From: Planctomycetales bacterium
Lineage (GTDB): Bacteria > Planctomycetota > Planctomycetia > Planctomycetales > Planctomycetaceae
DNA: 64,000 nucleotides
NCBI GenBank assembly: GCA_026400835.1
Contig: JAPLOA010000068.1
Location: 1 to 64,000 of the forward strand
Direction: 5' to 3'
Under the pieces are notes generated by a model. It did no database searches and was not told where the DNA came from. It was given only the letters and a program-made list of their open reading frames with translations. The position numbers and the translations under genes were made by a program. This document shows, piece after piece, positions 1 to 64,000 of the stretch; the first letter of the stretch is position 1; every line of letters begins with the position of its first letter.

Positions 1-520
1 TCCTTCGCTCGAATTTCACTTCGGGGGGAGGGGCATTCCGCGCTGACTCCGAAACTCCGACAAATCAAACCTCGCATTGAAAGGAACTCGTCAGCACTCG
101 ACGACAATGCGACGAGCGTGAATAATCCGGGTTAAACGAAAGTCTCCATTGTGCGACCAAAACAACAGACCAGCAGCCGCGAATTTTTCGGAGCCGACAG
201 AAATCATGTCCCCGTTTTTCGGCGACTTTCAGGACTGAAAATAGTCGTGGCCCCTCGCAACTTCAATTGATGAACCGTGAATGAGGGTTCCCAATGCGAA
301 AATAGGCGAAGTGCAACGGAGTTTTCAGATTGTCCCGAGCCCAGAAGACTGATCTGGCGGCCATTTTTTGATTGTGTGTAAGCAGGACACGGGAAACGTC
401 GAAGAAGATAAGGAACCTTTCTGTTTTCTCGGTCCCCTCCGACTTCGGTCGGCAGGAATTGCCGAAACAGAGGGCTGCTGACTGGGAGGTCAGCCGATCT
501 GGATATGCTTCCGTCGCTGA
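1..520. other. Left-edge region without a supported gene
   Basis: I see no convincing gene here. The plus-strand frame beginning at base 1 stays open to a TAA at 133-135, so it could be the last 44 codons of a gene outside the window, but the translation matches nothing I recognise. Two short perfect hairpins lie just ahead of the first gene: 449-465 (6-bp stem TCGGCA/TGCCGA) and 477-494 (6-bp stem GCTGAC/GTCAGC). They may belong to the leader of the lipoprotein gene at 533. A 10-base match (131-140) to the right arm of the palindromes at 13751 and 36556 may be a relic of that repeat. Confidence 0.4.
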
Positions 521-532
521 GTGGATGTCGCC

Positions 533-1246
533 ATGAAGAAGCTTGCTGTTCCATTTGCCTTGCTGATTGCGGGAGCATTGCAGGGATGTTCTGCGGGGCC
601 ACAGTTTTTCGGGCATAAAGATCCGACCAGTTGCCAGGAACCTGGTTCAGACGCGTGGTGGGCTGAGAAGGCCGCTTTGCCGCCCGGGGTTCGTCAGAAG
701 TACAAGAAGGGCAAAATCTGGCCCGCTCGCCCCAGAACAAATCTTCCACCCCAGCAGTTTTCGCACACGTATTATTCAGAGCATTACTGGCCGCTGCCGT
801 ATGTTTGCCAGGACCGTGAATCAGTCGCGGTATTCATGGAAACACAAACGGCTCTGGGGTGGCAGGAAGAGACGACTCTTTACGATCGTCACTTTGACCA
901 GAACGACCAGACTTTGAGTCGATCTGGTGAACTTCACCTGCAGTACATTCTGCACGTCGTTCCGGCCGAACGCCGAGCAATCTACATCCAGTCGACTTAT
1001 GATTCCGCACTGGATGTCATGCGAACAGATGCAGTCAATCTTGCGATGGCGAAATGCTCACAGAATGCTGGAGAAGTTATGGTCACGATTCGCGACTGTC
1101 AGCAGATTGGACGACCGGCTGCAGAAGTTCAGGCCATCAATGAAGTGTATATGTCGACAATTCCTTCTCCTCGTCTGGGTTCAGCCTCCTCTGGTGGGGC
1201 CAGCACAGGCTCGTCGGGTACTTCCGCCACCGGTTCGACGCCATAG
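533..1246 (+). CDS. Putative lipoprotein, function unknown
   Basis: A 237-residue exported protein of unknown role. I start it at the ATG at 533, because the two lysines followed by a hydrophobic run and L-Q-G-C (Cys19) then form a lipoprotein signal peptide; a GTG at 521 is an in-frame alternative. Gln at the -2 position makes the lipobox slightly unusual. The mature part is soluble, with a conserved-looking central region (about residues 75-195, rich in Tyr, His and Asp), and ends in a low-complexity Ser/Gly/Thr tail. It precedes a second lipoprotein gene in the same direction, so both may act at the cell envelope. I recognise no domain, and the function is not inferred. Confidence 0.7.
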   Translation: MKKLAVPFALLIAGALQGCSAGPQFFGHKDPTSCQEPGSDAWWAEKAALPPGVRQKYKKGKIWPARPRTNLPPQQFSHTYYSEHYWPLPYVCQDRESVAVFMETQTALGWQEETTLYDRHFDQNDQTLSRSGELHLQYILHVVPAERRAIYIQSTYDSALDVMRTDAVNLAMAKCSQNAGEVMVTIRDCQQIGRPAAEVQAINEVYMSTIPSPRLGSASSGGASTGSSGTSATGSTP

Positions 1247-1384
1247 TGTTGTCTGATGGAAGAAATGGCCTCTTAGAGGACTTCCGGACGAATTCTGCCG
1301 AATCATGTCGATCGTCCGCGAGGTTCATTTGATCAACTGTATTGATGCGCAGTTCCTGCTGAAGTTGTGACCAGGGACAACCGA

Positions 1385-1438
1385 AAAGCAGCAGAGGGCT
1401 GCTTTATCGTGCCGCAGGAACTCTGAAGAGCTTCCTGC
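1385..1438 (+). promoter_or_regulatory. Two adjacent hairpins between lipoprotein genes
   Basis: The 259-base spacer holds two stems in a row. The first is AAAGCAGC (1385-1392) paired with GCTGCTTT (1398-1405) over a 5-base loop. The second is GCAGGAA (1414-1420) paired with TTCCTGC (1432-1438), extended by an internal CTCT/AGAG pair. Neither is followed by a clean U-tract, so this could be an attenuator, an mRNA stability element or a weak terminator. Confidence 0.4.
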
Positions 1439-1505
1439 CTTCTGAATGTTCGATCAGCAGTCGTGACTTTCGAGCCTACAAGGTTCGCGCACATGGAGGT
1501 GCGAC

Positions 1506-2843
1506 ATGAAACGACAATCTCTGACAACGTTGCTGCTTGTTGCCGCGTTCGGCACTTCAGCAGGCTGCGCGTCGTCCGGAAAAAGTCACTTCTGGGCGAA
1601 GCCGTTTGCTTCTACCCAAAGCGAAGCCGCCTCGGAAGAAACCGAAGACAAAAAATCTGCTCCGTTGGCAAACAAAGATAAAACAGCACTCGCATCGTTG
1701 AAGAAGAGTTTCTCACACAGCAAGTCAGAAAAGGACGAGCTGAGTCCGGAATTCATCGCCGCTCAAAAGACTTTGAAGAAGAATCCTGAAAAGACGCTGC
1801 TCGCATGGGCACGCTATCAGGAAGATATCGGCGAATACGCCGAAGCGCGACGCAAATATCGCGAAATACAAATTGCCTACCCGGACAATCTGGAAGCACA
1901 CCTCGGGATGGCTCGGATTGAAATGTTGACAGGCCGTTCTAAACAATCCGAACAGATTCTGACCGATCTGGTAAAGGATCACCCGGAAAGTACAGCGGTT
2001 CGCATCTCCATCGGTCAGATGTATGCTCAGCAGGAAAAATGGGACGAAGCGATCCGCGCGTTTGAAGATGCGTGTGAGATCGATCCTGAAAATCAGGACT
2101 GTCGCTATGAACTAGGCGTGGCCTTTGCTCGCGTCGGCAACTACGACCAGGCTCTTTCAAACCTGTCTTTCTCTGTCGGTGAACCCGCAGCCCATTACAA
2201 TATCGGTTACATCCTGCACGAGCAGGGACGAGATGCTGACGCCGCGGAATGGTTCCAGAATGCACTCAGCCTTCATCCGGATCATCAGACGGCCGACAAG
2301 TCCAAAGCCATGTTGGCCAAGTTGAATCCTGAACAGACTGGCCGTGGTGTCGTAACGACTCCGATGGTTGCTCGCAAACTTCAGCCGAACGCAGCACGGG
2401 CAACTCAGCCTGTCGCCTCAACAGCATCTCAGAATCGACGTTCAACGGCGCCAGAAGATCTACCAATTATCTCCGGAAGTCGGAAGAAATCGGGCGTTGT
2501 TGAGTTCGACAATCAGCCGTCGACTGCAGGATTGGCACAGAATGAGTCGGCTTTTGATGACAATCCAGCGCAGCCCGCTCCGACAGCCAGCCGTCCTCTG
2601 AGAAACTACCCGGATCAGAACTACACGATGCCCGAGGAGCAGGCTACGGACTCATCTCCGTTTCGGCATGTCTCCTACACTGATACCCCGGCTCAACCTG
2701 CCAACTCCGTTGAGGCATCAGCCGCGGGTGCTCAGCCTCCACAATGGCGCGGACCGTCGCCACAGTCGGCCGCTCGTCCGGCACCGTCTCACTGGTCGTC
2801 TGCTCCAAAAGATCCGCCGAACTGGCGCGCCCGTAAGGACTGA
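1506..2843 (+). CDS. TPR-repeat lipoprotein
   Basis: A 445-residue lipid-anchored protein. The start is supported by GGAGGT at 1495-1500, five bases before the ATG. The signal peptide ends in S-A-G-C, with Cys21 as the likely acylated residue. Residues about 85-265 form tandem tetratricopeptide repeats (motifs such as A-R-Y-Q-E-D-I-G-E-Y-A-E-A and A-H-Y-N-I-G-Y-I-L-H-E-Q-G). From about 270 to the end it is Pro/Ala/Gln/Ser-rich and probably disordered. TPR lipoproteins usually scaffold protein complexes at the envelope; the partner cannot be read from the sequence. It follows the lipoprotein gene at 533 after a structured spacer. Confidence 0.85.
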   Translation: MKRQSLTTLLLVAAFGTSAGCASSGKSHFWAKPFASTQSEAASEETEDKKSAPLANKDKTALASLKKSFSHSKSEKDELSPEFIAAQKTLKKNPEKTLLAWARYQEDIGEYAEARRKYREIQIAYPDNLEAHLGMARIEMLTGRSKQSEQILTDLVKDHPESTAVRISIGQMYAQQEKWDEAIRAFEDACEIDPENQDCRYELGVAFARVGNYDQALSNLSFSVGEPAAHYNIGYILHEQGRDADAAEWFQNALSLHPDHQTADKSKAMLAKLNPEQTGRGVVTTPMVARKLQPNAARATQPVASTASQNRRSTAPEDLPIISGSRKKSGVVEFDNQPSTAGLAQNESAFDDNPAQPAPTASRPLRNYPDQNYTMPEEQATDSSPFRHVSYTDTPAQPANSVEASAAGAQPPQWRGPSPQSAARPAPSHWSSAPKDPPNWRARKD

Positions 2844-3076
2844 GTTCCGGGCAATGGCTTAACCGTGCCTCGAGACAGACAACTCTGGTCCTTTTCCGGA
2901 CAACTTAAATCGCACCTGACGTGGAACGACACGTCGGCGGCAGTCTGAACCGCGCACCATTCCGCTCAACCACTGTTTACGCAGTGGGAGAATGGCTATA
3001 ATTCCTCACTTGAACATCCTGCGATGCTCATGGATTGTCTGCGACACCCCGGGGTTTTATACAAAGAGTGATGCTG

Positions 3077-3694
3077 ATGCCGGATGCTGGTATTCTGGCC
3101 ACGGTGATGCTGCTGGTCGGACTGTTCCTTTTGGGGCTCGAGTTCTTCATTCCCAGCTTCGGAATGATCCTGGTCGCCGCTGTGATCTCACTGATCGTCT
3201 CCTTCTGGAGCGCTTACAAGGCGTGGTGGGGTGTCAGTCCGGGCTTCTTTTGGACGTACATTATTCTGCTCACCGCTGGAATCCCCGGATCATTGATGGG
3301 GGCGATCACTTTGATCCGGAAGACTCCGCTCGGTAATCGCATGATTCTTAAACCGGCTCCGGTGAATGAGTCTCCTGCCCCGGGACCGCTCGATCATCTG
3401 ATCGGAAAAGCCGGAATTTCGCAGACTTTGATGACGCCAGGCGGGATCGTTCTGATCGATGGTGAACGATTGCATTCAGAGAGCCTTGGAATGCTGATCG
3501 AGCCGAATTCGCCAGTCGTCGCTGTGGCCGTTCGTGGAAACCGAGTCGTGGTGCGTCCCGCAACTCCGTCGGACTCGGAATCCAGTAATCCGGCGGTTTC
3601 GGAACAAAACGCTGCGACCAAAACGCCCATGGATTCACGGCCGGGAAACTCGCCAGAACCCCATCCGCTTGACTTCGACTTCCCTCAGGGGTAA
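3077..3694 (+). CDS. NfeD-family membrane protein, short form
   Basis: NfeD-type protein of about 205 residues. I prefer the ATG at 3077, about eight bases after AAGAG (3064-3068); the ATG at 3071 and a TTG at 3035 are in-frame alternatives. The N-terminal half has three to four membrane segments ([20 protein letters not shown], then [15 protein letters not shown] and [15 protein letters not shown]). The C-terminal half (about residues 105-170) looks like the OB-fold NfeD domain, with the [14 protein letters not shown] pattern. It lacks the ClpP-like serine protease domain of long NfeD proteins. It lies directly before floA, the classic pairing, and probably works with that flotillin in membrane microdomains. 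The last 45 residues are a polar tail. Confidence 0.85.
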
Positions 3695-3764
3695 ACCCTC
3701 AGCAGTGGACTGCTCAATCTGTCTTTTATGCCTGACAAACAAGGCCAGTGCTCCGGAGCTTCTC

Positions 3765-4814
3765 ATGACTCACATTCTGTTGGCCCAGCTAAGTCCCGGT
3801 GAATGGGGTATTGTGGTCTTTGGGCTCTTCGTCATGATCGTGTTTCTGGCCATCTTTGCTCAGTACGCCAGCCTGTGGCTGCAGTGCAAAATGACCAGAG
3901 CTGGTATTGGCCTTTGGGATCTGATCTTCATGAGATTCCGTCGTGTAAATCCCGTGGTCATTGTTCGTAGCAAGATCATGGCGGTTCAGGCTGGCTTGCT
4001 GAAGAAGTACCCGATCTCAACACAAGCACTGGAAGCTCATTCTTTGGCTGGTGGCAACGTCCCCAACGTGATCCGCGCTTTGATCGCTGCCGATAAGGCC
4101 GGCATTCCGCTCGACTGGAACACAGCCCAGGCGATTGACCTTGCAGGTCGCGATATCCTGGAGGCAGTGAAGACCAGCGTTTATCCGAAAGTCATCGACT
4201 GCCCTGATCCCAAGCGAACTCAGGGAACTCTGTCTGCTGTGGCCGCAGATGGAATTGAACTCCGTGCACGAGCACGAGTGACTGTCCGAACAAACATCCA
4301 GCAGTTGATCGGCGGAGCAACCGAAGAAACCGTGATTGCACGAGTCGGTCAGGGGATCGTTCAGGCGATCGGCTCCACGAATTCTTACAAGTTGGTGCTT
4401 GAGAACCCGGATTCCATTTCGAAGGCTGTGCTGGCGCAGGGCCTGGAAGCTCAGACGTCTTACGAGATCGTCTCGATCGACATCGCAGATATCGACGTTG
4501 GTGAAAACATCGGCGCTCGTTTGTCGGCCGATCAGGCAGAAGCCGATATGCGTGTGGCTCAGGCCAAAGCCGAACAACGCCGCGCAGCGGCTCGAGCTCG
4601 CGAACAGGAAATGGTAGCTCGCATTCAGCAGAACCGAGCCGCCGTGGTTCTGGCAGAAGCGGAAGTACCGAAAGCCATCGCGGATGCGTTCACGGACAGC
4701 AAACTGGGACTTGCAGACTTCTACGAACTGAAGAACGTTCAGGCGGATACTCGCATGAGAGAATCGATCGCCGGCGATACGACGGGGCGAGCGGGGCGGT
4801 CGACCGAGGGCTGA
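3765..4814 (+). CDS. floA: Flotillin-like protein FloA
   Basis: FloA (formerly YqfA/UPF0365), a scaffold of functional membrane microdomains. The open frame continues upstream into nfeD, but the ATG at 3765 has GGAG at 3755-3758 and gives the expected 349 residues. One N-terminal membrane hairpin ([20 protein letters not shown]) is followed by the family core: [32 protein letters not shown] and the SPFH-like stretch [15 protein letters not shown]. An Ala/Glu-rich coiled coil covers about residues 255-310. It begins 70 bases after nfeD ends, so the two are very likely one transcript. Confidence 0.95.
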
Positions 4815-4954
4815 TTTTCTTTGGCCATTTCGGTGTACTGGGCTGGGTGGAGACGTTAATTCCGTCGCCGATGCAGAGTCATAGATCTATTCAGCAATCC
4901 AGAGAGCTACCAGCCTTTCCACGAACAGCGTGGTGCTAGCAATCACATCGATGA

Positions 4955-5287
4955 ATGTTGATGACTGTCACTCAAAAGTCGATCGCGATTTCGCTTTTTG
5001 TGCTCGAAGCTCTTCTGTTCCATAGTTTATTCTGCAACTGGACGGTTGGAGGCTCGCATCGGCGCAGTGTCAACGCTTGGGCTGGCAGAGCGCCGGACCA
5101 TAGCGGACTCATCGTCTCCATCGGGCCCGCAGGAATTTATGCTCGTAGCTACCAGACTGTGGAATTCGATGCGACCATCGGCGTCGCGCTTCCGGCCGCG
5201 CTGATCGGTGCGGCGGCGTTTGTCTTGAGTCTTCAGAATCAAAGTTCAGCCACTGACGCAAAAACGACGCAAACAGTCGATCAGTAA
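4955..5287 (+). CDS. Hypothetical small membrane protein
   Basis: A 110-residue frame, possibly starting at the inner ATG at 4961. It has two hydrophobic stretches (about residues 9-30 and 75-93), with a polar region between them and an Asp/Thr/Gln tail. The pattern fits a two-pass membrane protein with a central extracytoplasmic loop. There is no strong Shine-Dalgarno sequence and no recognisable family. It sits alone between floA and the SEDS gene. It may be real, or an open frame by chance. Confidence 0.4.
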   Translation: MLMTVTQKSIAISLFVLEALLFHSLFCNWTVGGSHRRSVNAWAGRAPDHSGLIVSIGPAGIYARSYQTVEFDATIGVALPAALIGAAAFVLSLQNQSSATDAKTTQTVDQ

Positions 5288-5685
5288 TTGCCATTTTTAA
5301 AGTCGAAGTGACCTGCATCTATTCTTCGCGACTCGACTCCACGCTGCACAGCTTTCGCGCGGAAACAATCGCTACGATCCGTCAGCGTTCTGCAGGTTAC
5401 CGGAGTCGTTCAATCCGCAGGACTGCACGATCCACTTCGTCGCGCGTGGCAATCCACACAAAAAATCTTCTGGAGCCCATACAGCAGGAGTCTGTGCTGC
5501 AGCTGTTATGATCGTCTGATGCTTCCAAAGCAAACTCTGCTTGAGCACGCAGTCCGATGCCGAGAATGAGTGAAAGGACTTCCGTGTCCAACGCTGCGTG
5601 AGACATGCTCACCCGCGTTTCGCTCCGTCGAGCGGGGAGCTTAAGAACCGTTTCACGTTTTCGCAATCGAGCCGGTCAAGTTGTT
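5288..5685. other. Spacer upstream of the SEDS gene
   Basis: About 400 bases without a supported gene. An open minus-strand frame (5397-5666) has no recognisable features. The SEDS frame is open back to 5605, but that extension is arginine-rich and unlike the family, so I treat it as leader. No terminator or known RNA was recognised. Confidence 0.4.
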
Positions 5686-6852
5686 ATGAACAACGTCGCG
5701 GAATTTCACACTGCGGAAAAAATCCTGCCTTCTCATGTTGTCAGTGAATCGGCTGAACGTGATAACCTGCGACGTCTGATGATCGGGCTCGTTGCTGTTC
5801 TGATCTGCATTGGAGTTCAGATGGTGCAAAGCGCCAGTCTGACTTCTCGTCCCAGCGAACAGGACTCCGTGTTTCTCAGCAAACATCTGACTTATCTTGC
5901 TGTCTCATTGTTATTCGGCTTCGTCGCGTCTCGCATCAGTACCGGGTGGTTGCAAAAGAATTCCATAACGTTGTTTGGGGGGCTGGTTTTTCTGCTTACG
6001 ATCCTGCTTGTTCCCGGCATTGGCAGTCGTATCAATGGAGCTCAGCGCTGGCTGCGTTTTGGTGGATTATCTCTGCAGCCTTCTGAACTGGGCCGCATCA
6101 TTCTGCCGCTGATGGCCGCAACAATCATTTGCAATCGTCGGGCCGCTGGGTTCTCGCTCAGCACCGTTCCCGCAACACTGATGCCGCTGCTGATCCTGCC
6201 GCTCGTCGCGATCGAACCTGACCTCGGCGCAACCGTGTTTCTGGGCTCTGGGTTCATTCTTGCCCTGTTTCTGGGCGGCTGGCCGTTGCGATACTTCATC
6301 GGCTGCGCATTGCTGTTTATTCCGGCGGCCACGTCACTGCTGATTCTCAAGCCTTATCAAATGGAGCGAATCCGCGGATTCATGGCCGCCTGGCAGGACC
6401 TGAGTCAGGCTCCGTGGCAAGTGCGTCAATCGCTGCTCTCGATCGGTTCCGGTGGACTTAAGGGGACAGGAATCGGAGGAGGCTGGCAAAAGCTAAGCTA
6501 CCTGCCCGAAGCCAACACCGACTTCGTCTTTGCCGTGATTGGCGAAGAACTGGGACTGCTCGGCACAATGACAGTCTGCTTCGTCTGGGTTGCTCTGTTC
6601 CTGACCGGCCGCGCAGCATTGAAACATCTTCCTCGCACATCGTTCGAGTGGATCTTTGGCACGACGCTGCTGCTACAGCTCGTGCTGCAGGCGATGGCTA
6701 ACATCGCGGTTGTTACAGGGCTCGTTCCTCCGAAGGGAGTGCCGCACCCGTTCATCAGTTACGGCGGAACCAATTTGCTGGTGAGCGTTACAGCGATCGG
6801 ATTGATCATCGGAATGTCACGGAGTCGTGATGATCAGAACCTGGAAGCGTAA
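5686..6852 (+). CDS. FtsW/RodA-family (SEDS) glycosyltransferase
   Basis: A 388-residue polytopic membrane protein of the SEDS family, which polymerises lipid II into peptidoglycan together with a class B PBP. I start it at the ATG at 5686 (M-N-N-V-A-E-F). Nine to ten membrane segments are visible. The family signatures are I-N-G-A-Q-R-W-L-R-F-G-G plus L-Q-P-S-E-L (residues about 117-135) and the C-terminal P-P-K-G-V-P-H-P-F-I-S-Y-G-G. The P-x-K-G version of the last motif is more FtsW-like than RodA-like. It is not beside mur, ftsZ or pbp genes, so whether it serves division or elongation cannot be settled. It supports peptidoglycan synthesis in this organism. Confidence 0.9.
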   Translation: MNNVAEFHTAEKILPSHVVSESAERDNLRRLMIGLVAVLICIGVQMVQSASLTSRPSEQDSVFLSKHLTYLAVSLLFGFVASRISTGWLQKNSITLFGGLVFLLTILLVPGIGSRINGAQRWLRFGGLSLQPSELGRIILPLMAATIICNRRAAGFSLSTVPATLMPLLILPLVAIEPDLGATVFLGSGFILALFLGGWPLRYFIGCALLFIPAATSLLILKPYQMERIRGFMAAWQDLSQAPWQVRQSLLSIGSGGLKGTGIGGGWQKLSYLPEANTDFVFAVIGEELGLLGTMTVCFVWVALFLTGRAALKHLPRTSFEWIFGTTLLLQLVLQAMANIAVVTGLVPPKGVPHPFISYGGTNLLVSVTAIGLIIGMSRSRDDQNLEA

Positions 6853-6896
6853 CGGCGCGAGCCGTCCGGTGAGTCACGAAGAGCGTGGGCAGCAGA

Positions 6897-6982
6897 TGTA
6901 GGCCGGACCGAGCAGAGCGAGTTCCGGCTTCTTCATAGATCCCAGAGTTGCCGGAGCTCGCTGGCGCTCGGTCCGGCCTACA
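6897..6982. repeat. Long imperfect palindrome between convergent genes
   Basis: Outer arms TGTAGGCCGGACCGAGC (6897-6913) and its exact complement (6966-6982) enclose inner arms GCGAGTTCCGGC (6917-6928) and GCCGGAGCTCGC (6950-6961), which have one mismatch. The loop is about 21 bases. It fills the gap between the SEDS gene and the convergent minus-strand gene ending at 7005. It could act as a bidirectional terminator and looks like a dispersed REP-type element. Confidence 0.8.
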
Positions 6983-7004
6983 AACACGGCGTCTTATTCT
7001 GCGG

Positions 7005-10000
7005 CTACTTTTTCACGTCGGCCGCAGGCTCGTCGTTCCGCTCCTGACTGAGCAGCTCATAATAGCGTTGAACCAGGCTGTCGAATTCTTCCGGCACGGG
7101 TTCTCGATCGATAGGGACCATCGCCCGATCTGATTCCAGCTTCATCACTTCCTGATTGATACGCTGTTGAAGCGCCTGCATTTCACCCAACAACTGCGAC
7201 TTCACGAGATCCCACTGAGGCATCTCGCCGTGACGTTTGAACTCTGCCCGCATGGCCCGAGCCCGATCGCGAACCTGGGCCACTCGATTCCGCAGCTCCG
7301 AATCTTCCAGCATCTCTTCGATGTCTCGCAACTGATCAGACCACTCACCAAATTCTTCACCTGTCAGCGGCCTTGCCGAAGCATTGTTGGAGCCGGCTCC
7401 CCCGTTGCTTTCTCGCCCACCGTCCATCAAAGACGACTGGCGACGCTGACCGTTTCGATTGCCGCCGGACTGATTCTGCGAAGGCTCGCCAGGTTGCGAT
7501 TGATCGCTGTCGCTTTGCTGTGGACTGCCAGAAGATTCGCCTTGACCAGACTCATTCTCAGACTTCCCTTGCGAGGCACCTTCGCCTTGAGATTTTCCAT
7601 TCTGCGGCTGACCTTCCTGTGGTTGTCCGTCCTGAGACTTCCCGTCCTGCGGTTCATTATTCTCAGAACCTTTCCCACCGCCTGGCTTGCCCTCACCAGA
7701 CTGGGCGGAACCTGTCTGCCCCTGTGATCCCTTCTGGCCGCTTCGTTTCTGATCATTTTGTTTTTCATCATTTTGTCTCTGGCCGCCACCACCTGAACCC
7801 TTCGGCTCCGATTCGTTGGCTGGGTTCTGTTCAGACGGCTCCTGAGCGTCATCGGCTTTCGAGTCCTCTCCAGCCTGTCCCTGCTCGCCCACACCTTTCT
7901 CACCCGAACGACCCTTCTGTCCAGCGCGATCACCCTGCTGGCTCTTCTGACCAGAGCGTTGCTGCTGACCGGATTGACCCGGTCGCTTGCCTGGCTCTCC
8001 ATTCTTTCCTTCAGATGCCTCCGACTCTTCGCCGGGCTTCTCACCGGATTCTGTTTCACTCTCAACGCCAAACTGGCCCGGTCGACGATTCTCCGTCTCA
8101 GCATCTGCGGCTTCTCCAGTCGCACTCTGAACTTCGCTCGCCAGCTTTCGAGTCGCATCTTCCAACTGTCGCTGTGCGCGTCGCAGTGATTCGGCTTCGC
8201 TGCCGAGGACTGAATCCGCCGCGTTCTCAATTCCCTTCTGAAGCTGCTCAATCCCTTTGCGTGCCGCCTGTTCGGCTTCCTGCGACTGCGACCACATGCC
8301 GCGACCAGCCAGAAACTCGGTCGCTTCCAGAGCTTCCTCGGGCTTCGAATCTTTCAATTCACGCAGCGTCTCGTAGAGCTTATTCGACAGCAACGGCTCG
8401 CTTTGTTCCGCCTGCTCAATCATCTGCTTCGTCTGATCAACGACGCGATTGAGCCGATCTTTCTGTTCGCCAAACTCCTTCTGCAACTGATCACGATTTC
8501 GCTCCGACCGCAGCGACGGTTTTTTGCTCTTGTCGTCCTCGGTCGAGTTCCCCGTCAATTGCTGCGCGAGTTCTTTCTGACGATCACCTAACGCCCTCGC
8601 CTGTTCTCGCAGATCGCGAACAGATTCTTCAAACTGCGATGACGTCTGATTGCGAAAATCCTCTTTCAGATCTTCAAACTGACGCTCGGCCCGAGTTCCC
8701 TCTGAGATCGCTTCGGCCAGTCGACCTTCATCCATCGCGCGAGACGCTTGTTGCACATTCTCGCGAGCTTCCTGCATCTGCTGTTTCATCTCGGATGATT
8801 GTGCATCCTGAGGATTCGTAGCCTGTTCCATTCGCTCGCTCAACTCATCCACATCTCGCAGCATTTCACGCTGCTCATCACGCAGCCGCTTCAATTCACG
8901 TTCGATCTCTTCGCGTTCTTTTTGAGTCGTCGCGGCTCGAAGTTCGGACTCGAGCTGCTTCAGACGATCATTGACCATCTGCTGGCGTCGTGCCAGTTCT
9001 TTCAGTCGATTGAGTACCTGCAATTGCTGTCGCTGTTCTTCTGTTTTTTCTTCCTGCTGCTTCTGAACCTGTTGCTCGGACTCATATCGGTTGCGTTGAT
9101 TGTCCAGTTCAAGCTGCTGCATTTGTTGCTGAGACGCACTGCTACCGCCACCACCTCCGCCGCCCTGACTTTGCTGTTGCTGACGAACCTGCGTTTCCGC
9201 AAGACGCAGCTTGAGCAACGTCTGCACGACAACCTGCTCGGTTGTCATCGCATCGGCCAGTCGAGCTCCTTCGGTACCTGCACTGACATCCTGCAGCTTG
9301 CTTCTTGCCGCGGTCATCTCGTCCATAGCGCGAGCAGCCAAAGCGGCCGTCTTCGGATCACTTTGCAGCTCTTCCATCGCGGCCTGAAGCTGATTCTTCG
9401 CTTCTCCCTGTGAATCCGCTATCGTCTCAACATCCTGAGCAAAGGTGCCGTTCCTGCGACTTGGGACTTCTGCTCGAATCGTATTCCACGTGGCCGAAAT
9501 GATTTCCTTCTGCAGCTTCAACACGCCGTCAATCGCGCTTCCCTGTTGTTGCTGCGACTGACTCTGCTGCTGTTGTTGCTGCTGCTGATCTCCGCCTTGT
9601 TGAGCTTCGCGGAAGATTTCTTCGAAGCGGCGAACCTCCGCAAACACAATGTCGCTGTAACTTCGTCGCTCGGTGCCATCCGCTGCAATATCTGTCGCCC
9701 AGAATGAATACGTCACCAGATCATCCGGTGCCGCGCTCAGAGTCTCCATTTCAATCTTATGAGACAACGTCGCTGCCAGCAGCGGTTCAACAACGACCGG
9801 AGTCGCCGAACTCGCTTCAGCAGGACTAACAGCCACAGCAGTCGCGGCAGATGTTGTTGCAGGCGCCTTCAGAGACAACTCTTTCGTTTCTCCGCCCGAC
9901 AATGAAAACTGCACGCCATAATCGACCAGATTGAAATCATCGCTGGCCTGAGCTTCGACCAGAAACTCCTGCAGCGGCGAAACGTTGGTGTCACGTCCCG

Positions 10001-11279
10001 GAAATGTTGGCTTGATCTTTGCTGGCTGATTGAAAACAACCTTGATCGTGATCTGCTCCTCGTCCTTCGGCTTGCGGCCTTCCGAATCCTCCAGCAGCAC
10101 GGTCCAGACATTGCTGTCGGCGACGACCATGGTTGCTTCCATGACAGCAGACAACGGCTGCGAGATCACAGCCGATTCAGCAGCAGACTTCCCATCGCCA
10201 GCGTTTTGTATCGTCGATGCAAGAGTGGACGAAGGGGTCAATTCAATCGTTGTCAGATCTCGAGCCTGCAGTTCAGCTTTGGCCACGGGTTTGTTCAGAT
10301 ACAACTTCAGCGTGACCGTGGAACCTTCCGTCACCGTGATTCGCATCACATCTTCAATCGTTTCCTGAGGTCGTCCGGCCCAGGCTGGCGGAGTAATCAC
10401 CGCATCGACCTGCTCCAACTTCGGACGCACGTAGGTTTTGACATTGAAGGTCGGAGAAATCAACGGCGTCGCTGACTGACTTTCCGCTTCAGAATAGAGC
10501 ACTCGATAGATGCCATCGCCGGTGATCTCTTCCATGCGAGCCGCGAAGACACCAGCGTCCACGGTTTCTGACATCGTTAATTGTCGACTGACGCTTTTGG
10601 CGTCGGTAAATTCCAGGACAGATTTCGCAGGGCTGACTCCCGGGAAACGAGCGACAACAGTCAGGGCTGATCCAAGCTCAATCTCGGTATCCCCCGGTTC
10701 AATCACAAGTTCCGTCACTGGCGTCGCAGGAGCTTCGGCATTGCTTTCCGCGCGTTCAACGATCGAAGATGGCTTCAAGAGATCTCGACCATAACGACTG
10801 GCGGCCATCACACTGGACACCATCAGTACGAACGACAGGAAACTGAGCACCGTCCAGGCCGTCATCTGACGCCCCGGAACAACTCCCGACCAATCTCGAT
10901 GCCGCGCCAGCTTGTCGGCTTCCTGAATAGCCATTGCGGCCAGCACAGAAGGGCGACGTCCTGCTCTGTCGGCAACCTGCACAGCGGTGATAACGGCGTC
11001 GTTGACTTCGGGATCCGTCTTCTCGATCAATCGAGCCGCCTCGGTGCGAGTTGGATTCTTGACCAGCAACCGCGCGAGCAGGATTCCGATGAGCGTTGTG
11101 CCAAGCACCACGGGGAACTCAACTCCCAGATATCCCACCTGAGGCGGCAGCCACATCGTGACGACAATGGCCGGAACCAACAGCATCAGCCAGAGCCCCG
11201 TCTGTCGACGAAGAATCCGCAGCTTCTGCAGCCGAGCGATGATTGAGTTGAGACTGCGTTCCAGGACTGTTCCGGTCAT
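7005..11279 (-). CDS. Giant membrane-anchored coiled-coil protein, DUF4175-like
   Basis: A 1424-residue protein. The ATG at 11279 has GGAG seven bases upstream (11287-11290), so the TTG at 11285 is not needed. Membrane segments lie at about 29-45, 54-73 and 141-160. An extracytoplasmic, beta-rich region (about 190-560) is followed by a poly-Gln stretch and long Glu/Gln/Arg coiled coils (about 570-1010). A very polar, repetitive Gly/Ser/Gln/Glu/Lys tail (about 1040-1300) follows, then a final helical segment. The arrangement resembles large DUF4175-type proteins seen next to MoxR/VWA genes in planctomycetes, but those neighbours are missing here. The function is unknown; a role as a structural or stalk-like envelope protein is an inference. 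The tail composition gives open frames on both strands, which are shadows. Confidence 0.8.
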   Translation of the reverse strand: MTGTVLERSLNSIIARLQKLRILRRQTGLWLMLLVPAIVVTMWLPPQVGYLGVEFPVVLGTTLIGILLARLLVKNPTRTEAARLIEKTDPEVNDAVITAVQVADRAGRRPSVLAAMAIQEADKLARHRDWSGVVPGRQMTAWTVLSFLSFVLMVSSVMAASRYGRDLLKPSSIVERAESNAEAPATPVTELVIEPGDTEIELGSALTVVARFPGVSPAKSVLEFTDAKSVSRQLTMSETVDAGVFAARMEEITGDGIYRVLYSEAESQSATPLISPTFNVKTYVRPKLEQVDAVITPPAWAGRPQETIEDVMRITVTEGSTVTLKLYLNKPVAKAELQARDLTTIELTPSSTLASTIQNAGDGKSAAESAVISQPLSAVMEATMVVADSNVWTVLLEDSEGRKPKDEEQITIKVVFNQPAKIKPTFPGRDTNVSPLQEFLVEAQASDDFNLVDYGVQFSLSGGETKELSLKAPATTSAATAVAVSPAEASSATPVVVEPLLAATLSHKIEMETLSAAPDDLVTYSFWATDIAADGTERRSYSDIVFAEVRRFEEIFREAQQGGDQQQQQQQQSQSQQQQGSAIDGVLKLQKEIISATWNTIRAEVPSRRNGTFAQDVETIADSQGEAKNQLQAAMEELQSDPKTAALAARAMDEMTAARSKLQDVSAGTEGARLADAMTTEQVVVQTLLKLRLAETQVRQQQQSQGGGGGGGSSASQQQMQQLELDNQRNRYESEQQVQKQQEEKTEEQRQQLQVLNRLKELARRQQMVNDRLKQLESELRAATTQKEREEIERELKRLRDEQREMLRDVDELSERMEQATNPQDAQSSEMKQQMQEARENVQQASRAMDEGRLAEAISEGTRAERQFEDLKEDFRNQTSSQFEESVRDLREQARALGDRQKELAQQLTGNSTEDDKSKKPSLRSERNRDQLQKEFGEQKDRLNRVVDQTKQMIEQAEQSEPLLSNKLYETLRELKDSKPEEALEATEFLAGRGMWSQSQEAEQAARKGIEQLQKGIENAADSVLGSEAESLRRAQRQLEDATRKLASEVQSATGEAADAETENRRPGQFGVESETESGEKPGEESEASEGKNGEPGKRPGQSGQQQRSGQKSQQGDRAGQKGRSGEKGVGEQGQAGEDSKADDAQEPSEQNPANESEPKGSGGGGQRQNDEKQNDQKRSGQKGSQGQTGSAQSGEGKPGGGKGSENNEPQDGKSQDGQPQEGQPQNGKSQGEGASQGKSENESGQGESSGSPQQSDSDQSQPGEPSQNQSGGNRNGQRRQSSLMDGGRESNGGAGSNNASARPLTGEEFGEWSDQLRDIEEMLEDSELRNRVAQVRDRARAMRAEFKRHGEMPQWDLVKSQLLGEMQALQQRINQEVMKLESDRAMVPIDREPVPEEFDSLVQRYYELLSQERNDEPAADVKK

Positions 11280-11378
11280 TATCAAACTCCCAACTTCGTT
11301 CCGCAGGCGTGGGCTCTACAATTGTCGCCGCAAAAGCCCTCCAGTTGCAAGGCGGAGATACGAAGCAAGCTTGTTTTT

Positions 11379-11519
11379 GTAGGTCCTGCCTGCCGGGCAG
11401 GACTTTCGCCGCAAAGGCGAACCGTGTGCAAGATGCTTGATATAGCAGACTGATTCAGCTCAACACGTGCACCCAAGTCGCGGCAAGCCGCGAAGTCCTC
11501 CTCGGCAAGGAGGACCTAC
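11379..11519. repeat. Composite palindromic intergenic element of four hairpins
   Basis: Outer arms GTAGGTCC (11379-11386) and GGACCTAC (11512-11519) bracket four hairpins: GTCCTGCC/GGCAGGAC (11383-11403), TTCGCC/GGCGAA (11405-11421), CGCGG/CCGCG (11479-11492) and GTCCTCCT/AGGAGGAC (11495-11515). The two halves are diverged inverted copies of one unit of about 50 bases that carries two hairpins. The element sits in the 328-base spacer between the divergent genes starting at 11279 and 11608. No other gene-like content is visible in that spacer. Confidence 0.8.
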
Positions 11520-11607
11520 CTGAATTCCACAAGTGATTTTGCACCCGATTCGTCGATCGATACGATTCCGCTCCACACTACGCTCAATCCCGCCGTGAGG
11601 TTTCCCG

Positions 11608-13725
11608 ATGACACGACTGATCACCGTCACTGCTCTGATTATTTTGGCCTTGAACGTCGCTCCATTCGCACTGGCCGATGGCATCAAGGACAACATCCCT
11701 GAAAACGTTCGCCGCATCCCGGAGCTGGGTGTGCCAGTGCCGGAGGATCGAGCCGCCTCAATGCGAACGTCTCTGGGCCAGCTTCAGGAAAAGATCGCTG
11801 CGATCAACGCGAGCAAAGATGCTGCGGCGAAGTCGCTACTGCCCGATGTGATGATCTTCGAACGAGCCGTCCGGTGTGCTCTGGACTATCAGGAATTCTT
11901 CGACGTCAAAGACCTCGACAAGGCCGATGCTCTGCTGCTGGAAGGCATCAAGCGAGCCGATCAGTTGCTGGCCGGTAAACCCGAATGGATGACTCAAAAG
12001 GGTCTTGTCGTGCGAGGCTACATCAGCCGCATCGACAACACTGTGCAGCCATATGGCCTGGTGATTCCGCCGACGTACGCCATCGATCACAGCGTGCCGA
12101 CTCGTTGCGACATCTGGTTTCACGGGCGAGGCGAAAAGCTGAGCGAAGTGAACTTCCTGTGGGACCGCATGAAGAACCCCGGTGAGTTTACTCCGGACCA
12201 CACGATCATGCTGCATCCCTACGGCCGCTATTGCAATGCGTTCAAATTCGCGGGCGAAGTCGATGTGCTGGAAGCTCTGGAGGATGTTCAGAAGCATTAC
12301 CGAATCGACGAAGACCGCATCAGCGTTCGAGGCTTCTCCATGGGCGGCGCGGCCTGCTGGCAGTTCGCGACGCATTATGCTGACCGCTGGTTTGCGGCGA
12401 ATCCAGGTGCAGGCTTTTCCGAGACTCCTCAATTCCTGAAAGTGTTTCAGAAGGAAGAGCTAAAGCCCATGCCCTGGGAACAGACACTCTGGAATCTCTA
12501 CGACTGCGACAAATGGGCTCTGAACCTGACTCACTGCCCGACGATTGCCTACAGCGGTGAGAACGATTCCCAGAAGCAGGCGGCGGATGTGATGGAGGAG
12601 GCGATGGCGGAGCGTCAGATTTTCTTAAGGCATATCATTGGGGCCGGGATGGGGCATCGCTTCGACGCAGGCTCGAAGAGCCTCATCGAACAGAGTCTCG
12701 CATCGATTGCCAAGAGTGGACGCGAGGCAAACCCGGACGTCATACATGTCTCAACGACCACACTGAAGTACAACAGCACACATGCAGCAACGATCGACGG
12801 CCTTATTGAACACTGGAAACCCGCGTACCTTTCCGTCTGGTGGAAACGGAGCGACACTGCCGGTTCGAGGGAGCCTCAGATTCAGATTTCAACAGAAAAC
12901 GTCTCGTCATTCTCGATCGAGTATCTTGCAGCGCATCTCCCACCCACCGTGCGACGCTACTTCCATGAACGGCAACCGATGTTAAATGGAATTAAAGTGA
13001 CGGTTTTAAGGAGTGAAGATTTAAGAAAGTCGGCAGAAATCGGTTCTGTTGTTAAGGTCGAATCCTTGGCTCCCGCAAAGCCGCTTTCTGACGATTCGAT
13101 CCGCTTCAGTTATCACTTCGACGAGAAGTCTGGCTGGAAAAGCGGTCCCGCGCCAGAAGGCCTCCGCAAACGCCACAACCTTCAGGGCCCGATCGACGAC
13201 GCCTTCATGGATTCCTTCATCTTCGTTCGCCCCACCGGAACGGCCGCCCATGAAGCTGTTGGCAAATGGGCGGAGGCCGAGCTGACTCGAGCCATCGAAC
13301 ACTGGCGGCGACATTTCCGCGGCGACGCGCGAGTTGTCAACGATGTGGATCTGACCGACGAGATGATCCAGACATCCAACATCGTGCTTTGGGGTGACCC
13401 AAAGTCGAACAGCGTGCTAGCCAAGATCGCCGACAAGCTGCCGATCCAATGGACGGCCGACAAAGTCACCGTTGGCGAAAAATCGTACGACGCCAAGAAT
13501 CACGCTCCGATTCTGATTCATCCCAACCCCCTGAATCTGAACCGCTACGTCGTGCTCAACAGCAGCTTCACCTTCCGGGACTACGCGTACCTCAACAATG
13601 CTCGTCAGGTCCCCATGCTGCCCGACTGGGCCGTTATTGATCTCAATACTCCACCAAACGCCATCTGGCCCGGCAAAGTTGTCGATGCCAACTTCTTTGA
13701 TGAACAGTGGAAGCTAAAGCCGTAA
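11608..13725 (+). CDS. Exported alpha/beta-hydrolase (prolyl-oligopeptidase-like)
   Basis: A 705-residue protein with a signal peptide (likely cut after A-L-A, residue 23). GTGAGGT at 11594-11600 supports the ATG. The hydrolase core lies at about residues 150-370: an oxyanion region near D-I-W-F-H-G-R-G-E, the nucleophile elbow R-G-F-S-M-G-G (Ser244), an acidic residue near Y-S-G-E-N-D, and a catalytic-His candidate in G-A-G-M-G-H-R-F-D. The remaining roughly 330 residues form one or two beta-rich domains of a type common in planctomycete hydrolases. It probably cleaves an ester or peptide in the periplasm or outside the cell; the substrate is unknown. It lies 168 bases before the ThuA gene, separated by a palindrome. 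Confidence 0.85.
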   Translation: MTRLITVTALIILALNVAPFALADGIKDNIPENVRRIPELGVPVPEDRAASMRTSLGQLQEKIAAINASKDAAAKSLLPDVMIFERAVRCALDYQEFFDVKDLDKADALLLEGIKRADQLLAGKPEWMTQKGLVVRGYISRIDNTVQPYGLVIPPTYAIDHSVPTRCDIWFHGRGEKLSEVNFLWDRMKNPGEFTPDHTIMLHPYGRYCNAFKFAGEVDVLEALEDVQKHYRIDEDRISVRGFSMGGAACWQFATHYADRWFAANPGAGFSETPQFLKVFQKEELKPMPWEQTLWNLYDCDKWALNLTHCPTIAYSGENDSQKQAADVMEEAMAERQIFLRHIIGAGMGHRFDAGSKSLIEQSLASIAKSGREANPDVIHVSTTTLKYNSTHAATIDGLIEHWKPAYLSVWWKRSDTAGSREPQIQISTENVSSFSIEYLAAHLPPTVRRYFHERQPMLNGIKVTVLRSEDLRKSAEIGSVVKVESLAPAKPLSDDSIRFSYHFDEKSGWKSGPAPEGLRKRHNLQGPIDDAFMDSFIFVRPTGTAAHEAVGKWAEAELTRAIEHWRRHFRGDARVVNDVDLTDEMIQTSNIVLWGDPKSNSVLAKIADKLPIQWTADKVTVGEKSYDAKNHAPILIHPNPLNLNRYVVLNSSFTFRDYAYLNNARQVPMLPDWAVIDLNTPPNAIWPGKVVDANFFDEQWKLKP

Positions 13726-13750
13726 CAAGGGCAGTGCCCTTGACCCCATT

Positions 13751-13820
13751 TTCGTTTAACGGCAAGCCGCAGGCGACTGCGCGATCAAAAGCCGACGCCT
13801 ATGTCTTGCCGTTAAACAAT
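13751..13820. repeat. Palindromic repeat, TTAACGGCAAG family, copy 1
   Basis: Arms GTTTAACGGCAAG (13754-13766) and CTTGCCGTTAAAC (13805-13817) are perfect complements. A shorter inner pair, AGGCG/CGCCT (13771-13775 and 13796-13800), lies inside. The element starts 28 bases after the stop of the hydrolase gene. A second copy with nearly the same arms and spacing lies at 36556-36625, again about 25 bases after a plus-strand stop codon. This could be a dispersed element used as a transcript end. Confidence 0.8.
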
Positions 13821-13893
13821 CTTGAATAGTCCGCCCAATTCTGATCTGATAATTCTCGACCTCCCCACCACTTTCCGCGAGAAATCCACACCC

Positions 13894-14793
13894 ATGCGAA
13901 CCCTGTTACTCACCGCGATTGCTGCCCTGATTATCGGCAGCACAACATTACACGCCGCCGAACCCATGAAGGCCCTGATCGTTGACGGCCAGAACAATCA
14001 CGGCGTTTGGCCGACAACCACAAAGATGATGAAAGCGTATCTCGAACAATCAAAGCTCTTCACCGTCGATGTCGCAACCGCAGCACCCAAAGGAACCGAT
14101 CCCAACTTCAAGCCGGACTTCAGCAAGTACTCGGTTGTCATCAGCAACTTTGGTCACGGTGCTGCTCCATGGCCCGAGGAAACTCAGAAGGCCTTTGAAA
14201 CCTTTGTCAGCAATGGCGGCGGTTTCGTCGTTGTCCACGCCGCGGATAATTCATTCCCGGAATGGCCTGCGTACAACGAAATGATCGGACTCGGTGGCTG
14301 GGGTGGTCGAACAGAGAAAGACGGACCGTACGTCTACGTCAACGCTGAAGGCAAAGTTGTTCGAGATGAAACGCCTGGCAACGGCGGCAACCATGGAGCT
14401 CAATGGGAATTCCCCGTTGTCATTCGCGATCGCGAACATCCGATCGTAAAAGACATGCCTGTCGAATGGCTGCATGCCAAGGATGAACTCTACGACAAAC
14501 TTCGCGGCCCTGCGAAAAACATGCAGGTTCTGGCCACTGCGGAATCCCAAGTCACCGGTCGTCATGAGCCCATGATCTTTACGATCAGCTATGGCAAAGG
14601 TCGAGTCTTCCATACTCCAATGGGGCATGCAGAATACTCACAGGAATGCGTCGGCTTCATCACAACTTTGCAACGCGGCACCGAATGGGCGGCCACCGGA
14701 AAAGTGACCCTGCCGATTCCAGAAGATTTCCCTAAGGCCGACAAGCTTAGCAGTCGCAAGTTTGCAGAGTCTTCAGTGCGCGGCAACGAATGA
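13894..14793 (+). CDS. Secreted ThuA-domain protein
   Basis: A 299-residue exported protein of the ThuA-like (glutamine amidotransferase-like, PF06283) family. The ATG at 13894 begins a proper signal peptide (M-R-T-L-L-L-T-A-I-A, cut near H-A-A); the frame is open back to 13822 but without signal features. Typical family stretches are M-K-A-L-I-V-D-G-Q-N-N-H, the Y-S-V-V-I-S-N-F-G-H-G region, G-G-G-F-V-V-V-H-A-A-D-N-S-F and G-K-G-R-V-F-H-T-P-M-G-H. ThuA was linked to trehalose use in rhizobia; in planctomycetes these proteins are many and mostly uncharacterised, so a carbohydrate-related role is only a guess. Confidence 0.9.
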   Translation: MRTLLLTAIAALIIGSTTLHAAEPMKALIVDGQNNHGVWPTTTKMMKAYLEQSKLFTVDVATAAPKGTDPNFKPDFSKYSVVISNFGHGAAPWPEETQKAFETFVSNGGGFVVVHAADNSFPEWPAYNEMIGLGGWGGRTEKDGPYVYVNAEGKVVRDETPGNGGNHGAQWEFPVVIRDREHPIVKDMPVEWLHAKDELYDKLRGPAKNMQVLATAESQVTGRHEPMIFTISYGKGRVFHTPMGHAEYSQECVGFITTLQRGTEWAATGKVTLPIPEDFPKADKLSSRKFAESSVRGNE

Positions 14794-14859
14794 GTTGTTT
14801 CGCAACAAAGTATCCCGCGTACACTCGGCCTCGTTTCATGCCGTGCAGAGTATAAGCTT

Positions 14860-16533
14860 ATGCCCTGGCTGCAAAACTACGACCCGCTGAACTCTCAGTT
14901 CCTTTCCACACTGATTGCGGCACTTCCGATCGTCGTGTTACTGGGACTGCTGGGTTCCGGACGAGTGTCCGCACATATGGCGGCGGCGGCTGGCTTGATC
15001 ACGGCTATGCTGGCTGCCGTTTTTGTGTTCCATATGCCACTGAGCGCCGCAGTCGCATCGGCAGTTGACGGGGCAGGGTACGGGCTGTTTCCGATCGGAT
15101 GGATCGTCGTCATGGCCATCTTTCTCTACGCGCTGACTGTGGAAACTGGACAATTCGAGATCGTGAAGAGATCCGTCGCATCGTTGTCGCCCGACCGTCG
15201 TATACAGGCACTGCTGATTGCCTTCAGCTTCGGAGCATTCGTGGAAGGAGCAGCCGGGTTTGGAACTCCTGTCGCGATTTCTTCAGCGCTGCTGATTGGT
15301 GCTGGGTTCCGTCCACTGCAGGCGGCCGGGATGGCTCTGATTGCCAACACCGCCCCCGTGGCTTTCGGTGCCCTGGGAACTCCCATTAAAGTGTTGGCTG
15401 ATACCGCTGGCATTGATGAGATGCTGATCAGCAAAATGGCCGGCCGCCAGTTGCCGTTCTTTTCGATGCTGGTGCCCGCATGGATGGTCTGTACCATGTC
15501 CGGCCTGCGAGGTCTTGTCGGAGTCTGGCCCGCAGTTCTCGTCTGCGGTGGCAGTTTTGCCGCTGTGCAGTTCTATACGGCCAATTATCTGGGATCGACA
15601 CTGGTCGATGTTGCCGCAGGCCTGGCATCTCTCATTGCCTTGACGCTGTTCGTCAAAGTCTGGCAACCGAGATCCATCTGGAAGTTCGAGGACGAGCCGG
15701 AAACCTCATCAACAATTTCTTCCGCGATCGCACAGACAGAAGTTGTTGAAAAGCCAACAACCACCGTCGACAGCACCAGAGAAATCATCTCCGCATGGAT
15801 TCCTTGGGTCTTGTTGTCTGTCTGCGTGTTCGCATGGGGTCTGAAAGATGTGAAGACGTACTTTGACGCTCACACGATGGTTAAGTTTGAGGTTCCCGGC
15901 CTGCATCATCAGGTCCAGCGCAACAAAGAGGTGTCCACCGACAGCAAACCTGAAGCGGCAGAGTTCAAAATCAACTGGCTTTCGGCAACGGGGACATCGA
16001 TCTTCGTTGCCTCGATCCTGTCAGCTCTCTGGATGGGCGTGCGGCCTGCTGAATTCTGCCGCATCTTCTTCCGGACGATTCGTGAGATGCGGTTTCCTTT
16101 ACTTACGATTGCTCTGATGCTGGCACTGGCTTATGTCACTCGATACAGCGGCATGGACGCAACATTGGGGCTGGCATTTACAAAGACCGGTGTCCTGTAT
16201 CCGTTCTTTGCGGCCATGCTGGGCTGGCTTGGAGTTGCTCTGACGGGGTCAGACACCTCAGCAAATGCCCTTTTCGGAAGTCTGCAGCGAATCACGGCTG
16301 AACGGCTGGGACTTGATCCAGTCCTCATCTGCACCGCCAATAGCACCGGCGGGGTCATGGGCAAAATGATCGACGCGCAGAGCATTGTTGTATCTGCCGT
16401 CGCGACAAAACAATCCGGCAACGAAGGCGAGATCCTCCGCTTCGTCTTCTGGCACAGCGTCGCACTGGCCTCTCTAATGGGCCTGCTGACGCTGGCTCAG
16501 GCCTATTGGCTGACGTGGATGGTGCCGAGATAA
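14860..16533 (+). CDS. lldP: L-lactate permease family transporter
   Basis: A 557-residue LctP-family permease (L-lactate/glycolate uptake, proton symport). It has about 13 membrane segments. Clear family motifs are F-V-E-G-A-A-G-F-G-T-P-V-A-I, N-T-A-P-V-A-F-G-A-L-G-T-P-I, N-W-L-S-A-T-G-T, L-G-V-A-L-T-G-S-D-T-S-A-N-A-L-F and N-S-T-G-G-V-M-G-K-M-I. Length and motif order match the E. coli LldP pattern closely. No lactate dehydrogenase or regulator gene is adjacent, so whether it carries L-lactate, D-lactate or glycolate is not settled. The start has no strong ribosome site. Confidence 0.92.
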   Translation: MPWLQNYDPLNSQFLSTLIAALPIVVLLGLLGSGRVSAHMAAAAGLITAMLAAVFVFHMPLSAAVASAVDGAGYGLFPIGWIVVMAIFLYALTVETGQFEIVKRSVASLSPDRRIQALLIAFSFGAFVEGAAGFGTPVAISSALLIGAGFRPLQAAGMALIANTAPVAFGALGTPIKVLADTAGIDEMLISKMAGRQLPFFSMLVPAWMVCTMSGLRGLVGVWPAVLVCGGSFAAVQFYTANYLGSTLVDVAAGLASLIALTLFVKVWQPRSIWKFEDEPETSSTISSAIAQTEVVEKPTTTVDSTREIISAWIPWVLLSVCVFAWGLKDVKTYFDAHTMVKFEVPGLHHQVQRNKEVSTDSKPEAAEFKINWLSATGTSIFVASILSALWMGVRPAEFCRIFFRTIREMRFPLLTIALMLALAYVTRYSGMDATLGLAFTKTGVLYPFFAAMLGWLGVALTGSDTSANALFGSLQRITAERLGLDPVLICTANSTGGVMGKMIDAQSIVVSAVATKQSGNEGEILRFVFWHSVALASLMGLLTLAQAYWLTWMVPR

Positions 16534-16987
16534 ATACGGGGATGCATCAAGACCTCGCCAGAAATATTCAGGCGACTCAGGACCAGTTGCCCGAGAAAAC
16601 CCGGCTCAACATCATCAAGATGTTCCCACCGCGCCTTCAGGGTGAAGCGAGAATTCGAAGGCTTATGCTTTTGAATTCAGGCGTGATCTGAGAATCATCC
16701 ACGATACTTCAACTCTGATGATTCACTCCGGCAGAAACTGCTTCTGACCGGCGTTTTCTGCCGACTGTTCTGTGCGTCATCGCATTCGTCTTGACCTCGC
16801 ATACGGACATTCCTTAGAAGCAATATCCGGCTCAGCTCTACGGTCTTACATCCTCTGATCTCTCTCCTTGTTCAACCCACCGCAAGTCACGACGAGTGTC
16901 TGAATCTCTCAGGCATTCACTGGCGGCTGGCGATCATCTGCATACCGAATCAATCACACCTTCTCTTCCTTTCTCAACTGCCGATCC
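16534..16987. other. Non-coding spacer before the polysaccharide export genes
   Basis: About 450 bases with no supported gene. It holds a 9-bp perfect stem, CGGCAGAAA (16729-16737) with TTTCTGCCG (16755-16763), over a 17-base loop. This may end the permease transcript or belong to the leader of the export operon. No convincing -35/-10 pair was identified. Confidence 0.5.
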
Positions 16988-18190
16988 ATGCATCGCTGTT
17001 TCTGGCAACACCTCTGCTGCAACTCGTCGATTTTGCATTTCGCAAAATCGTCGATCGCTGCGCGCGGAGACGAGAAATGGCGAACGGTCTGTCTGATGAT
17101 GATTTGCCTGATGTTTACGGGCTGTCAGGCATCAAACCACTATTACGCAGCCGACACGACGTGGGGGCAGAAGATGCCCGACACTCTCAGACTGGCGAAG
17201 CGAAGTAATCCGCAAACGGTCGACCTGTCTCGACTGGCCAGCGGGACCGGTGGCAGTGAAACCATCGGAGTCGGGGATGTTCTGGAAGTCCAGATCGCTG
17301 CAGGTCTCACCGAAGATGATCAATCGACAATGGCCGCGCGAGTGGCCAACGATGGAACAATTTCCCTGCCGATGATCGGCGTTTTAAACATTTCCGGCGT
17401 TGAACCTCAAGGCGCTGAATCTTTGATCCGCGCGGAGGCGATTCGCAGACAGCTTTATCATAATCCGACGGTGACAGTGACTGTCACGCACCAGCGCATG
17501 AATAAAGTGCGAGTGCTCGGAGCTGTTAAAGCTCCGGGGCTTTATGAACTTCCACCAAATGCGAGCGACGTTGTCAGTGCTATTGCGGCCGCTCAGGGTC
17601 TTGAGAAAGATGCCGGGCAGCACGTTGAAGTTCGCAATCCTTATCGAGCCATCGCGGCGGAACGTCCGGCTGTTGCGGGGATGAATTCTCAACCGTTCTC
17701 TAATGCCAGCAGCACAAGTGTCAGCAGCACGAATACGGCGGGGACGGCCGAGAACGGCATGAACTCGTATTCGATCGATCTCATTTCAGCGGCCAAAGCC
17801 GGAGATGGTCAGTACATCGTGCAGGACGGCGGCGTTGTGATGGTTGAGAAGCGAGATCCGGCTCCGATCTACGTCGGAGGACTCGTGAAAGCGGCGGGAC
17901 GGTATGACTACCCGATTGGCCAGGACCTGCATCTGCTGGATGCCATCAGTCTGGCTGGCGGGATGTCTAATCAACTGGCCAACAAGATTTATGTCGTTCG
18001 TCCGGTTGTCGGACAGAAGGACCCGGCCGTTATCGAAATCAGTTATCGCGATGCCAAACGCAGCGCGGACTCCAACATTCTGCTGGGGCCCGGCGACGTC
18101 ATTTCAGTCGAACAAACTCCGGGCACAGTCTTTATGGAGGCACTGAATCTGATTCGGTTTGGTATCTCCGGTAACACAGCATTGTTTTGA
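16988..18190 (+). CDS. Wza-like polysaccharide export lipoprotein
   Basis: An outer membrane polysaccharide export protein. The 400-residue frame starts at 16988, but the lipobox F-T-G-C is at Cys46, so the true start may lie further in (for example near residue 16 or 37). The Poly_export domain (G-V-G-D-V-L-E-V-Q-I, then D-G-T-I-S-L-P-M-I-G) covers about residues 90-165. Two SLBB-type beta-grasp regions follow at about 175-215 (V-L-G-A-V-K-A-P-G-L-Y) and 285-350 (Y-V-G-G-L-V-K-A-A-G-R-Y-D-Y-P). A Ser/Asn/Thr-rich linker separates them. It is followed after 28 bases by the Wzc-like kinase gene, with which it should form the envelope-spanning export channel. Confidence 0.9.
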   Translation: MHRCFWQHLCCNSSILHFAKSSIAARGDEKWRTVCLMMICLMFTGCQASNHYYAADTTWGQKMPDTLRLAKRSNPQTVDLSRLASGTGGSETIGVGDVLEVQIAAGLTEDDQSTMAARVANDGTISLPMIGVLNISGVEPQGAESLIRAEAIRRQLYHNPTVTVTVTHQRMNKVRVLGAVKAPGLYELPPNASDVVSAIAAAQGLEKDAGQHVEVRNPYRAIAAERPAVAGMNSQPFSNASSTSVSSTNTAGTAENGMNSYSIDLISAAKAGDGQYIVQDGGVVMVEKRDPAPIYVGGLVKAAGRYDYPIGQDLHLLDAISLAGGMSNQLANKIYVVRPVVGQKDPAVIEISYRDAKRSADSNILLGPGDVISVEQTPGTVFMEALNLIRFGISGNTALF

Positions 18191-18218
18191 TTTCAGCTCA
18201 GTAACACAGGCGGACAGG

Positions 18219-20573
18219 ATGTCAGTTCCAGACGGACATTTGCTCGGCATTCAGGAAACTCAGAATGCTGCGGCAACCACGCTTCACCTGATCGTTCGCT
18301 TCCTGCGAACGGTTCGGCTGCGAAGCGGGATCCTGATCGCTGCGCTGGTGGTTTCGGGAATCGTCGGAGCTGCCTGGTACATCATGGCGCAACGGATTTA
18401 TCAATCGAATGCCTCCTTGCTGATCGTACGCATCGGCGCCGGTGTGACCGAAGACACGGCTCACAATAACGGCAGTCCCAACAATGACATGCCAACGTTT
18501 ATCGAAATCATGTCGCGCGACGAAGTCATCTCCCGCGCGCTCAAGCAGCTTCCGGAAAAGTATCGAGTCGACTTGAAGGGCTATCCGGAAACACAGTGGA
18601 TTCGACTGATCCGCGACAATCTCTCGGTCTCGTCCGCCTACGCGACGAACCTGCTGGATATGAGCTATCAGTCTAAGGACCCCAAAGCTGCCGCCGCCGT
18701 GTTGGCGCATATGCTTATGGCTTACAAGCAGTTTCTGGACGAGACTCATCAGGGGTCGTCGATTGATAATCTTCGCATGCTGAACGAGAAGCTGGTCCAG
18801 ATCTCGGAGCAACTGGAATCGCTCACGCAACAGCGACTACAGCTCAAAGCGTCTGCCCCTGAACTGGTTGATACCGGTGACAAGACGACCAGCCTGAGCG
18901 TTGTCTCAGAAACGATTAAACTGCTCGCCGCAGAGTACGCGGTGGCTCGCAAAGAGACTGAAGAATCCCGCACAAAAGCCGATGCATTGAAGCGAGCTAT
19001 CAGCAACGGCGAAGACATTCTGCAGTTCGCACTGGAAACTCTGGACTCCGCAGGTCGTCAGCTTATCGAGAACTCAATGGGACTCGGCAGCACCGATGCT
19101 CTGCACGTACAACGGATCAATCAGGAATTGCTGGACCTGCGTTCCGAACTTCGTGATGCCGGTCTGAAGTACGGGGTGAATCATCCGAAGATAGTCGCCC
19201 TGAATGATGAAATTCTGGTAAAGGAATCGTATCTGCAACAGCTTCCCGCTCTGCAGCGTCAACGCATGGATGAGATGGCTCGCACGGAACTTGGGCCGCG
19301 ACTGTCTCAGTATCTCAATCAGCAACTTCAGAAGAACGAAGCGAACGAACGAGCCATCTCAGCTCGGCTTAACGCGGAACAGGCGAAAGCACAGATCCTG
19401 ACTCAGACACTGACGCGATTGGCGGATCTTGATCGAGAAATCGAGCGACTCTACACACAGCAGAGTGAATTGCAGAATTTCTCTGACGGAATCAGTCTGA
19501 ACAAAGATACGTTCATTCGTACCGAGATCGCCAGTAAGCCATCAGTTCCCACTCGCCCGGTATCTCCGCGGCTGGCGACGACAGGAATTCTGTCTTTAAT
19601 GCTGGGGACAATCTGCGGACTCCTGATTATCTGGGTACTGGATATCCTGGACGATCGCTTCAGAACTCCTGAAGAGCTGAAGATGCAGCTTGAGACTCAG
19701 GTGCTGTCGATGATCCCTCGCATGGATGAATTGCCGGGCGAAGGCTTCGAAGCGGTCATGTGTCATACTCGACCACACTCCAAAGAAGTCGAAGCGTTTC
19801 GTTCTCTTCGCACCAGCATTGAATTCTCTCCTCAGGAAACAAACCGCCTGCTTTGCACAAGTACCGAGCCGGGCGATGGCAAAACAACCGTCTCTTCTAA
19901 TCTTGCCGTCGCGTTTGCTCAATCCGGCCGTAGAACACTGTTGATCGATGCTGATATGCGTCGGCCAGGACTCTCAACGCTACTGGGCCTGCGTGACGAT
20001 GTTGGGCTGTCTCGAATTCTGCGTGATACCGAAGATCTGGGGGATTCCATTGAAAAGAACCTGCGAACATCGATCGTGCCGGGCCTTGATGTGATCTCCT
20101 GTGGACCTCGGCCAGTCAATCCGGCGGAACTTCTTGCAGCCGATCGATTCTCAAACCTGCTGGCATGGGCGGAAACTCGCTACGAACAAATCATTGTCGA
20201 TGCTCCGCCGGTTCTGGCGGTCAGTGATCCGGCGATCGTCGGTCGACTGGTTGATGCCGTAGTGTTGGTCGTTCGCCCTGACAAAGATCGTCGACGCATG
20301 GTGATTCGCGCCACGGAAACTCTGCGATCACTGGGCTGTTCACTGCTGGGCGTCGTCGTCAACCATCTGTCAACGACTGATGCTGGCGGTTATGGATATG
20401 GCTACGGTTATGGATACGGCTATGGTTATGGATACGGCCACGATCAGGAGCCGGAACAGAGCGAACTATCCAGTAACGAGCATCCTGAAAAAGACGTGGC
20501 TCATACCCTGTCAATGCTGGCTGCTGGTTCAGCGTCTGAGACATTAACAGAAACGACTCGGCGGGCGGCCTGA
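18219..20573 (+). CDS. Wzc-like chain-length determinant / tyrosine autokinase
   Basis: A 784-residue polysaccharide co-polymerase fused to a BY-kinase. I choose the ATG at 18219; an upstream in-frame ATG at 18159 overlaps the preceding gene. It has an N-terminal Wzz domain with one membrane segment (about 28-53), a periplasmic coiled coil (about 190-420), the P-x-x-P-x-x-P region before the second membrane segment (about 445-475), and then the kinase. The kinase has Walker A E-P-G-D-G-K-T-T (about 548-556), Walker A' L-L-I-D-A-D-M-R-R-P-G and Walker B I-I-V-D-A-P-P. The C-terminus has a tyrosine cluster of eight alternating Gly-Tyr units. It probably regulates polymer length and export by autophosphorylation, together with the neighbouring Wza-like and Wzy-like proteins. 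Confidence 0.93.
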   Translation: MSVPDGHLLGIQETQNAAATTLHLIVRFLRTVRLRSGILIAALVVSGIVGAAWYIMAQRIYQSNASLLIVRIGAGVTEDTAHNNGSPNNDMPTFIEIMSRDEVISRALKQLPEKYRVDLKGYPETQWIRLIRDNLSVSSAYATNLLDMSYQSKDPKAAAAVLAHMLMAYKQFLDETHQGSSIDNLRMLNEKLVQISEQLESLTQQRLQLKASAPELVDTGDKTTSLSVVSETIKLLAAEYAVARKETEESRTKADALKRAISNGEDILQFALETLDSAGRQLIENSMGLGSTDALHVQRINQELLDLRSELRDAGLKYGVNHPKIVALNDEILVKESYLQQLPALQRQRMDEMARTELGPRLSQYLNQQLQKNEANERAISARLNAEQAKAQILTQTLTRLADLDREIERLYTQQSELQNFSDGISLNKDTFIRTEIASKPSVPTRPVSPRLATTGILSLMLGTICGLLIIWVLDILDDRFRTPEELKMQLETQVLSMIPRMDELPGEGFEAVMCHTRPHSKEVEAFRSLRTSIEFSPQETNRLLCTSTEPGDGKTTVSSNLAVAFAQSGRRTLLIDADMRRPGLSTLLGLRDDVGLSRILRDTEDLGDSIEKNLRTSIVPGLDVISCGPRPVNPAELLAADRFSNLLAWAETRYEQIIVDAPPVLAVSDPAIVGRLVDAVVLVVRPDKDRRRMVIRATETLRSLGCSLLGVVVNHLSTTDAGGYGYGYGYGYGYGYGYGHDQEPEQSELSSNEHPEKDVAHTLSMLAAGSASETLTETTRRAA
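20388..20441 (+). repeat. Three 18-base tandem repeats encoding the Gly-Tyr cluster
   Basis: Three near-identical 18-base units (20388-20405, 20406-20423, 20424-20441) each begin GGTTATGGATA. Each encodes six residues of alternating Gly and Tyr, the last ending in Gly-His. They form the tyrosine cluster of the BY-kinase. Units of 18 bases keep the reading frame, so copy-number change would add or remove three tyrosines at a time. Confidence 0.9.
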
Positions 20574-20593
20574 CCAAAGAATTGCCGATTGAT

Positions 20594-20630
20594 GATTTGA
20601 AATCTGAGATTTGAAATCTCCAATCTGAAT
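20594..20630. repeat. Degenerate AAATCTGAGATTT-type repeat
   Basis: An AT-rich run made of variants of GATTTGAAATCT and GAGATTTGAAATCTC in the spacer before the O-antigen ligase gene. A related stretch on the other orientation lies before aroC (53792-53842). It is probably a simple-sequence intergenic repeat. Confidence 0.5.
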
Positions 20631-20653
20631 GCAGAAATCCCTCGGATCCTCAT

Positions 20654-23563
20654 ATGTCACGGAGTTCCAAATCTTCTCGAAACATCGCCTCGGAAACCGC
20701 GAGGTTTGCCGGCGTGTCTTCGTGGCAGATACCGAGCCGTCCGGTTCTCCTGTGGCTTACCGATGCGATCTTTGTTGCTCTGATCGTCGTCTTTCCGTTC
20801 ATCATGGGTGGGCGTGAGGCGTGGGGACATCGAATTCTGGTCACGCTGTCGATGGCACTCGGATTTTGCTGGTGCCTGCATCGTATCCGAGCTGGTGGTA
20901 AGCTGGTTCTGCTATCGCTTGAACCATTAATGCTGGCCGGTCTACTGCTGGTCTGGCTGCAGGCGATTCCAATCACAAGCGATGTTCTGCATCAACTGTC
21001 TGGTGAATACGACCGGCTGCTGCCCGCACCAACCGCGATCTCTGCAGACTCATCGACACAGCCGGCCTCATCAATGTGGACGTCTGCCAGTCTGTATCCG
21101 ACTGAGACGAAACATGGCTTATTGATTCTGGCCTCGTATGTTGTGATTGCCGTGGTCTCCGCCCAGCGAATCACCAGTGAACAGGACTGCCATCATCTGT
21201 TAAAACTTGTGGGAGTCTCCGGACTTCTGATGACGGCGTTTGCCGTCGTACAGCTTGTCACTTCCAACGACTACTTCTTCTGGTTCTACAGGCACCCCTA
21301 CACAGGGACTCGCGAAGTTCTCAAGGGCGCTTTCACGAATCGCAATCATTTTGCTCAGTTCCTGTCGTTGTCGATTGGACCATTAATCTGGTGGATGCTG
21401 ATCGGACGAACTTCGAATGTCTCTGCTGGTCCAGCGCGTCGATCAAGTCCCGGACCTGCTCAGGGGAGTCATTCCAGCTTCGATCGAGTCATTGATCCGC
21501 GTCTGATTCTGCTCATCTGTGCAACGGGTGGTGTCCTGCTGGCGATCATGCTTTCTCTTTCTCGCGGAGGCATGATTTCGGCCGGTCTGGCCTGCGTCGT
21601 TTGTCTGGCAGGACTGTGGAAGAGCGGACGAGTTCATGCGTCTCTGGCATTCGTCACGCTGAGCCTCGGCGTCATCGCGCTTTGTGGGCTGACGATTTTT
21701 GGTAACGACAGCGTCGAAGAACGAGTTGCTCAGTTGGCCTCCGGCGATGCCGATCAGATCGACAAGCTGAGTGCTCGACGATCCATCTGGAATGCGGACA
21801 TCAAGGCGATCAAAGCGTTTCCGTTGCTTGGCACTGGAGTCGGCAGTCATCGTTTTGTGTATCCGCTGTACATGGATGATCTGGCAAAGTTTCCGAATGT
21901 TACGTTCTCGCACGCCGAAAGTTCCTACATTCATCTGGCTCTGGAAACAGGACTTGCGGGACTTGCGCTTCTGACGATGGGACTGCTGCTATCTGTCGGA
22001 CGTATCGTTCTCAACATCCTCCGGACCAGTGACTCTTCCATGATTGCTTTACTGACCGTCATCTGTGCCAGTTTGATCGGCGGAATGGTTCACGCAGCGG
22101 TGGACTTTATCTGGTATGCTCCCGCAATCGTTGTGACGACCATTCTGCTGGGTGTGGCCGGACTCAGGCTTTGCACCGGATTCGCTTCCCATCGTGCGAT
22201 TCCCATTCCACGTCTCGGATGGTTCGCGATGGGAGCCGTCTGCCTGTTTGTTCTGTGCAATGCTCAGCCGAATTTGCAGCGTCGGGTTGCCGGGGAGCGT
22301 CTTTGGTTCCAATATCTGAATGCAGACTTTGACGCAGCCCTCACATTTCATGAAGAACGAACGACAACATCAGACTCTGATGCAACAGAAGAATTGATGA
22401 ACGTCGGTGGCTTACTCACGACAGACGAGGTGATTTCTACTGAGAAACCGTGGGCTGATCATTCGCAGGCAGAATCATCCGGTCACGAAGACGCGACTGC
22501 GACGTACAAATCAGATAAGTCCCAGCCAGCATTTCAACGAGCACGTGCTGCATCGCTGCGTGATCGAATTCATTTGCTCCTGGCGTCACTCAAAGCCAAC
22601 CCGAACCAGGCCGAGGCCAGTCAGGAGTTGGCGACCACATGCCTGGAGCTCTTCGAGGTTCTGCAGACAACGGGTGACAATAGGATGTCGTTGCCGCAAA
22701 TCCGCGATGTTGTGCTGACGTCAGAGTACAGGAGCGACAAAGAAATGCTGGTCTTTCTGAAACGTGCCTTCGGATCGTCCATGCGGTTGCCCCTTCTTAG
22801 CAATCATTTCAGTCGACAAGCCCTGACGCTGTGCCCTCTGGCGGGTAAGGCGTGGGAAGTTCGCATGGCGACAGACTTTCTTCGAGATCCCTCGGATACT
22901 CATCATGATCATTTGATCGCTCAGGCCATCACGATCGGGCACCATTCTCCAAAAGCCCTGCACTCGATTGGTCTGACTTTGCTGCAGGAGGGTGAAACCG
23001 AAGACGCATGGAAACTCTGGAATCAGGTGTTTCACTCGAGCCGTGAGCTGCGTCTTTCGATCTGCAAAACTCTGTTGAGCAGTCATTCGGTGAATTTAAT
23101 ACTGAAGCGATTCCAGCCGACGCTGGACGAGCTTCCGGAAGTCCTGCTGGCGTGTCAGGAATCCGGACGAAAAGCGGACATGATGACCTTGGCCTACGCC
23201 ACTGTGGATGTTGTTCAAAAGTCAGTCCGCCAAAATGCTCAATCTGCAGACGCTGGCCATGAACGGCACGTTGCTCTGCTGATGGATGTTTACAGAAACA
23301 TCTACCAGTTGAGTGCTTATGAAGAATGCAGAACGCTGCTGCAACTGGCTATCGATTGCGATCCCATGTCCGAACCACCTCGGCGAGCCCTGGGGCTGCT
23401 GTTTCTGGATCAGAAGCAGTATGCCGAAGCGGAGGCTCTCTTCGCCTGGTGTGCGGATCAGATTCCTGGCGACGCCAGGCTGGATGAACTCCGCCGTGAA
23501 TGCCGACGTCTGGAAGCCAATCAGGCTCGACGAATCCGTACAGTGGGTTACGAACTGCCATAA
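20654..23563 (+). CDS. O-antigen ligase/polymerase (Wzy/WaaL-like) with TPR tail
   Basis: A 969-residue protein. The first about 560 residues contain 11-13 membrane segments with the Wzy_C signature region: a long extracytoplasmic loop with G-T-G-V-G-S-H-R-F-V-Y-P, then H-A-E-S-S-Y-I-H-L-A-L-E-T-G-L-A-G-L. The C-terminal about 390 residues are soluble and helical, with TPR-like repeats (S-L-K-A-N-P-N-Q-A-E-A-S-Q-E-L-A; E-A-E-A-L-F-A-W-C-A-D-Q). It probably polymerises polysaccharide repeat units or ligates glycan to an acceptor; sequence alone does not separate these. It is last in the export block after the Wza- and Wzc-like genes and ends against a palindrome and the convergent chrA. Confidence 0.9.
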   Translation: MSRSSKSSRNIASETARFAGVSSWQIPSRPVLLWLTDAIFVALIVVFPFIMGGREAWGHRILVTLSMALGFCWCLHRIRAGGKLVLLSLEPLMLAGLLLVWLQAIPITSDVLHQLSGEYDRLLPAPTAISADSSTQPASSMWTSASLYPTETKHGLLILASYVVIAVVSAQRITSEQDCHHLLKLVGVSGLLMTAFAVVQLVTSNDYFFWFYRHPYTGTREVLKGAFTNRNHFAQFLSLSIGPLIWWMLIGRTSNVSAGPARRSSPGPAQGSHSSFDRVIDPRLILLICATGGVLLAIMLSLSRGGMISAGLACVVCLAGLWKSGRVHASLAFVTLSLGVIALCGLTIFGNDSVEERVAQLASGDADQIDKLSARRSIWNADIKAIKAFPLLGTGVGSHRFVYPLYMDDLAKFPNVTFSHAESSYIHLALETGLAGLALLTMGLLLSVGRIVLNILRTSDSSMIALLTVICASLIGGMVHAAVDFIWYAPAIVVTTILLGVAGLRLCTGFASHRAIPIPRLGWFAMGAVCLFVLCNAQPNLQRRVAGERLWFQYLNADFDAALTFHEERTTTSDSDATEELMNVGGLLTTDEVISTEKPWADHSQAESSGHEDATATYKSDKSQPAFQRARAASLRDRIHLLLASLKANPNQAEASQELATTCLELFEVLQTTGDNRMSLPQIRDVVLTSEYRSDKEMLVFLKRAFGSSMRLPLLSNHFSRQALTLCPLAGKAWEVRMATDFLRDPSDTHHDHLIAQAITIGHHSPKALHSIGLTLLQEGETEDAWKLWNQVFHSSRELRLSICKTLLSSHSVNLILKRFQPTLDELPEVLLACQESGRKADMMTLAYATVDVVQKSVRQNAQSADAGHERHVALLMDVYRNIYQLSAYEECRTLLQLAIDCDPMSEPPRRALGLLFLDQKQYAEAEALFAWCADQIPGDARLDELRRECRRLEANQARRIRTVGYELP

Positions 23564-23636
23564 CCGGGCCAGGACTCCGGTCATTGGAAACTACCGGTCC
23601 GAGAACTGGACAAACGCAAGTCCGCACCGACGTTTC

Positions 23637-23718
23637 GACCGAAAGATTGAACGACCGAAAGATTAAGCCCAAACACTGAACTCTGACCAAAACAATTTGG
23701 TCCATAAATCTTTCGGTC
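23637..23718. terminator. Nested stem-loop between convergent genes
   Basis: GACCGAAAGATT occurs twice in direct orientation (23637-23648 and 23653-23664) and once inverted (23707-23718), so a 12-bp stem can form. Inside it is a second stem, GACCAAA (23685-23691) with TTTGGTC (23696-23702), over a 4-base loop. It lies between the 3' ends of the O-antigen ligase gene and chrA and probably ends both transcripts. There is no long U-tract. Confidence 0.6.
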
Positions 23719-23759
23719 AAACCATCTCGTCGCAATGTCTGGCACAACAACGAGATCGT

Positions 23760-25121
23760 TCACGGCCACATCAATCGCAGCACAAAGCCAGCGACAACGC
23801 ACGTCGCCAGAGTCACCGCGAGTCCTCGATGAAAGACGAACATCACCACAAAGGCCAGCAAAGAAATCACGCAGGCGCCGGGAAGCACAGTGGACCAGAC
23901 AGGGATTGAGATCGAAGCTGGGCCAATAATCTCTGTTGAATGTTTCTCGAAAAGCGTGGCCAGAGCAAAGTTGACTCCCAGCGTCGCGATAACTCCCACG
24001 ACGGAAGCAGTGATCGCCGTCAACGCGGAACTGAGCCACTTCTTGTGCAGCAATTTCTCCACATACGGAGCGCCCAGAAAGATCCAGTAGAAGCACGGAA
24101 CAAAAGTCACCCAGGTCGTCAGCACGGCTCCGGAGGTTCCGGCGAGCAGAGGTGGCAATCCAGTACCGTGACGCCAGGCGGCCAGAAAACCGACAAACTG
24201 CACGACCATAATCAGCGGGCCTGGAGTTGTCTCTGCCAGCCCCAGACCATCAACCATTTCTCGCTTCTCAACCCAGTGATAATGATCGACGGCCTGCTGA
24301 TCCACGTAGCTCAGGACCGAGTAAGCACCACCAAACGTCACAACAGCCGCTTTGCTGAAGAAGATCGACGACTGTGTGTAGACGCTGTCACGCCCCGTCA
24401 TTTTTGCGGCAAACAGAATCGGAGTAAACCACAACGCGAGACAGACAACACTGACAATCAGGGAACGCCACAATTCCGATCGCCATGATGTGTGTTCAAC
24501 GCTGAGTGGCAACGCGGGCTCTGAGTCCTTCTTCTTCGCGACCACAAACATCGCCGGAGCGACTCGCTGGCCGACAATGCCAACCAGGCCTGCAATAGCG
24601 ATCACTGCAGGAAACGGCAGCAGTTTCGCCCACAGAACAAGAAAAGCAATGACCGAGATCATGACCAGACCTCGATTCTTCAGCACACGCCGACTGACTC
24701 GCAGCACAGCTTCCGCAACGACGGCCAGCACAGCGCACTTGAGCCCAAAAAAGAGCGACTGAAATGTGAACGAATCCTGAAACGAAACGTACAGCAGGCT
24801 CAGCAACAGGATCGAAACAAAGCCCGGCAGAATGAACAGCAATCCAGCCATCAATCCGCCACGAACCCCGTGCATCAACCAGCCGATGTACGTAGCCAGT
24901 TGTTGAGCTTCAGGTCCCGGCAGCAACATGCAAAAGTTGAGCGCATGCAGAAAGCGGCGTTCATCCAGCCACTTTTTTTCATCCACAATAATGCGATGCA
25001 TCACAGCGATTTGTGCCGCCGGCCCACCAAAACTCAACAGAGCGACACGCAGCCAAACGACAAAAGATTCCCACAGTGAGACAGTCACCTGGGATGATGA
25101 AGAAGGAGTCTCCGAAGACAC
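23760..25121 (-). CDS. chrA: Chromate efflux transporter ChrA
   Basis: A 453-residue CHR-family protein that exports chromate from the cytoplasm. The start is a GTG at 25121 with AGAGGA about nine bases upstream. Two homologous CHR domains are visible, each with a Gly-Gly motif: S-F-G-G-P-A-A-Q-I-A-V-M with L-P-G-P-E-A-Q-Q in the first (about residues 16-200), and T-F-G-G-A-Y-S-V-L-S-Y-V with T-T-P-G-P-L-I in the second (about 235-445). The length is that of the long, two-domain form. It stands alone without chrB or a visible regulator. The family also includes members of uncertain substrate, so chromate is the family assignment, not proven here. Confidence 0.92.
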   Translation of the reverse strand: MSSETPSSSSQVTVSLWESFVVWLRVALLSFGGPAAQIAVMHRIIVDEKKWLDERRFLHALNFCMLLPGPEAQQLATYIGWLMHGVRGGLMAGLLFILPGFVSILLLSLLYVSFQDSFTFQSLFFGLKCAVLAVVAEAVLRVSRRVLKNRGLVMISVIAFLVLWAKLLPFPAVIAIAGLVGIVGQRVAPAMFVVAKKKDSEPALPLSVEHTSWRSELWRSLIVSVVCLALWFTPILFAAKMTGRDSVYTQSSIFFSKAAVVTFGGAYSVLSYVDQQAVDHYHWVEKREMVDGLGLAETTPGPLIMVVQFVGFLAAWRHGTGLPPLLAGTSGAVLTTWVTFVPCFYWIFLGAPYVEKLLHKKWLSSALTAITASVVGVIATLGVNFALATLFEKHSTEIIGPASISIPVWSTVLPGACVISLLAFVVMFVFHRGLAVTLATCVVAGFVLRLMWP

Positions 25122-25219
25122 GCTTTTGATTCCTCTGTGGAGACGCAGATCGGGATACTGAAGACGTCACCGCATTGTCAGACCGGCCGCGATACAGGGC
25201 AGCAGAAACAAAGAAAACT

Positions 25220-26464
25220 CTACGGTGAGGTTTCGGGCTTCTTCACAACATTGTCAGGCAAAAGATGTCCCATCTTTTCGCGTTTCGCGGTCATGTAGTT
25301 TGTGCGACATTCATGCGGCGGAGCAACAATTGCGACCTGCTCGACAACAGTCAGATCAACACCTGAATAGACAAACGCATCTGTCTTTTTGGGATTGTTC
25401 GTCAGCAGCCGCACACGACTCAGTCCCAGATCTTTCAGGATCTGCAGTCCAACCATGTAGTCACGCATATCGGCCTTGAAGCCCAGCCGATGATTGGCTT
25501 CGACTGTATCAAGACCTTCATCCTGAAGCTGATACGCCTTGAGCTTTGCCAGCAAACCGATTCCTCGACCTTCCTGCGGAAGATAAACGACGGCCCCGGT
25601 TCCTTCTTCATGAATCATCTTCATCGCCATCCGCAACTGATCACCACAGTCGCAGCGGAGTGAATCCAGCACGTCACCCGTGAAGCAGGATGAATGCATA
25701 CGAACGAGCGGAGCTTCGGCCTTGCTAAGATCACCCCAGACAAGTGCGAGAGGTTCCTGATTTTCATGAGTCACCTGGTAGCCCACAACCATCGGTGTCC
25801 CCAGATCGGCCGTCGGCATTGGCACGGCGACAATTCGAGTGACCAGTTGCTCACGCATACGACGAAAACGAATCAGTTCTTCGATCGAGATCATCGGAAT
25901 CTGATACTGATCAGCCAACGCCCGCAGTTCGGTCAGATCCGCCATGCCATGACTGGTCTGACTGCAGATTTCGATCAGAACACCAACCGGACGTTTTCCC
26001 GCCAGTCGCATCAGATCGATCGTCGCCTCCGTATGTCCCGCACGGCGGAGTACGCCACCGTCCATCCCAAGCAAAGGATTCACATGGCCCGGCTGCAGAA
26101 AATCATCCGCCAGTGACGCCGGATCTGCCAGCGCGCGAATCGTGCGAGCCCGATTGATGGCACTCACACCGGTCCCTGCGGACACATGATCAACAGCTCG
26201 CAAAAATGCGGTCTTGTTTGGAGCCGTGTTGCTGGATTCTTCAACCACTGGCCGCAACTTCAGTCGCGCCGCATCGTCGGCAGCGACCGGAACACACAGC
26301 GTCCCTCGACCAACTCGCAACATGAAGTCAACTTGTTCCGGTGTGATGGACTCCGCCGCACAGACGAAGTCGCCTTCGTTTTCACGATCTTCGTCATCCA
26401 CAACGATGATCATGCCACCGGATTTCAGCGCGTCGATCGCCTGCTGGATTGAATGCAGAGGCAC
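25220..26464 (-). CDS. ribBA: Bifunctional DHBP synthase / GTP cyclohydrolase II
   Basis: A 414-residue riboflavin biosynthesis enzyme. The N-terminal DHBP synthase (ribB, residues about 1-205) makes 3,4-dihydroxy-2-butanone 4-phosphate from ribulose 5-phosphate; it has D-D-E-D-R-E-N-E-G-D and R-R-A-G-H-T-E-A. The C-terminal GTP cyclohydrolase II (ribA, about 208-400) opens the GTP imidazole ring; it has zinc cysteines Cys260, Cys271 and Cys273 in C-F-T-G-D...C-D-C-G, and Q-E-G-R-G-I-G. The start is a GTG. The DHBPS segment S-N-T-A-P-N-K-T-A-F is more divergent than usual. I saw no FMN riboswitch signature upstream. The gene stands alone from other rib genes. Confidence 0.95.
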   Translation of the reverse strand: MPLHSIQQAIDALKSGGMIIVVDDEDRENEGDFVCAAESITPEQVDFMLRVGRGTLCVPVAADDAARLKLRPVVEESSNTAPNKTAFLRAVDHVSAGTGVSAINRARTIRALADPASLADDFLQPGHVNPLLGMDGGVLRRAGHTEATIDLMRLAGKRPVGVLIEICSQTSHGMADLTELRALADQYQIPMISIEELIRFRRMREQLVTRIVAVPMPTADLGTPMVVGYQVTHENQEPLALVWGDLSKAEAPLVRMHSSCFTGDVLDSLRCDCGDQLRMAMKMIHEEGTGAVVYLPQEGRGIGLLAKLKAYQLQDEGLDTVEANHRLGFKADMRDYMVGLQILKDLGLSRVRLLTNNPKKTDAFVYSGVDLTVVEQVAIVAPPHECRTNYMTAKREKMGHLLPDNVVKKPETSP

Positions 26465-26672
26465 GGTTTCTGTTCTCTTTGAAAATTTGAGGAGGCAAAT
26501 CTTGAAAAAGAGGTACCGAAGCCAATGTCGCGAAGTAACTTCCGAACATTCAACTTTAGACTACTGCACCTTTTTTACGTGACAGGAGCAGTGAAGACCG
26601 CCCTGCGGCTGATTCTAGTTCTTGCCACGCGAATTCAGTAGGTACAAAGTCAGCAAAGTGCTTTAAGAGGCT

Positions 26673-26758
26673 CTAACAAAACCGGGACAGGCACCCATGA
26701 AGGTCGCTTTTCTCATCGATTCCGCGCTCTCGGCGTGAGCCAGTCCCGGTTTTGTTAG
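26673..26758. repeat. Palindrome with 16-base perfect arms
   Basis: CTAACAAAACCGGGAC (26673-26688) and GTCCCGGTTTTGTTAG (26743-26758) are exact complements separated by 54 bases. The stem would be very stable. It lies between recA and ribBA, both read leftwards, and may end recA transcription. It looks like a dispersed intergenic repeat. Confidence 0.85.
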
Positions 26759-26851
26759 GCGTTCGAAATCAAAGCATGGTCGTCTTTGCAAAACACATCC
26801 GAGTTCCTACATGTGTTTGCATCCCGACGCGGAAGCAACGAACACCCTCGA

Positions 26852-26874
26852 CACCCGTCGCTCCGTCGACGGGA
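26852..26874. repeat. Short palindrome CCCGTCG-N6-CGACGGG, copy 1
   Basis: Stem CCCGTCG (26854-26860) and CGACGGG (26867-26873) over loop CTCCGT. The same 23-base stretch, in opposite orientation and with one difference, is at 41279-41301. Both copies lie just past the 3' end of a minus-strand gene, here recA. Confidence 0.75.
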
Positions 26875-26913
26875 TTTTCGAAAATGAATCGTCCGGGTGT
26901 GAATCCGAACTGA

Positions 26914-27990
<1,077 letters not shown>

Positions 27991-28298
27991 GGGTCCAACT
28001 TTCGAAAACAGGAGTCTTTTTAAGGTCTGCAAGGGCTGCAAGGGCTGCTAATCGGGATTCGCGCCACAATGCTCGGACTGATTCCAGTCACATCCAGGGA
28101 GTCTAGCGAAACCACACCCAACAGGGAACTTTCGTAGCGTAGGAAATTACGGCAGATCAGTGCGGTATTATGGACCGTTTTCTGGCGGAATGCCAATCTG
28201 AGGGCTGCGGCGATTCTACGCACCTGCGGCCAGAGAAACATCGAGATTTCTCTGTTTATTGATGCCGGCTCTGCTACCAATGAAGCCCAATTTGACTG

Positions 28299-29723
28299 TC
28301 AGGCAGGAGCGGTAATCTCGGAGATCAGAACCTTTCCGCTGGCCAGTTTCTGCTTCAACTCGGCAGCATCCAATGCCTGCAGCGGGCTGATCTCAATCGC
28401 GTGACCTTCCGGCAGCGAGTGTCCGGACTCTTTCAGCCATTCCGTTGCGATCCGATTTAACGCCGCACGAGCTGTCTCAGCGGAGTCGGCTCCGCTCTTG
28501 TTCTTGACGGGATTGAACTCCCGATCACGATTACCTTCGACGATCAATGTTCGCTCAGCAAGCGGCAATGCATCAAAGATGAATCGTTCCAGCTTGATGG
28601 CGTTCGGATTGGATGCATCCGACGGCTGCATGAACTGACCACTTGCATCGAGGTAGGGGACATTCTTACGAGCAATATGCAGCGGCAGTCGGCATCCATC
28701 TTCCGCCAGTCGTTGCAGGAACTTCCGGTCGAACACATGGATTGCCGTATTGCCGGCCCAGAAAATCCACTGTCCAGTGGCATCATGCGACGCGGCTTGT
28801 TCCGGAGTCAGTTCACTGTACTCAATGATCTCCGTGTGGCCATCAACATCAACAAGCACTCCCATTCGCTCTGTAGGACTCGTCTTACAAACCACGTTTG
28901 TCGTCAGCATCGACTTTTGCTGCAAATGAAAACCAATCAGTGCCGGGTCTGCGATGATGACCGTGGGATTATCAACCTGATGATAGAAGACGTGATCGAC
29001 ACCTTCTTGTGTCATTCGATCCAGCAACCCGGAATTCCGAAGGGCCATGATGAGACCGCCGTGACCATCCGGCGACAGCGCCAGACTGCCAGGTCCACTG
29101 AGCAGAATTTCGCCTGTCGCGGCATCAAGAGCCGGAAGACTGCCCTGCATGAAGAACGCCACAGAATCCGTCGGGAGTCCGAAATACTGCTTCGACTCAA
29201 AGAAGTCGACAGTCTCGGCATGTGTAGCATCACTGGTCATAATCAGCCACAAAAGACTGGCTCCGTATCGCTGGCGGCGAGCCTGAATTTGTTCGGCAAA
29301 GATCTGAAACAACGTGCGGTCCGAAATGGGTCCGATCGGAAACATGCCTTTGGGATGATCGAACCCCAGTCGAGTTCCCTGACCACCTGCGACCGTGACA
29401 ACCGCCACTTTACCATCGCGAAGTTCCGACTCACCAAGTTCTAATGTCGCCTGCCAGCTTGCAACGTCTTCGGGTGATTTCGCCTGACGAATGACGGTCT
29501 TCGGCGCCGAAGCTTTTTGAATGCGTTCCGCTGTGGAGAGCCCCTCGTTCGTCTTCTTTTGACTGCTCTGCCAAATCTCCTGAAGCTGCTTGAGATCTAC
29601 AGATTCCAGCTCGGTGACAAGTTGCAGCCGTTCTGCTTCATCCAGCCTGCTCCAGAAACGAACTGTTGACGTTTGTGAGAACAGCTTCAGCCGTTCGTGA
29701 AGAGTTGCAGGCACAGTGCTCAT
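28299..29723 (-). CDS. Eukaryotic-type UDP-sugar pyrophosphorylase (UDPGP family)
   Basis: A 474-residue UTP-sugar-1-phosphate uridylyltransferase of the AGX/UAP1 type, which makes UDP-GlcNAc or a related UDP-sugar from the sugar 1-phosphate and UTP. I start at the ATG at 29723; an in-frame TTG at 29741 is possible. The nucleotide-binding loop is V-A-G-G-Q-G-T-R-L-G-F-D-H-P-K-G (about residues 111-126). It also has L-S-P-D-G-H-G-G and H-Q-V-D-N-P. Eukaryotic UAP1 proteins share this layout, whereas most bacteria use the unrelated bifunctional GlmU. The downstream half (R-E-F-N-P-V-K-N) also fits the family. It could supply sugar nucleotides for cell envelope glycans. Substrate choice (GlcNAc, GalNAc or glucose) is not settled. 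Confidence 0.85.
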   Translation of the reverse strand: MSTVPATLHERLKLFSQTSTVRFWSRLDEAERLQLVTELESVDLKQLQEIWQSSQKKTNEGLSTAERIQKASAPKTVIRQAKSPEDVASWQATLELGESELRDGKVAVVTVAGGQGTRLGFDHPKGMFPIGPISDRTLFQIFAEQIQARRQRYGASLLWLIMTSDATHAETVDFFESKQYFGLPTDSVAFFMQGSLPALDAATGEILLSGPGSLALSPDGHGGLIMALRNSGLLDRMTQEGVDHVFYHQVDNPTVIIADPALIGFHLQQKSMLTTNVVCKTSPTERMGVLVDVDGHTEIIEYSELTPEQAASHDATGQWIFWAGNTAIHVFDRKFLQRLAEDGCRLPLHIARKNVPYLDASGQFMQPSDASNPNAIKLERFIFDALPLAERTLIVEGNRDREFNPVKNKSGADSAETARAALNRIATEWLKESGHSLPEGHAIEISPLQALDAAELKQKLASGKVLISEITAPA

Positions 29724-29766
29724 GGTTATCGAGGAATTCAAAAAAGGCGTAGGCGTTTAGAAAAAT

Positions 29767-31524
29767 TCAGCGGGCACTTTTCAACCGAGTCCGCACAAGT
29801 TCCGGCAGATACTTCATGGGCACAGAGCCATGATCAAGTACGGCTTCATGGAATCGTCCCAGCTCAAAGGCTTCTCCCATTTCTCGCTGAATCTGCTGAC
29901 GCAGACGGTAGTGCGCCATTCGCCCCACGAAGTAAGTGCTCAACTGTGTTGAACTCTGTTTGGCTCGAATGATCTTCAGCTTCGCTTCACCTTCGGACTG
30001 ATACGCTCCTTCGGTCAGAAACTGAAACGCTTCGTCATCGGTCATTTCCGTGCAGTGCATTTTGTGGTCCAGAATCGTGTTGGCCACTGCACGCAAATAG
30101 AACTTCAATTGATTAAGCCGCAGAGGCAGGCTGCCATCGCCGTATCCCTGATCCAGCATCATCTGCTCAGTGTAGACAGCCCACCCTTCAATAAAGACTC
30201 CGGACTGCAGCACTTTGCGAATCAATGAAGGACAACGATTCGAGTATTCCAGTTGAACATAATGTCCCGGGTAGGCTTCATGGATCGTCAACACCTGCAG
30301 CATGTGCTGATTGTATTCTTCCAGAAAACTGCGAACTCTGTCGGCCCCCCAGTCGGCCGGAGGAGGACTAACGGCGTAAGAGCTGACTCCTGAAGGGTCC
30401 AGGGGTAAAGCAGATTCCAGATAGGCCAGCGAATTCCCTCGCCGGAATTCGGGCATCTCAATCACCTGACAGCGATCGGGCTCAGGCAGACGCAGAATAT
30501 CCTTCGCTCGAATAAACTCCTGAATCTTCCCTACAGTCGCGCGAGCATCTGTGATCAGCGATTCGGGGCTACCATGTTCCTGACTAACGGCCTTTGTCAC
30601 GATGGCAATCGTTTCGCGACGTCCGGCGTCATCATCCGGAGGCAGTACCTTTCCTGGTGCGTATTGACTCCAAAGCTGACGGGAGACGACATACATCTCA
30701 CGCTGCACGCGAACAAACTCCTGCTCGGCATCCACAAGAACCTGATCCGCATTCATGCCGGCGTTCAGAACCAGCTCGAGCTTCTGAGCAAACCGTTCTC
30801 GACCAAGTCGCCATTCTCCGTTGGCCCGAAGTCTGCGACTATCTTCAAGAAACACCTGGTGTTCATTCAGCGCTGTGACGGCCGCAGCACACACAGCACG
30901 CAGTTGATCGAGCTGAGGCGATTCTCCAACGAGCTCAAAAATCCCTTTCTCGTAAAGCCCGATGGCGCCTCGGTTCTGCAGGATCGCCGTCTCCAGAATA
31001 CTGGGCGGCGAGTCGCGCAGCGTTTCTCGAGCGGTCTTAACAATGCGAGGAATCTCGGCGATCCGACTGATCGCATTCTTCAGGTTCGTTTCTTTGGGCA
31101 ACGTTGACTGAGTCAGCAGGGTGTAAACGCTGTCACTGATATAGCTGCCGTAGGTGCGAGGATCCTCCTCGAAGGGACGAGTATTCTCTGCCAGCCAGAT
31201 ATTTCGCAGCAGCTCGTCTTTCAGAATCTCAAAGTCGATCTGACTGTTTCTTGACAACTTGTCATAGGCCAATTCCTGTGGCAGTCGCGCGAGCTGCTTT
31301 CGATAGTGTTCCAGCCAGCCTTTGCGAGCATCGGCGGAAATGTCATCCATCAGATGATCAAACCGATGATCACCCAGCATCGTGGCTTCCAGGGGCCGCA
31401 TCCGGAACGATTCTTCCAGGTGGCTCCGGAAAAACGCATCCAGCTTAGCATCGGCATCCTGAGCGATGGCAGAAGTCATAAGGCAGAGAAAGGCGACGAT
31501 TGCGGAAATTAGGGGCTTGCTCAT
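29767..31524 (-). CDS. Exported DUF885-family metallopeptidase-like protein
   Basis: A 585-residue protein with a signal peptide (about 1-21, ending S-A-I-A-Q). It belongs to the DUF885 family (PF05960), whose members resemble zinc carboxypeptidases. The motif H-E-A-Y-P-G-H-Y starts at His415, and E-G-W-A-V-Y-T-E follows about 30 residues later, matching the conserved zinc-site arrangement. The rest is mainly helical. It probably acts on peptides in the periplasm. It lies just upstream (5') of the pyrophosphorylase gene on the same strand, with a 43-base gap between them, so they might share a transcript, although the functions do not obviously match. Confidence 0.88.
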   Translation of the reverse strand: MSKPLISAIVAFLCLMTSAIAQDADAKLDAFFRSHLEESFRMRPLEATMLGDHRFDHLMDDISADARKGWLEHYRKQLARLPQELAYDKLSRNSQIDFEILKDELLRNIWLAENTRPFEEDPRTYGSYISDSVYTLLTQSTLPKETNLKNAISRIAEIPRIVKTARETLRDSPPSILETAILQNRGAIGLYEKGIFELVGESPQLDQLRAVCAAAVTALNEHQVFLEDSRRLRANGEWRLGRERFAQKLELVLNAGMNADQVLVDAEQEFVRVQREMYVVSRQLWSQYAPGKVLPPDDDAGRRETIAIVTKAVSQEHGSPESLITDARATVGKIQEFIRAKDILRLPEPDRCQVIEMPEFRRGNSLAYLESALPLDPSGVSSYAVSPPPADWGADRVRSFLEEYNQHMLQVLTIHEAYPGHYVQLEYSNRCPSLIRKVLQSGVFIEGWAVYTEQMMLDQGYGDGSLPLRLNQLKFYLRAVANTILDHKMHCTEMTDDEAFQFLTEGAYQSEGEAKLKIIRAKQSSTQLSTYFVGRMAHYRLRQQIQREMGEAFELGRFHEAVLDHGSVPMKYLPELVRTRLKSAR

Positions 31525-31749
31525 GGCCGGAAGGATAATCCCTGACCGCAGAAGTCTGAAGTCTGACGGACAATCAGAAGACCCTGAATCCCTCAGTTGC
31601 TACACTGCCGGGCGGTTTGGAAAGCAAATGAATACGAAATTACGTTCTCGGGAGAGCAAAATCTCCCTGCGAGAACATGACCGAAATGATCCGCCTGAGA
31701 AAAGACGTCTTGTGCTTTCGAAACGTCGCAAATCTTCTCTGAGACTCAC

Positions 31750-34700
31750 ATGAAGCTGAACATGACGAGACAACTTCTGCTTGCGATGCTGATCTGTACG
31801 ACTGGCCCGCTCTTCTCTGCTTTTGGAGTTCAGCCGCCCGACGAAGTGGAACAGCGCGGCTTGCAGCAGCTGATTCGCGAGACGGAAGAATCGCTCGCGA
31901 AAGAGAGCTGGCTGGAAGCCGTCGAGAAGCTTGATCAGGCATGGACGATGGCCTGCGAAAAAGAAGATCCGCTGATGGTGCAGACCGGGGCTGACACACG
32001 CCAGCTCGCACCCGGTGAAACTGAACTACTGGCTGGTGGCAAAGCGAAGTTGGAGGCGTTGTTTCGTAACGCTCCGGAGGATTTTCGCGAAGAGTTTTCC
32101 AAACAGTATTCAGACCTCGCTGAGAAGCTCATTACGGACGCGATTCAGGTTGGCGACAATGAACAACTTCGTCGGCTGACGATGCGTTATGCTTTTTGTT
32201 CGGCGGCACAACGAGGACAACTTGTCCTGGCCCGACGAGCATTGGATCGAGGCGAATATCTTGAAACGGCTTTGTTGCTGGGTCGACTGCTTCGCCAAAA
32301 CGAAAAGCCAGACAACGCTGTTCGGCTGCAAATGGCTTTGTGCTATTCCATGGCGGGTCTTGAAGCGGACGCGGCCGATCTACTCAATCTGATAGCTCTT
32401 GAACAGACGGGTGCGAATCTCCTGGTGGCTGGTCAGAGCATTCCTTTGCCGAAAAGCCCCGCAGAGACTCCCGCATGGCTGCAACAGCACGCGGAGTCAC
32501 TAATCAAACAATCCACGGGATGGTCTCAACCCGGCGGAAGCTATCGACGTGCCGCCAGTCAGTCTCGAGGTCCTGCAAAGTTTGGCTTCTCATGGAAGTC
32601 GAATCTCTTTGAAGTTCAGGACGTGTTGTATGCAGAGCAGTACAATCCACTACTGACGGAATACCGAGAACCCATCGAGCGGGAAGCTCAGCGACTTTTG
32701 CAGCGTAACAGTACGATTGTGCCGGCTGCTCAGCCATTGGTCACAGGTCGTCTTGCCATACTTCGCAGCCCCTTCGGAATTCGCGCTGTGGATCTTGCAT
32801 CCGGCGAACTGCAGTGGGAAGTAACTCGCCCTGATAGTCGACTGCGAGCTGCAATCGATGAGAGAACAAGCCCGAACGGCGACCGAAACATGGCCGCTCG
32901 CGACGGTTACGCAACTTTGCAATACGTCGACCCGCGTGCGAGACTGCTGTACCAGTTGATTCGAACAAACACCGCCTCCCAAATGTCGATCAGCGGCTCA
33001 ACTTTGTTTGTCGTGGATGAGTGTTCGGCAGCCACATGGACTGACGACTTTGGCTATGGTATCGGCGGTATCTCGGGCGAAACCATTCCGGCCAATTTTG
33101 TGCGAGCTTATGATGTCGAAACCGGCCTCTTTAAATGGGAAGTCGGCGGACAGACTCAGAATGGTGGCCAAACCGCCGGACGTGGCAATCTTCTGGCAGG
33201 GTTCTACTTTCTCGGCGCGCCTCTGGTTCTTGGTCAGCGAACTTATGTGCTTGCCGAGAGTGGGGAGGGAATCTTCCTGATTCAAATTGCAGAACCCCAA
33301 ACGGCCGCCAGTGTTATTGACTCAACCGGCGATCCTGCTGTTGAACCATCACCAAATCCGAGCATCGTGCGATCGCAGATTCTGACAGTTCCGGAACATA
33401 AACTGCCAAGACATCCAGTTCGTAAACATGCTGGCCTTGTTCCGTCGTTTGCTCAGGGACTACTGGTCTGTCCAACGTGTGATCAACGGATCGTGGCGGT
33501 GTCAGCCGAAGATCAATCTCTGCGCTGGGTCTTTCGTTATGCTGGAAACGTCAGAACGCAGGAACTGGGCGGAGATAATCTTGTGCTCTTCGGAGGCCGT
33601 GATGCAATCGACACCGCCAGCGTCGACATGGACTCCCGCTGGGTCGATTCGTTGCCCCGCATTGTCGATAATCGAGTCTTCGTGACGCCGCGCGATTCGG
33701 ATCAGCTTTATTGCCTGGATCTTCAGTCGGGGACAGAACTCTGGAAAACGGCTCGCGGTCCATTTCATGCGATTGGAACAATTACGAATGATCGCATTGT
33801 TCTGGTGGGCAATCAACGAGTGGCCGCGTTCAACACAACCGATGGCAGTCCAATCTGGTCGACGGAAATTCGCGACGGTGTCGTTTGCGGCTCATCGGCA
33901 TCGGATGGCCGAGTCATTCAGATCCCGACTGATCAGCCAGCCATCGTGACTGTGGACCTTGGAACAGGAGCAAGACTGGTTCGACAATCGCAGGACCTGA
34001 ACCGTATGCCCGGCAATCTGCTGATGACGGAGCAGGGACTGTTGACTCAGAATGTCGGTGAGGTGACGTATCTTGCTGCAAGTACGTCCGCAACAGACTT
34101 GTCGATGGCTGATAAAGCCACGGAGTTCCTGCTCGATCGAAAGCAGGCTCAAGCACTCGCACTGCTCGATGAGGGACTCATGGCAGGGCAGGGCGATAAA
34201 GCGGCCCGTGAGCTGTTGATTGAGTTACTACTGGAAGAACTGCGAACAGATTTTTCGAGGAACCGATCACGAGTCCCCCGTATTCGCGAATTGATTGAAC
34301 AATCTTCGGCGGATCTGGCGCTCGCTCCTTTGTTGCACTCCGTGATTGGCATGAACATCACCGATGCCGCTGTCATTCCAAGTCAGCTGAAAGGACGCAC
34401 TGATCGCTACCTCGGCGATCTTTCAGAATTGATTACCCGTGGCATGGAATCAAGCCACGATCTGCCACTGGGAGAACTCACGGAAAACATTCGCCAACTT
34501 CTGCGTGAAATCTCAACTGCCCGTCGGGAAGCTGTGGGTGCGGGGTTTTTGATACGAAACAAGGCAACGATTCTGTGTGCCGGAGTGCGACGAGCGGTCG
34601 CAGCCCGAACGATGGAGGAACAGCAGCAGATTCAGGACAGCCTGCGGGATTCGTCTGTGGAGACCCTGAAATCTCTGCCAGACGATCTCATGCGTTTTGA

Positions 34701-36531
34701 GTTTCTATGCTGCCTGATGTCCTGCGGATTGCCGCAGTTGACGCTGGCCTCACTGGAAAATTCTCAGATGCAGACCATGGACGATCATCGCTGGCTGCTT
34801 CAGGAGTTTGCTCGACTGGAAATCAGTCAGTCCTCATCGTCGACGGCAGCGTCCGCAGCCACCGATTTGTTGATGCAATGGAAATCGGCCAATGATTATT
34901 CGGCTATCCAGTCATGGCTCAAGGATCTTGCCCAGCCGATCGATCCCAATAATCTGCTTCATTTCAAAATGGCCGACCAGACAGCTCGTGATCAGCACAT
35001 TGCTGCCTGGGAAAAATCTGACGACGCTGCTGCTGCGAAGCCGCCTCTCATCTGGGGCGATGCTGCGAAAGTCGCAGAATCGCCGGATCGCACCATGATG
35101 GAACCCACAAAGCTGCCGGACGGTGTACCGGATAAGCTGATTCCCTTCTTCGGGCCTCAGGGCGTTTATCGCGACTGGTCTTTCGTCCGCGTAAGAACTG
35201 CCGGCGAAGTTTATGCCTACGATGCTCAGGGACAGATCCGCTGGAAGACAAAAACGTTCGGCATTCCCGTCGAAAACAACTATGGGTACGGTGCGCAATC
35301 GTATATTGTCGCTTACGGACACCTGCTGTTGCTGAATCTTAGCGGAACTCTGATCGCGGTTGATCCGGCACAACTCAACGCAGCAGGTGAACCGAGAGAG
35401 CTCTGGCGTCGAAACATTGAGCGGCTTGCAGCCGATACCGATATCGACAACTTCCGTGACTACGTGCCGCCATCGGAACGAGTTCCTCAGTATTACCCTC
35501 AGCCAGCCGGCTTTTATCCCGTCGGCCCGGCAACACCCCTTGGTATTCCGGTGATCGCCGGTCGCCGATTGATTGTGCTCGATCCGCTCACCGGAATGCG
35601 AAGCTGGCAAACGGACGGTATCGCTCGTGATGCCGTTTTGCTTTGCAGCGGAGATAACGTGCTGGTTCTCTCAGAGGGTTCACGTCAGATCGAAGTTCGC
35701 AGTCTCGTTGATGGCTCAGTGCAATCCGTTTCAAGGCTTCCCGAGTGGTGGGGTGAAGCCAATTTGAATGTTGGCTCTTCGGTCCGCGATATCGAAGTCG
35801 AAGCCGGTGTCGAACTCCTTTGGAGAATCGTCCTGCAGGGAGACTCGTGCGTGCTGTTTCGTCTGACCGCAGGCAAGGCGACTGTCGAGAACCGAGATCT
35901 GCTGACGGATACCGTCAAGTGGTCGATCGATCTGCCTCAGGAAACGGTATTCTCCAATGTTGCCAACGATGTGATTGCCGTCCTGAGTGAAGGACGTTCA
36001 TTGAAGCTGATACAGACCGATACCGGAAGAATTCTGGCTGAACATGATGTCACCGCTGTGAAACTTCCGCGAGAACTCATCCTGCAACACTCCAGCGGTC
36101 ATTATGTCATCCTGCCGGACTCAATCGATGACAATCTGGCCGAGTATGATCCTGTGATCGATGCCCTCCATGTCTATGGTCGGATGTACGGGATACGTGA
36201 AAACGACATGACACTGGCCTGGGACGAGCCGCTCGATCATCGCCACATTCGACTGGCGGTCTCTGAAAGATCCGTTTTGCTTCCAAATTCCCCAGCCCTG
36301 TTGCTGTTATCTCGCGGCGGAACGACCAATCCCGGGAGCCCGATCCGTGGCACCCACTACGGGGCTCGTGTGATCGATGTTCGCACCGGAAAAGATCTCT
36401 ACAAAGACGACGACATCGGCACGACGCTGAACTTGCTGTGGATGCATATCAATTCTGCCGATCAGCGAATTCAATTCAGCTTCGATAATCGCAACGTGAC
36501 GCTGAACTTCAAGAAGGCGGATGAGAAGTGA
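31750..36531 (+). CDS. Giant exported PQQ-like beta-propeller protein
   Basis: A 1593-residue exported protein. The signal peptide spans about residues 1-27; an inner ATG (residue 5) is an alternative start. An N-terminal helical, TPR-like section (about 30-230) precedes the first beta-propeller (about 320-790), with PQQ/WD40-like blades such as Y-D-V-E-T-G-L-F-K-W-E-V-G-G and L-D-L-Q-S-G-T-E-L-W-K-T. A long helical middle (about 800-1100) and a second propeller (about 1130-1590; A-Y-D-A-Q-G-Q-I-R-W-K-T and V-L-D-P-L-T-G-M-R-S-W-Q-T) follow. Large proteins of this design are common in planctomycetes; none has a firm function known to me. Propeller folds of this type usually bind proteins; enzymatic PQQ use is not implied. 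Confidence 0.85.
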   Translation: MKLNMTRQLLLAMLICTTGPLFSAFGVQPPDEVEQRGLQQLIRETEESLAKESWLEAVEKLDQAWTMACEKEDPLMVQTGADTRQLAPGETELLAGGKAKLEALFRNAPEDFREEFSKQYSDLAEKLITDAIQVGDNEQLRRLTMRYAFCSAAQRGQLVLARRALDRGEYLETALLLGRLLRQNEKPDNAVRLQMALCYSMAGLEADAADLLNLIALEQTGANLLVAGQSIPLPKSPAETPAWLQQHAESLIKQSTGWSQPGGSYRRAASQSRGPAKFGFSWKSNLFEVQDVLYAEQYNPLLTEYREPIEREAQRLLQRNSTIVPAAQPLVTGRLAILRSPFGIRAVDLASGELQWEVTRPDSRLRAAIDERTSPNGDRNMAARDGYATLQYVDPRARLLYQLIRTNTASQMSISGSTLFVVDECSAATWTDDFGYGIGGISGETIPANFVRAYDVETGLFKWEVGGQTQNGGQTAGRGNLLAGFYFLGAPLVLGQRTYVLAESGEGIFLIQIAEPQTAASVIDSTGDPAVEPSPNPSIVRSQILTVPEHKLPRHPVRKHAGLVPSFAQGLLVCPTCDQRIVAVSAEDQSLRWVFRYAGNVRTQELGGDNLVLFGGRDAIDTASVDMDSRWVDSLPRIVDNRVFVTPRDSDQLYCLDLQSGTELWKTARGPFHAIGTITNDRIVLVGNQRVAAFNTTDGSPIWSTEIRDGVVCGSSASDGRVIQIPTDQPAIVTVDLGTGARLVRQSQDLNRMPGNLLMTEQGLLTQNVGEVTYLAASTSATDLSMADKATEFLLDRKQAQALALLDEGLMAGQGDKAARELLIELLLEELRTDFSRNRSRVPRIRELIEQSSADLALAPLLHSVIGMNITDAAVIPSQLKGRTDRYLGDLSELITRGMESSHDLPLGELTENIRQLLREISTARREAVGAGFLIRNKATILCAGVRRAVAARTMEEQQQIQDSLRDSSVETLKSLPDDLMRFEFLCCLMSCGLPQLTLASLENSQMQTMDDHRWLLQEFARLEISQSSSSTAASAATDLLMQWKSANDYSAIQSWLKDLAQPIDPNNLLHFKMADQTARDQHIAAWEKSDDAAAAKPPLIWGDAAKVAESPDRTMMEPTKLPDGVPDKLIPFFGPQGVYRDWSFVRVRTAGEVYAYDAQGQIRWKTKTFGIPVENNYGYGAQSYIVAYGHLLLLNLSGTLIAVDPAQLNAAGEPRELWRRNIERLAADTDIDNFRDYVPPSERVPQYYPQPAGFYPVGPATPLGIPVIAGRRLIVLDPLTGMRSWQTDGIARDAVLLCSGDNVLVLSEGSRQIEVRSLVDGSVQSVSRLPEWWGEANLNVGSSVRDIEVEAGVELLWRIVLQGDSCVLFRLTAGKATVENRDLLTDTVKWSIDLPQETVFSNVANDVIAVLSEGRSLKLIQTDTGRILAEHDVTAVKLPRELILQHSSGHYVILPDSIDDNLAEYDPVIDALHVYGRMYGIRENDMTLAWDEPLDHRHIRLAVSERSVLLPNSPALLLLSRGGTTNPGSPIRGTHYGARVIDVRTGKDLYKDDDIGTTLNLLWMHINSADQRIQFSFDNRNVTLNFKKADEK

Positions 36532-36555
36532 GTTTCCTGCCGGCCTGTTGATCTA

Positions 36556-36625
36556 TTCGTTTAACGGCAAGGCTCAGACGTCTTTGCCTGATTTCGCAGA
36601 CGCCTTCGGCTTGCCGTTAAACGAA
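36556..36625. repeat. Palindromic repeat, TTAACGGCAAG family, copy 2
   Basis: Arms TTCGTTTAACGGCAAG (36556-36571) and CTTGCCGTTAAACGAA (36610-36625) are exact 16-base complements 38 bases apart, matching the arms and spacing of the copy at 13751-13820. The element lies between the convergent 3' ends of the PQQ-repeat gene (24 bases after its stop) and the minus-strand hydrolase gene. Confidence 0.85.
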
Positions 36626-36641
36626 AACACTCAATAACAAC

Positions 36642-37460
36642 CTACTCAATTTCGGCGCCGGCCTTTGCGCGAGCGATGGTGAAGTCCACCAGCTCCTGAC
36701 ATCGAAAGAATCCTTCCCAGAAGTTGTGGCCCTGGCCTTTCGCCACAATAACCGTGGCTGAGTCCTCAGCCCCATGGGCTTTGTAGGTTTCAGCAAACGT
36801 GGCGGAGTTTTCCTTCAGCGGAACAACGACGTCTTCATCCCCATGAATCATCAGGGCCGGAAGTTTGGCTTTGGCCAGAACCGACATCCGTGCGATGGGG
36901 TTGTGTTTGTCGAGCTGTTGCTCCAGCTCTGCAGCCGTCATCTCGTAAGCCGGTGCGGCTTTGTCGAGGCCTGGATAGGTACGAAAATCAAACACAGGAT
37001 AGATGCCAGCCAGACCGGCGAACCGTTCCGGATGATCACACGCCCACGACGTTACCCACAAGCCTCCGCGGCTTCGTCCGAGTAAACAAGGCTTCTTCGC
37101 CAATCCGCGATTGGCCGTCATCTGATCATAAAAGGCGTCAAACAGCTTTCGAGCAGCCGGACTTCCATAGCCTTCTCCCACATCAATTCCGGCCACAGCA
37201 ACACCAGCCGAAAGAAACTGCTGGTGCATCCACTTTTCATGCTCATCCGGATATCCGGCCAAAGTCGGCGCATAAAACACCCACGGCTGTGGCGTCTTTC
37301 GCAGAGACTCCTCAGGCCACAGGATAAAAGCCGGCCGCCCTTCAACTCGAAACGCCTCCCCGGGCAAGACGAGCTTCTTAATTTCATCAGCCTGCGATGA
37401 CTGCACAAAACCAAAGAGACAGGCAACAACCAGAACAGAAACGGAACAATATCGAGACAT
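36642..37460 (-). CDS. Exported alpha/beta hydrolase
   Basis: A 272-residue protein with a signal peptide (about 1-24, ending S-Q-A-D-E). The alpha/beta-hydrolase triad is visible: a nucleophile Ser in L-G-R-S-R-G-G, an acid in I-H-G-D-E-D-V-V-V-P-L and a His in K-G-Q-G-H-N-F-W. It is single-domain and compact, like dienelactone-hydrolase or esterase relatives. The substrate is unknown. It lies 211 bases downstream of the PVC-type dehydrogenase gene on the same strand; cotranscription is possible but not indicated by spacing. Planctomycetes often carry such enzymes for breaking down external polymers. Confidence 0.85.
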   Translation of the reverse strand: MSRYCSVSVLVVACLFGFVQSSQADEIKKLVLPGEAFRVEGRPAFILWPEESLRKTPQPWVFYAPTLAGYPDEHEKWMHQQFLSAGVAVAGIDVGEGYGSPAARKLFDAFYDQMTANRGLAKKPCLLGRSRGGLWVTSWACDHPERFAGLAGIYPVFDFRTYPGLDKAAPAYEMTAAELEQQLDKHNPIARMSVLAKAKLPALMIHGDEDVVVPLKENSATFAETYKAHGAEDSATVIVAKGQGHNFWEGFFRCQELVDFTIARAKAGAEIE

Positions 37461-37671
37461 AAGAAAGCCTTATCGTGGAGCCAGGAGAAGCTCAGTCGGT
37501 CAGGAATGCGACTCAGGATACACAACTTGAACCTTGTGCAGGGAGTATTCAGCCTCTGTCTTGAGCGATTGAGTCGGAGACTCGAGAGAAGGCAAACACT
37601 GAGCATCCCGCAAAACACAAAAATCCAATGGCCTTTTGGGCTCGCCACCCATCAAACCAAAAACAAAGATA

Positions 37672-40600
37672 CTACTTGCCGCTTTTCCCATGCGCGGAAC
37701 CTGGTTCGGACTGCAAGGTGCTGAGATACTCCACGAGATCGCGAATTTCTGATCGTGTCAGGTTCCTGACCAGATCCTGAGGCATCCCGGACTGCCCGTT
37801 AGCGCGTTCATCGATTTCTTCTTTGGCAACCGAAACCAAAGCGCCGGTGGGAGTCATCAGTTGCACAACGGAGTCATCTTCACTCTTCAGAATCCCCGAG
37901 TGAATCAGTCCATCCATCGTGACCAGAATGATAGTTTCAAATCCCTTCGCAACCTTCGCGTTGGGATCAACAATAGCCTCAAGCAGATAGTTGCGGTCTT
38001 TGTCTTTTCCGATGCGACTCAGATCAGGCCCCACTTCGCCACCGCTGCCGCCTACCTTATGACAACGTCGACAGGACGCCGCGCTGCGACCAAAGAACAC
38101 CGTTCGCCCATATTCTGCGTTTCCACCTTCCAGACATTCGCTCCAGTTCGCAAGTACAGTCCCGGCTTCCTGCTGACGAGATCGGAAATCAGCGACGGCC
38201 GCCTTTAACTCCGGCGTGCCGGCTTGCTCGGCCGCCAAAATCAAATCCAGCGCTGCCCCGGAGGGAAGCGACAGTTTCTTCAGCCGATCAAAAGTCTCCA
38301 GTAACGCCTGTCGCGCGTCGTCTGTCTTGATTGAACCCAGCAATCGCAACGCCGTTTGCTGAGATCGAACCGTTCCATCGACCAGCAACTGTTCTAATTG
38401 CGGCACAGAGCTTTCGGGAGCACTGGCCACCATGATTTCCACCGCCGCCAAACGAACTGATTCCGAAACATCCTTGAGACCAGATTTTACAACAGGGTCG
38501 GCTTCAGGCGACAACTTGACGAGTGCTCGAAATGCCGACACACGCAGATTGTCGTCCAGATTTGTGTCGCGAAGAATTCCGACGAGCGTTGGGACAATGT
38601 CTGTAATCCCGAGTTCCGTCGCGATCTCCACCGTCATCTTTCGCAGCTCAGGAGAACCAGACAACATACCGGGCAAATGAGGACTCACAGCCTGCTGCAA
38701 TCCATCAACTTCGCGAAGCGGCAACGGACGCCATTGACCAGTAACCGTATCCGTCTTCTGAGGCATGTTCCAGGTGCTCAGCAACTGAGCCGCCAGCAGA
38801 CGAATCTCCGCGGACTGTTCTCCTCCAGCAGCGATCCAGGCCACTGCGTCCGCGCGCTCTGCAGTCCCGATTCGGTAGCATGCATTCAGACTTCTTCGTA
38901 ATACGCTGTCTTCCAGCCCCGGCGTCTCAATCAGATCCGCAAGCTTCGACTGACCGGCCTCAAGACCGTCGTCATTGATCGCTCGTGCAGCTTCGGCAAC
39001 GATTAACGGATCTGCATCCGTCAGCAATTCCGCCACAGCCGAGTCTGCCTGTCGCCTCATGGCCAGTACAACGCCGAGGCGACCAGGAGATCCCGGATAC
39101 TGTGCCAGAGAGTTCAACAAGCCAGGCTGACGTTCGCCAATCTGCATCAACCCCACAACCGCCTGATGCCTGACGACAGGATCATTGTTCTGATTTCGAT
39201 CAAGTAACGTCAAAAGCGATGGAACATCTTCAGAGCCGCCCAGTGCCCCCAACGCCGCAGCAGCGAATCCGGACAGCCGCAGATTGTCACTACTGGTCAA
39301 CTCACGACAGGTCGATGCAAGCTCAGCACGATTGTCCTTCAACACCGAAACGCCATGTCGTGAAAAGATATCTCCCAGAATTCGCACGGCCTGAGCCTGC
39401 AGTTCTTCGGAGTAGCGATTGGATTCATCTCCCAAAACGTGCTGCAGCAACATCACAACCTGGGTCGCCTGTTCAGCCGATCCCAGCCCCAACTGCCAGC
39501 ATCCCCACATCCCATGACGCGCCGACAATTCATGAGCCGGAGTTTTCACCGCATTCATCAGCTCCTCTGCGGCTTTGCGACGAACCAGTTCGAACTGAGA
39601 TTCCTGCCGGACTCGACGATCGACATGGCTTAGAAGCTCCACAAGTGTCGGCACAGAGGCTTTTGCGATTCCGCCACCCAGCAACTCAACAGACTTCGCA
39701 GCCGTAACAGCAGCGGATTCCTTATCATGAGCAAAGCAATACAGACGACCTTTGCCTTCTCCATTCCAGCCGTTGACCCAATCGCTGACAACCATGCTGC
39801 CATCCGGAGCAAACGTCACGTCCGTGGCCAGAATCGACCACAGGAACTGATGTGAATCCGCCAGTTCAAAGGTGGCTCCCTTTGGGTTCACTGTAAAACT
39901 GCGAATTCCGCTGTTGCCCGCCGTCCCGCGAAAATCGGCCATAAAGAAGTGACCTGCATATCGCTCTGGTAACCCCACGCCGGGATAGTAAGTCAGCCCG
40001 GCAGGCCCATCCGCCAGATTCGCAATCGGCGGCAACGTCGAAGCTGGCTGAACAGCCGTCGTGTCAGCATCTGCTTTGTACGGATACCAAATTCGCTCGC
40101 GATTCCACGGCCCTCGATCATCGAGATACTGATAGTACATTCGCCAGCCGGTATCTCCATGCTGGACAACGTAGACCCAGCGAGCCTTATCACCGCTGTC
40201 GGAGTTGTTGTCGCCGGTAAACAGATTCCCGTGATCATCGAACGCCAATTCCTGTGGATTCCGCAGACCGTAGGCAAAGACTTCGAGATTGCTGCCATCC
40301 ATGTCACAACGAAACACGGCTCCCGTGTCGACGCGTTTCAAACGAGTCCCCTCTTTCGTCACAACATTAAAGCCACGGTCTCCAATGCTGAAGTAGAGAC
40401 GGCCATCGGGACCAACAACCAGTCCATGCATATCGTGCCCACGAAAGGCGACGCGAATACCGTAGCCGTGATGCAACGCCTCGGACTGTTCCGCTATGCC
40501 GTCGTTGTCTGCATCACCAAAACTCCACAGCTTCGGAATACAGGTGTAGTAAACGCGCCCGTTATGTTCGATCACTCCCGCGCCAGTACCATCAATGATG

Positions 40601-41082
40601 TCATTGAAGCCATCGGCAAATAGAGTATCTCGATCAAACGTTCCGTCGCCATCGGTATCCTGCAGCAATCGAATTCGATCATGTTCCGTAGCCCATTTCT
40701 GAACATCGCTGCCCATGTACTTACGAAACATCGCCGCGCGTTCTTCCACAGATTCGAGCTGCAGATCATTCTCCAGCCAATTCATATGATTGCGGTTGTC
40801 TTCGACACCAACTTCCTGGCGGAACGTCTCGCAAACAAAAATGCGACCATCATTTGTAACGGTGAAACAAACCGGATTAGCCAGCATCGGTTCGGCCGCC
40901 ATCAGCCTTCCGCTCATGTCCTCGGGAACAACAAAACCCTTCAGAGCCAGTTCTGCATCACCAGACGCAGCAGCGATCTTCGGCTGATAATCCTGTTGTG
41001 CGAACAATTCAGAAGAACAGACAATCAAACCGATTGCGCAAACAGCAATGGTAGCCAGATCACAAAATAATCGACGAAGCAT
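37672..41082 (-). CDS. PVC-type membrane-bound dehydrogenase with HEAT repeats and haem c
   Basis: A 1136-residue exported protein with the layout typical of Planctomycetes and Verrucomicrobia: a signal peptide (about 1-29), an N-terminal six-bladed propeller of the glucose/sorbosone dehydrogenase type (about 45-460; D-G-R-I-F-V-C-E-T-F-R, D-T-D-G-D-G-T-F-D, G-L-R-N-P-Q-E-L-A-F-D), and HEAT-like helical repeats (about 480-960). A C-terminal cytochrome c domain follows, with C-R-R-C-H at residues 1004-1008 and a likely axial Met in G-M-P near 1100. It is expected to oxidise a sugar or related compound in the periplasm and pass electrons through its haem. The true substrate and electron acceptor are unknown for the whole family. 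Confidence 0.93.
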   Translation of the reverse strand: MLRRLFCDLATIAVCAIGLIVCSSELFAQQDYQPKIAAASGDAELALKGFVVPEDMSGRLMAAEPMLANPVCFTVTNDGRIFVCETFRQEVGVEDNRNHMNWLENDLQLESVEERAAMFRKYMGSDVQKWATEHDRIRLLQDTDGDGTFDRDTLFADGFNDIIDGTGAGVIEHNGRVYYTCIPKLWSFGDADNDGIAEQSEALHHGYGIRVAFRGHDMHGLVVGPDGRLYFSIGDRGFNVVTKEGTRLKRVDTGAVFRCDMDGSNLEVFAYGLRNPQELAFDDHGNLFTGDNNSDSGDKARWVYVVQHGDTGWRMYYQYLDDRGPWNRERIWYPYKADADTTAVQPASTLPPIANLADGPAGLTYYPGVGLPERYAGHFFMADFRGTAGNSGIRSFTVNPKGATFELADSHQFLWSILATDVTFAPDGSMVVSDWVNGWNGEGKGRLYCFAHDKESAAVTAAKSVELLGGGIAKASVPTLVELLSHVDRRVRQESQFELVRRKAAEELMNAVKTPAHELSARHGMWGCWQLGLGSAEQATQVVMLLQHVLGDESNRYSEELQAQAVRILGDIFSRHGVSVLKDNRAELASTCRELTSSDNLRLSGFAAAALGALGGSEDVPSLLTLLDRNQNNDPVVRHQAVVGLMQIGERQPGLLNSLAQYPGSPGRLGVVLAMRRQADSAVAELLTDADPLIVAEAARAINDDGLEAGQSKLADLIETPGLEDSVLRRSLNACYRIGTAERADAVAWIAAGGEQSAEIRLLAAQLLSTWNMPQKTDTVTGQWRPLPLREVDGLQQAVSPHLPGMLSGSPELRKMTVEIATELGITDIVPTLVGILRDTNLDDNLRVSAFRALVKLSPEADPVVKSGLKDVSESVRLAAVEIMVASAPESSVPQLEQLLVDGTVRSQQTALRLLGSIKTDDARQALLETFDRLKKLSLPSGAALDLILAAEQAGTPELKAAVADFRSRQQEAGTVLANWSECLEGGNAEYGRTVFFGRSAASCRRCHKVGGSGGEVGPDLSRIGKDKDRNYLLEAIVDPNAKVAKGFETIILVTMDGLIHSGILKSEDDSVVQLMTPTGALVSVAKEEIDERANGQSGMPQDLVRNLTRSEIRDLVEYLSTLQSEPGSAHGKSGK

Positions 41083-41278
41083 GGGATACTCACGGAGAAA
41101 GAAAATAACTCTCGCGTTGCCTCAGGAAACATGCGCGCCATTGTAGGCAGCAAAAATCACAGGCAAAAGAAGGAAAGATTTATGGGCCGAAAGTCCCGTG
41201 AGAATTCCGCGCTTTGCCACGGTTGAGAGGGCCGCATTGGTCGCGGCTCGCATTTGAGGGAGGCAATGATCGCAGGAA

Positions 41279-41301
41279 TCCCGTCGGCGGAGCGACGGGT
41301 G
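41279..41301. repeat. Short palindrome CCCGTCG-N6-CGACGGG, copy 2
   Basis: Stem CCCGTCG/CGACGGG over GCGGAG lies 33 bases past the stop of the minus-strand gene at 41334. It matches the copy at 26852-26874 in reverse orientation at 22 of 23 positions. Read on the minus strand, the stem is followed by GATTCC, which is not a T-run. Confidence 0.75.
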
Positions 41302-41333
41302 CACGGTACAGCGAGCTTGCTGACGCGTGAACG

Positions 41334-42488
41334 TTACTGAGCCGTCGATCGGCTGCCGCTCGGAGAACCAACGATCGGAGTGCCCTCAGGCAAGGGACGG
41401 GCGGCAACTCGCAACTGCAACCCGTGAGCAACTTCACGCAGAGCTGAGAAGCCTTTGAACGAGTCCGGATAGACCCACATCGTAACCACGGAATCGGGCA
41501 GGGTCGTCTCAATTCTCTGGCGATAGCGTGAACCCGGCCGCACAGCTTCTTCGATTGTCTCAGCCACCAGCGAATCATCCGGCGTGATTGTCCAACGCGT
41601 GACGTTCAAACGAGTAATCCCATCACCGGACTGCAAGGCTTCCAACGTTGAAGGTCCATCTTTCTCAACGGTGTAGCTCATCGTATATCCTTCGACCGGT
41701 CCGACATTGCCATCAAACTGGTTGAATCTCATCACAGCCGTGCGGCGAGTCATGACCTGATCCTTCAGCCGCTCAAGCAATTCTTCGAGCGGCACTCGAC
41801 TGATGCGACCTTCACTCACTCTGAAGTGCAGTTCTTCCTTCTCAGCCGGTTTTGTGACTGGTGAAAGTCGATGCTGCAGACGATTCTTTGGAACCGCGGC
41901 TTCTTCGGTCTTTTCCAGAAGTTCACGCAGCTCCTGAGTCTCGGCCACTGTTGTCTCCAGCTTTTTGCTGAGATCCTGTTCAGCCTTCATCGCCGTTGCA
42001 AGAATCCGCCCGGCGTTAAGTGCCTCCCGGCCTTTCTCATCGATCGCAGCCTTCAGCGATGCTACTCTTGCGGCAATCGCGGCTTTGTCAGATTCAAGGT
42101 CGGCGGCCTGCTTGTGAGTTCGATCGGCCTTCTCCTGCAGAGCCAGCAGCTGCTGGTTGGCCAACTCCTGTGCTTCCATGGCCTGCCGAATTTTCTCTTC
42201 CGCTTCTGCACTTTGACTCTCAAGCGTACTGACAGCCTGCGCTGCTTCTGCTTCGGCGGTGTTGAGCTGCTCTAATATTCGCTGACGCTCGGCAAGAATT
42301 GTCGCCTGATCGGCTCGCGTCGCTTCAATTCTCGCAACGGCCAGTGCTTCCTGTTCTCGAGGCTGACGTTGGACCTTCAAACCGACAACAACAATCAGGA
42401 TGATCAAAATGCCAACGATGTTACACACGACGTCCAAAAAGGAGTCGGATCCGAATTCAAGTTCAGGTCGTTGTGCTCGTCGACTCAT
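41334..42488 (-). CDS. ExbD-like long partner subunit with conserved aspartate (B2)
   Basis: A 384-residue protein, last gene of the motor locus. A short basic cytoplasmic N-terminus leads into one membrane helix, F-L-D-V-V-C-N-I-V-G-I-L-I-I-L-I-V-V-V. The Asp at residue 19 aligns with the proton-carrying Asp of ExbD/TolR (P-F-I-D-V-M). A coiled coil of about 150 residues (about 45-195) follows, then a soluble domain (about 210-384) ending in V-Y-P-D-S-F and P-L-P-E-G-T-P-I, which I read as an ExbD-like periplasmic domain. It would form the ion-conducting B subunit with the MotA/ExbB-like protein. No peptidoglycan-binding OmpA domain is visible. The ATG at 42488 lies 71 bases after the B1 stop. 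Confidence 0.75.
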   Translation of the reverse strand: MSRRAQRPELEFGSDSFLDVVCNIVGILIILIVVVGLKVQRQPREQEALAVARIEATRADQATILAERQRILEQLNTAEAEAAQAVSTLESQSAEAEEKIRQAMEAQELANQQLLALQEKADRTHKQAADLESDKAAIAARVASLKAAIDEKGREALNAGRILATAMKAEQDLSKKLETTVAETQELRELLEKTEEAAVPKNRLQHRLSPVTKPAEKEELHFRVSEGRISRVPLEELLERLKDQVMTRRTAVMRFNQFDGNVGPVEGYTMSYTVEKDGPSTLEALQSGDGITRLNVTRWTITPDDSLVAETIEEAVRPGSRYRQRIETTLPDSVVTMWVYPDSFKGFSALREVAHGLQLRVAARPLPEGTPIVGSPSGSRSTAQ

Positions 42489-42559
42489 GGAGTTTGGTTC
42501 TTCTGGAACTCGTTCTGATGCTCGTAAGCAGAATCTCGGCGCCGGAGTTAACTCGCCTT

Positions 42560-44569
42560 TTACTCACCCTCGCCACTCACCCAGGCACGTCCCGTTTCGT
42601 CGGTTGTTGTCATGTAAGGAGTCAACTCATAAACCGTGGCCGATCGAATGCCGGTTCGTTTCAATGAATGAGCCAACGGAATTCGCCACTTCTCACCGCC
42701 AGGGCTCACAATGAACTTGACGATCGGCATGACAGGCTCATCCGGCTTTTTCTTACGATCTTCAACTTCAGCATTGATGCCCGTCAGCAGCAAGACAAAT
42801 GCGTCATCCAACGTATCCGGCGTAATCTCCACGGCCGTCTGCTGATCCACCGTCATATGGTGCTCATCCACAAATACGGTGATGCCAATCGGAGTCATTT
42901 CGCTGCCCGACGGCTGCTTGCCGGAGTTCAGACGATTTAGTAGATCAGGGTCAATGCGAGAAAGATCCGGGATCCCGGTCGCAGGCTGATCGTCCCCAGC
43001 TCCGCTGCTTGTCAACAAGCTTTCCTGAGGGCTCAATGGATCCGATTTCGTCGTCGCAGATTTTGCGAGATCCGACTTCTTCTGCTTTTGTGCCAAAGAT
43101 GACGTGATACTTCCATCGTTCGCAAATAGTGTCTCGGCAAATCGTCGTTCTTCCGGAGATCTCAACGATTCCTCAGATTCCGTCGTGGCTGACACAGGCT
43201 TTTCTGCCGTCTTCGGTCCTTCTTCCGCAATAGTAGTTTTTGCGAGGGCTCGAGCCGACTCGTATTGCCTGGCGTATCGTTCCGCAAATTCATCAGCCAG
43301 TTTCTCAGCATCGGCCGCTGTCATCTGGTCAGCATTCTGACCTCCATAACCGCCGACTGGACGCTTCTGAAAATGCGATTGTGGTGGCGCAACACCCCCT
43401 GCATAAAAGCGGCCATCGACTGGTCGCTGTCGCGACGATTCTTCCATCAACACTCGACCATCCGGACGCACTGTCAGTCTACGCTCCCCTTTGCCGTTCG
43501 CAGGATCACCAGCAGGCCCGGAGGTACCGGACTTCTGCTGAGCAATAGCCATCAACCTGGCATAAAGATTCTCGCGCCGCCGCAAAGCCTCATCGATCGA
43601 CGTTTTAACGAGAGGCACCTCTGTCGAATCCGAGGCTCCTGAGACAATCAACTCCCTGGCCTCCAGCAGCTCGTAACCATAATGAATGTTGGATTCCATC
43701 AGGATTCGTTGGGCACCGTAAAACGGCAATGCCCCATCCGGACGCACCAGCAGCAACACATACGGCGCGCCAGTCACACTGCCTTTTGAACGATGTTGAT
43801 GAATCGTCAGAATCGCGGCCAGAAACGGATTGTCACGAACCGGGAAACCTTCCATATCCGCCTGCGTGATTTGAATCCCATTGGGATAAATCTCAAAACC
43901 CTTCCCGGAAACATCCACCACGATCGGCGTACGTTCCGTGCCTGTCGGATTTGAAAACTCCAGCAATGTGGAAGTACCTGACACTTTGGCCAGGCGGCTT
44001 CGAGCTTCGTCAACCTGATCTCGCAGTTTCAACAGGTCCGAGTGCTTCTCCTGCAGAGCCAATGATGCTTCATTGGAAGCATCCTGAGCGTTCGCAAGCT
44101 GCTGCTGTTTGCTGAGAAGTCGCTTCTCTGTGTCCTTTAACTGCCGCAGCAGAGCAACTTCCTCGGCCTTCAGCTTTCGTGATTCTGCCATCGACTCTGC
44201 GACCGGAACAGCATCAGCGTCCGTGCCTTTGAGCTTCTCCTGAAGCTGAGCCAGTTCTGTCTCAAGGTCTGTAACCCGGACCTGACTTTCGTCAACAGAG
44301 GATCGATGGGCCTGAGCATTAGCCTGCAGCGAATGCAGATTGAGTTCCGCACTGGAGATTTGCTTCTCTAAGGCAGCAATCCGTGCGGCCAGCTCAGCAT
44401 CAACTTCAGATGCTGCCGATTCGACGACGGCGGTCTGTTCTACGTACTGATCCTGTCGCATCTTGCGTGTCATCACCAGCAGCAACAGAATCAGTGATCC
44501 CATGGCGCAGACGAGTACAGCCAGAAACGGAAACAGCGAAATCGAATTGTTGTGATGTCGCCGAGCCAT
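42560..44569 (-). CDS. ExbD-like long partner subunit without the aspartate (B1)
   Basis: A 669-residue protein. The N-terminus carries one membrane helix in the ExbD/MotB position, P-F-L-A-V-L-V-C-A-M-G-S-L-I-L-L-L-L, where the usual P-F-I-D motif has Ala17 in place of Asp. A coiled coil (about 40-195) follows. A globular domain (about 205-345) has Y-V-L-L-L-V-R-P-D-G and Y-G-A-Q-R-I-L-M-E, like the ExbD periplasmic strand-helix pattern. Next comes a polar linker (about 350-550). A second similar domain (about 555-660) contains F-I-V-S-P-G-G-E-K-W-R-I. It would pair with B2 in the channel while not itself carrying protons. It starts 11 bases after the small ORF at 44581-44688. Confidence 0.75.
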   Translation of the reverse strand: MARRHHNNSISLFPFLAVLVCAMGSLILLLLVMTRKMRQDQYVEQTAVVESAASEVDAELAARIAALEKQISSAELNLHSLQANAQAHRSSVDESQVRVTDLETELAQLQEKLKGTDADAVPVAESMAESRKLKAEEVALLRQLKDTEKRLLSKQQQLANAQDASNEASLALQEKHSDLLKLRDQVDEARSRLAKVSGTSTLLEFSNPTGTERTPIVVDVSGKGFEIYPNGIQITQADMEGFPVRDNPFLAAILTIHQHRSKGSVTGAPYVLLLVRPDGALPFYGAQRILMESNIHYGYELLEARELIVSGASDSTEVPLVKTSIDEALRRRENLYARLMAIAQQKSGTSGPAGDPANGKGERRLTVRPDGRVLMEESSRQRPVDGRFYAGGVAPPQSHFQKRPVGGYGGQNADQMTAADAEKLADEFAERYARQYESARALAKTTIAEEGPKTAEKPVSATTESEESLRSPEERRFAETLFANDGSITSSLAQKQKKSDLAKSATTKSDPLSPQESLLTSSGAGDDQPATGIPDLSRIDPDLLNRLNSGKQPSGSEMTPIGITVFVDEHHMTVDQQTAVEITPDTLDDAFVLLLTGINAEVEDRKKKPDEPVMPIVKFIVSPGGEKWRIPLAHSLKRTGIRSATVYELTPYMTTTDETGRAWVSGEGE

Positions 44570-44580
44570 GAATCGTTTGT

Positions 44581-44688
44581 TTACGCCACCTTAAGAAGTG
44601 AACGAGCTTCTTTGAGATCACGATACATCATGAAAAAGTACGTTGGACATTCCTGTCCGACTTGGCCGCGACGGGCAAGAATGCCCAT
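44581..44688 (-). CDS. Candidate 35-residue small protein in the motor operon
   Basis: A 35-codon frame: ATG at 44688, TAA at 44583-44581. GAGGTG directly precedes it (two bases before the ATG; an in-frame GTG at 44691 is the alternative start). It begins 30 bases after the channel-subunit stop (44719) and ends 11 bases before the B1 start (44569), so it fits the gap as an operon gene would. The peptide is basic, starts M-G-I-L-A-R-R-G, has C-P-T-Y-F-F-M-M-Y in the middle and ends in a short charged helix (D-L-K-E-A-R-S-L-L-K). There is no membrane helix. The function is unknown; it may be an assembly or accessory subunit. Confidence 0.55.
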   Translation of the reverse strand: MGILARRGQVGQECPTYFFMMYRDLKEARSLLKVA

Positions 44689-44718
44689 CACACCTCGTTA
44701 TCAACCTGGATGACCGCA

Positions 44719-46101
44719 CTAAGCTGCCACACGCAACGCGGTCTTTGCCGTGAGTACGTTGACTGCCGCATTGAGACTGTTGACGGTCTGTTCCAGAGTG
44801 GCCACAACCTGAAGCGTCTGAAGATTCTTATTCAGCTGTTCCTGAAGCTGGGCCAGACGTTCTTCAGACTCTGTCATCTGCAACAACGTGCGTCCCAGTC
44901 GATGCAGCTCTTCCGCCTGACTGGCTGATGAGAGAGTCGTCGCCTGCATGGCGTTCTGCCACGCATCAACGCGATCGACGAAGGCCATCATCGTAGTCTG
45001 CATTTGCTGCGTGAACGCCTGAGTGCTCCGCTGCAATGACGCCGCGTATTGATCTCGCGACACGTCGATGCTTTCGCGATGAACCTGAAGAGTTTGCTGC
45101 GTTTCCTGATTCAACGCCTGAGCCAGCGTATCTGTCTGCTGAGTAAGAGACTGAGCCCAGTCCGTCTGCAGAGACATCAGATGCCGATTCCAGAACTCCG
45201 TCTGTTGCGTCAGCATCTGAGCAGTCCAGTCGGTCAGTGCCGGGATCCCGGTTGCCTGGTTCGTAGTGGTTTCCGTGGTCAGCGATGGAACCAACTGATC
45301 GATTCCGAACTGTTCAATCTCGTTAAGATTGTTCTGTTCGCCTCGCTCAATCAGGAATGTGCCGAAGACCAGAATCATGGACATCCCGAGAGCCTGAGCT
45401 GTCGTATCAAACGCAACAGCAAGACCAGCGGTGACTTCCGGAAGTGATGAATCCAATTGCTCCGGCGTCACATTGGCAATGGCCATCGTGATCCCCACGA
45501 CGGTACCAAGAAAGCCCATGATCGGGACGGCCCAGGTGACCGTTCGAATCAACGAGTAGCTCTGCAGCAGGCGATCGGACGCAAGGTCGGCAAGGTATCG
45601 CAAGTGGTCTTCAAGTCCGCTGCCGTCTTCTCGATTACGCACATAGTGCAAAACCTCAGTCAGCCGTCGCGCCAAAGCGGTTCGAACAAATCCACTAGAA
45701 TGGGCCTGTTTCTGCCAGCCTGAAATCGATTCGACAACCACCGACGAAGATGACTTTCTGGTCGCCCAGCCGCCCTTTGTCCCTAACTCCGCTACGGATC
45801 GAATGGCTCGGCGTTCGCCCGGCAAAGCAACCAGTTTGGCCGCAAGAATGCCCATCCCCACGAAAAACATCGCTGAGGTTACATACTCCAGAGGATGCCC
45901 GCAGAAATACCGCTGGACAAACTCAGGTCCTCCGGCAAATGGCTTCGCAGCCAGCGGAGCCACAATGTAGAAGACTACCGTCACTCCCAAACCAATCAGC
46001 ATCCCGGTCATGGTCGAGGTGTTTGATGGGGGACGAACAGTCTGCGCTCCTGCGACATTTGACGACGGCAGAGCAGGGGATGTTGATTTTGATGTGGACA
46101 C
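44719..46101 (-). CDS. MotA/TolQ/ExbB-family channel subunit with long tail (A)
   Basis: A 460-residue ion-channel subunit, first gene of the motor locus; GTG start at 46101. Four membrane segments are predicted at about 32-52, 71-93, 188-208 and 222-250. The last two carry the family signatures G-F-L-G-T-V-V-G-I-T-M-A and G-L-A-V-A-F-D-T-T-A-Q-A-L-G, which line the pentameric pore. A cytoplasmic loop (about 94-187) lies before the third helix. The last about 210 residues are a Gln-rich coiled coil, far longer than in ExbB or TolQ. It should form the 5-fold ring around a dimer of the ExbD-like proteins encoded downstream. The long tail recalls ZorA of Zorya defence, but no ZorC, ZorD or ZorE gene is present. 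Confidence 0.88.
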   Translation of the reverse strand: MSTSKSTSPALPSSNVAGAQTVRPPSNTSTMTGMLIGLGVTVVFYIVAPLAAKPFAGGPEFVQRYFCGHPLEYVTSAMFFVGMGILAAKLVALPGERRAIRSVAELGTKGGWATRKSSSSVVVESISGWQKQAHSSGFVRTALARRLTEVLHYVRNREDGSGLEDHLRYLADLASDRLLQSYSLIRTVTWAVPIMGFLGTVVGITMAIANVTPEQLDSSLPEVTAGLAVAFDTTAQALGMSMILVFGTFLIERGEQNNLNEIEQFGIDQLVPSLTTETTTNQATGIPALTDWTAQMLTQQTEFWNRHLMSLQTDWAQSLTQQTDTLAQALNQETQQTLQVHRESIDVSRDQYAASLQRSTQAFTQQMQTTMMAFVDRVDAWQNAMQATTLSSASQAEELHRLGRTLLQMTESEERLAQLQEQLNKNLQTLQVVATLEQTVNSLNAAVNVLTAKTALRVAA

Positions 46102-46292
46102 GAGGAAGTTCCCAAATCAGTGCTGATTAAGGTGACAGGTCGTTCGGCAGAAACCGCCGAAGCTCCGCGCAGGGCGCGGCCCTCCAGGTGTTACAATCGT
46201 CACGGCCGTCAAAGTCGGTTGAGTCCAACTTTGGTAATCTCGGTAACGAGCAGACATTTGCGGCCTGTTTCTGCCAGGCACACTCAAGCCGC

Positions 46293-46327
46293 AAAAAAAT
46301 CCGCCGCTTGTTTCCAAACGGCGGATT
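46293..46327 (-). terminator. Intrinsic terminator of the ABC/DUF4340 operon
   Basis: On the minus strand a 9-bp perfect stem, AATCCGCCG/CGGCGGATT (46298-46306 with 46319-46327), with a 12-base loop is followed by seven T residues (46299-46293). It lies about 65 bases past the stop of the DUF4340 gene and is the clearest rho-independent terminator in the window. It separates that operon from the motor locus downstream. Confidence 0.88.
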
Positions 46328-46392
46328 GGTCTCTCATCATTCAGAGGTTCAGCTTACCTCAGCATCTCGTGATGCCTCAGTGCTCATCGGTC

Positions 46393-48447
46393 TCAATTGC
46401 CAAGCCCGGGCAGATCGAAACTTGGTGGTCCACCAGCTCCGGGAGCCCCAGCTCCATCGGCTGGCTTCGCTTCTTCTTTCGGACCCACAACAGCTTCACG
46501 TGTCAGCTTGAACTTCTCAAAGCTGTCCGCGGAGATCACGTAATACCAGGCACCAAATCGTTCAGACAGTTCGTCGGCCTTCTTCCTGCCTTCTTTCGCT
46601 TTGCTTTCCCAGGCCTTCAGAGCACCTTCAAAGCCAGCCTTCGCTGCTTCGTATTCACCCATGGCCTGGTCGTACTGCTTCTGAGCTTCTGCTTTGGGAT
46701 CAACAGGCGGCTGAGCAGGTGCTGCCTCCGAAGCATCTCCTTCCGCAGGAGCTGCATTCGCTGGCGTCTCAGCAGCAGGCTTATCACCCTCGGCCGGAGC
46801 AGACTGACCTTCCTGTGCTGGAGCTGCTGCAGTGGGTTCAGCGGGCTTTGCTTCTGCTGCAGGGGCAGCTTCCTGAGCAGGGGCCGCCGGTTCAGCTACG
46901 GCAGAAGGTTCGGCCGCTGCCGGCTCATCACAAGAACCCGGATCCGCAGGCTTTTCCGGAGCTGGTTCAGCCGCCTTCTCAGATGCAGGCGCTTCTTCTC
47001 TCGGTGCTCCTTCCTTTAGCGCGGCATCGGCCGCTGGTTTCTCTTCCGCAGGTGGTCCGGCTTCTTTAGGAGCATCCGCTGGCGCTTCCGGCTTTTTGTC
47101 GTCCGCTGGAGCAGGGGCAGCAGCGTCATTCAGGATGGCAGGCTTCTCTGGAGCAACAGGCTCTGTCGGCTTCGGCCCGAGCAATGATTCATCGTAATCA
47201 ACCTTCACCAACAGATAACGGCGTGGACCCGATTCCGAGTCTTCCGGCTTGGCAGCATCAGCCTCTGCGCCTTCGGCACCCTTTTCGCCATCGGCCTTGG
47301 CTTCTCCACCTTCTGTTTTGGCTTCACCTTCAGCCGGCGTCTTGTCATTGAGGCCAGTCTCGATGTCCTTCGCGGTTCCCCGAGCGATCTCACCGAAGTA
47401 CAACGTGTACCGCACTCCGTTGTTTGTACCCGCAAGCAGCTCGCCTTCGTTGGAAACCAGCTTCACCTGATTGTTTTCACCTCGAGCAATATAGAACCCC
47501 TGTCGCTGCATATCAGTCTGCAGGACCTGACGCATCAATGGATTCTGAGCAACCTCAGGTGAAACAGTCAGGTCCGCATTCAATCCCTCTGGCTTTGGAC
47601 GAACGCCAACGATCTTCAGCTGGTCCAGGTTCTTTGTGATATCCGTAACAGCCGCTTCCTTCAGCGACTCAATGTCCGGATTCAAACCTTTCATGTCCCA
47701 CTTGCTGGTGGTCTTGTCTTTCTGGAAATCAAACACCTCGCCTTGAAGAATCGCGCCTTGCTCTTCGTCGACGGAATACTGATCAACGGTGACCTTGACG
47801 ATGTCGTTCTGATTCAGCTTCAACAAGTCCGGCTCAATCCAATCACTGAACTTCGCTGACAGATCGGCATCCAGCTTCGCGATGAAGACCGGGTTCTTGT
47901 CCGGCTGACGAACGCAAAAGTGTTTTTCTCGACCTTCAACCGCTTTGCCCACGATCAGATCAACCAAAGAGTTGCTGCTGTTGTCTCGCAGCGTAATTCG
48001 GGTCCCGCGTGTTTCTTCTTTTTTATCATCAGCTTCGGGTGCAGCGGCTGCCACCTCAGCACCCGGATCTTCAACACCGTAACGAGCCCAGTCGTCTTTG
48101 CTGCGACTTTGCAGAGCAACCTTTTTGATGCCGATCAGTGACGCAGCCGTTTTGGCCAGACGCTCTGCTGCCTCAGCCGGATAGTCATGGTGCGAAGGAA
48201 TGACCCAGAAACCTTTCTCATTCTGCTTCACTGAGAACGAAAGCGGTTCACGAGTCTCTGCATCGTACTTTACGACACTGAGTTCCATGGCTTTCATTGG
48301 ATCGTTGAAGTCCGCGAAGAACGCCTGACCGACGTCAGAGAATCCCTCCACGGCAGCAGGCTGATTGGCGAATCGAACACCCACCGCGGCAAGAGCAGCA
48401 ACCGCAGCTACTCCAACGAATACCATAGTTCGACTTGTCGCGTTCAT
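46393..48447 (-). CDS. DUF4340-domain membrane-anchored protein
   Basis: A 684-residue protein. I use the ATG at 48447 (M-N-A-T-S-R-T-M), which starts a single membrane anchor (about 8-27); the upstream extension to 48660 has no family character. The extracytoplasmic DUF4340 domain shows paired repeats (W-V-I-P-S-H-H-D-Y-P-A-E-A; L-L-A-G-T-N-N-G-V-R-Y-T-L-Y-F). Near residue 410 is R-Y-L-L-V-K-V-D-Y-D-E-S, and the final family motif, F-G-A-W-Y-Y-V-I, is at about 631. Between them is a roughly 170-residue Ala/Glu/Pro/Lys-rich insert. DUF4340 proteins follow GldF/GldG-type genes and are thought to act with that ABC system; the exact role is unknown. Confidence 0.88.
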   Translation of the reverse strand: MNATSRTMVFVGVAAVAALAAVGVRFANQPAAVEGFSDVGQAFFADFNDPMKAMELSVVKYDAETREPLSFSVKQNEKGFWVIPSHHDYPAEAAERLAKTAASLIGIKKVALQSRSKDDWARYGVEDPGAEVAAAAPEADDKKEETRGTRITLRDNSSNSLVDLIVGKAVEGREKHFCVRQPDKNPVFIAKLDADLSAKFSDWIEPDLLKLNQNDIVKVTVDQYSVDEEQGAILQGEVFDFQKDKTTSKWDMKGLNPDIESLKEAAVTDITKNLDQLKIVGVRPKPEGLNADLTVSPEVAQNPLMRQVLQTDMQRQGFYIARGENNQVKLVSNEGELLAGTNNGVRYTLYFGEIARGTAKDIETGLNDKTPAEGEAKTEGGEAKADGEKGAEGAEADAAKPEDSESGPRRYLLVKVDYDESLLGPKPTEPVAPEKPAILNDAAAPAPADDKKPEAPADAPKEAGPPAEEKPAADAALKEGAPREEAPASEKAAEPAPEKPADPGSCDEPAAAEPSAVAEPAAPAQEAAPAAEAKPAEPTAAAPAQEGQSAPAEGDKPAAETPANAAPAEGDASEAAPAQPPVDPKAEAQKQYDQAMGEYEAAKAGFEGALKAWESKAKEGRKKADELSERFGAWYYVISADSFEKFKLTREAVVGPKEEAKPADGAGAPGAGGPPSFDLPGLGN

Positions 48448-48586
48448 GGAAAAACCTGATTCACAAAAGACTGACAATGAGAAGAGTAATGCCACAAACA
48501 ACAGCACTTCAGTTACACACGTCATTTGGGACTGTCCGGCAACCGCCGGACCATTCAAATGATGTCTGCACCAACAGCCCTCGGCA

Positions 48587-51388
48587 TCAGCTCTTTCTTC
48601 GATTGGGGTTAATGGACTGCTGCTCAGCAAGGTTACGAAGCCCGAGGAACAACATTCCAAAACAGACCGGCAGGATCGCCGGAATAATGCAGGCTACGAT
48701 CTTAACGGTGCTTTCGACTCGACGAATTTCTCGCTTCATCTCCAAACCCGACTTGCGAACTCGAGAATTCAATTGACGCTCCAGTTGTTCCTTCTGAAGC
48801 TCAAGCTGTCGATTCAGCTGCTGTTCTTTCTGACGCATCTGCACGTCCTTGCTGCGAGCATCCAGTTCAGCATTCTCTTCGATCTTTTTAATCTCAGCTC
48901 TAAGCTCTTCTTCAGCTTTCTTCAGAGTAGCGTCCATCTGGTCCTGAGCGTCCTTCTCTTCCTTGTTCAGATCCTTTCTCATTGAACTGGTCTGATCTTC
49001 GACAAACTTCAGAGTTCTCAGACTTGCTCGACGAGACCGCAATGGAATGAAGGTCTCATCACCGGCCAGTGCGTCCACAGCATTCAGAACGAAGGTCACG
49101 TTATCGAACTTAACACCCAACATGCCTCGGTTGCGTTCAAGGAAAAACCAATCGGTGATCATGTCGATATCGGAGCATAAAATCACGTTCAACGGCGACT
49201 CCGCAGACTCGTTCCGAATCTGGGCGGCGATCACATGCGAATCATTATCATCGCGACGACGAGGATTCGGATTGATTTCAACTGACTGCCCCCCGGCAAA
49301 CGGATTGAATGATGGAGCAGTGTAGTCTTCCCAATCCAGCACACCGGACTCACGGCTCGTTCGCAGCAGCGGTATGAATTCCTGCTCTTTGCGACCCGCA
49401 CGATCGATGATCGATCCAGGGTACAGCATCACCAGATCCTGCAGGCTCTTCGAGACTGTGCTCTCTTCACCAAATGGTGAAGACTGATTCCCAGTGCGAG
49501 AAACGAACACATACTCCGGTGGCAGAGTGCCAAATTCGTTGTGGGGATTATTGCGGTCATAAACAACCTGACCGTTGTCCCATTTGACGTTCAACAGATT
49601 CATCAGCGAAGTCGCTTCGCCACCATCAGCCTTTTGCTCCGGTGGCGGGCCACCGCCAAACATGCCCCCGCCCCCACCAGGCTTCGGCAGTTTAGGAGCC
49701 ATCGCCAAACCAGCCTGAGACTGAAAAACAAACGGGCAAGGGTCATCAAAAATCAAAGTCGGCTTTCCGGCCTTGACGTATTCGACCAGATTATCCATCT
49801 GCGGCTGTGTCAGCGAAGAAGGCATTACCGCAACCAAAACATCAAAGCCCTCAGCAGACTTCTTGTCCTTTTCATCAGCGGCCGCCGCATCATCCTTTTT
49901 CTCTTCAGCATCCTTAGCGGCATCTTCGCTTTCGTTCTTCTCTGCCGTCTTTTGGTCATCAACCAGAATGCGCTGAGAAGGATTTACCGCGACAACTTTA
50001 TACTGCTTTTCGAGTTCTCGAACGATCTCCCACTTCCCGCCGCCTTCGCCTTCCGAGGTCGCTCGAGCGTCCGTTACAAGGACACCCACAGTCAGACGCT
50101 TTTCCTGAGACACTGTTCGCAGTGATCGAGTTAGCTCATATTCAATCGGGAGCCCCTTACCAAAGAACGGGATTACCAGTTCATCAGTTGAGCTCTGAAT
50201 AAACGCACCAAGAAACACTTCTGCCTCTTCGCGCTTGCCGTCTCGTTCATACTGCAAACGGACAGGTTCAATTCCTAATGCTCGAGCCTGTTCGGCTTCT
50301 TCACTGAATGGCTCAACCGCAATGTCCCGCCAGGTGATTGCACCGCCGCTGCTCAATTCAAACTCACGCAGCAATCCGCGAAGCTGACGGCGTGTTTCGA
50401 CATAATCTCCCGGCACGTCCGGGCTGATAAACGACTGAATTGTGATCCGCTGAGTTTCCTTCAGACCTTGCAGTGTAGTCTCTGTAGCAGAAGAAAGCGT
50501 GAAGAGATCTTCTGCCGACAAGTCCGCGCGAGCTGGATAAGTCCAGAAGATCGACATCAGGCTAGCGGCCGTAATCAGAACACAACCTGTTCTGATCGCA
50601 AACTGCATCCCCATCCCGACCTGTTGTCCCGCAGACCATCGACGTCGCGAAATCACAATCAGATTCAGATACAGCATGACCGCTGCAAAGAACGCAAACC
50701 AGGCGATCCCGGTGAACGGCAGAACTCCGACACTGAAATCCTGCAGTTGCTGCTGAAGGCTCATGGAAGTCAGACGATTCCGAAGGTCATACAGCTCAGC
50801 CCCCTTGCCGAACAGACCATAAATCCACTCCACAACATCCGTGACGTAATACAACATCACAGGCACACAGCAAAAAACGACTCCCAGCACGAACGCGACG
50901 GTCGAGCTGCTGGTCAAAGATGAAGCCAGCATTCCGGCGGCAAGCAATGCACCGCCGGCGAGCAGATAACCAACATAACTGCTGATCACGGCTCCCATAT
51001 CAGGCGAACCCAGCCAGATCAGAACGAGAACATTGACCAACGAAAACGCTAAGGCCACAGAATAGACACCGAACACGGCCAGATATTTCCCAGCCAAAAC
51101 TTCGATTTCCGTCGACGGCATCGTGAACAGCAATTCGTCTGTTCCCAGCTTTCGCTCGTCGGACCACGCTGTCATCGTGATCGCAGGGATCACGAACAGC
51201 AGTAGCCAGGGAAACCCGGTAGTCAATTGATCGAGCGTTGCCTGATTAGCGGCAAAAAAGGAAGCCGAAAATGCCATTGCGGCCGAGGCAACGCAGAACA
51301 CCAGGATAAAGAGATATCCGAGAATCCCAGAGAAGTAACTGCGGAAATTCCGCTTGGCTACCGCCAGAATCACATGACTGCGAAACAT
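48587..51388 (-). CDS. ABC-2 permease fused to a GldG-like protein
   Basis: About 933 residues. The ATG at 51388 has AAGGTG upstream; the frame extends to a TTG at 51460. The N-terminal part (about 1-290) is an ABC-2 permease with six or more membrane segments (F-R-S-Y-F-S-G-I-L-G-Y-L-F and D-E-R-K-L-G-T-D-E-L-L-F-T-M-P, the GldF-type signature). The C-terminal part is the GldG/ABC_transp_aux domain (about 300-800; L-K-E-T-Q-R-I-T-I-Q-S-F-I-S and V-G-V-L-V-T-D-A-R). It ends in a charged coiled coil (about 800-880) and a last membrane helix near 905. An acidic Glu/Lys-rich insert lies near 480-510. GldF and GldG are separate proteins in gliding Bacteroidetes; here they are one chain. It follows the GldA-like ATPase gene. 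Confidence 0.92.
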   Translation of the reverse strand: MFRSHVILAVAKRNFRSYFSGILGYLFILVFCVASAAMAFSASFFAANQATLDQLTTGFPWLLLFVIPAITMTAWSDERKLGTDELLFTMPSTEIEVLAGKYLAVFGVYSVALAFSLVNVLVLIWLGSPDMGAVISSYVGYLLAGGALLAAGMLASSLTSSSTVAFVLGVVFCCVPVMLYYVTDVVEWIYGLFGKGAELYDLRNRLTSMSLQQQLQDFSVGVLPFTGIAWFAFFAAVMLYLNLIVISRRRWSAGQQVGMGMQFAIRTGCVLITAASLMSIFWTYPARADLSAEDLFTLSSATETTLQGLKETQRITIQSFISPDVPGDYVETRRQLRGLLREFELSSGGAITWRDIAVEPFSEEAEQARALGIEPVRLQYERDGKREEAEVFLGAFIQSSTDELVIPFFGKGLPIEYELTRSLRTVSQEKRLTVGVLVTDARATSEGEGGGKWEIVRELEKQYKVVAVNPSQRILVDDQKTAEKNESEDAAKDAEEKKDDAAAADEKDKKSAEGFDVLVAVMPSSLTQPQMDNLVEYVKAGKPTLIFDDPCPFVFQSQAGLAMAPKLPKPGGGGGMFGGGPPPEQKADGGEATSLMNLLNVKWDNGQVVYDRNNPHNEFGTLPPEYVFVSRTGNQSSPFGEESTVSKSLQDLVMLYPGSIIDRAGRKEQEFIPLLRTSRESGVLDWEDYTAPSFNPFAGGQSVEINPNPRRRDDNDSHVIAAQIRNESAESPLNVILCSDIDMITDWFFLERNRGMLGVKFDNVTFVLNAVDALAGDETFIPLRSRRASLRTLKFVEDQTSSMRKDLNKEEKDAQDQMDATLKKAEEELRAEIKKIEENAELDARSKDVQMRQKEQQLNRQLELQKEQLERQLNSRVRKSGLEMKREIRRVESTVKIVACIIPAILPVCFGMLFLGLRNLAEQQSINPNRRKS

Positions 51389-51508
51389 GCACACACCTTC
51401 GCTCTGGATAAGAATCGGAAATCTGCCAACCGAAATTTCGAACGCTAGTGAGTCGTTCAAACCGGCTCAGCAGACCATGAATCAAAAGGAAACAAGTCGA
51501 GGCCTCAG

Positions 51509-52255
51509 TTACGCAGCACTGTGAGTCAGCTTGCGGAACTGCTTTTCCATGTCGACTTCGTTGTTGCCCAGATCACCCGTTGGACCATCAAACACTACGC
51601 GCCCATTATTCACCATCACCACTCGACTACAGACCGCGCGAACTTCCTGCAGAATGTGAGTCGACAACAGAATCGTCTTTGTCTTCGCCAACTCAAGAAT
51701 AAGGTCTCGAACACCATGGACCTGATTCGGATCAAGACCGCTGGTCGGTTCGTCCAGAATCAAAACATCGGGATCGTGCAACATCGCATGCGCCATTCCG
51801 ACTCGCTGACGAAACCCGCGTGACAACTTCGAGATCGGCTTCCGCCAGACTTCCGCAAGCGAACACTTGTCAGAAACCCAGGCCATCCGCTTGGCGAGCT
51901 GGTCGCCCTTCAAGCCGCGAACTTCACCCATGTACTGCAGCAATGTCTCCGGGGTCATCTCGACATAGAGAGGCCCGTTCTCTGGCAGATACCCCAGATG
52001 CTCACTGGCTGCAATGCGGTTCTCCGCAACATTGTAGCCCGCAAGAAATGCTTCGCCGCGACTGGGCGAAAGGAACCCTGTCAACATTTTCATGGTCGTA
52101 CTTTTCCCGGCGCCGTTCGGCCCGAGAAACGCACAAACCTGCCCGCGTGGCACCGAAAACGTAACGTCCCGAGTCGCCGCAAATTCTCCGTAAAACTTGC
52201 TCAGCCCGCGGGCTTCGATCATCACATCAGACGAAGTGCTGGATTTTGAACTCAT
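51509..52255 (-). CDS. ABC transporter ATPase (GldA-like)
   Basis: A 248-residue ATP-binding subunit that powers the membrane protein encoded next. Walker A is G-P-N-G-A-G-K-S-T (about residues 45-53), the signature is L-S-R-G-F-R-Q-R, Walker B is V-L-I-L-D-E-P-T-S-G-L-D, and the switch His is in L-L-S-T-H-I-L. The Y-L-P-E-N-G-P-L-Y sequence in the Q-loop region is typical of the GldA/ABC-2 group. The short N-terminal tail is Ser-rich. It is first of the three-gene operon with the GldF-GldG fusion (120 bases on) and DUF4340. The transported substrate is unknown; such systems act on the cell envelope. Confidence 0.93.
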   Translation of the reverse strand: MSSKSSTSSDVMIEARGLSKFYGEFAATRDVTFSVPRGQVCAFLGPNGAGKSTTMKMLTGFLSPSRGEAFLAGYNVAENRIAASEHLGYLPENGPLYVEMTPETLLQYMGEVRGLKGDQLAKRMAWVSDKCSLAEVWRKPISKLSRGFRQRVGMAHAMLHDPDVLILDEPTSGLDPNQVHGVRDLILELAKTKTILLSTHILQEVRAVCSRVVMVNNGRVVFDGPTGDLGNNEVDMEKQFRKLTHSAA

Positions 52256-52999
52256 TAGCTCGTTTCTCTGCCTTCTGATCTATCCAACCAGGGCTTCACC
52301 CCTGAACCAAACGGCCAATCGGCCGGACATCACACCAACATCACTTCTTTGAATGGCCTTCAGCGGGCATCAAGATGCCCAAGCCGACGAAGTCCCGGAG
52401 ATTTTTCTACAACTCTCAAACCCCGCAGACCAGCAACGCATGGTCGCGACTTTGGCAGAGAATACAATCGAGGCCGTCCTCCGCCCGGATCGTGGACGCC
52501 CGACACCTTTTTCAACGCGTTGCCATCGTGCGACCCTTGATCGCGCGGAACTGCCGGAACGGCAGCGGCCCGCGTTTTTGCCCTCAAAGTTGCAAACTGC
52601 GTTCCAGAAACCAGCAACGCCAATGGCCACGTTTTCGTGGGAAACGAATTGTTGGTTTTGCCGGGCTCCGAAGCAACAGTGTCACTTACCTGAATCGCAA
52701 GCAAGGAGTTTCCCGGTTTTTGCCTACCTGGTACCTCGGTTGGTATTATTCTCCGCACGGTGGGAATTGAGGCCCGGGTATTCGCGTAACACTGTAAACG
52801 AGGATAGCCTCAATCGCGGCCGTGCTCTGAATAAATCAATAGCTCACAAAGATCCCGTATTTCTTGTGTTTCCTGGCTGCCAAAGTCGCGATGGTCTGGA
52901 TCAGAGTTTCTTCGAAGACCAGTTCACTGGTGAAAACCGAGCCTTGCCACAACAATTGCCCTCTATTCAATTCAGACTTTTCAGCGGAGCATCGTTCCA
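52256..52999. other. Spacer between the ABC operon and pdxJ, no supported gene
   Basis: About 740 bases. Several open frames overlap on both strands (the longest plus frame runs 52353 into pdxJ), but none has a convincing ribosome site, signal peptide or family motif, and one overlaps the pdxJ start. It should hold the divergent promoters of the ABC operon and pdxJ. It may contain a decayed gene. Confidence 0.4.
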
Positions 53000-53716
53000 A
53001 TGCCATTGTTGGGTGTGAACATCGACCACGTCGCAACCGTCCGTCAAGCTCGACGTACCAATGAACCTGACCCGGTTCATGCGGCTGTCCTGGCAGAATT
53101 GGGTGGAGCCGACGCAATCACGGTCCATTTGAGAGAAGACCGGCGCCATATTCAGGATCGCGACGTCCGCCTGCTGAAAGAAATCTGTCGAGTCCGCCTG
53201 AATCTGGAAATGGCGGTCTCCGACGAAATCACAACCATTGCCCTGAATCTGGTGCCGGATCAGGTAACTCTGGTTCCCGAACGACGCGAAGAAATTACAA
53301 CCGAGGGCGGACTGGATGTGAAGACTCACTTCCAGCGAATCCGCCAGTGCATCGATCAGCTTCAAGGCGCTGGAATCATGTGCAGCCTGTTTATTGATCC
53401 CGATGTGGCTCAGGTCGAAAAAGCCAGGGAGCTGGGCGTTGAAGCCGTTGAACTACATACTGGTTGTTACGCCGACGCGCGAACACCAGAAAAAGTCGAG
53501 TACGAATTCGATCGCCTGCGTGAAGCGGGACTGTATGCCAACGCTCAGGGACTAAAACTGAATCTTGGACACGGGCTCACTTATCGCAACGTGCGCCGAG
53601 TAGCCGAAATTCATTGTGTGCATGAACTCAACATCGGTCACTCGATTGTGGCTCAGGCCATGATGGTGGGCTTTGAGCGAGCAGTGCGAGAAATGAAGCA
53701 ACTCTTGACGTTGTAG
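53000..53716 (+). CDS. pdxJ: Pyridoxine 5'-phosphate synthase
   Basis: PdxJ, a 238-residue TIM-barrel enzyme that condenses 1-deoxyxylulose 5-phosphate with 3-amino-2-oxopropyl phosphate to pyridoxine 5'-phosphate, the last ring-forming step of the DXP-dependent vitamin B6 route. Family signatures are [44 protein letters not shown] and E-L-N-I-G-H-S-I-V. Length matches the family. GGAG at 52986-52989 supports the ATG at 53000. It lies 151 bases before aroC in the same direction, with AT-rich repeats between, so cotranscription is uncertain. Confidence 0.97.
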
Positions 53717-53791
53717 TTGAGCTCCATTGTTAACTCAACAGCGTGCTCGCTCACTTCAGGATTGACCAGAGCACCTTTTCTCGTTGATCAC

Positions 53792-53842
53792 GAATTTCAA
53801 ATCTCAAATTGCAGATCTCAAATCTGCTGTTTGATCTCTGAT
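53792..53842. repeat. AAATCTCAAAT-type repeat before aroC
   Basis: A run of variants of AATTTCAAATCTCAAAT and GATCTCAAATCTG. It includes a small 6-bp stem, GCAGAT/ATCTGC (53811-53827). It resembles, in the other orientation, the repeat before the O-antigen ligase gene (20594-20630). Confidence 0.5.
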
Positions 53843-53867
53843 AACTCTTCCAGAACATTGAACCTTC

Positions 53868-54983
53868 ATGGCCGGCAACTCCTTCGGAAAACTGTTTCGC
53901 ATCACAACCGCCGGCGAGAGCCACGGGCCAGGTAATGTTGTTATCGTCGACGGTGTTCCCCCCGGAATGCCTCTCAGCATTGACGACCTGCGACCAGACT
54001 TGCAGCGACGACGACCAGGCCAAAGCCTGCTCGTGACCCAGCGTCAGGAGGAAGACGAACCGGAAATCCTGTCCGGTGTTTTCGACGGCAGGACGACCGG
54101 CACAAGCATCGCCATCCTGATTCGCAACGCCGACCAGCGCAGCGGCGACTATTCTGACATCCGCGACAAGTATCGCCCGGGACATGCGGACTATACGTTT
54201 GATGCTCGCTATGGCTTTCGCGACTATCGCGGCGGCGGTCGCAGCAGCGCCCGAGAAACGACCGCCCGAGTTGCCGCAGGGGCCATCGCAAAGAAGCTGA
54301 TCGCTCAGGAGTTCGGCGGACAAGTCATCGGCTACGTCTCACAAGTGGGCTCAATTAAAGCCACGATCTCCAATCCGGATCAGGTCACGTTGCATCAGGT
54401 GGAAACTCTGCCTGATGGATCACCAAACTTCGTGCGATGCCCGGACTACGCAGCCGCCGAGAAGATGGTGGCTTTGATTGACGAAGTTCGTCGCGACACC
54501 GATTCCATCGGCGGCATATCAGAGATCGTTGCAACCAACATTCCCGCGGGATTGGGCGAACCAGTCTTCGATAAACTGAAGGCCGATCTGGCGAAAGCCC
54601 TGTTCAGTCTGCCCGCAGTTCTTGGTGTTGAATACGGCAACGGCTTTGCCTGTGCGGAACTTCGAGGCAGTCAGAACAACGATATCTTCACGTCTCGTCA
54701 GACACGTGCTGGCGTTGAGATCGCCACCGAATCAAACCGCCACGGTGGAATGCTGGGCGGCATCAGTTCCGGCATGCCGATTGTTCTGCGGGCCGCCATC
54801 AAGCCGACCAGCAGCCTCGCCAAAGAACAAGCAACCGTGACTCGCGACGGCCTGCCAACCACGATCCGGACAAAGGGCCGCCATGATCCCTGCCTGCTGC
54901 CTCGCTTCGTTCCCATGGGAGAAGCCATGGTCGCCATCGTCCTCGCCGATCATTGGCTACGCTGGCGCGCGATCCGCAAATAG
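53868..54983 (+). CDS. aroC: Chorismate synthase
   Basis: AroC, 371 residues. It converts 5-enolpyruvylshikimate 3-phosphate to chorismate with reduced FMN, the last step of the shikimate pathway. All three family signatures are present: G-E-S-H-G-P-G near the N-terminus (His19), [16 protein letters not shown] near residue 125, and R-H-D-P-C-L-L-P-R near the C-terminus. [11 protein letters not shown] is the standard beginning. No other aromatic amino acid gene is nearby. The final tail W-L-R-W-R-A-I-R-K is short and basic. Confidence 0.98.
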
Positions 54984-55106
54984 GTCTCCGTTCCGTCGCT
55001 CCAATTTCCACCTTGCAAGTTCCTGATATTCGCGGAAAATGCAGGTGAGCAAGCAATTCGCCATTTCGCTAAGTGGCTGAATTCATCCTCACATCACAGG
55101 TGGGCA

Positions 55107-55355
55107 ATGGAAAACGAACTTGAACTGGTAACAAGCCTTAGCGAACAGGAGCTTGAAGCGCTTGCTAACAGCGTTCTGGATCCTTCTGCACAATCGCGGC
55201 TTGACACATTACTCGAAAAGAAATCTGACGGTCTGCTCACTGCGTTTGAATTGTCAGAGCTTGATGCACTGTTATCACAAGTGGATCAATTGACGATTCT
55301 AAAGACCCGATCTCGCTTCACACTTCAGCAACACGCGAAAGCGGCAGGGGCGTGA
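55107..55355 (+). CDS. Small acidic/helical protein upstream of an HNH gene
   Basis: An 82-residue protein, mostly helical (L-T-S-L-S-E-Q-E-L-E-A-L-A type heptads, with the pattern G-L-L-T-A-F-E-L-S-E-L-D-A-L). AGG at 55098-55100 lies about six bases before the ATG. Its last codons overlap the GTG start of the HNH gene by four bases, so the two are translationally coupled. The pair recurs in planctomycetes and cyanobacteria, to my recollection. The function is unknown; the coupling suggests a partner or regulator of the HNH protein. Confidence 0.75.
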   Translation: MENELELVTSLSEQELEALANSVLDPSAQSRLDTLLEKKSDGLLTAFELSELDALLSQVDQLTILKTRSRFTLQQHAKAAGA

Positions 55356-55777
55356 GCGTCTACATTCCCGCAGAGCTCCGTCATCGCATCCGTGCTCATT
55401 TTCGTGACCATTGTGCTTATTGCAGGACCCCAGAAGCCCTGACGGTGGTCACATTTGAGTTTGAACATATCGTTCCAAGCTCCCGTGGCGGCGAAACCCT
55501 CTTTCAGAACCTCTGCCTTTCTTGCCCCACCTGCAATCGCTACAAGTCAGATCGGACCTTCGGTTCCAGCGATCCTGCTTCCGTAGAGTTTCCACTTTTT
55601 CATCCACATCTGAACGATTGGAACGAACACTTTTAGTGGAGCAGCGATTCGACATTGCTGATCGGGCAGACTCAGATCGGACAAGTCACAATTGCGACTT
55701 TGAAAATGAATCGTCCGCAGATCGTTCGAGTGCGCCGTTTGTGGACGGCTATGAATGAACATCCGCCGGTACTTTGA
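55352..55777 (+). pseudogene. HNH endonuclease gene with in-frame amber codon
   Basis: The GTG at 55352 starts an HNH endonuclease with zinc ligand cysteines Cys21, Cys24, Cys58 and Cys61 and the catalytic-type E-H-I-V-P (Glu38, His39). The frame meets TAG at 55634-55636, giving 94 residues. The same frame continues without a shift to a TGA at 55775-55777. The continuation (Q-I-G-Q-V-T-I-A-T-L-K-M-N-R-P-Q then R-L-W-T-A-M-N-E-H-P-P) matches the usual C-terminal part of this family (consensus T-P-I-G-R-x-T-V-x-L-L-x-L-N-R). So a 140-residue protein has been split by one nonsense codon. The truncated product still holds the whole HNH core and might be active, or the gene may be newly decayed. 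Confidence 0.85.
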
Positions 55778-55878
55778 AGCGAAGCAGAGCTAGTCAATAT
55801 CGGAACTTTGCTTTCGACTCTGACTCCTGTTCGATCAGGAAACACCTCCGAAAACGGTGCGAAGACATTCTTCCAGGG

Positions 55879-57555
55879 TCACGGCGTCTGAACACCGCTC
55901 TCGTCCGGCTGAACATTCATTTGTTCCGCCAGGTTCTGCATATGAGTTCTGTACTGCTGATCAAAAGCATCATGAGTAACCTCGGCAATGCGTGCCAGTG
56001 ATGGTTCCTGCAGAATGTAGTCTCCATCCGGACGATAAATCGCGGCCAGAAGAGCAATCAGGTCATCTCGATACAGGCCATCTTCATAGTGCATCAGGAA
56101 GTGAGTAAACCCGGCCGCCTGCGTGTACAACGGAGCGACCTGCGGATGATGCATAAAGTCATTCTTCCCGAGTGCCAGGAACTCTTTACTGGGCAGATAG
56201 TACTGATCATCAGGCAGCGTCATACGCTCGATCGCTCTGACAAAACGCACATGATCCGGGCGGCCGATCGAAACTTTGCCGTCATTAATCTCAAATGATT
56301 CAAAGTAGCAGGCCAGTCCTTCGATAATCCAGAAATTTGACCGCTCACCAAGGCCCCAATCACCGGGCTTCTGCCTTGTCCTCTGAGCCCGCGCTCGCGC
56401 GGCTGCACGGCGGGCTTCCAGGGTATGGATGTCAAGGATCTGATGAGTCGCCTCGTGAAACAGTGTCGACAGCGTTCGTTCTTTGCGATCCATAAAGAAG
56501 TACGTGGTGCGAGTCTCCTGAGAGTAATACCCGGTCGTCTCCAGATTCGGCGGTACCTTGCCTTCAACTCGTTTTTGATACTCGTCTCGCCTGGCGTAGA
56601 AATGCAATTCCATTGGCCCGCGTTTTTGTGCAGAACCACGAAGCGTTGCATTGTCGAAGCGATCCTGCAGAGCCGCTGGCGTCTCGAAGAAAGCGGCGAA
56701 GTGATGTTGCAGCCACTCGTAGTAAAGCTCCAGCTTCTGTGACAGCTCAAGTCCAACCTCAAGGCTGACATTCGTCTTCACAAGGAAATGCTCACTGGGA
56801 ATCTCCCACGCGTTGCGGAAGTCGCGACGATGCTCGGCTTCCTTCTCCGCACTGATCCAGTCGCCTTTCCAGGGACGCAACCCTTCTTCATATCGCGAAA
56901 CACTGGTGATTGGGATCCAGCCAAACTCCGGATGAAATGTCTGAGGCTTGCTGCCACTTCGCATCTGCTTTTCGAACTGCGAGACCCATTCACCGGCATA
57001 CCCAGGCTCTTCTTTCCGCTGAGGATCACTAAAGATCAATTGTCCCAGAACGGATCGCGCATACTTGTGGTCTGAATCAACTCGAACAACGTCACTGATC
57101 AGTGAAAATGCCAGCGAAGGAAAGCCGTTTCTCAGGGCCTGTCGCGCCAATGAGTAGAGTTCCGCTCCGCGCTCCCGGCGATGGTTCTGAATTTGAAGTC
57201 GCCACTGCTGCTCATCCAGCGGCAGGGTCCCAGCGACCTCCGTAGTGACAAGACGCGGCGGATCAAAATTTGGCTCGGGTGAGGCGAGTGACTGACGAAT
57301 CGCCTCCACCTGAGGAATCGCCTCAGGCAGTTCATGCTTGTCACACCAGGTCTCAACACTCTCCAAATCGACCTGCAGACCGTCGAAGATCGCCTGACGC
57401 TTTTCCAGAATCTGGCGATGCAGACGATCGCGCCGCGGAACTTCATCGCCGGCAACCGGCTGACCGATAATGGCAACGATGCAAAGAATCGCGTACGACA
57501 AAGCCTGAAGGGAAACAGCCAGAAACCTGACAGTTGATCGCGGGAGTCTTCTCAT
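55879..57555 (-). CDS. Exported gluzincin-type metalloprotease (DUF1570-like)
   Basis: A 558-residue protein with a signal peptide (about 1-35, ending Q-P-V-A-G). A helical N-terminal half (about 40-240, TPR-like) precedes the protease-like domain. Zinc motif H-E-A-T-H is at residues 367-371, and the third ligand is probably Glu412 in W-I-I-E-G-L-A-C-Y-F-E, the E-G-x-A-x-Y pattern of DUF1570-type gluzincins. A Tyr/His-rich segment near 450-490 would close the active site. It is probably a secreted peptidase; its target is unknown. It stands alone between the HNH locus and the cystathionine-synthase-like gene. Confidence 0.85.
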   Translation of the reverse strand: MRRLPRSTVRFLAVSLQALSYAILCIVAIIGQPVAGDEVPRRDRLHRQILEKRQAIFDGLQVDLESVETWCDKHELPEAIPQVEAIRQSLASPEPNFDPPRLVTTEVAGTLPLDEQQWRLQIQNHRRERGAELYSLARQALRNGFPSLAFSLISDVVRVDSDHKYARSVLGQLIFSDPQRKEEPGYAGEWVSQFEKQMRSGSKPQTFHPEFGWIPITSVSRYEEGLRPWKGDWISAEKEAEHRRDFRNAWEIPSEHFLVKTNVSLEVGLELSQKLELYYEWLQHHFAAFFETPAALQDRFDNATLRGSAQKRGPMELHFYARRDEYQKRVEGKVPPNLETTGYYSQETRTTYFFMDRKERTLSTLFHEATHQILDIHTLEARRAAARARAQRTRQKPGDWGLGERSNFWIIEGLACYFESFEINDGKVSIGRPDHVRFVRAIERMTLPDDQYYLPSKEFLALGKNDFMHHPQVAPLYTQAAGFTHFLMHYEDGLYRDDLIALLAAIYRPDGDYILQEPSLARIAEVTHDAFDQQYRTHMQNLAEQMNVQPDESGVQTP

Positions 57556-57914
57556 TGCTATTCTTCACGCGGGATGAAATGAGGCAGGGTGCTCGCGGGA
57601 TACCGTTATTGCAGATTGCCTCAATGGTGGCCGCGTGCAGAAAATATCCTTGAATTGGCCAGCATTCGACATCCGAGTCACCGGAATACGGCCAGAAGAC
57701 GCAGAATATCAGTGTCAGGGAGTGGCGAGAATGCGAGTTTTCCTCGGGGAAATGGCTGCTATCATGTGCTGACTCAGCCGTATTCTATGGGTCTGTCGGC
57801 TCGAATGATTGACTTTACTGGCACCGTCAGCCCAACGGGCCACAGTATTTCTGTCCCCTGAACCTCTCCTGAGACGGCAATTCGACTGCGTTTACTCAGG
57901 TTAACCATGCTTCA
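57556..57914. other. Divergent spacer, no gene recognised
   Basis: This spacer of 359 bases lies between the divergent protease and PLP-enzyme genes. One open plus frame (57589-57861) has no family features. I looked for SAM-riboswitch signatures ahead of the PLP enzyme gene and saw none. Confidence 0.45.
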
Positions 57915-59405
57915 ATGAATTTGCCCATGCCAGCCGATTTGCTCATTTCACCCCGATGGAAAGCTGAACATCTGGGATTTCCGATGCCCGATTCGGTTCA
58001 TGCGGTCTCTGCCTGCCTGCCGCTATGGGAACACAATATTCTGTATGAAGAGGGTGACTCCGAGGTCGTGTCGAAACTGAAGGCCGCATATCCTCGATTT
58101 TGCCTGCATCCATTCGTGCGACAACTCTGTCGCCAGGTCTTTGGTTCAGATTCTTCCGGGCTGATTTTCCCAACCCGGAAGTCGGCCGAGCGGGCGCTTT
58201 GCTATGTGAAATGGCGAGGCGTGACAACCGCCTCGCTGGTCCCTGTCGCCGGCCAGCCATTCTGCGGAGTCGCCATCGATCCTCAAGAGTTCTCAACACT
58301 GAAGGAATACTGGCAACACGCGGGCGAAGTCATTTCCTCCCGCGGTGCGGAGATGGCTCTGCGCGGCGAACAAGTGACCTGTACTGCGACTCCTGCGCGT
58401 AATCAGATTCTGAATCGACTGGCCGAACTTCGAGATTGCTCAAAAGAAGACCTGCGGATTTTCCCCTGCGGCATGGCGGCAATCGCAGCAGTGTGGCGAG
58501 CCGTTCGCCGACATGATCCCAACAGCCCCAGCGTGCAGTTCGGATTTCCCTATGTGGACACGCTCAAGATTCAACAACGATTCGAGCCAGCGGCTTATCA
58601 CTTCTATCCGATCGGAAATAGCGCAGACATCGAAGCGTTGCGGGCTCTTTTGAAGACCGAAAAAGTCAGTGCCGTATTCTGCGAGTCACCCACAAATCCA
58701 CTGCTCACAACTCCGGACCTCGTGACTCTGCGCAGTCTCGCTGATGAATATGGCTTCGTGCTCGTCATCGATGACACTTTAGCCGCCTGCATCAATCAAA
58801 ATGTCCTGCCCTATGCCGATGCCGTAGTGACGAGCCTGACCAAATATTTCAGTGGCTACGGCGATGTGCTGGCCGGTTCAGTCATGCTGAACTCCGCTTC
58901 AAAACATGCTGTCAGACTTCGCGCCGCACTGCAAGATGACTTTGAGGAAATGCTGATTGATGCAGACGCGGAAGTCCTGGAAAAGAATTCTCGCGATGTT
59001 CGAGAACGCGTTTCTGTGATTAACCGTAACGCAAAAATCCTGGCGAAACGACTGAGCCAGCATCCGTTGGTTGATCGAGTCTACCACCCGAGCCTCAATG
59101 CGAGTATTGCCGCGCTCTCTGATGAATCAACACCATCGGTCGGGTTTGGTGGACTGTTGTCTGTGGTCTTGAAGAATCCTGCAACGACAACACCGGTTGT
59201 GTTCGATCGTCTGGAAGTCTGCAAAGGCCCGAACCTCGGAACAAATTTTACTCTGTGCTGTCCTTACACAATCCTGGCGCATTACACAGAGCTGGACTTT
59301 GTTGAAGAGTGCGGCGTCAGCCGCTGGCTGCTGCGAATCAGTATTGGAATGGAACCGGTCGAAGAGCTCTGGCAACGTTTTGAGCAAGCTTTCGCAGCAG
59401 TGTAG
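57915..59405 (+). CDS. Cystathionine gamma-synthase-like PLP enzyme, fungal type
   Basis: A 496-residue PLP enzyme of the Cys/Met metabolism family. The PLP lysine is Lys310 in S-L-T-K-Y-F-S-G-Y-G-D-V, with the cofactor Asp in V-I-D-D-T-L-A and S-P-T-N-P-L upstream. It has an N-terminal extension of about 110 residues (H-A-V-S-A-C-L-P-L-W and A-Y-P-R-F-C-L-H-P-F), which bacterial MetB lacks. This resembles the fungal Str2/Met7 cystathionine gamma-synthases. The likely reaction is joining cysteine to an activated homoserine in methionine or transsulfuration pathways, though beta- or gamma-lyase activity is possible. The length and start (ATG 57915, an inner ATG at 57927) are not tightly fixed. 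There are no met gene neighbours. Confidence 0.85.
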   Translation: MNLPMPADLLISPRWKAEHLGFPMPDSVHAVSACLPLWEHNILYEEGDSEVVSKLKAAYPRFCLHPFVRQLCRQVFGSDSSGLIFPTRKSAERALCYVKWRGVTTASLVPVAGQPFCGVAIDPQEFSTLKEYWQHAGEVISSRGAEMALRGEQVTCTATPARNQILNRLAELRDCSKEDLRIFPCGMAAIAAVWRAVRRHDPNSPSVQFGFPYVDTLKIQQRFEPAAYHFYPIGNSADIEALRALLKTEKVSAVFCESPTNPLLTTPDLVTLRSLADEYGFVLVIDDTLAACINQNVLPYADAVVTSLTKYFSGYGDVLAGSVMLNSASKHAVRLRAALQDDFEEMLIDADAEVLEKNSRDVRERVSVINRNAKILAKRLSQHPLVDRVYHPSLNASIAALSDESTPSVGFGGLLSVVLKNPATTTPVVFDRLEVCKGPNLGTNFTLCCPYTILAHYTELDFVEECGVSRWLLRISIGMEPVEELWQRFEQAFAAV

Positions 59406-59427
59406 GCTGCTTTAGCGATCCACGACC

Positions 59428-59476
59428 CGCCACCGGGGCGGGCCCGGGTGGCGTGCCAGTCTTCGGCATACTGGCA
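59428..59476. terminator. Two GC-rich hairpins between convergent genes
   Basis: The first stem is CGCCACC (59428-59434) with GGTGGCG (59447-59453). The second is TGCCAGT (59454-59460) with ACTGGCA (59470-59476). They fill the 79-base gap between the convergent 3' ends of the PLP-enzyme and GspF-family genes. They probably end transcription in both directions and look like a dispersed intergenic element. Confidence 0.6.
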
Positions 59477-59484
59477 ACCGACCC

Positions 59485-60534
59485 TCACAACGCCTGCTTC
59501 ACAGCATCATTCAGCAGACCGACGTACATCATCGCGATTCGGAAGATAAAGAAGATCACGATCCCGGCGACACCAGCCCAGATGACACCGCTGAAGATGG
59601 CCGTCATGCGATGCATCGCTCGATGAGCATCGTCTTCGAACAGATGGCTCATCCGATCCAGTTGTTCCGGAACAGTCCCGGTCTCCTCCGCCGTGGCGAC
59701 AAACTGCAGATATTCATTCGGAAACAACTTCGAAGCCGTTAACGCATCAGCCAACGTCTCCCCTTCGGTCAGTTCCTGCCAGATCAATGGCTGGGCCATC
59801 TGAAATGCTCCGTTGCTGGTGGCCTTCAGGCTGCATTCGAGCGATGGCTTAATTGACATGCCTGCCTGCTGTGTCAGCGCGAAGCACCAGGAGAAACGAG
59901 AAATCGCAAACGAACGCATGCAAGGACCGATCACCGGCAATCCCAGCAAAACAGGATGCAACGCAACCTGCCACGCATTGCTGCGACTGGCCATTTTCCA
60001 GACAACGAATCCTGCAACGGCCGCACCAAACCAACCGAGAAACCAAACCCCGGCGCCAGTTGCTCCATACAAGCCAAGTCCCAGCACATCAAACGGCTTG
60101 CCATTATCGGCAGTTGGTAGTATCCCCAGAATGAACACCAACAATCCAATAATGCCGATTGCTGCCACCAACTGAATTACTGGCCACGCAATGGCCGCAC
60201 GAAAATCCTTGATCTGCTTGATTCGAGAGTCGTAGTATTTCGCCAGAGCATTGAAAACTTCGGGAACAGAACCAGTCTGCTCACCGACGTTGACAAGATC
60301 CCGAAACAACGGCGGGAATAGTTCGCCCTCTCTTTCGAATGCTTCGGACAAAGTGCGACCACTGGCCACACTGACAACGACGTTCTCGATCGCTCCTGCC
60401 ATGCGACGATCGGCAGACTGCCGAGAAGAAGTCTGCAGAGACTTCCGCACCTCAACGCCAGCCTCCATCATTCGCGACATCGAACGACTGAAGGCCGCCA
60501 GGGCAGTCCAGGAAAGTTGAGGATTGGTTAGCAT
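59485..60534 (-). CDS. GspF/PilC-family inner membrane protein
   Basis: An inner membrane platform protein of type II secretion or type IV pilus machines, 349 residues from the ATG at 60534; the frame is open to another ATG at 60645. Two T2SSF domains are visible: the first (about 10-135; F-S-R-S-M-S-R-M-M-E-A-G-V, L-V-N-V-G-E-Q-T-G) and the second (about 215-335; F-A-L-T-Q-Q-A-G-M-S, F-V-A-T-A-E-E-T-G). Membrane segments lie at about 133-160 and 175-200, with a last one near the C-terminus. No GspE, GspG or GspD gene is beside it. It may serve a pilus-like or secretion system encoded elsewhere. Confidence 0.9.
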   Translation of the reverse strand: MLTNPQLSWTALAAFSRSMSRMMEAGVEVRKSLQTSSRQSADRRMAGAIENVVVSVASGRTLSEAFEREGELFPPLFRDLVNVGEQTGSVPEVFNALAKYYDSRIKQIKDFRAAIAWPVIQLVAAIGIIGLLVFILGILPTADNGKPFDVLGLGLYGATGAGVWFLGWFGAAVAGFVVWKMASRSNAWQVALHPVLLGLPVIGPCMRSFAISRFSWCFALTQQAGMSIKPSLECSLKATSNGAFQMAQPLIWQELTEGETLADALTASKLFPNEYLQFVATAEETGTVPEQLDRMSHLFEDDAHRAMHRMTAIFSGVIWAGVAGIVIFFIFRIAMMYVGLLNDAVKQAL

Positions 60535-60848
60535 AGGAAATCGAAACCGTGTCGGGTTGGCTGAGTAGATTCTGTTCAAGTAATCATCACCCGAAGCGTC
60601 AGCGAGGGATCTCTGGCAAGCCACTTCAGCAGCTTTATCCCTCATTGACGTTTCGGGTCATGAAAACGCATTGGATGAAAATATCACTCGCCTGCTTCCG
60701 GAAAATCAAAGTCATTGTCCGCATCTGAAGATCAGGACAACAATCAGTATCAACACTGGAACTCATCGAGACGGTGTTGTCTGACTTTTGTCTCAAAGTT
60801 TCAGCTCATGACTCACAATTGTAGAGCGAAAGCCCGCCCGGAAACGAC

Positions 60849-63800
60849 TCAGTCGTCACTTTCCATCGACAATCCTGTCGCAAACCACGGGTAAATCGCC
60901 GGAACCACCAGCGATGTCAGCAACGTCGATGTGATCAACCCACCAATCACTACGCTGGCCAGTGGACGCTGCATCTCCGCTCCATCACTGGACGACAGGG
61001 CCATCGGCAGAAACCCTAAACTGGCAACCAGAGCCGTCATCAGCACCGGGCGAAGACGCGACAACGCTGTCTCTCTGGTCGCTTCCGACAGAGGCATCCC
61101 GGACTTCCTCAGGATCTCCGCGGCACTGACCCAGACCAAACCGTTCAACACCGCAACGCCAAACAGAGCAATGAATCCCACACCCGCCGAAATACTGAAC
61201 GGCATATCACGCAACTGGAGGGCAAAGATTCCACCGCTTGCGGCCATCGGCACTGCCATAAAGATCAACAGAGCCAGTCGCGTCGACTTAAACGACGTGT
61301 ACAGCAAAAGGAAAATCATGAGCAGTACAACAGGCGTGATCAGAATCAAACGCCTGCTGGCCGACTGCAAGTTCTCAAAATCGCCGCCCCAGCGAATTTC
61401 ATAGCCAGTGGGCATCGGAACAGCCTTGCCTACAGCCTTTTGCGCATCTTCGACGAACCCCGCCACGTCTCGCCCGCGTACGTTGGCCGACACAAATGTA
61501 CGACGACGGTTGGATTCATGCTCGACCGACGGTGGAGTTTCCTCAATACGAATGTCTGCCAGCTCATCCAGCGGAACTGGCTTGCCACCAGCCTCCGCAA
61601 CAGGCAATTGCTTCAACCGTTCAATCTCAGATCGCCATTCATCAGGCAGTCGAACCTGAATCGGAAACCGAGCACGACCTTCGAAGATGATTCCCACCTG
61701 CCGCCCACCCATCGCTTCAACAACATCCATGACCTGCTGAGCTTCAATCCCATAACGCGCCATGGCCTGACGATCAGGAACAATAGTTATGGTCGTCAGA
61801 TTGGCCTGATAGTCGGCCTTCACATCCACAGCTCCACGAATAGTTTTCAGAGTATGTTCGATCTCCTTCGAAAGCCGAGCCAGCGTTGGCAGATCATCAC
61901 CATACAGTAAGACCGCAACATCAGCCTTAACGCCGGCCACCAGCTCATCAACTCGCATTTCGATTGGCTGAGTAAACCCGAAGGTCACACCCGGCACGCG
62001 GCTGTTCAACACTTCCGACATTTCCTCGATCAGCTTTTCGCGAGTGATCCCGGGGCGCCATTCATGATGATCCTTCAGCATGACCCAGACGTCGGTCTGA
62101 TGCACGCCCATCACATCGTTAGCAATTTCCGGACGCCCAGTCTTGCAAAAGACCGTTTTCACTTCTTTGTCAAACTTCATCAGCTCCGTTTCAATCTGCT
62201 GCGACATTCCAATCGCACCTTCCAGAGTTGCACTTGGAAGTCGCACGGCTTCGATCAGCAGGTCACCTTCTTCAAGCCGAGGCATGAATTCGCGGCCCAG
62301 ATTCATTCCGACCGGTATACTGATCCCAAAGACAATCAGAGCAATGAGTGTTGTAACTCGCGGCGAAGCAATGGCTCGAGTCACCACGGGCGTGTAGAAC
62401 CACTTGATCCAGCGAATCAGAAAGACTTCTTTGTCTTTCATATTCTTTGGGAGAACTAAAGAGGCAATCGCCGGCATGAAGGTCATGGAGAGAATCAGCG
62501 ATCCTCCCAGAGCAAACAACACGGTCAAAGCCATCGGACGAAACAGTTTTCCTTCCGTACCCTGCAACATCAGGATCGGCAGATAAACGATGGAAATAAT
62601 CAGCTCCCCAAACATCGTGGGTTTACGAACTTCGATTGCGGCGTCTCGAATCACATCCGTCCGACTTCGGCCCTGAGAGTTATGGGACAGGCGATGAATA
62701 CAGTTCTCAATCATGATCACGGACGAGTCGACAATCAGTCCGAAGTCAATCGCTCCCAGACTCATCAAGCTGGCGGTCACACCAAACATCTGCATCATGC
62801 TGGTCGCAAACAACATGGAAAGCGGAATCGCCAGAGCGGTAATCAAACCTGCCCGAAAACTCCCCAGCATCACCAGCAGAACCAAAATCACCAGCGCACC
62901 GCCGTGAAACAGATTATCAAGCACCGTGGCCAGAGTTCGGCCAATCAGTGCAGACCGATCGTAAGTGATCTCAATGTGGATCCCTTTCGGCATCGTCTTT
63001 TCAATCTCAACGATGCGTTCTTTGACTCGCCCCACAACTTCTCGGGAGTTTTCGCCAATCAGCATCATCACAAGACCCGTAACAGCTTCGCCTCGTCCAT
63101 CGCGTGTCACCGCACCCTGACGCGTCATGGGTTCAATGCTGACTTTGGCCACATCACGAATTAACAGCGGCGTTCCTCCTTCTTCGCGCCGAATCACGAT
63201 CTGTTCAAGATCTTCGATGCTGGTCACGATCGCCTGACCACGCAAAAATCTTTGCTCATCATGATGAATCACATAACCGCCCCCGGCGGAGGTATTGTTG
63301 GATTCCAATGCCGTAAAGATCTGCTCCAGCGTTACCGAATAACTATTCAGCAATTCGGGGTTGGGACGGACCTCAAAAGTCTGATAGAAGCCACCATGAG
63401 TATTGATTTCTGTGACGCCTTTGACCTCCCGCAGTCGTGGGGCAACGTCCCATTCCAGAATTGTGCGCAGTTCCATTGGCGTATGATTCTCGCCGCGTAC
63501 TTCAAACTGCAGAATCTCTCCTAATGCAGTCGTGAGCGGGCCCATCTCCGGCACTCCGTAGCCTGCCGGGATCTTAGAAGCTGCATTACTCAATCGTTCT
63601 GCGACGAGCTGTCTGGCACGATAAATATCAGTGCCTTCTTGGAACACAATCGTGACCACAGAGATACCGAATTTCGAGACACTTCGCAGCTCCTCCACGT
63701 CCGGAAGTCCACCCATCGTGACTTCAACCGGCTGGGTGACGAAACGCTCGACTTCGACCGGCGATAAAGAGCCCGCATCAGTGATCACCGTCACCTGAAC

Positions 63801-63932
63801 ATTGGTCATGTCAGGGACAGCATCGATCGGCAGATGATAAGCCGCATTCAGTCCCGCAGCCGCCATCAGCAGAGTACCCGTGAGTACCAGAAAGCGATTA
63901 TCGAGAGTTAACTTAATCAGGTGAGCCAACAT
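60849..63932 (-). CDS. CzcA/CusA-family heavy-metal efflux RND pump
   Basis: A 1027-residue HME-RND inner membrane pump that uses protons to export metal cations across the envelope. The frame is complete (ATG at 63932). The usual duplicated layout is visible: a first membrane helix (about 13-33, start M-L-A-H-L-I-K-L-T-L), a periplasmic loop, six helices (about 340-545), a second periplasmic loop and the last helices (about 870-1020). The membrane motif S-L-G-A-I-D-F-G-L-I-V-D-S-S-V is the HME signature; the Asp residues are part of proton relay. Ser-Ser replaces the usual Gly-Ala after the second Asp. It is probably CzcA- or CusA-like; metal choice is not settled. Membrane-fusion and outer-membrane partner genes would lie upstream, beyond the right edge. 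Confidence 0.95.
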   Translation of the reverse strand: MLAHLIKLTLDNRFLVLTGTLLMAAAGLNAAYHLPIDAVPDMTNVQVTVITDAGSLSPVEVERFVTQPVEVTMGGLPDVEELRSVSKFGISVVTIVFQEGTDIYRARQLVAERLSNAASKIPAGYGVPEMGPLTTALGEILQFEVRGENHTPMELRTILEWDVAPRLREVKGVTEINTHGGFYQTFEVRPNPELLNSYSVTLEQIFTALESNNTSAGGGYVIHHDEQRFLRGQAIVTSIEDLEQIVIRREEGGTPLLIRDVAKVSIEPMTRQGAVTRDGRGEAVTGLVMMLIGENSREVVGRVKERIVEIEKTMPKGIHIEITYDRSALIGRTLATVLDNLFHGGALVILVLLVMLGSFRAGLITALAIPLSMLFATSMMQMFGVTASLMSLGAIDFGLIVDSSVIMIENCIHRLSHNSQGRSRTDVIRDAAIEVRKPTMFGELIISIVYLPILMLQGTEGKLFRPMALTVLFALGGSLILSMTFMPAIASLVLPKNMKDKEVFLIRWIKWFYTPVVTRAIASPRVTTLIALIVFGISIPVGMNLGREFMPRLEEGDLLIEAVRLPSATLEGAIGMSQQIETELMKFDKEVKTVFCKTGRPEIANDVMGVHQTDVWVMLKDHHEWRPGITREKLIEEMSEVLNSRVPGVTFGFTQPIEMRVDELVAGVKADVAVLLYGDDLPTLARLSKEIEHTLKTIRGAVDVKADYQANLTTITIVPDRQAMARYGIEAQQVMDVVEAMGGRQVGIIFEGRARFPIQVRLPDEWRSEIERLKQLPVAEAGGKPVPLDELADIRIEETPPSVEHESNRRRTFVSANVRGRDVAGFVEDAQKAVGKAVPMPTGYEIRWGGDFENLQSASRRLILITPVVLLMIFLLLYTSFKSTRLALLIFMAVPMAASGGIFALQLRDMPFSISAGVGFIALFGVAVLNGLVWVSAAEILRKSGMPLSEATRETALSRLRPVLMTALVASLGFLPMALSSSDGAEMQRPLASVVIGGLITSTLLTSLVVPAIYPWFATGLSMESDD

Positions 63933-64000
63933 GGAGATTCTTTCAGCGAAGGTTTCGCGATGTTCGTGCAGAGAAAACGAGCCTCTCGATCAGACGGAGG

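Follow-up and report, generated by a model that had tools for sequence, protein, structure and literature searches.

Current models of the MotAB, ExbBD and ZorAB motors contain two identical axle subunits, each with an acid. Within the window, the whole 64,000-nucleotide stretch of planctomycete DNA analysed here, lies a locus that encodes one ring-type protein (A) and two dissimilar axle-type proteins, one with Ala (B1) and one with Asp (B2) at the corresponding membrane position. It raises the question of whether such a motor could be built with one acid on its axle. We propose that A forms a ring around an axle of one B1 and one B2, normally with a single ion-carrying Asp, a reading to which we assign a probability of roughly 0.6.

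The locus and its three proteins

A, B1 and B2 are encoded in that order on the minus strand (Table 1). Because the same order and strand were found in 33 of 40 loci fetched for having a B2 match, two of the 33 (L080, L081) being of a paralogous kind, the arrangement is not a matter of chance. Relatives of B2 were present in 33 of the 36 genomes sampled from the family and are very rare beyond the class. In the paralogous system B1 has Ser in 7/7 loci read and B2 has Asp in 7/7. Pfam scans of 19 window ORFs, including A, B1 and B2, detected no OmpA, TonB, TolA, TolB or Pal gene. The ABC genes upstream (GldA-like, GldF/GldG-like and DUF4340) were considered as motor partners and set aside: among the 40 fetched relative loci, some of which are too short to show those genes, near-identical G004 was the only one where they lay next to the motor.

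Table 1. Features of the A-B1-B2 locus, in window coordinates.
Feature	Coordinates	Strand	Basis
A subunit, 460 aa, GTG start; MotA/TolQ/ExbB-type ring protein with long predicted cytoplasmic tail	44719..46101	-	Pfam, PADLOC, hydropathy
A residues 184-251, third and fourth hydrophobic peaks; contains Thr200, Asp232, Thr233 and Thr234	45349..45552	-	conservation counts
A residues 252-460, tail; predicted cytoplasmic from MotA/ExbB family topology	44722..45348	-	sequence
B1, 669 aa, axle subunit; no acid where ExbD has its Asp	42560..44569	-	sequence, alignments
B1 residues 13-33, membrane-spanning stretch of helix 13-118	44471..44533	-	hydropathy 2.91 at 15-33; model
B1 Ala17 codon, paired with B2 Asp19	44519..44521	-	hhalign; residue counts
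B1 residues 38-197, long helix / coiled coil	43979..44458	-	model helices 13-118, 123-197
B1 residues 214-301, first folded alpha/beta domain	43667..43930	-	model strands 216-301; invariant residues
B1 residues 559-647, second folded domain	42629..42895	-	model
B2, 384 aa, axle subunit with putative ion-carrying Asp	41334..42488	-	sequence, alignments
B2 residues 15-40, transmembrane helix	42369..42446	-	model
B2 Asp19 codon (gac)	42432..42434	-	Asp in 98/98 distinct B2 read
B2 residues 54-195, single long helix / coiled coil	41904..42329	-	model, pLDDT mostly >90
B2 residues 217-384, periplasmic domain	41337..41840	-	best fold match TolR

A matches Pfam MotA_ExbB (PF01618) above the cut-off (E 3.3e-11), which places it in the MotA/TolQ/ExbB family, and has hydropathy peaks at residues 34-52, 74-92, 184-209 and 233-251 followed by a tail of ~210 residues. 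Its best PADLOC profile is ZorA2 (1e-9), and an NCBIfam scan of nine proteins gave A as the sole Zor match (ZorA2, 0.0074). Sequence searches of the PDB with B1, B2 and the A sequence by itself returned coiled-coil or tail matches only; the top PDB match of the A profile is 8vvi, a type II ZorAB according to the accessible text of PMC11890865. Close to a non-acidic B1, A has Thr200 in 66/67, Thr233 in 65/67, Thr234 in 66/67 and Asp232 in 66/67 cases, and close to an Asp-bearing B1 the three threonines are kept in 7-8 of 8. We take these threonines to be the pore-facing Ser/Thr lining of the two pore helices of A, as in ExbB and MotA.

The N-terminus of B1 contains SLFPFLAVLVCAMG, with Ala17, and that of B2 contains SDSFLDVVCNIVG, with Asp19. 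Each protein has one strong hydrophobic segment by hydropathy (15-33 in B1, 17-35 in B2), and hhalign of B1 against B2 (probability 98.3, E 1.8e-14) places Asp19 opposite Ala17. An earlier note on this DNA had described three genes on one strand, an A with four membrane helices and a long tail, Asp19 in the 384-residue partner, Ala17 at the proton-Asp position of the 669-residue partner, and no OmpA, TonB or Pal gene nearby, and the results above agree with it on each of these points.

Residues are invariant around the first domain of B1 (G210, P215, Y270, G298-L301), and its two domains are separated by a spacer of ~200 residues that is mostly of low confidence in the model. Foldseek searches with the B1 and B2 models gave no match at E 0.001 or better, and in VIA-align of B1 the matches were filled by long helices. 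Neither protein matched Pfam ExbD/TolR (PF02472) at E up to 1, the HMMER filters dropping most matches above ~0.1. When B1 and B2 were compared by hhalign with four ExbD proteins from this genome, no significant match resulted; the best pairing of B1, a short one, sets TPMIDV opposite FPFLAV.

The Ala/Asp split among relatives

Among the sequences matched by the motif pattern, B2 has Asp at site 19 in all 98 distinct sequences read. At site 17 of B1, 109 distinct sequences have Ala (83), Thr (4) or Ser (3), together 90/109, or else Asp (18) or Glu (1), together 19/109, an acidic fraction that is enriched because genomes with an acid B1 were deliberately sought. Among L042-L161, the loci in which B1 went unread comprise seven from the family without A, 12 in which a contig end truncates it and two whose stretch has no B1. 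Within residues 12-33 of the 109 sequences, where the motif pattern constrained every position except 17, 20-23 and 25-33, charge occurs at site 17 only, in 19 sequences and always as an acid. At the free positions Cys21 (101/109) and Leu26 (107/109) indicate a membrane segment that is nearly unchanged.

Since 90 of the 109 B1 sequences have Ala, Thr or Ser but 19 have Asp or Glu, the split is, on the sequences read, a rule and not an invariant, and the invariance considered in the earlier note does not hold. The case that the note had named as refuting, Asp on both B proteins, was looked for and found in 9 of 97 family loci with both residues readable (a count without L080 and L081 and with some genomes counted twice). 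These loci refute invariance but not a heterodimer, because the acid appears where a B subunit in the ring lumen would carry it.

Seven loci of one family have B1 and B2 relatives with A not nearby and the motif absent; the best match to the A profile in those genomes is 2.4e-34. Both B1 and B2 are changed in this family, and the new membrane segment of B1 has Glu in 5/5 loci read. At L109 the motif is kept but no A was found in a 3.8 Mb genome record that is perhaps incomplete. The persistence of B1 and B2 in one family without either the family-type A or the motif, and the single acid left in the form seen in the window, could mean that the Ala form has become a sensor, either decaying or free of ion leak, which transmits force or position across the envelope and is no longer a motor. 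We give this very little credence, as decay would not preserve the B2 Asp throughout, nor the ring threonines in 65-66 of 67 cases.

Probable gains of acid in B1 and replacement of the ring protein

Acid in B1 requires at least four changes: both the B2 tree (86 rows) and the B1 tree built with the site masked (85 rows) give four, each of them required by branches with good support and lying within groups of Ala rows. In G297, residues 1-57 of B1 are of B2 type with Asp (B2 profile 1.3e-23) and the remainder is B1 (1.9e-128).

The non-acidic B1 of most loci, together with its spacer and distal second domain, would fit a protein whose helix stands outside the ring and which passes on force as an accessory, in the manner of TolA or TonB, its spacer leading to the distal domain. 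We regard this as distinctly improbable, since the membrane segment of B1 is homologous to that of B2 and in register with it, its only charge is an acid at the ExbD-Asp position, and B1 of G297 uses a B2-type membrane segment, none of which would be expected of an outside helix.

The history of A is discordant, and acid in B1 mostly accompanies a replaced ring protein; one survey bearing on this used 50 of 66 readable loci, those left out being mostly of the window's own genus. In a comparison of 72 rows, which left out 15 loci in which B1 was not detected, the exceptions were 11 replaced rings with a non-acidic B1 and one acid without a replaced ring (L152). Independent-pair tests of acid B1 against replaced ring were not significant (median p 0.5 and 0.25). 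A stricter rule, that a replaced ring always means an acid B1, failed on 20 replaced-ring genomes, one of which (G385) had already been linked beforehand: B1 has Ala in 11, Asp in six, Glu in one, Ser in one and the B2-type Asp segment in G297. Four of the 11 Ala genomes (G196, G220, G374, G048) also have a window-type A beside B1; therefore seven Ala genomes and the Ser genome contradict the strict rule.

Matched rods of B1 and B2

The coiled coils of B1 and B2 are nearly equal in length, and across 95-96 loci their rod lengths are correlated (Pearson 0.87, or 0.83 with the longest pair removed; contrasts 0.83 and 0.73). The control pairs gave 0.02 by contrasts and -0.06 raw for A length and B2 rod, 0.10 and 0.35 for B2 domain and B1 rod, 0.43 and 0.50 for B1 spacer and B2 rod, and -0.45 raw for the first domain of B1 and the B2 rod. 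Some control lengths correlate as well. The coils give no sign of opposite charges (B1 -7, B2 -9).

A common gap to be spanned by two homodimers would likewise give equal rods, and two homodimeric motors might then share A, with A and (B2)2 conducting and A and (B1)2 non-conducting or regulatory. Operons with one A and two B genes exist, and in Aquifex MotA may serve both MotB1 and MotB2, the membrane parts of which, according to the available text of PMC4525482, are each weakly functional in E. coli as chimeras with MotA. We nevertheless consider a shared A unlikely: a non-conducting (B1)2 would have to be kept class-wide with its membrane segment nearly unchanged, the rods track one another and not the length of A, and B1 and B2 remain adjacent and are both altered in the family without A.

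A proposed asymmetric motor

We favour a B1:B2 heterodimer in one ring because the membrane segments align, the coils co-vary, acid in B1 appears at the ExbD-Asp position and B1 of G297 has a membrane segment of B2 type. The reading is also favoured by the kept ring threonines, by the Ser/Asp division in the paralogous system and by the absence of the motif in the family where A is not nearby; L109, the Glu in B1 of that family, the loose link between acid and ring type and the missing Pfam ExbD match weigh against it. The earlier note had put forward a B1-B2 heterodimer with one conducting side; by inference this stands for the window, where the acid is on B2 only, and it fails as a fixed property since the split is not invariant. 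From the sequences we infer the heterodimer, its position in the lumen, the ion path and the direction of change. The ring of A, a pentamer by analogy, would enclose the dimeric axle, with the single helices of B1 and B2 both passing through the lumen. Beyond the membrane the two proteins would lie alongside each other in a rod of ~140-160 residues, which helix geometry puts at ~21-24 nm and which could thus reach across the periplasm, with folded domains (TolR-like in B2) at the end of each partner. Asp19 of B2 may take up ions and hand them along the ring threonines, and the Ala of B1 at the matching site would leave that subunit without ion carriage in the window's form; each A subunit would therefore receive a single power stroke in every turn, versus two. 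The long spacer and second domain of B1 may act as a force-passing arm.

Several lineages appear to have gained a second acid in B1, mostly with a ring protein of a different, replaced lineage, and in one of them the gain probably came about when B1 took over the membrane segment of B2. The full proposal, an asymmetric rotary A5:B1:B2 motor with a single acid by default and half the power strokes per turn, with at least four switches from one acid number to the other, usually accompanied by a different ring protein and once by transfer of the B2 membrane segment to B1, seems to us about evenly balanced between right and wrong. If true, it would offer a ready-made natural test of the need for two alternating sites in rotary motors: the second site would be dispensable, and step size, torque and stoichiometry could be compared between close homologues. 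Envelope machines of planctomycetes are little known, and a widespread force generator would be added to them.

Comparison with known systems

Zorya resembles the present system in that the best PADLOC profile of A is ZorA2 and ZorA likewise has a long cytoplasmic tail. In the accessible text of PMC11890865, however, ZorB forms dimers with a critical Asp and a peptidoglycan-binding domain, whereas here there are two B proteins, neither with an OmpA-like Pfam match at E up to 1, and PADLOC on A, B1 and B2 gave no ZorB match at E up to 0.01. A role in defence was set aside because almost every genome sampled from the family has the genes. With ExbBD and TolQR the system shares a ring protein with conserved threonines and, in B2, an Asp-bearing helix and a putatively TolR-like domain; unlike them it has two dissimilar B subunits, normally one acid, and, in the 19 ORFs of the window that were scanned, no TonB, TolA, TolB or Pal.

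The AglRQS gliding motor of Myxococcus xanthus likewise sets two unlike ExbD/TolR-like partners beside a single MotA/TolQ/ExbB protein, and the part of PMC9389320 available describes it as unknown whether AglQ pairs with AglS or each with itself. The same text gives both AglQ and AglS a predicted mid-membrane Asp, where B1 of the window has Ala17. They have 162 and 194 aa and both match Pfam ExbD/TolR in the available text of PMC3169522, unlike B1 and B2, which do not match it and have long coiled coils. Aquifex aeolicus also encodes one A (MotA) and two B proteins (MotB1, MotB2) in one operon. As far as the available portion of PMC4525482 goes, the membrane regions of MotB1 and MotB2 differ at one residue only (Gly20/Ser20), so Asp is implied in both, whereas the membrane segments of B1 and B2 differ and the acid is split between them. 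Myxococcus has a further set of this layout, ExbB-ExbD1-ExbD2.

The view in the earlier note that no such system had been described thus falls for the layout and holds for the single-Asp motor, none being described in the literature searched, a body of work that has most subscription journals outside it and was searched only partly on that point. Operons with one A and two B genes are already known, and the proposed single acid on the axle is, within that literature, the new part.

The motor genes and their neighbours

The three genes claimed in the earlier note, for a MotA/TolQ/ExbB-type ring protein (A) and two putative axle subunits (B1 and B2) with one membrane helix each, were confirmed on the minus strand, and its residue assignments, Ala17 in B1 and Asp19 in B2, were borne out. 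The ExbD profile gave no match to B1 or B2 at E values up to 1. Comparison of the B1 and B2 profiles with each other gave a probability of 98.3 (E 1.8e-14) and pairs Ala17 with Asp19. The DUF4340 and Gld-like genes upstream of A adjoin the motor only in the near-identical genome G004 among 40 fetched relative loci. The window's genome also encodes, at locus L003, an ExbB followed by two ExbD genes with Asp in both. At locus L010, the gene for a short protein of the MotA/ExbB family precedes one for an ExbD-like protein; the latter has the Asp (LTPLLDLL) and, beyond its membrane helix, a charged stretch that is probably helical.

Motor genes of the window, their neighbours and related loci
Feature	Location	Strand	Description
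A	44719-46101	-	460 aa; MotA_ExbB match 3.3e-11
B1	42560-44569	-	669 aa; FPFLAV, Ala17
B2	41334-42488	-	384 aa; SFLDV, Asp19
DUF4340 protein, GldF/GldG-like fusion, GldA-like ATPase	46393-52255	-	upstream of A
B1 of relative genome G297	L250:415-3333		973 residues; B2-type first 57 residues including Asp
Paralogous system	L011, L080, L081, L259, L313-L316		

Distribution

Of 58 relatives sampled (own genome not counted), 49 carry a B2 relative: 33 of the 36 genomes in the family and 16 of the 22 others in the class. A phylum-wide draw of 294 genomes gave B2 matches in 21 (16 in the family, four elsewhere in the class and a single weak one beyond the class), and a single family genome lacked a match among the 41 phylum-draw genomes listed. 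Scanning of named genomes yielded 386 relatives, and the record titles of the best 80 of these (L082-L161) name planctomycetes in all but L108 ('bacterium'). The order A, B1, B2 on one strand is found at 33 of 40 loci fetched for a B2 match, a count that includes two loci of the paralogue described below. Given this kept gene order and frequent occurrence, the system is widespread and inherited largely vertically, and its presence in nearly all sampled family genomes argues for a housekeeping envelope function.

Seven loci from one family (L071-L076 and L078) contain B1 and B2 relatives that lack the motif and have no A nearby; the best A-profile match in these genomes (2.4e-34) is weaker than those of A genes proper. 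Their new B1 membrane segment holds Glu in all five readable starts (L071, L072, L074, L075 and L078). At L109, where the motif is kept, no A was found in the 3.8 Mb genome record.

The Ala/Asp split

Among 120 loci (L042-L161, some genomes counted twice), the B1/B2 residues are Ala/Asp in 84, Thr/Asp in four and Asp/Asp in nine, with 21 loci unreadable at one or both sites and Ser at the B1 site of the paralogous L080 and L081. All 98 B2 sequences read have Asp. In 109 distinct B1 sequences, a set that includes later-fetched loci and is enriched in acid by a deliberate search for genomes with a different ring protein (see below), site 17 is Ala in 83, Asp in 18, Thr in four, Ser in three and Glu in one. 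Charge within residues 12-33 of these proteins occurs at site 17 only; the pattern used to collect them allowed any residue at 17, 20-23 and 25-33 and constrained the remaining positions. The split is a rule with exceptions: the nine Asp/Asp loci contradict the invariance that the earlier note suggested testing. The asymmetric-motor interpretation is partly supported.

The window's genome also carries a paralogous set, in which the B1 site is Ser and B2 has the Asp; the start of its A resembles a zinc ribbon by eye. Ser was found in 7/7 paralogous B1 and Asp in 7/7 B2 proteins read (L317 and L318 gave neither), and the paralogue is patchy (6/149 phylum genomes). Since it shares the asymmetry, the latter probably predates both systems or arose twice.

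Probable gains of an acid in B1

On the B2 tree (86 proteins) the B1 acid requires four changes, each imposed by branches with good support, and the B1 tree (85 proteins, site masked) again requires four, likewise forced. As the trees are unrooted, we infer the direction of change: acidic proteins nested among Ala-containing ones (L110-L117 with L112, L121 and L124; L147 with L061; L120 and L141 with L155) are read as probable gains from Ala. Ala to Asp is a single base change in the standard code.

G297 acquired its B1 Asp by another route, through a B2-type segment. The first 57 residues of this B1 match the B2 profile (1.3e-23) and the remainder the B1 profile (1.9e-128), and of the 29 residues of its membrane segment 24 are identical to the nearest B2 and 11 to the nearest B1. 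Up to an E value of 1e-25, this genome gives no A match other than the replaced ring, an A protein of different lineage that some relatives have instead of the window type.

A replaced ring protein

Seven of the eight A proteins near acidic B1 form one fully supported clade in the A tree (75 proteins), with no matching clade among their B1 and B2 partners. Constraining A to the B-tree groupings was rejected, both for L110-L117 with L121/L124 (AU p 2e-40) and for L147 with L061 (p 1e-65). The replaced ring departs from the usual residue at positions that hardly vary elsewhere (G203 to His, D232 to Asn, W190 to Gly and S241 to Ala). Of 397 class genomes, 29 contain it at E < 1e-130, the next matches appearing only at 5e-73.

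B1 near a replaced ring has Asp in 9/9 loci, and near a window-type ring Ala or Ser in 10/10 (seven residues read by eye; 3/9 and 1/10 repeat earlier loci). Among 50 named genomes, a replaced ring occurs in 8/9 with Asp B1 versus 5/41 with Ala/Thr B1 (Fisher p 1.9e-5, uncorrected for kinship); independent-pair tests of the association were not significant. A strict rule equating replaced ring with acidic B1 is contradicted by 12 of 72 rows (15 further loci dropped, as the script did not find B1): in 11 the B1 is non-acidic despite a replaced ring, and in L152 it is acidic although that ring is absent. Genomes with the replaced ring as sole ring and Ala or Ser B1 contradict it too. In G025 (L297) the A adjoining an Asp B1 lacks the pore threonines (GLLGLVLG, AFAPLA), and a replaced ring lies elsewhere in the genome. 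Replaced-type ring genes also occur away from B1/B2 (L200-L210, L213-L216, L218 and L219); no common neighbour was recognised by eye in the 13 loci examined, L197 and L198 included.

Rod lengths

The rods, the coiled coils between membrane site and first folded domain, are of similar length in the two B proteins, with a median difference of 6 residues, and vary in parallel from 142 to 287 residues, with a mean absolute difference of 9.6 residues versus 21.2 when shuffled; eight loci differ by >22 residues. Across 95-96 loci the Pearson correlation is 0.86-0.87 (0.83 minus the longest pair) and the Spearman 0.71-0.72, and phylogenetic contrasts give 0.83 (0.73 without the longest pair). Control contrasts are 0.02 for A length and B2 rod, 0.10 for B2 domain and B1 rod, and 0.43 for B2 rod and B1 spacer (the stretch between the two folded domains of B1), the raw values being -0.06, 0.35 and 0.50, with -0.45 for B1 first domain and B2 rod. 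The co-varying lengths are sequence-level evidence for a putative B1:B2 heterodimer.

Relation to known motors

No described motor with a single Asp was found in the literature searched. AglRQS combines one A with two B proteins, with Asp predicted in both and the B dimer type stated as unknown (PMC9389320). Aquifex has MotA, MotB1 and MotB2 with nearly identical membrane segments (PMC4525482), and Zorya ZorAB is a 5:2 complex with an essential ZorB Asp and a long ZorA tail (PMC11890865). The best reading of A/B1/B2 is a putative asymmetric variant of this 5:2 motor family, with one acid by default, that has switched several times.
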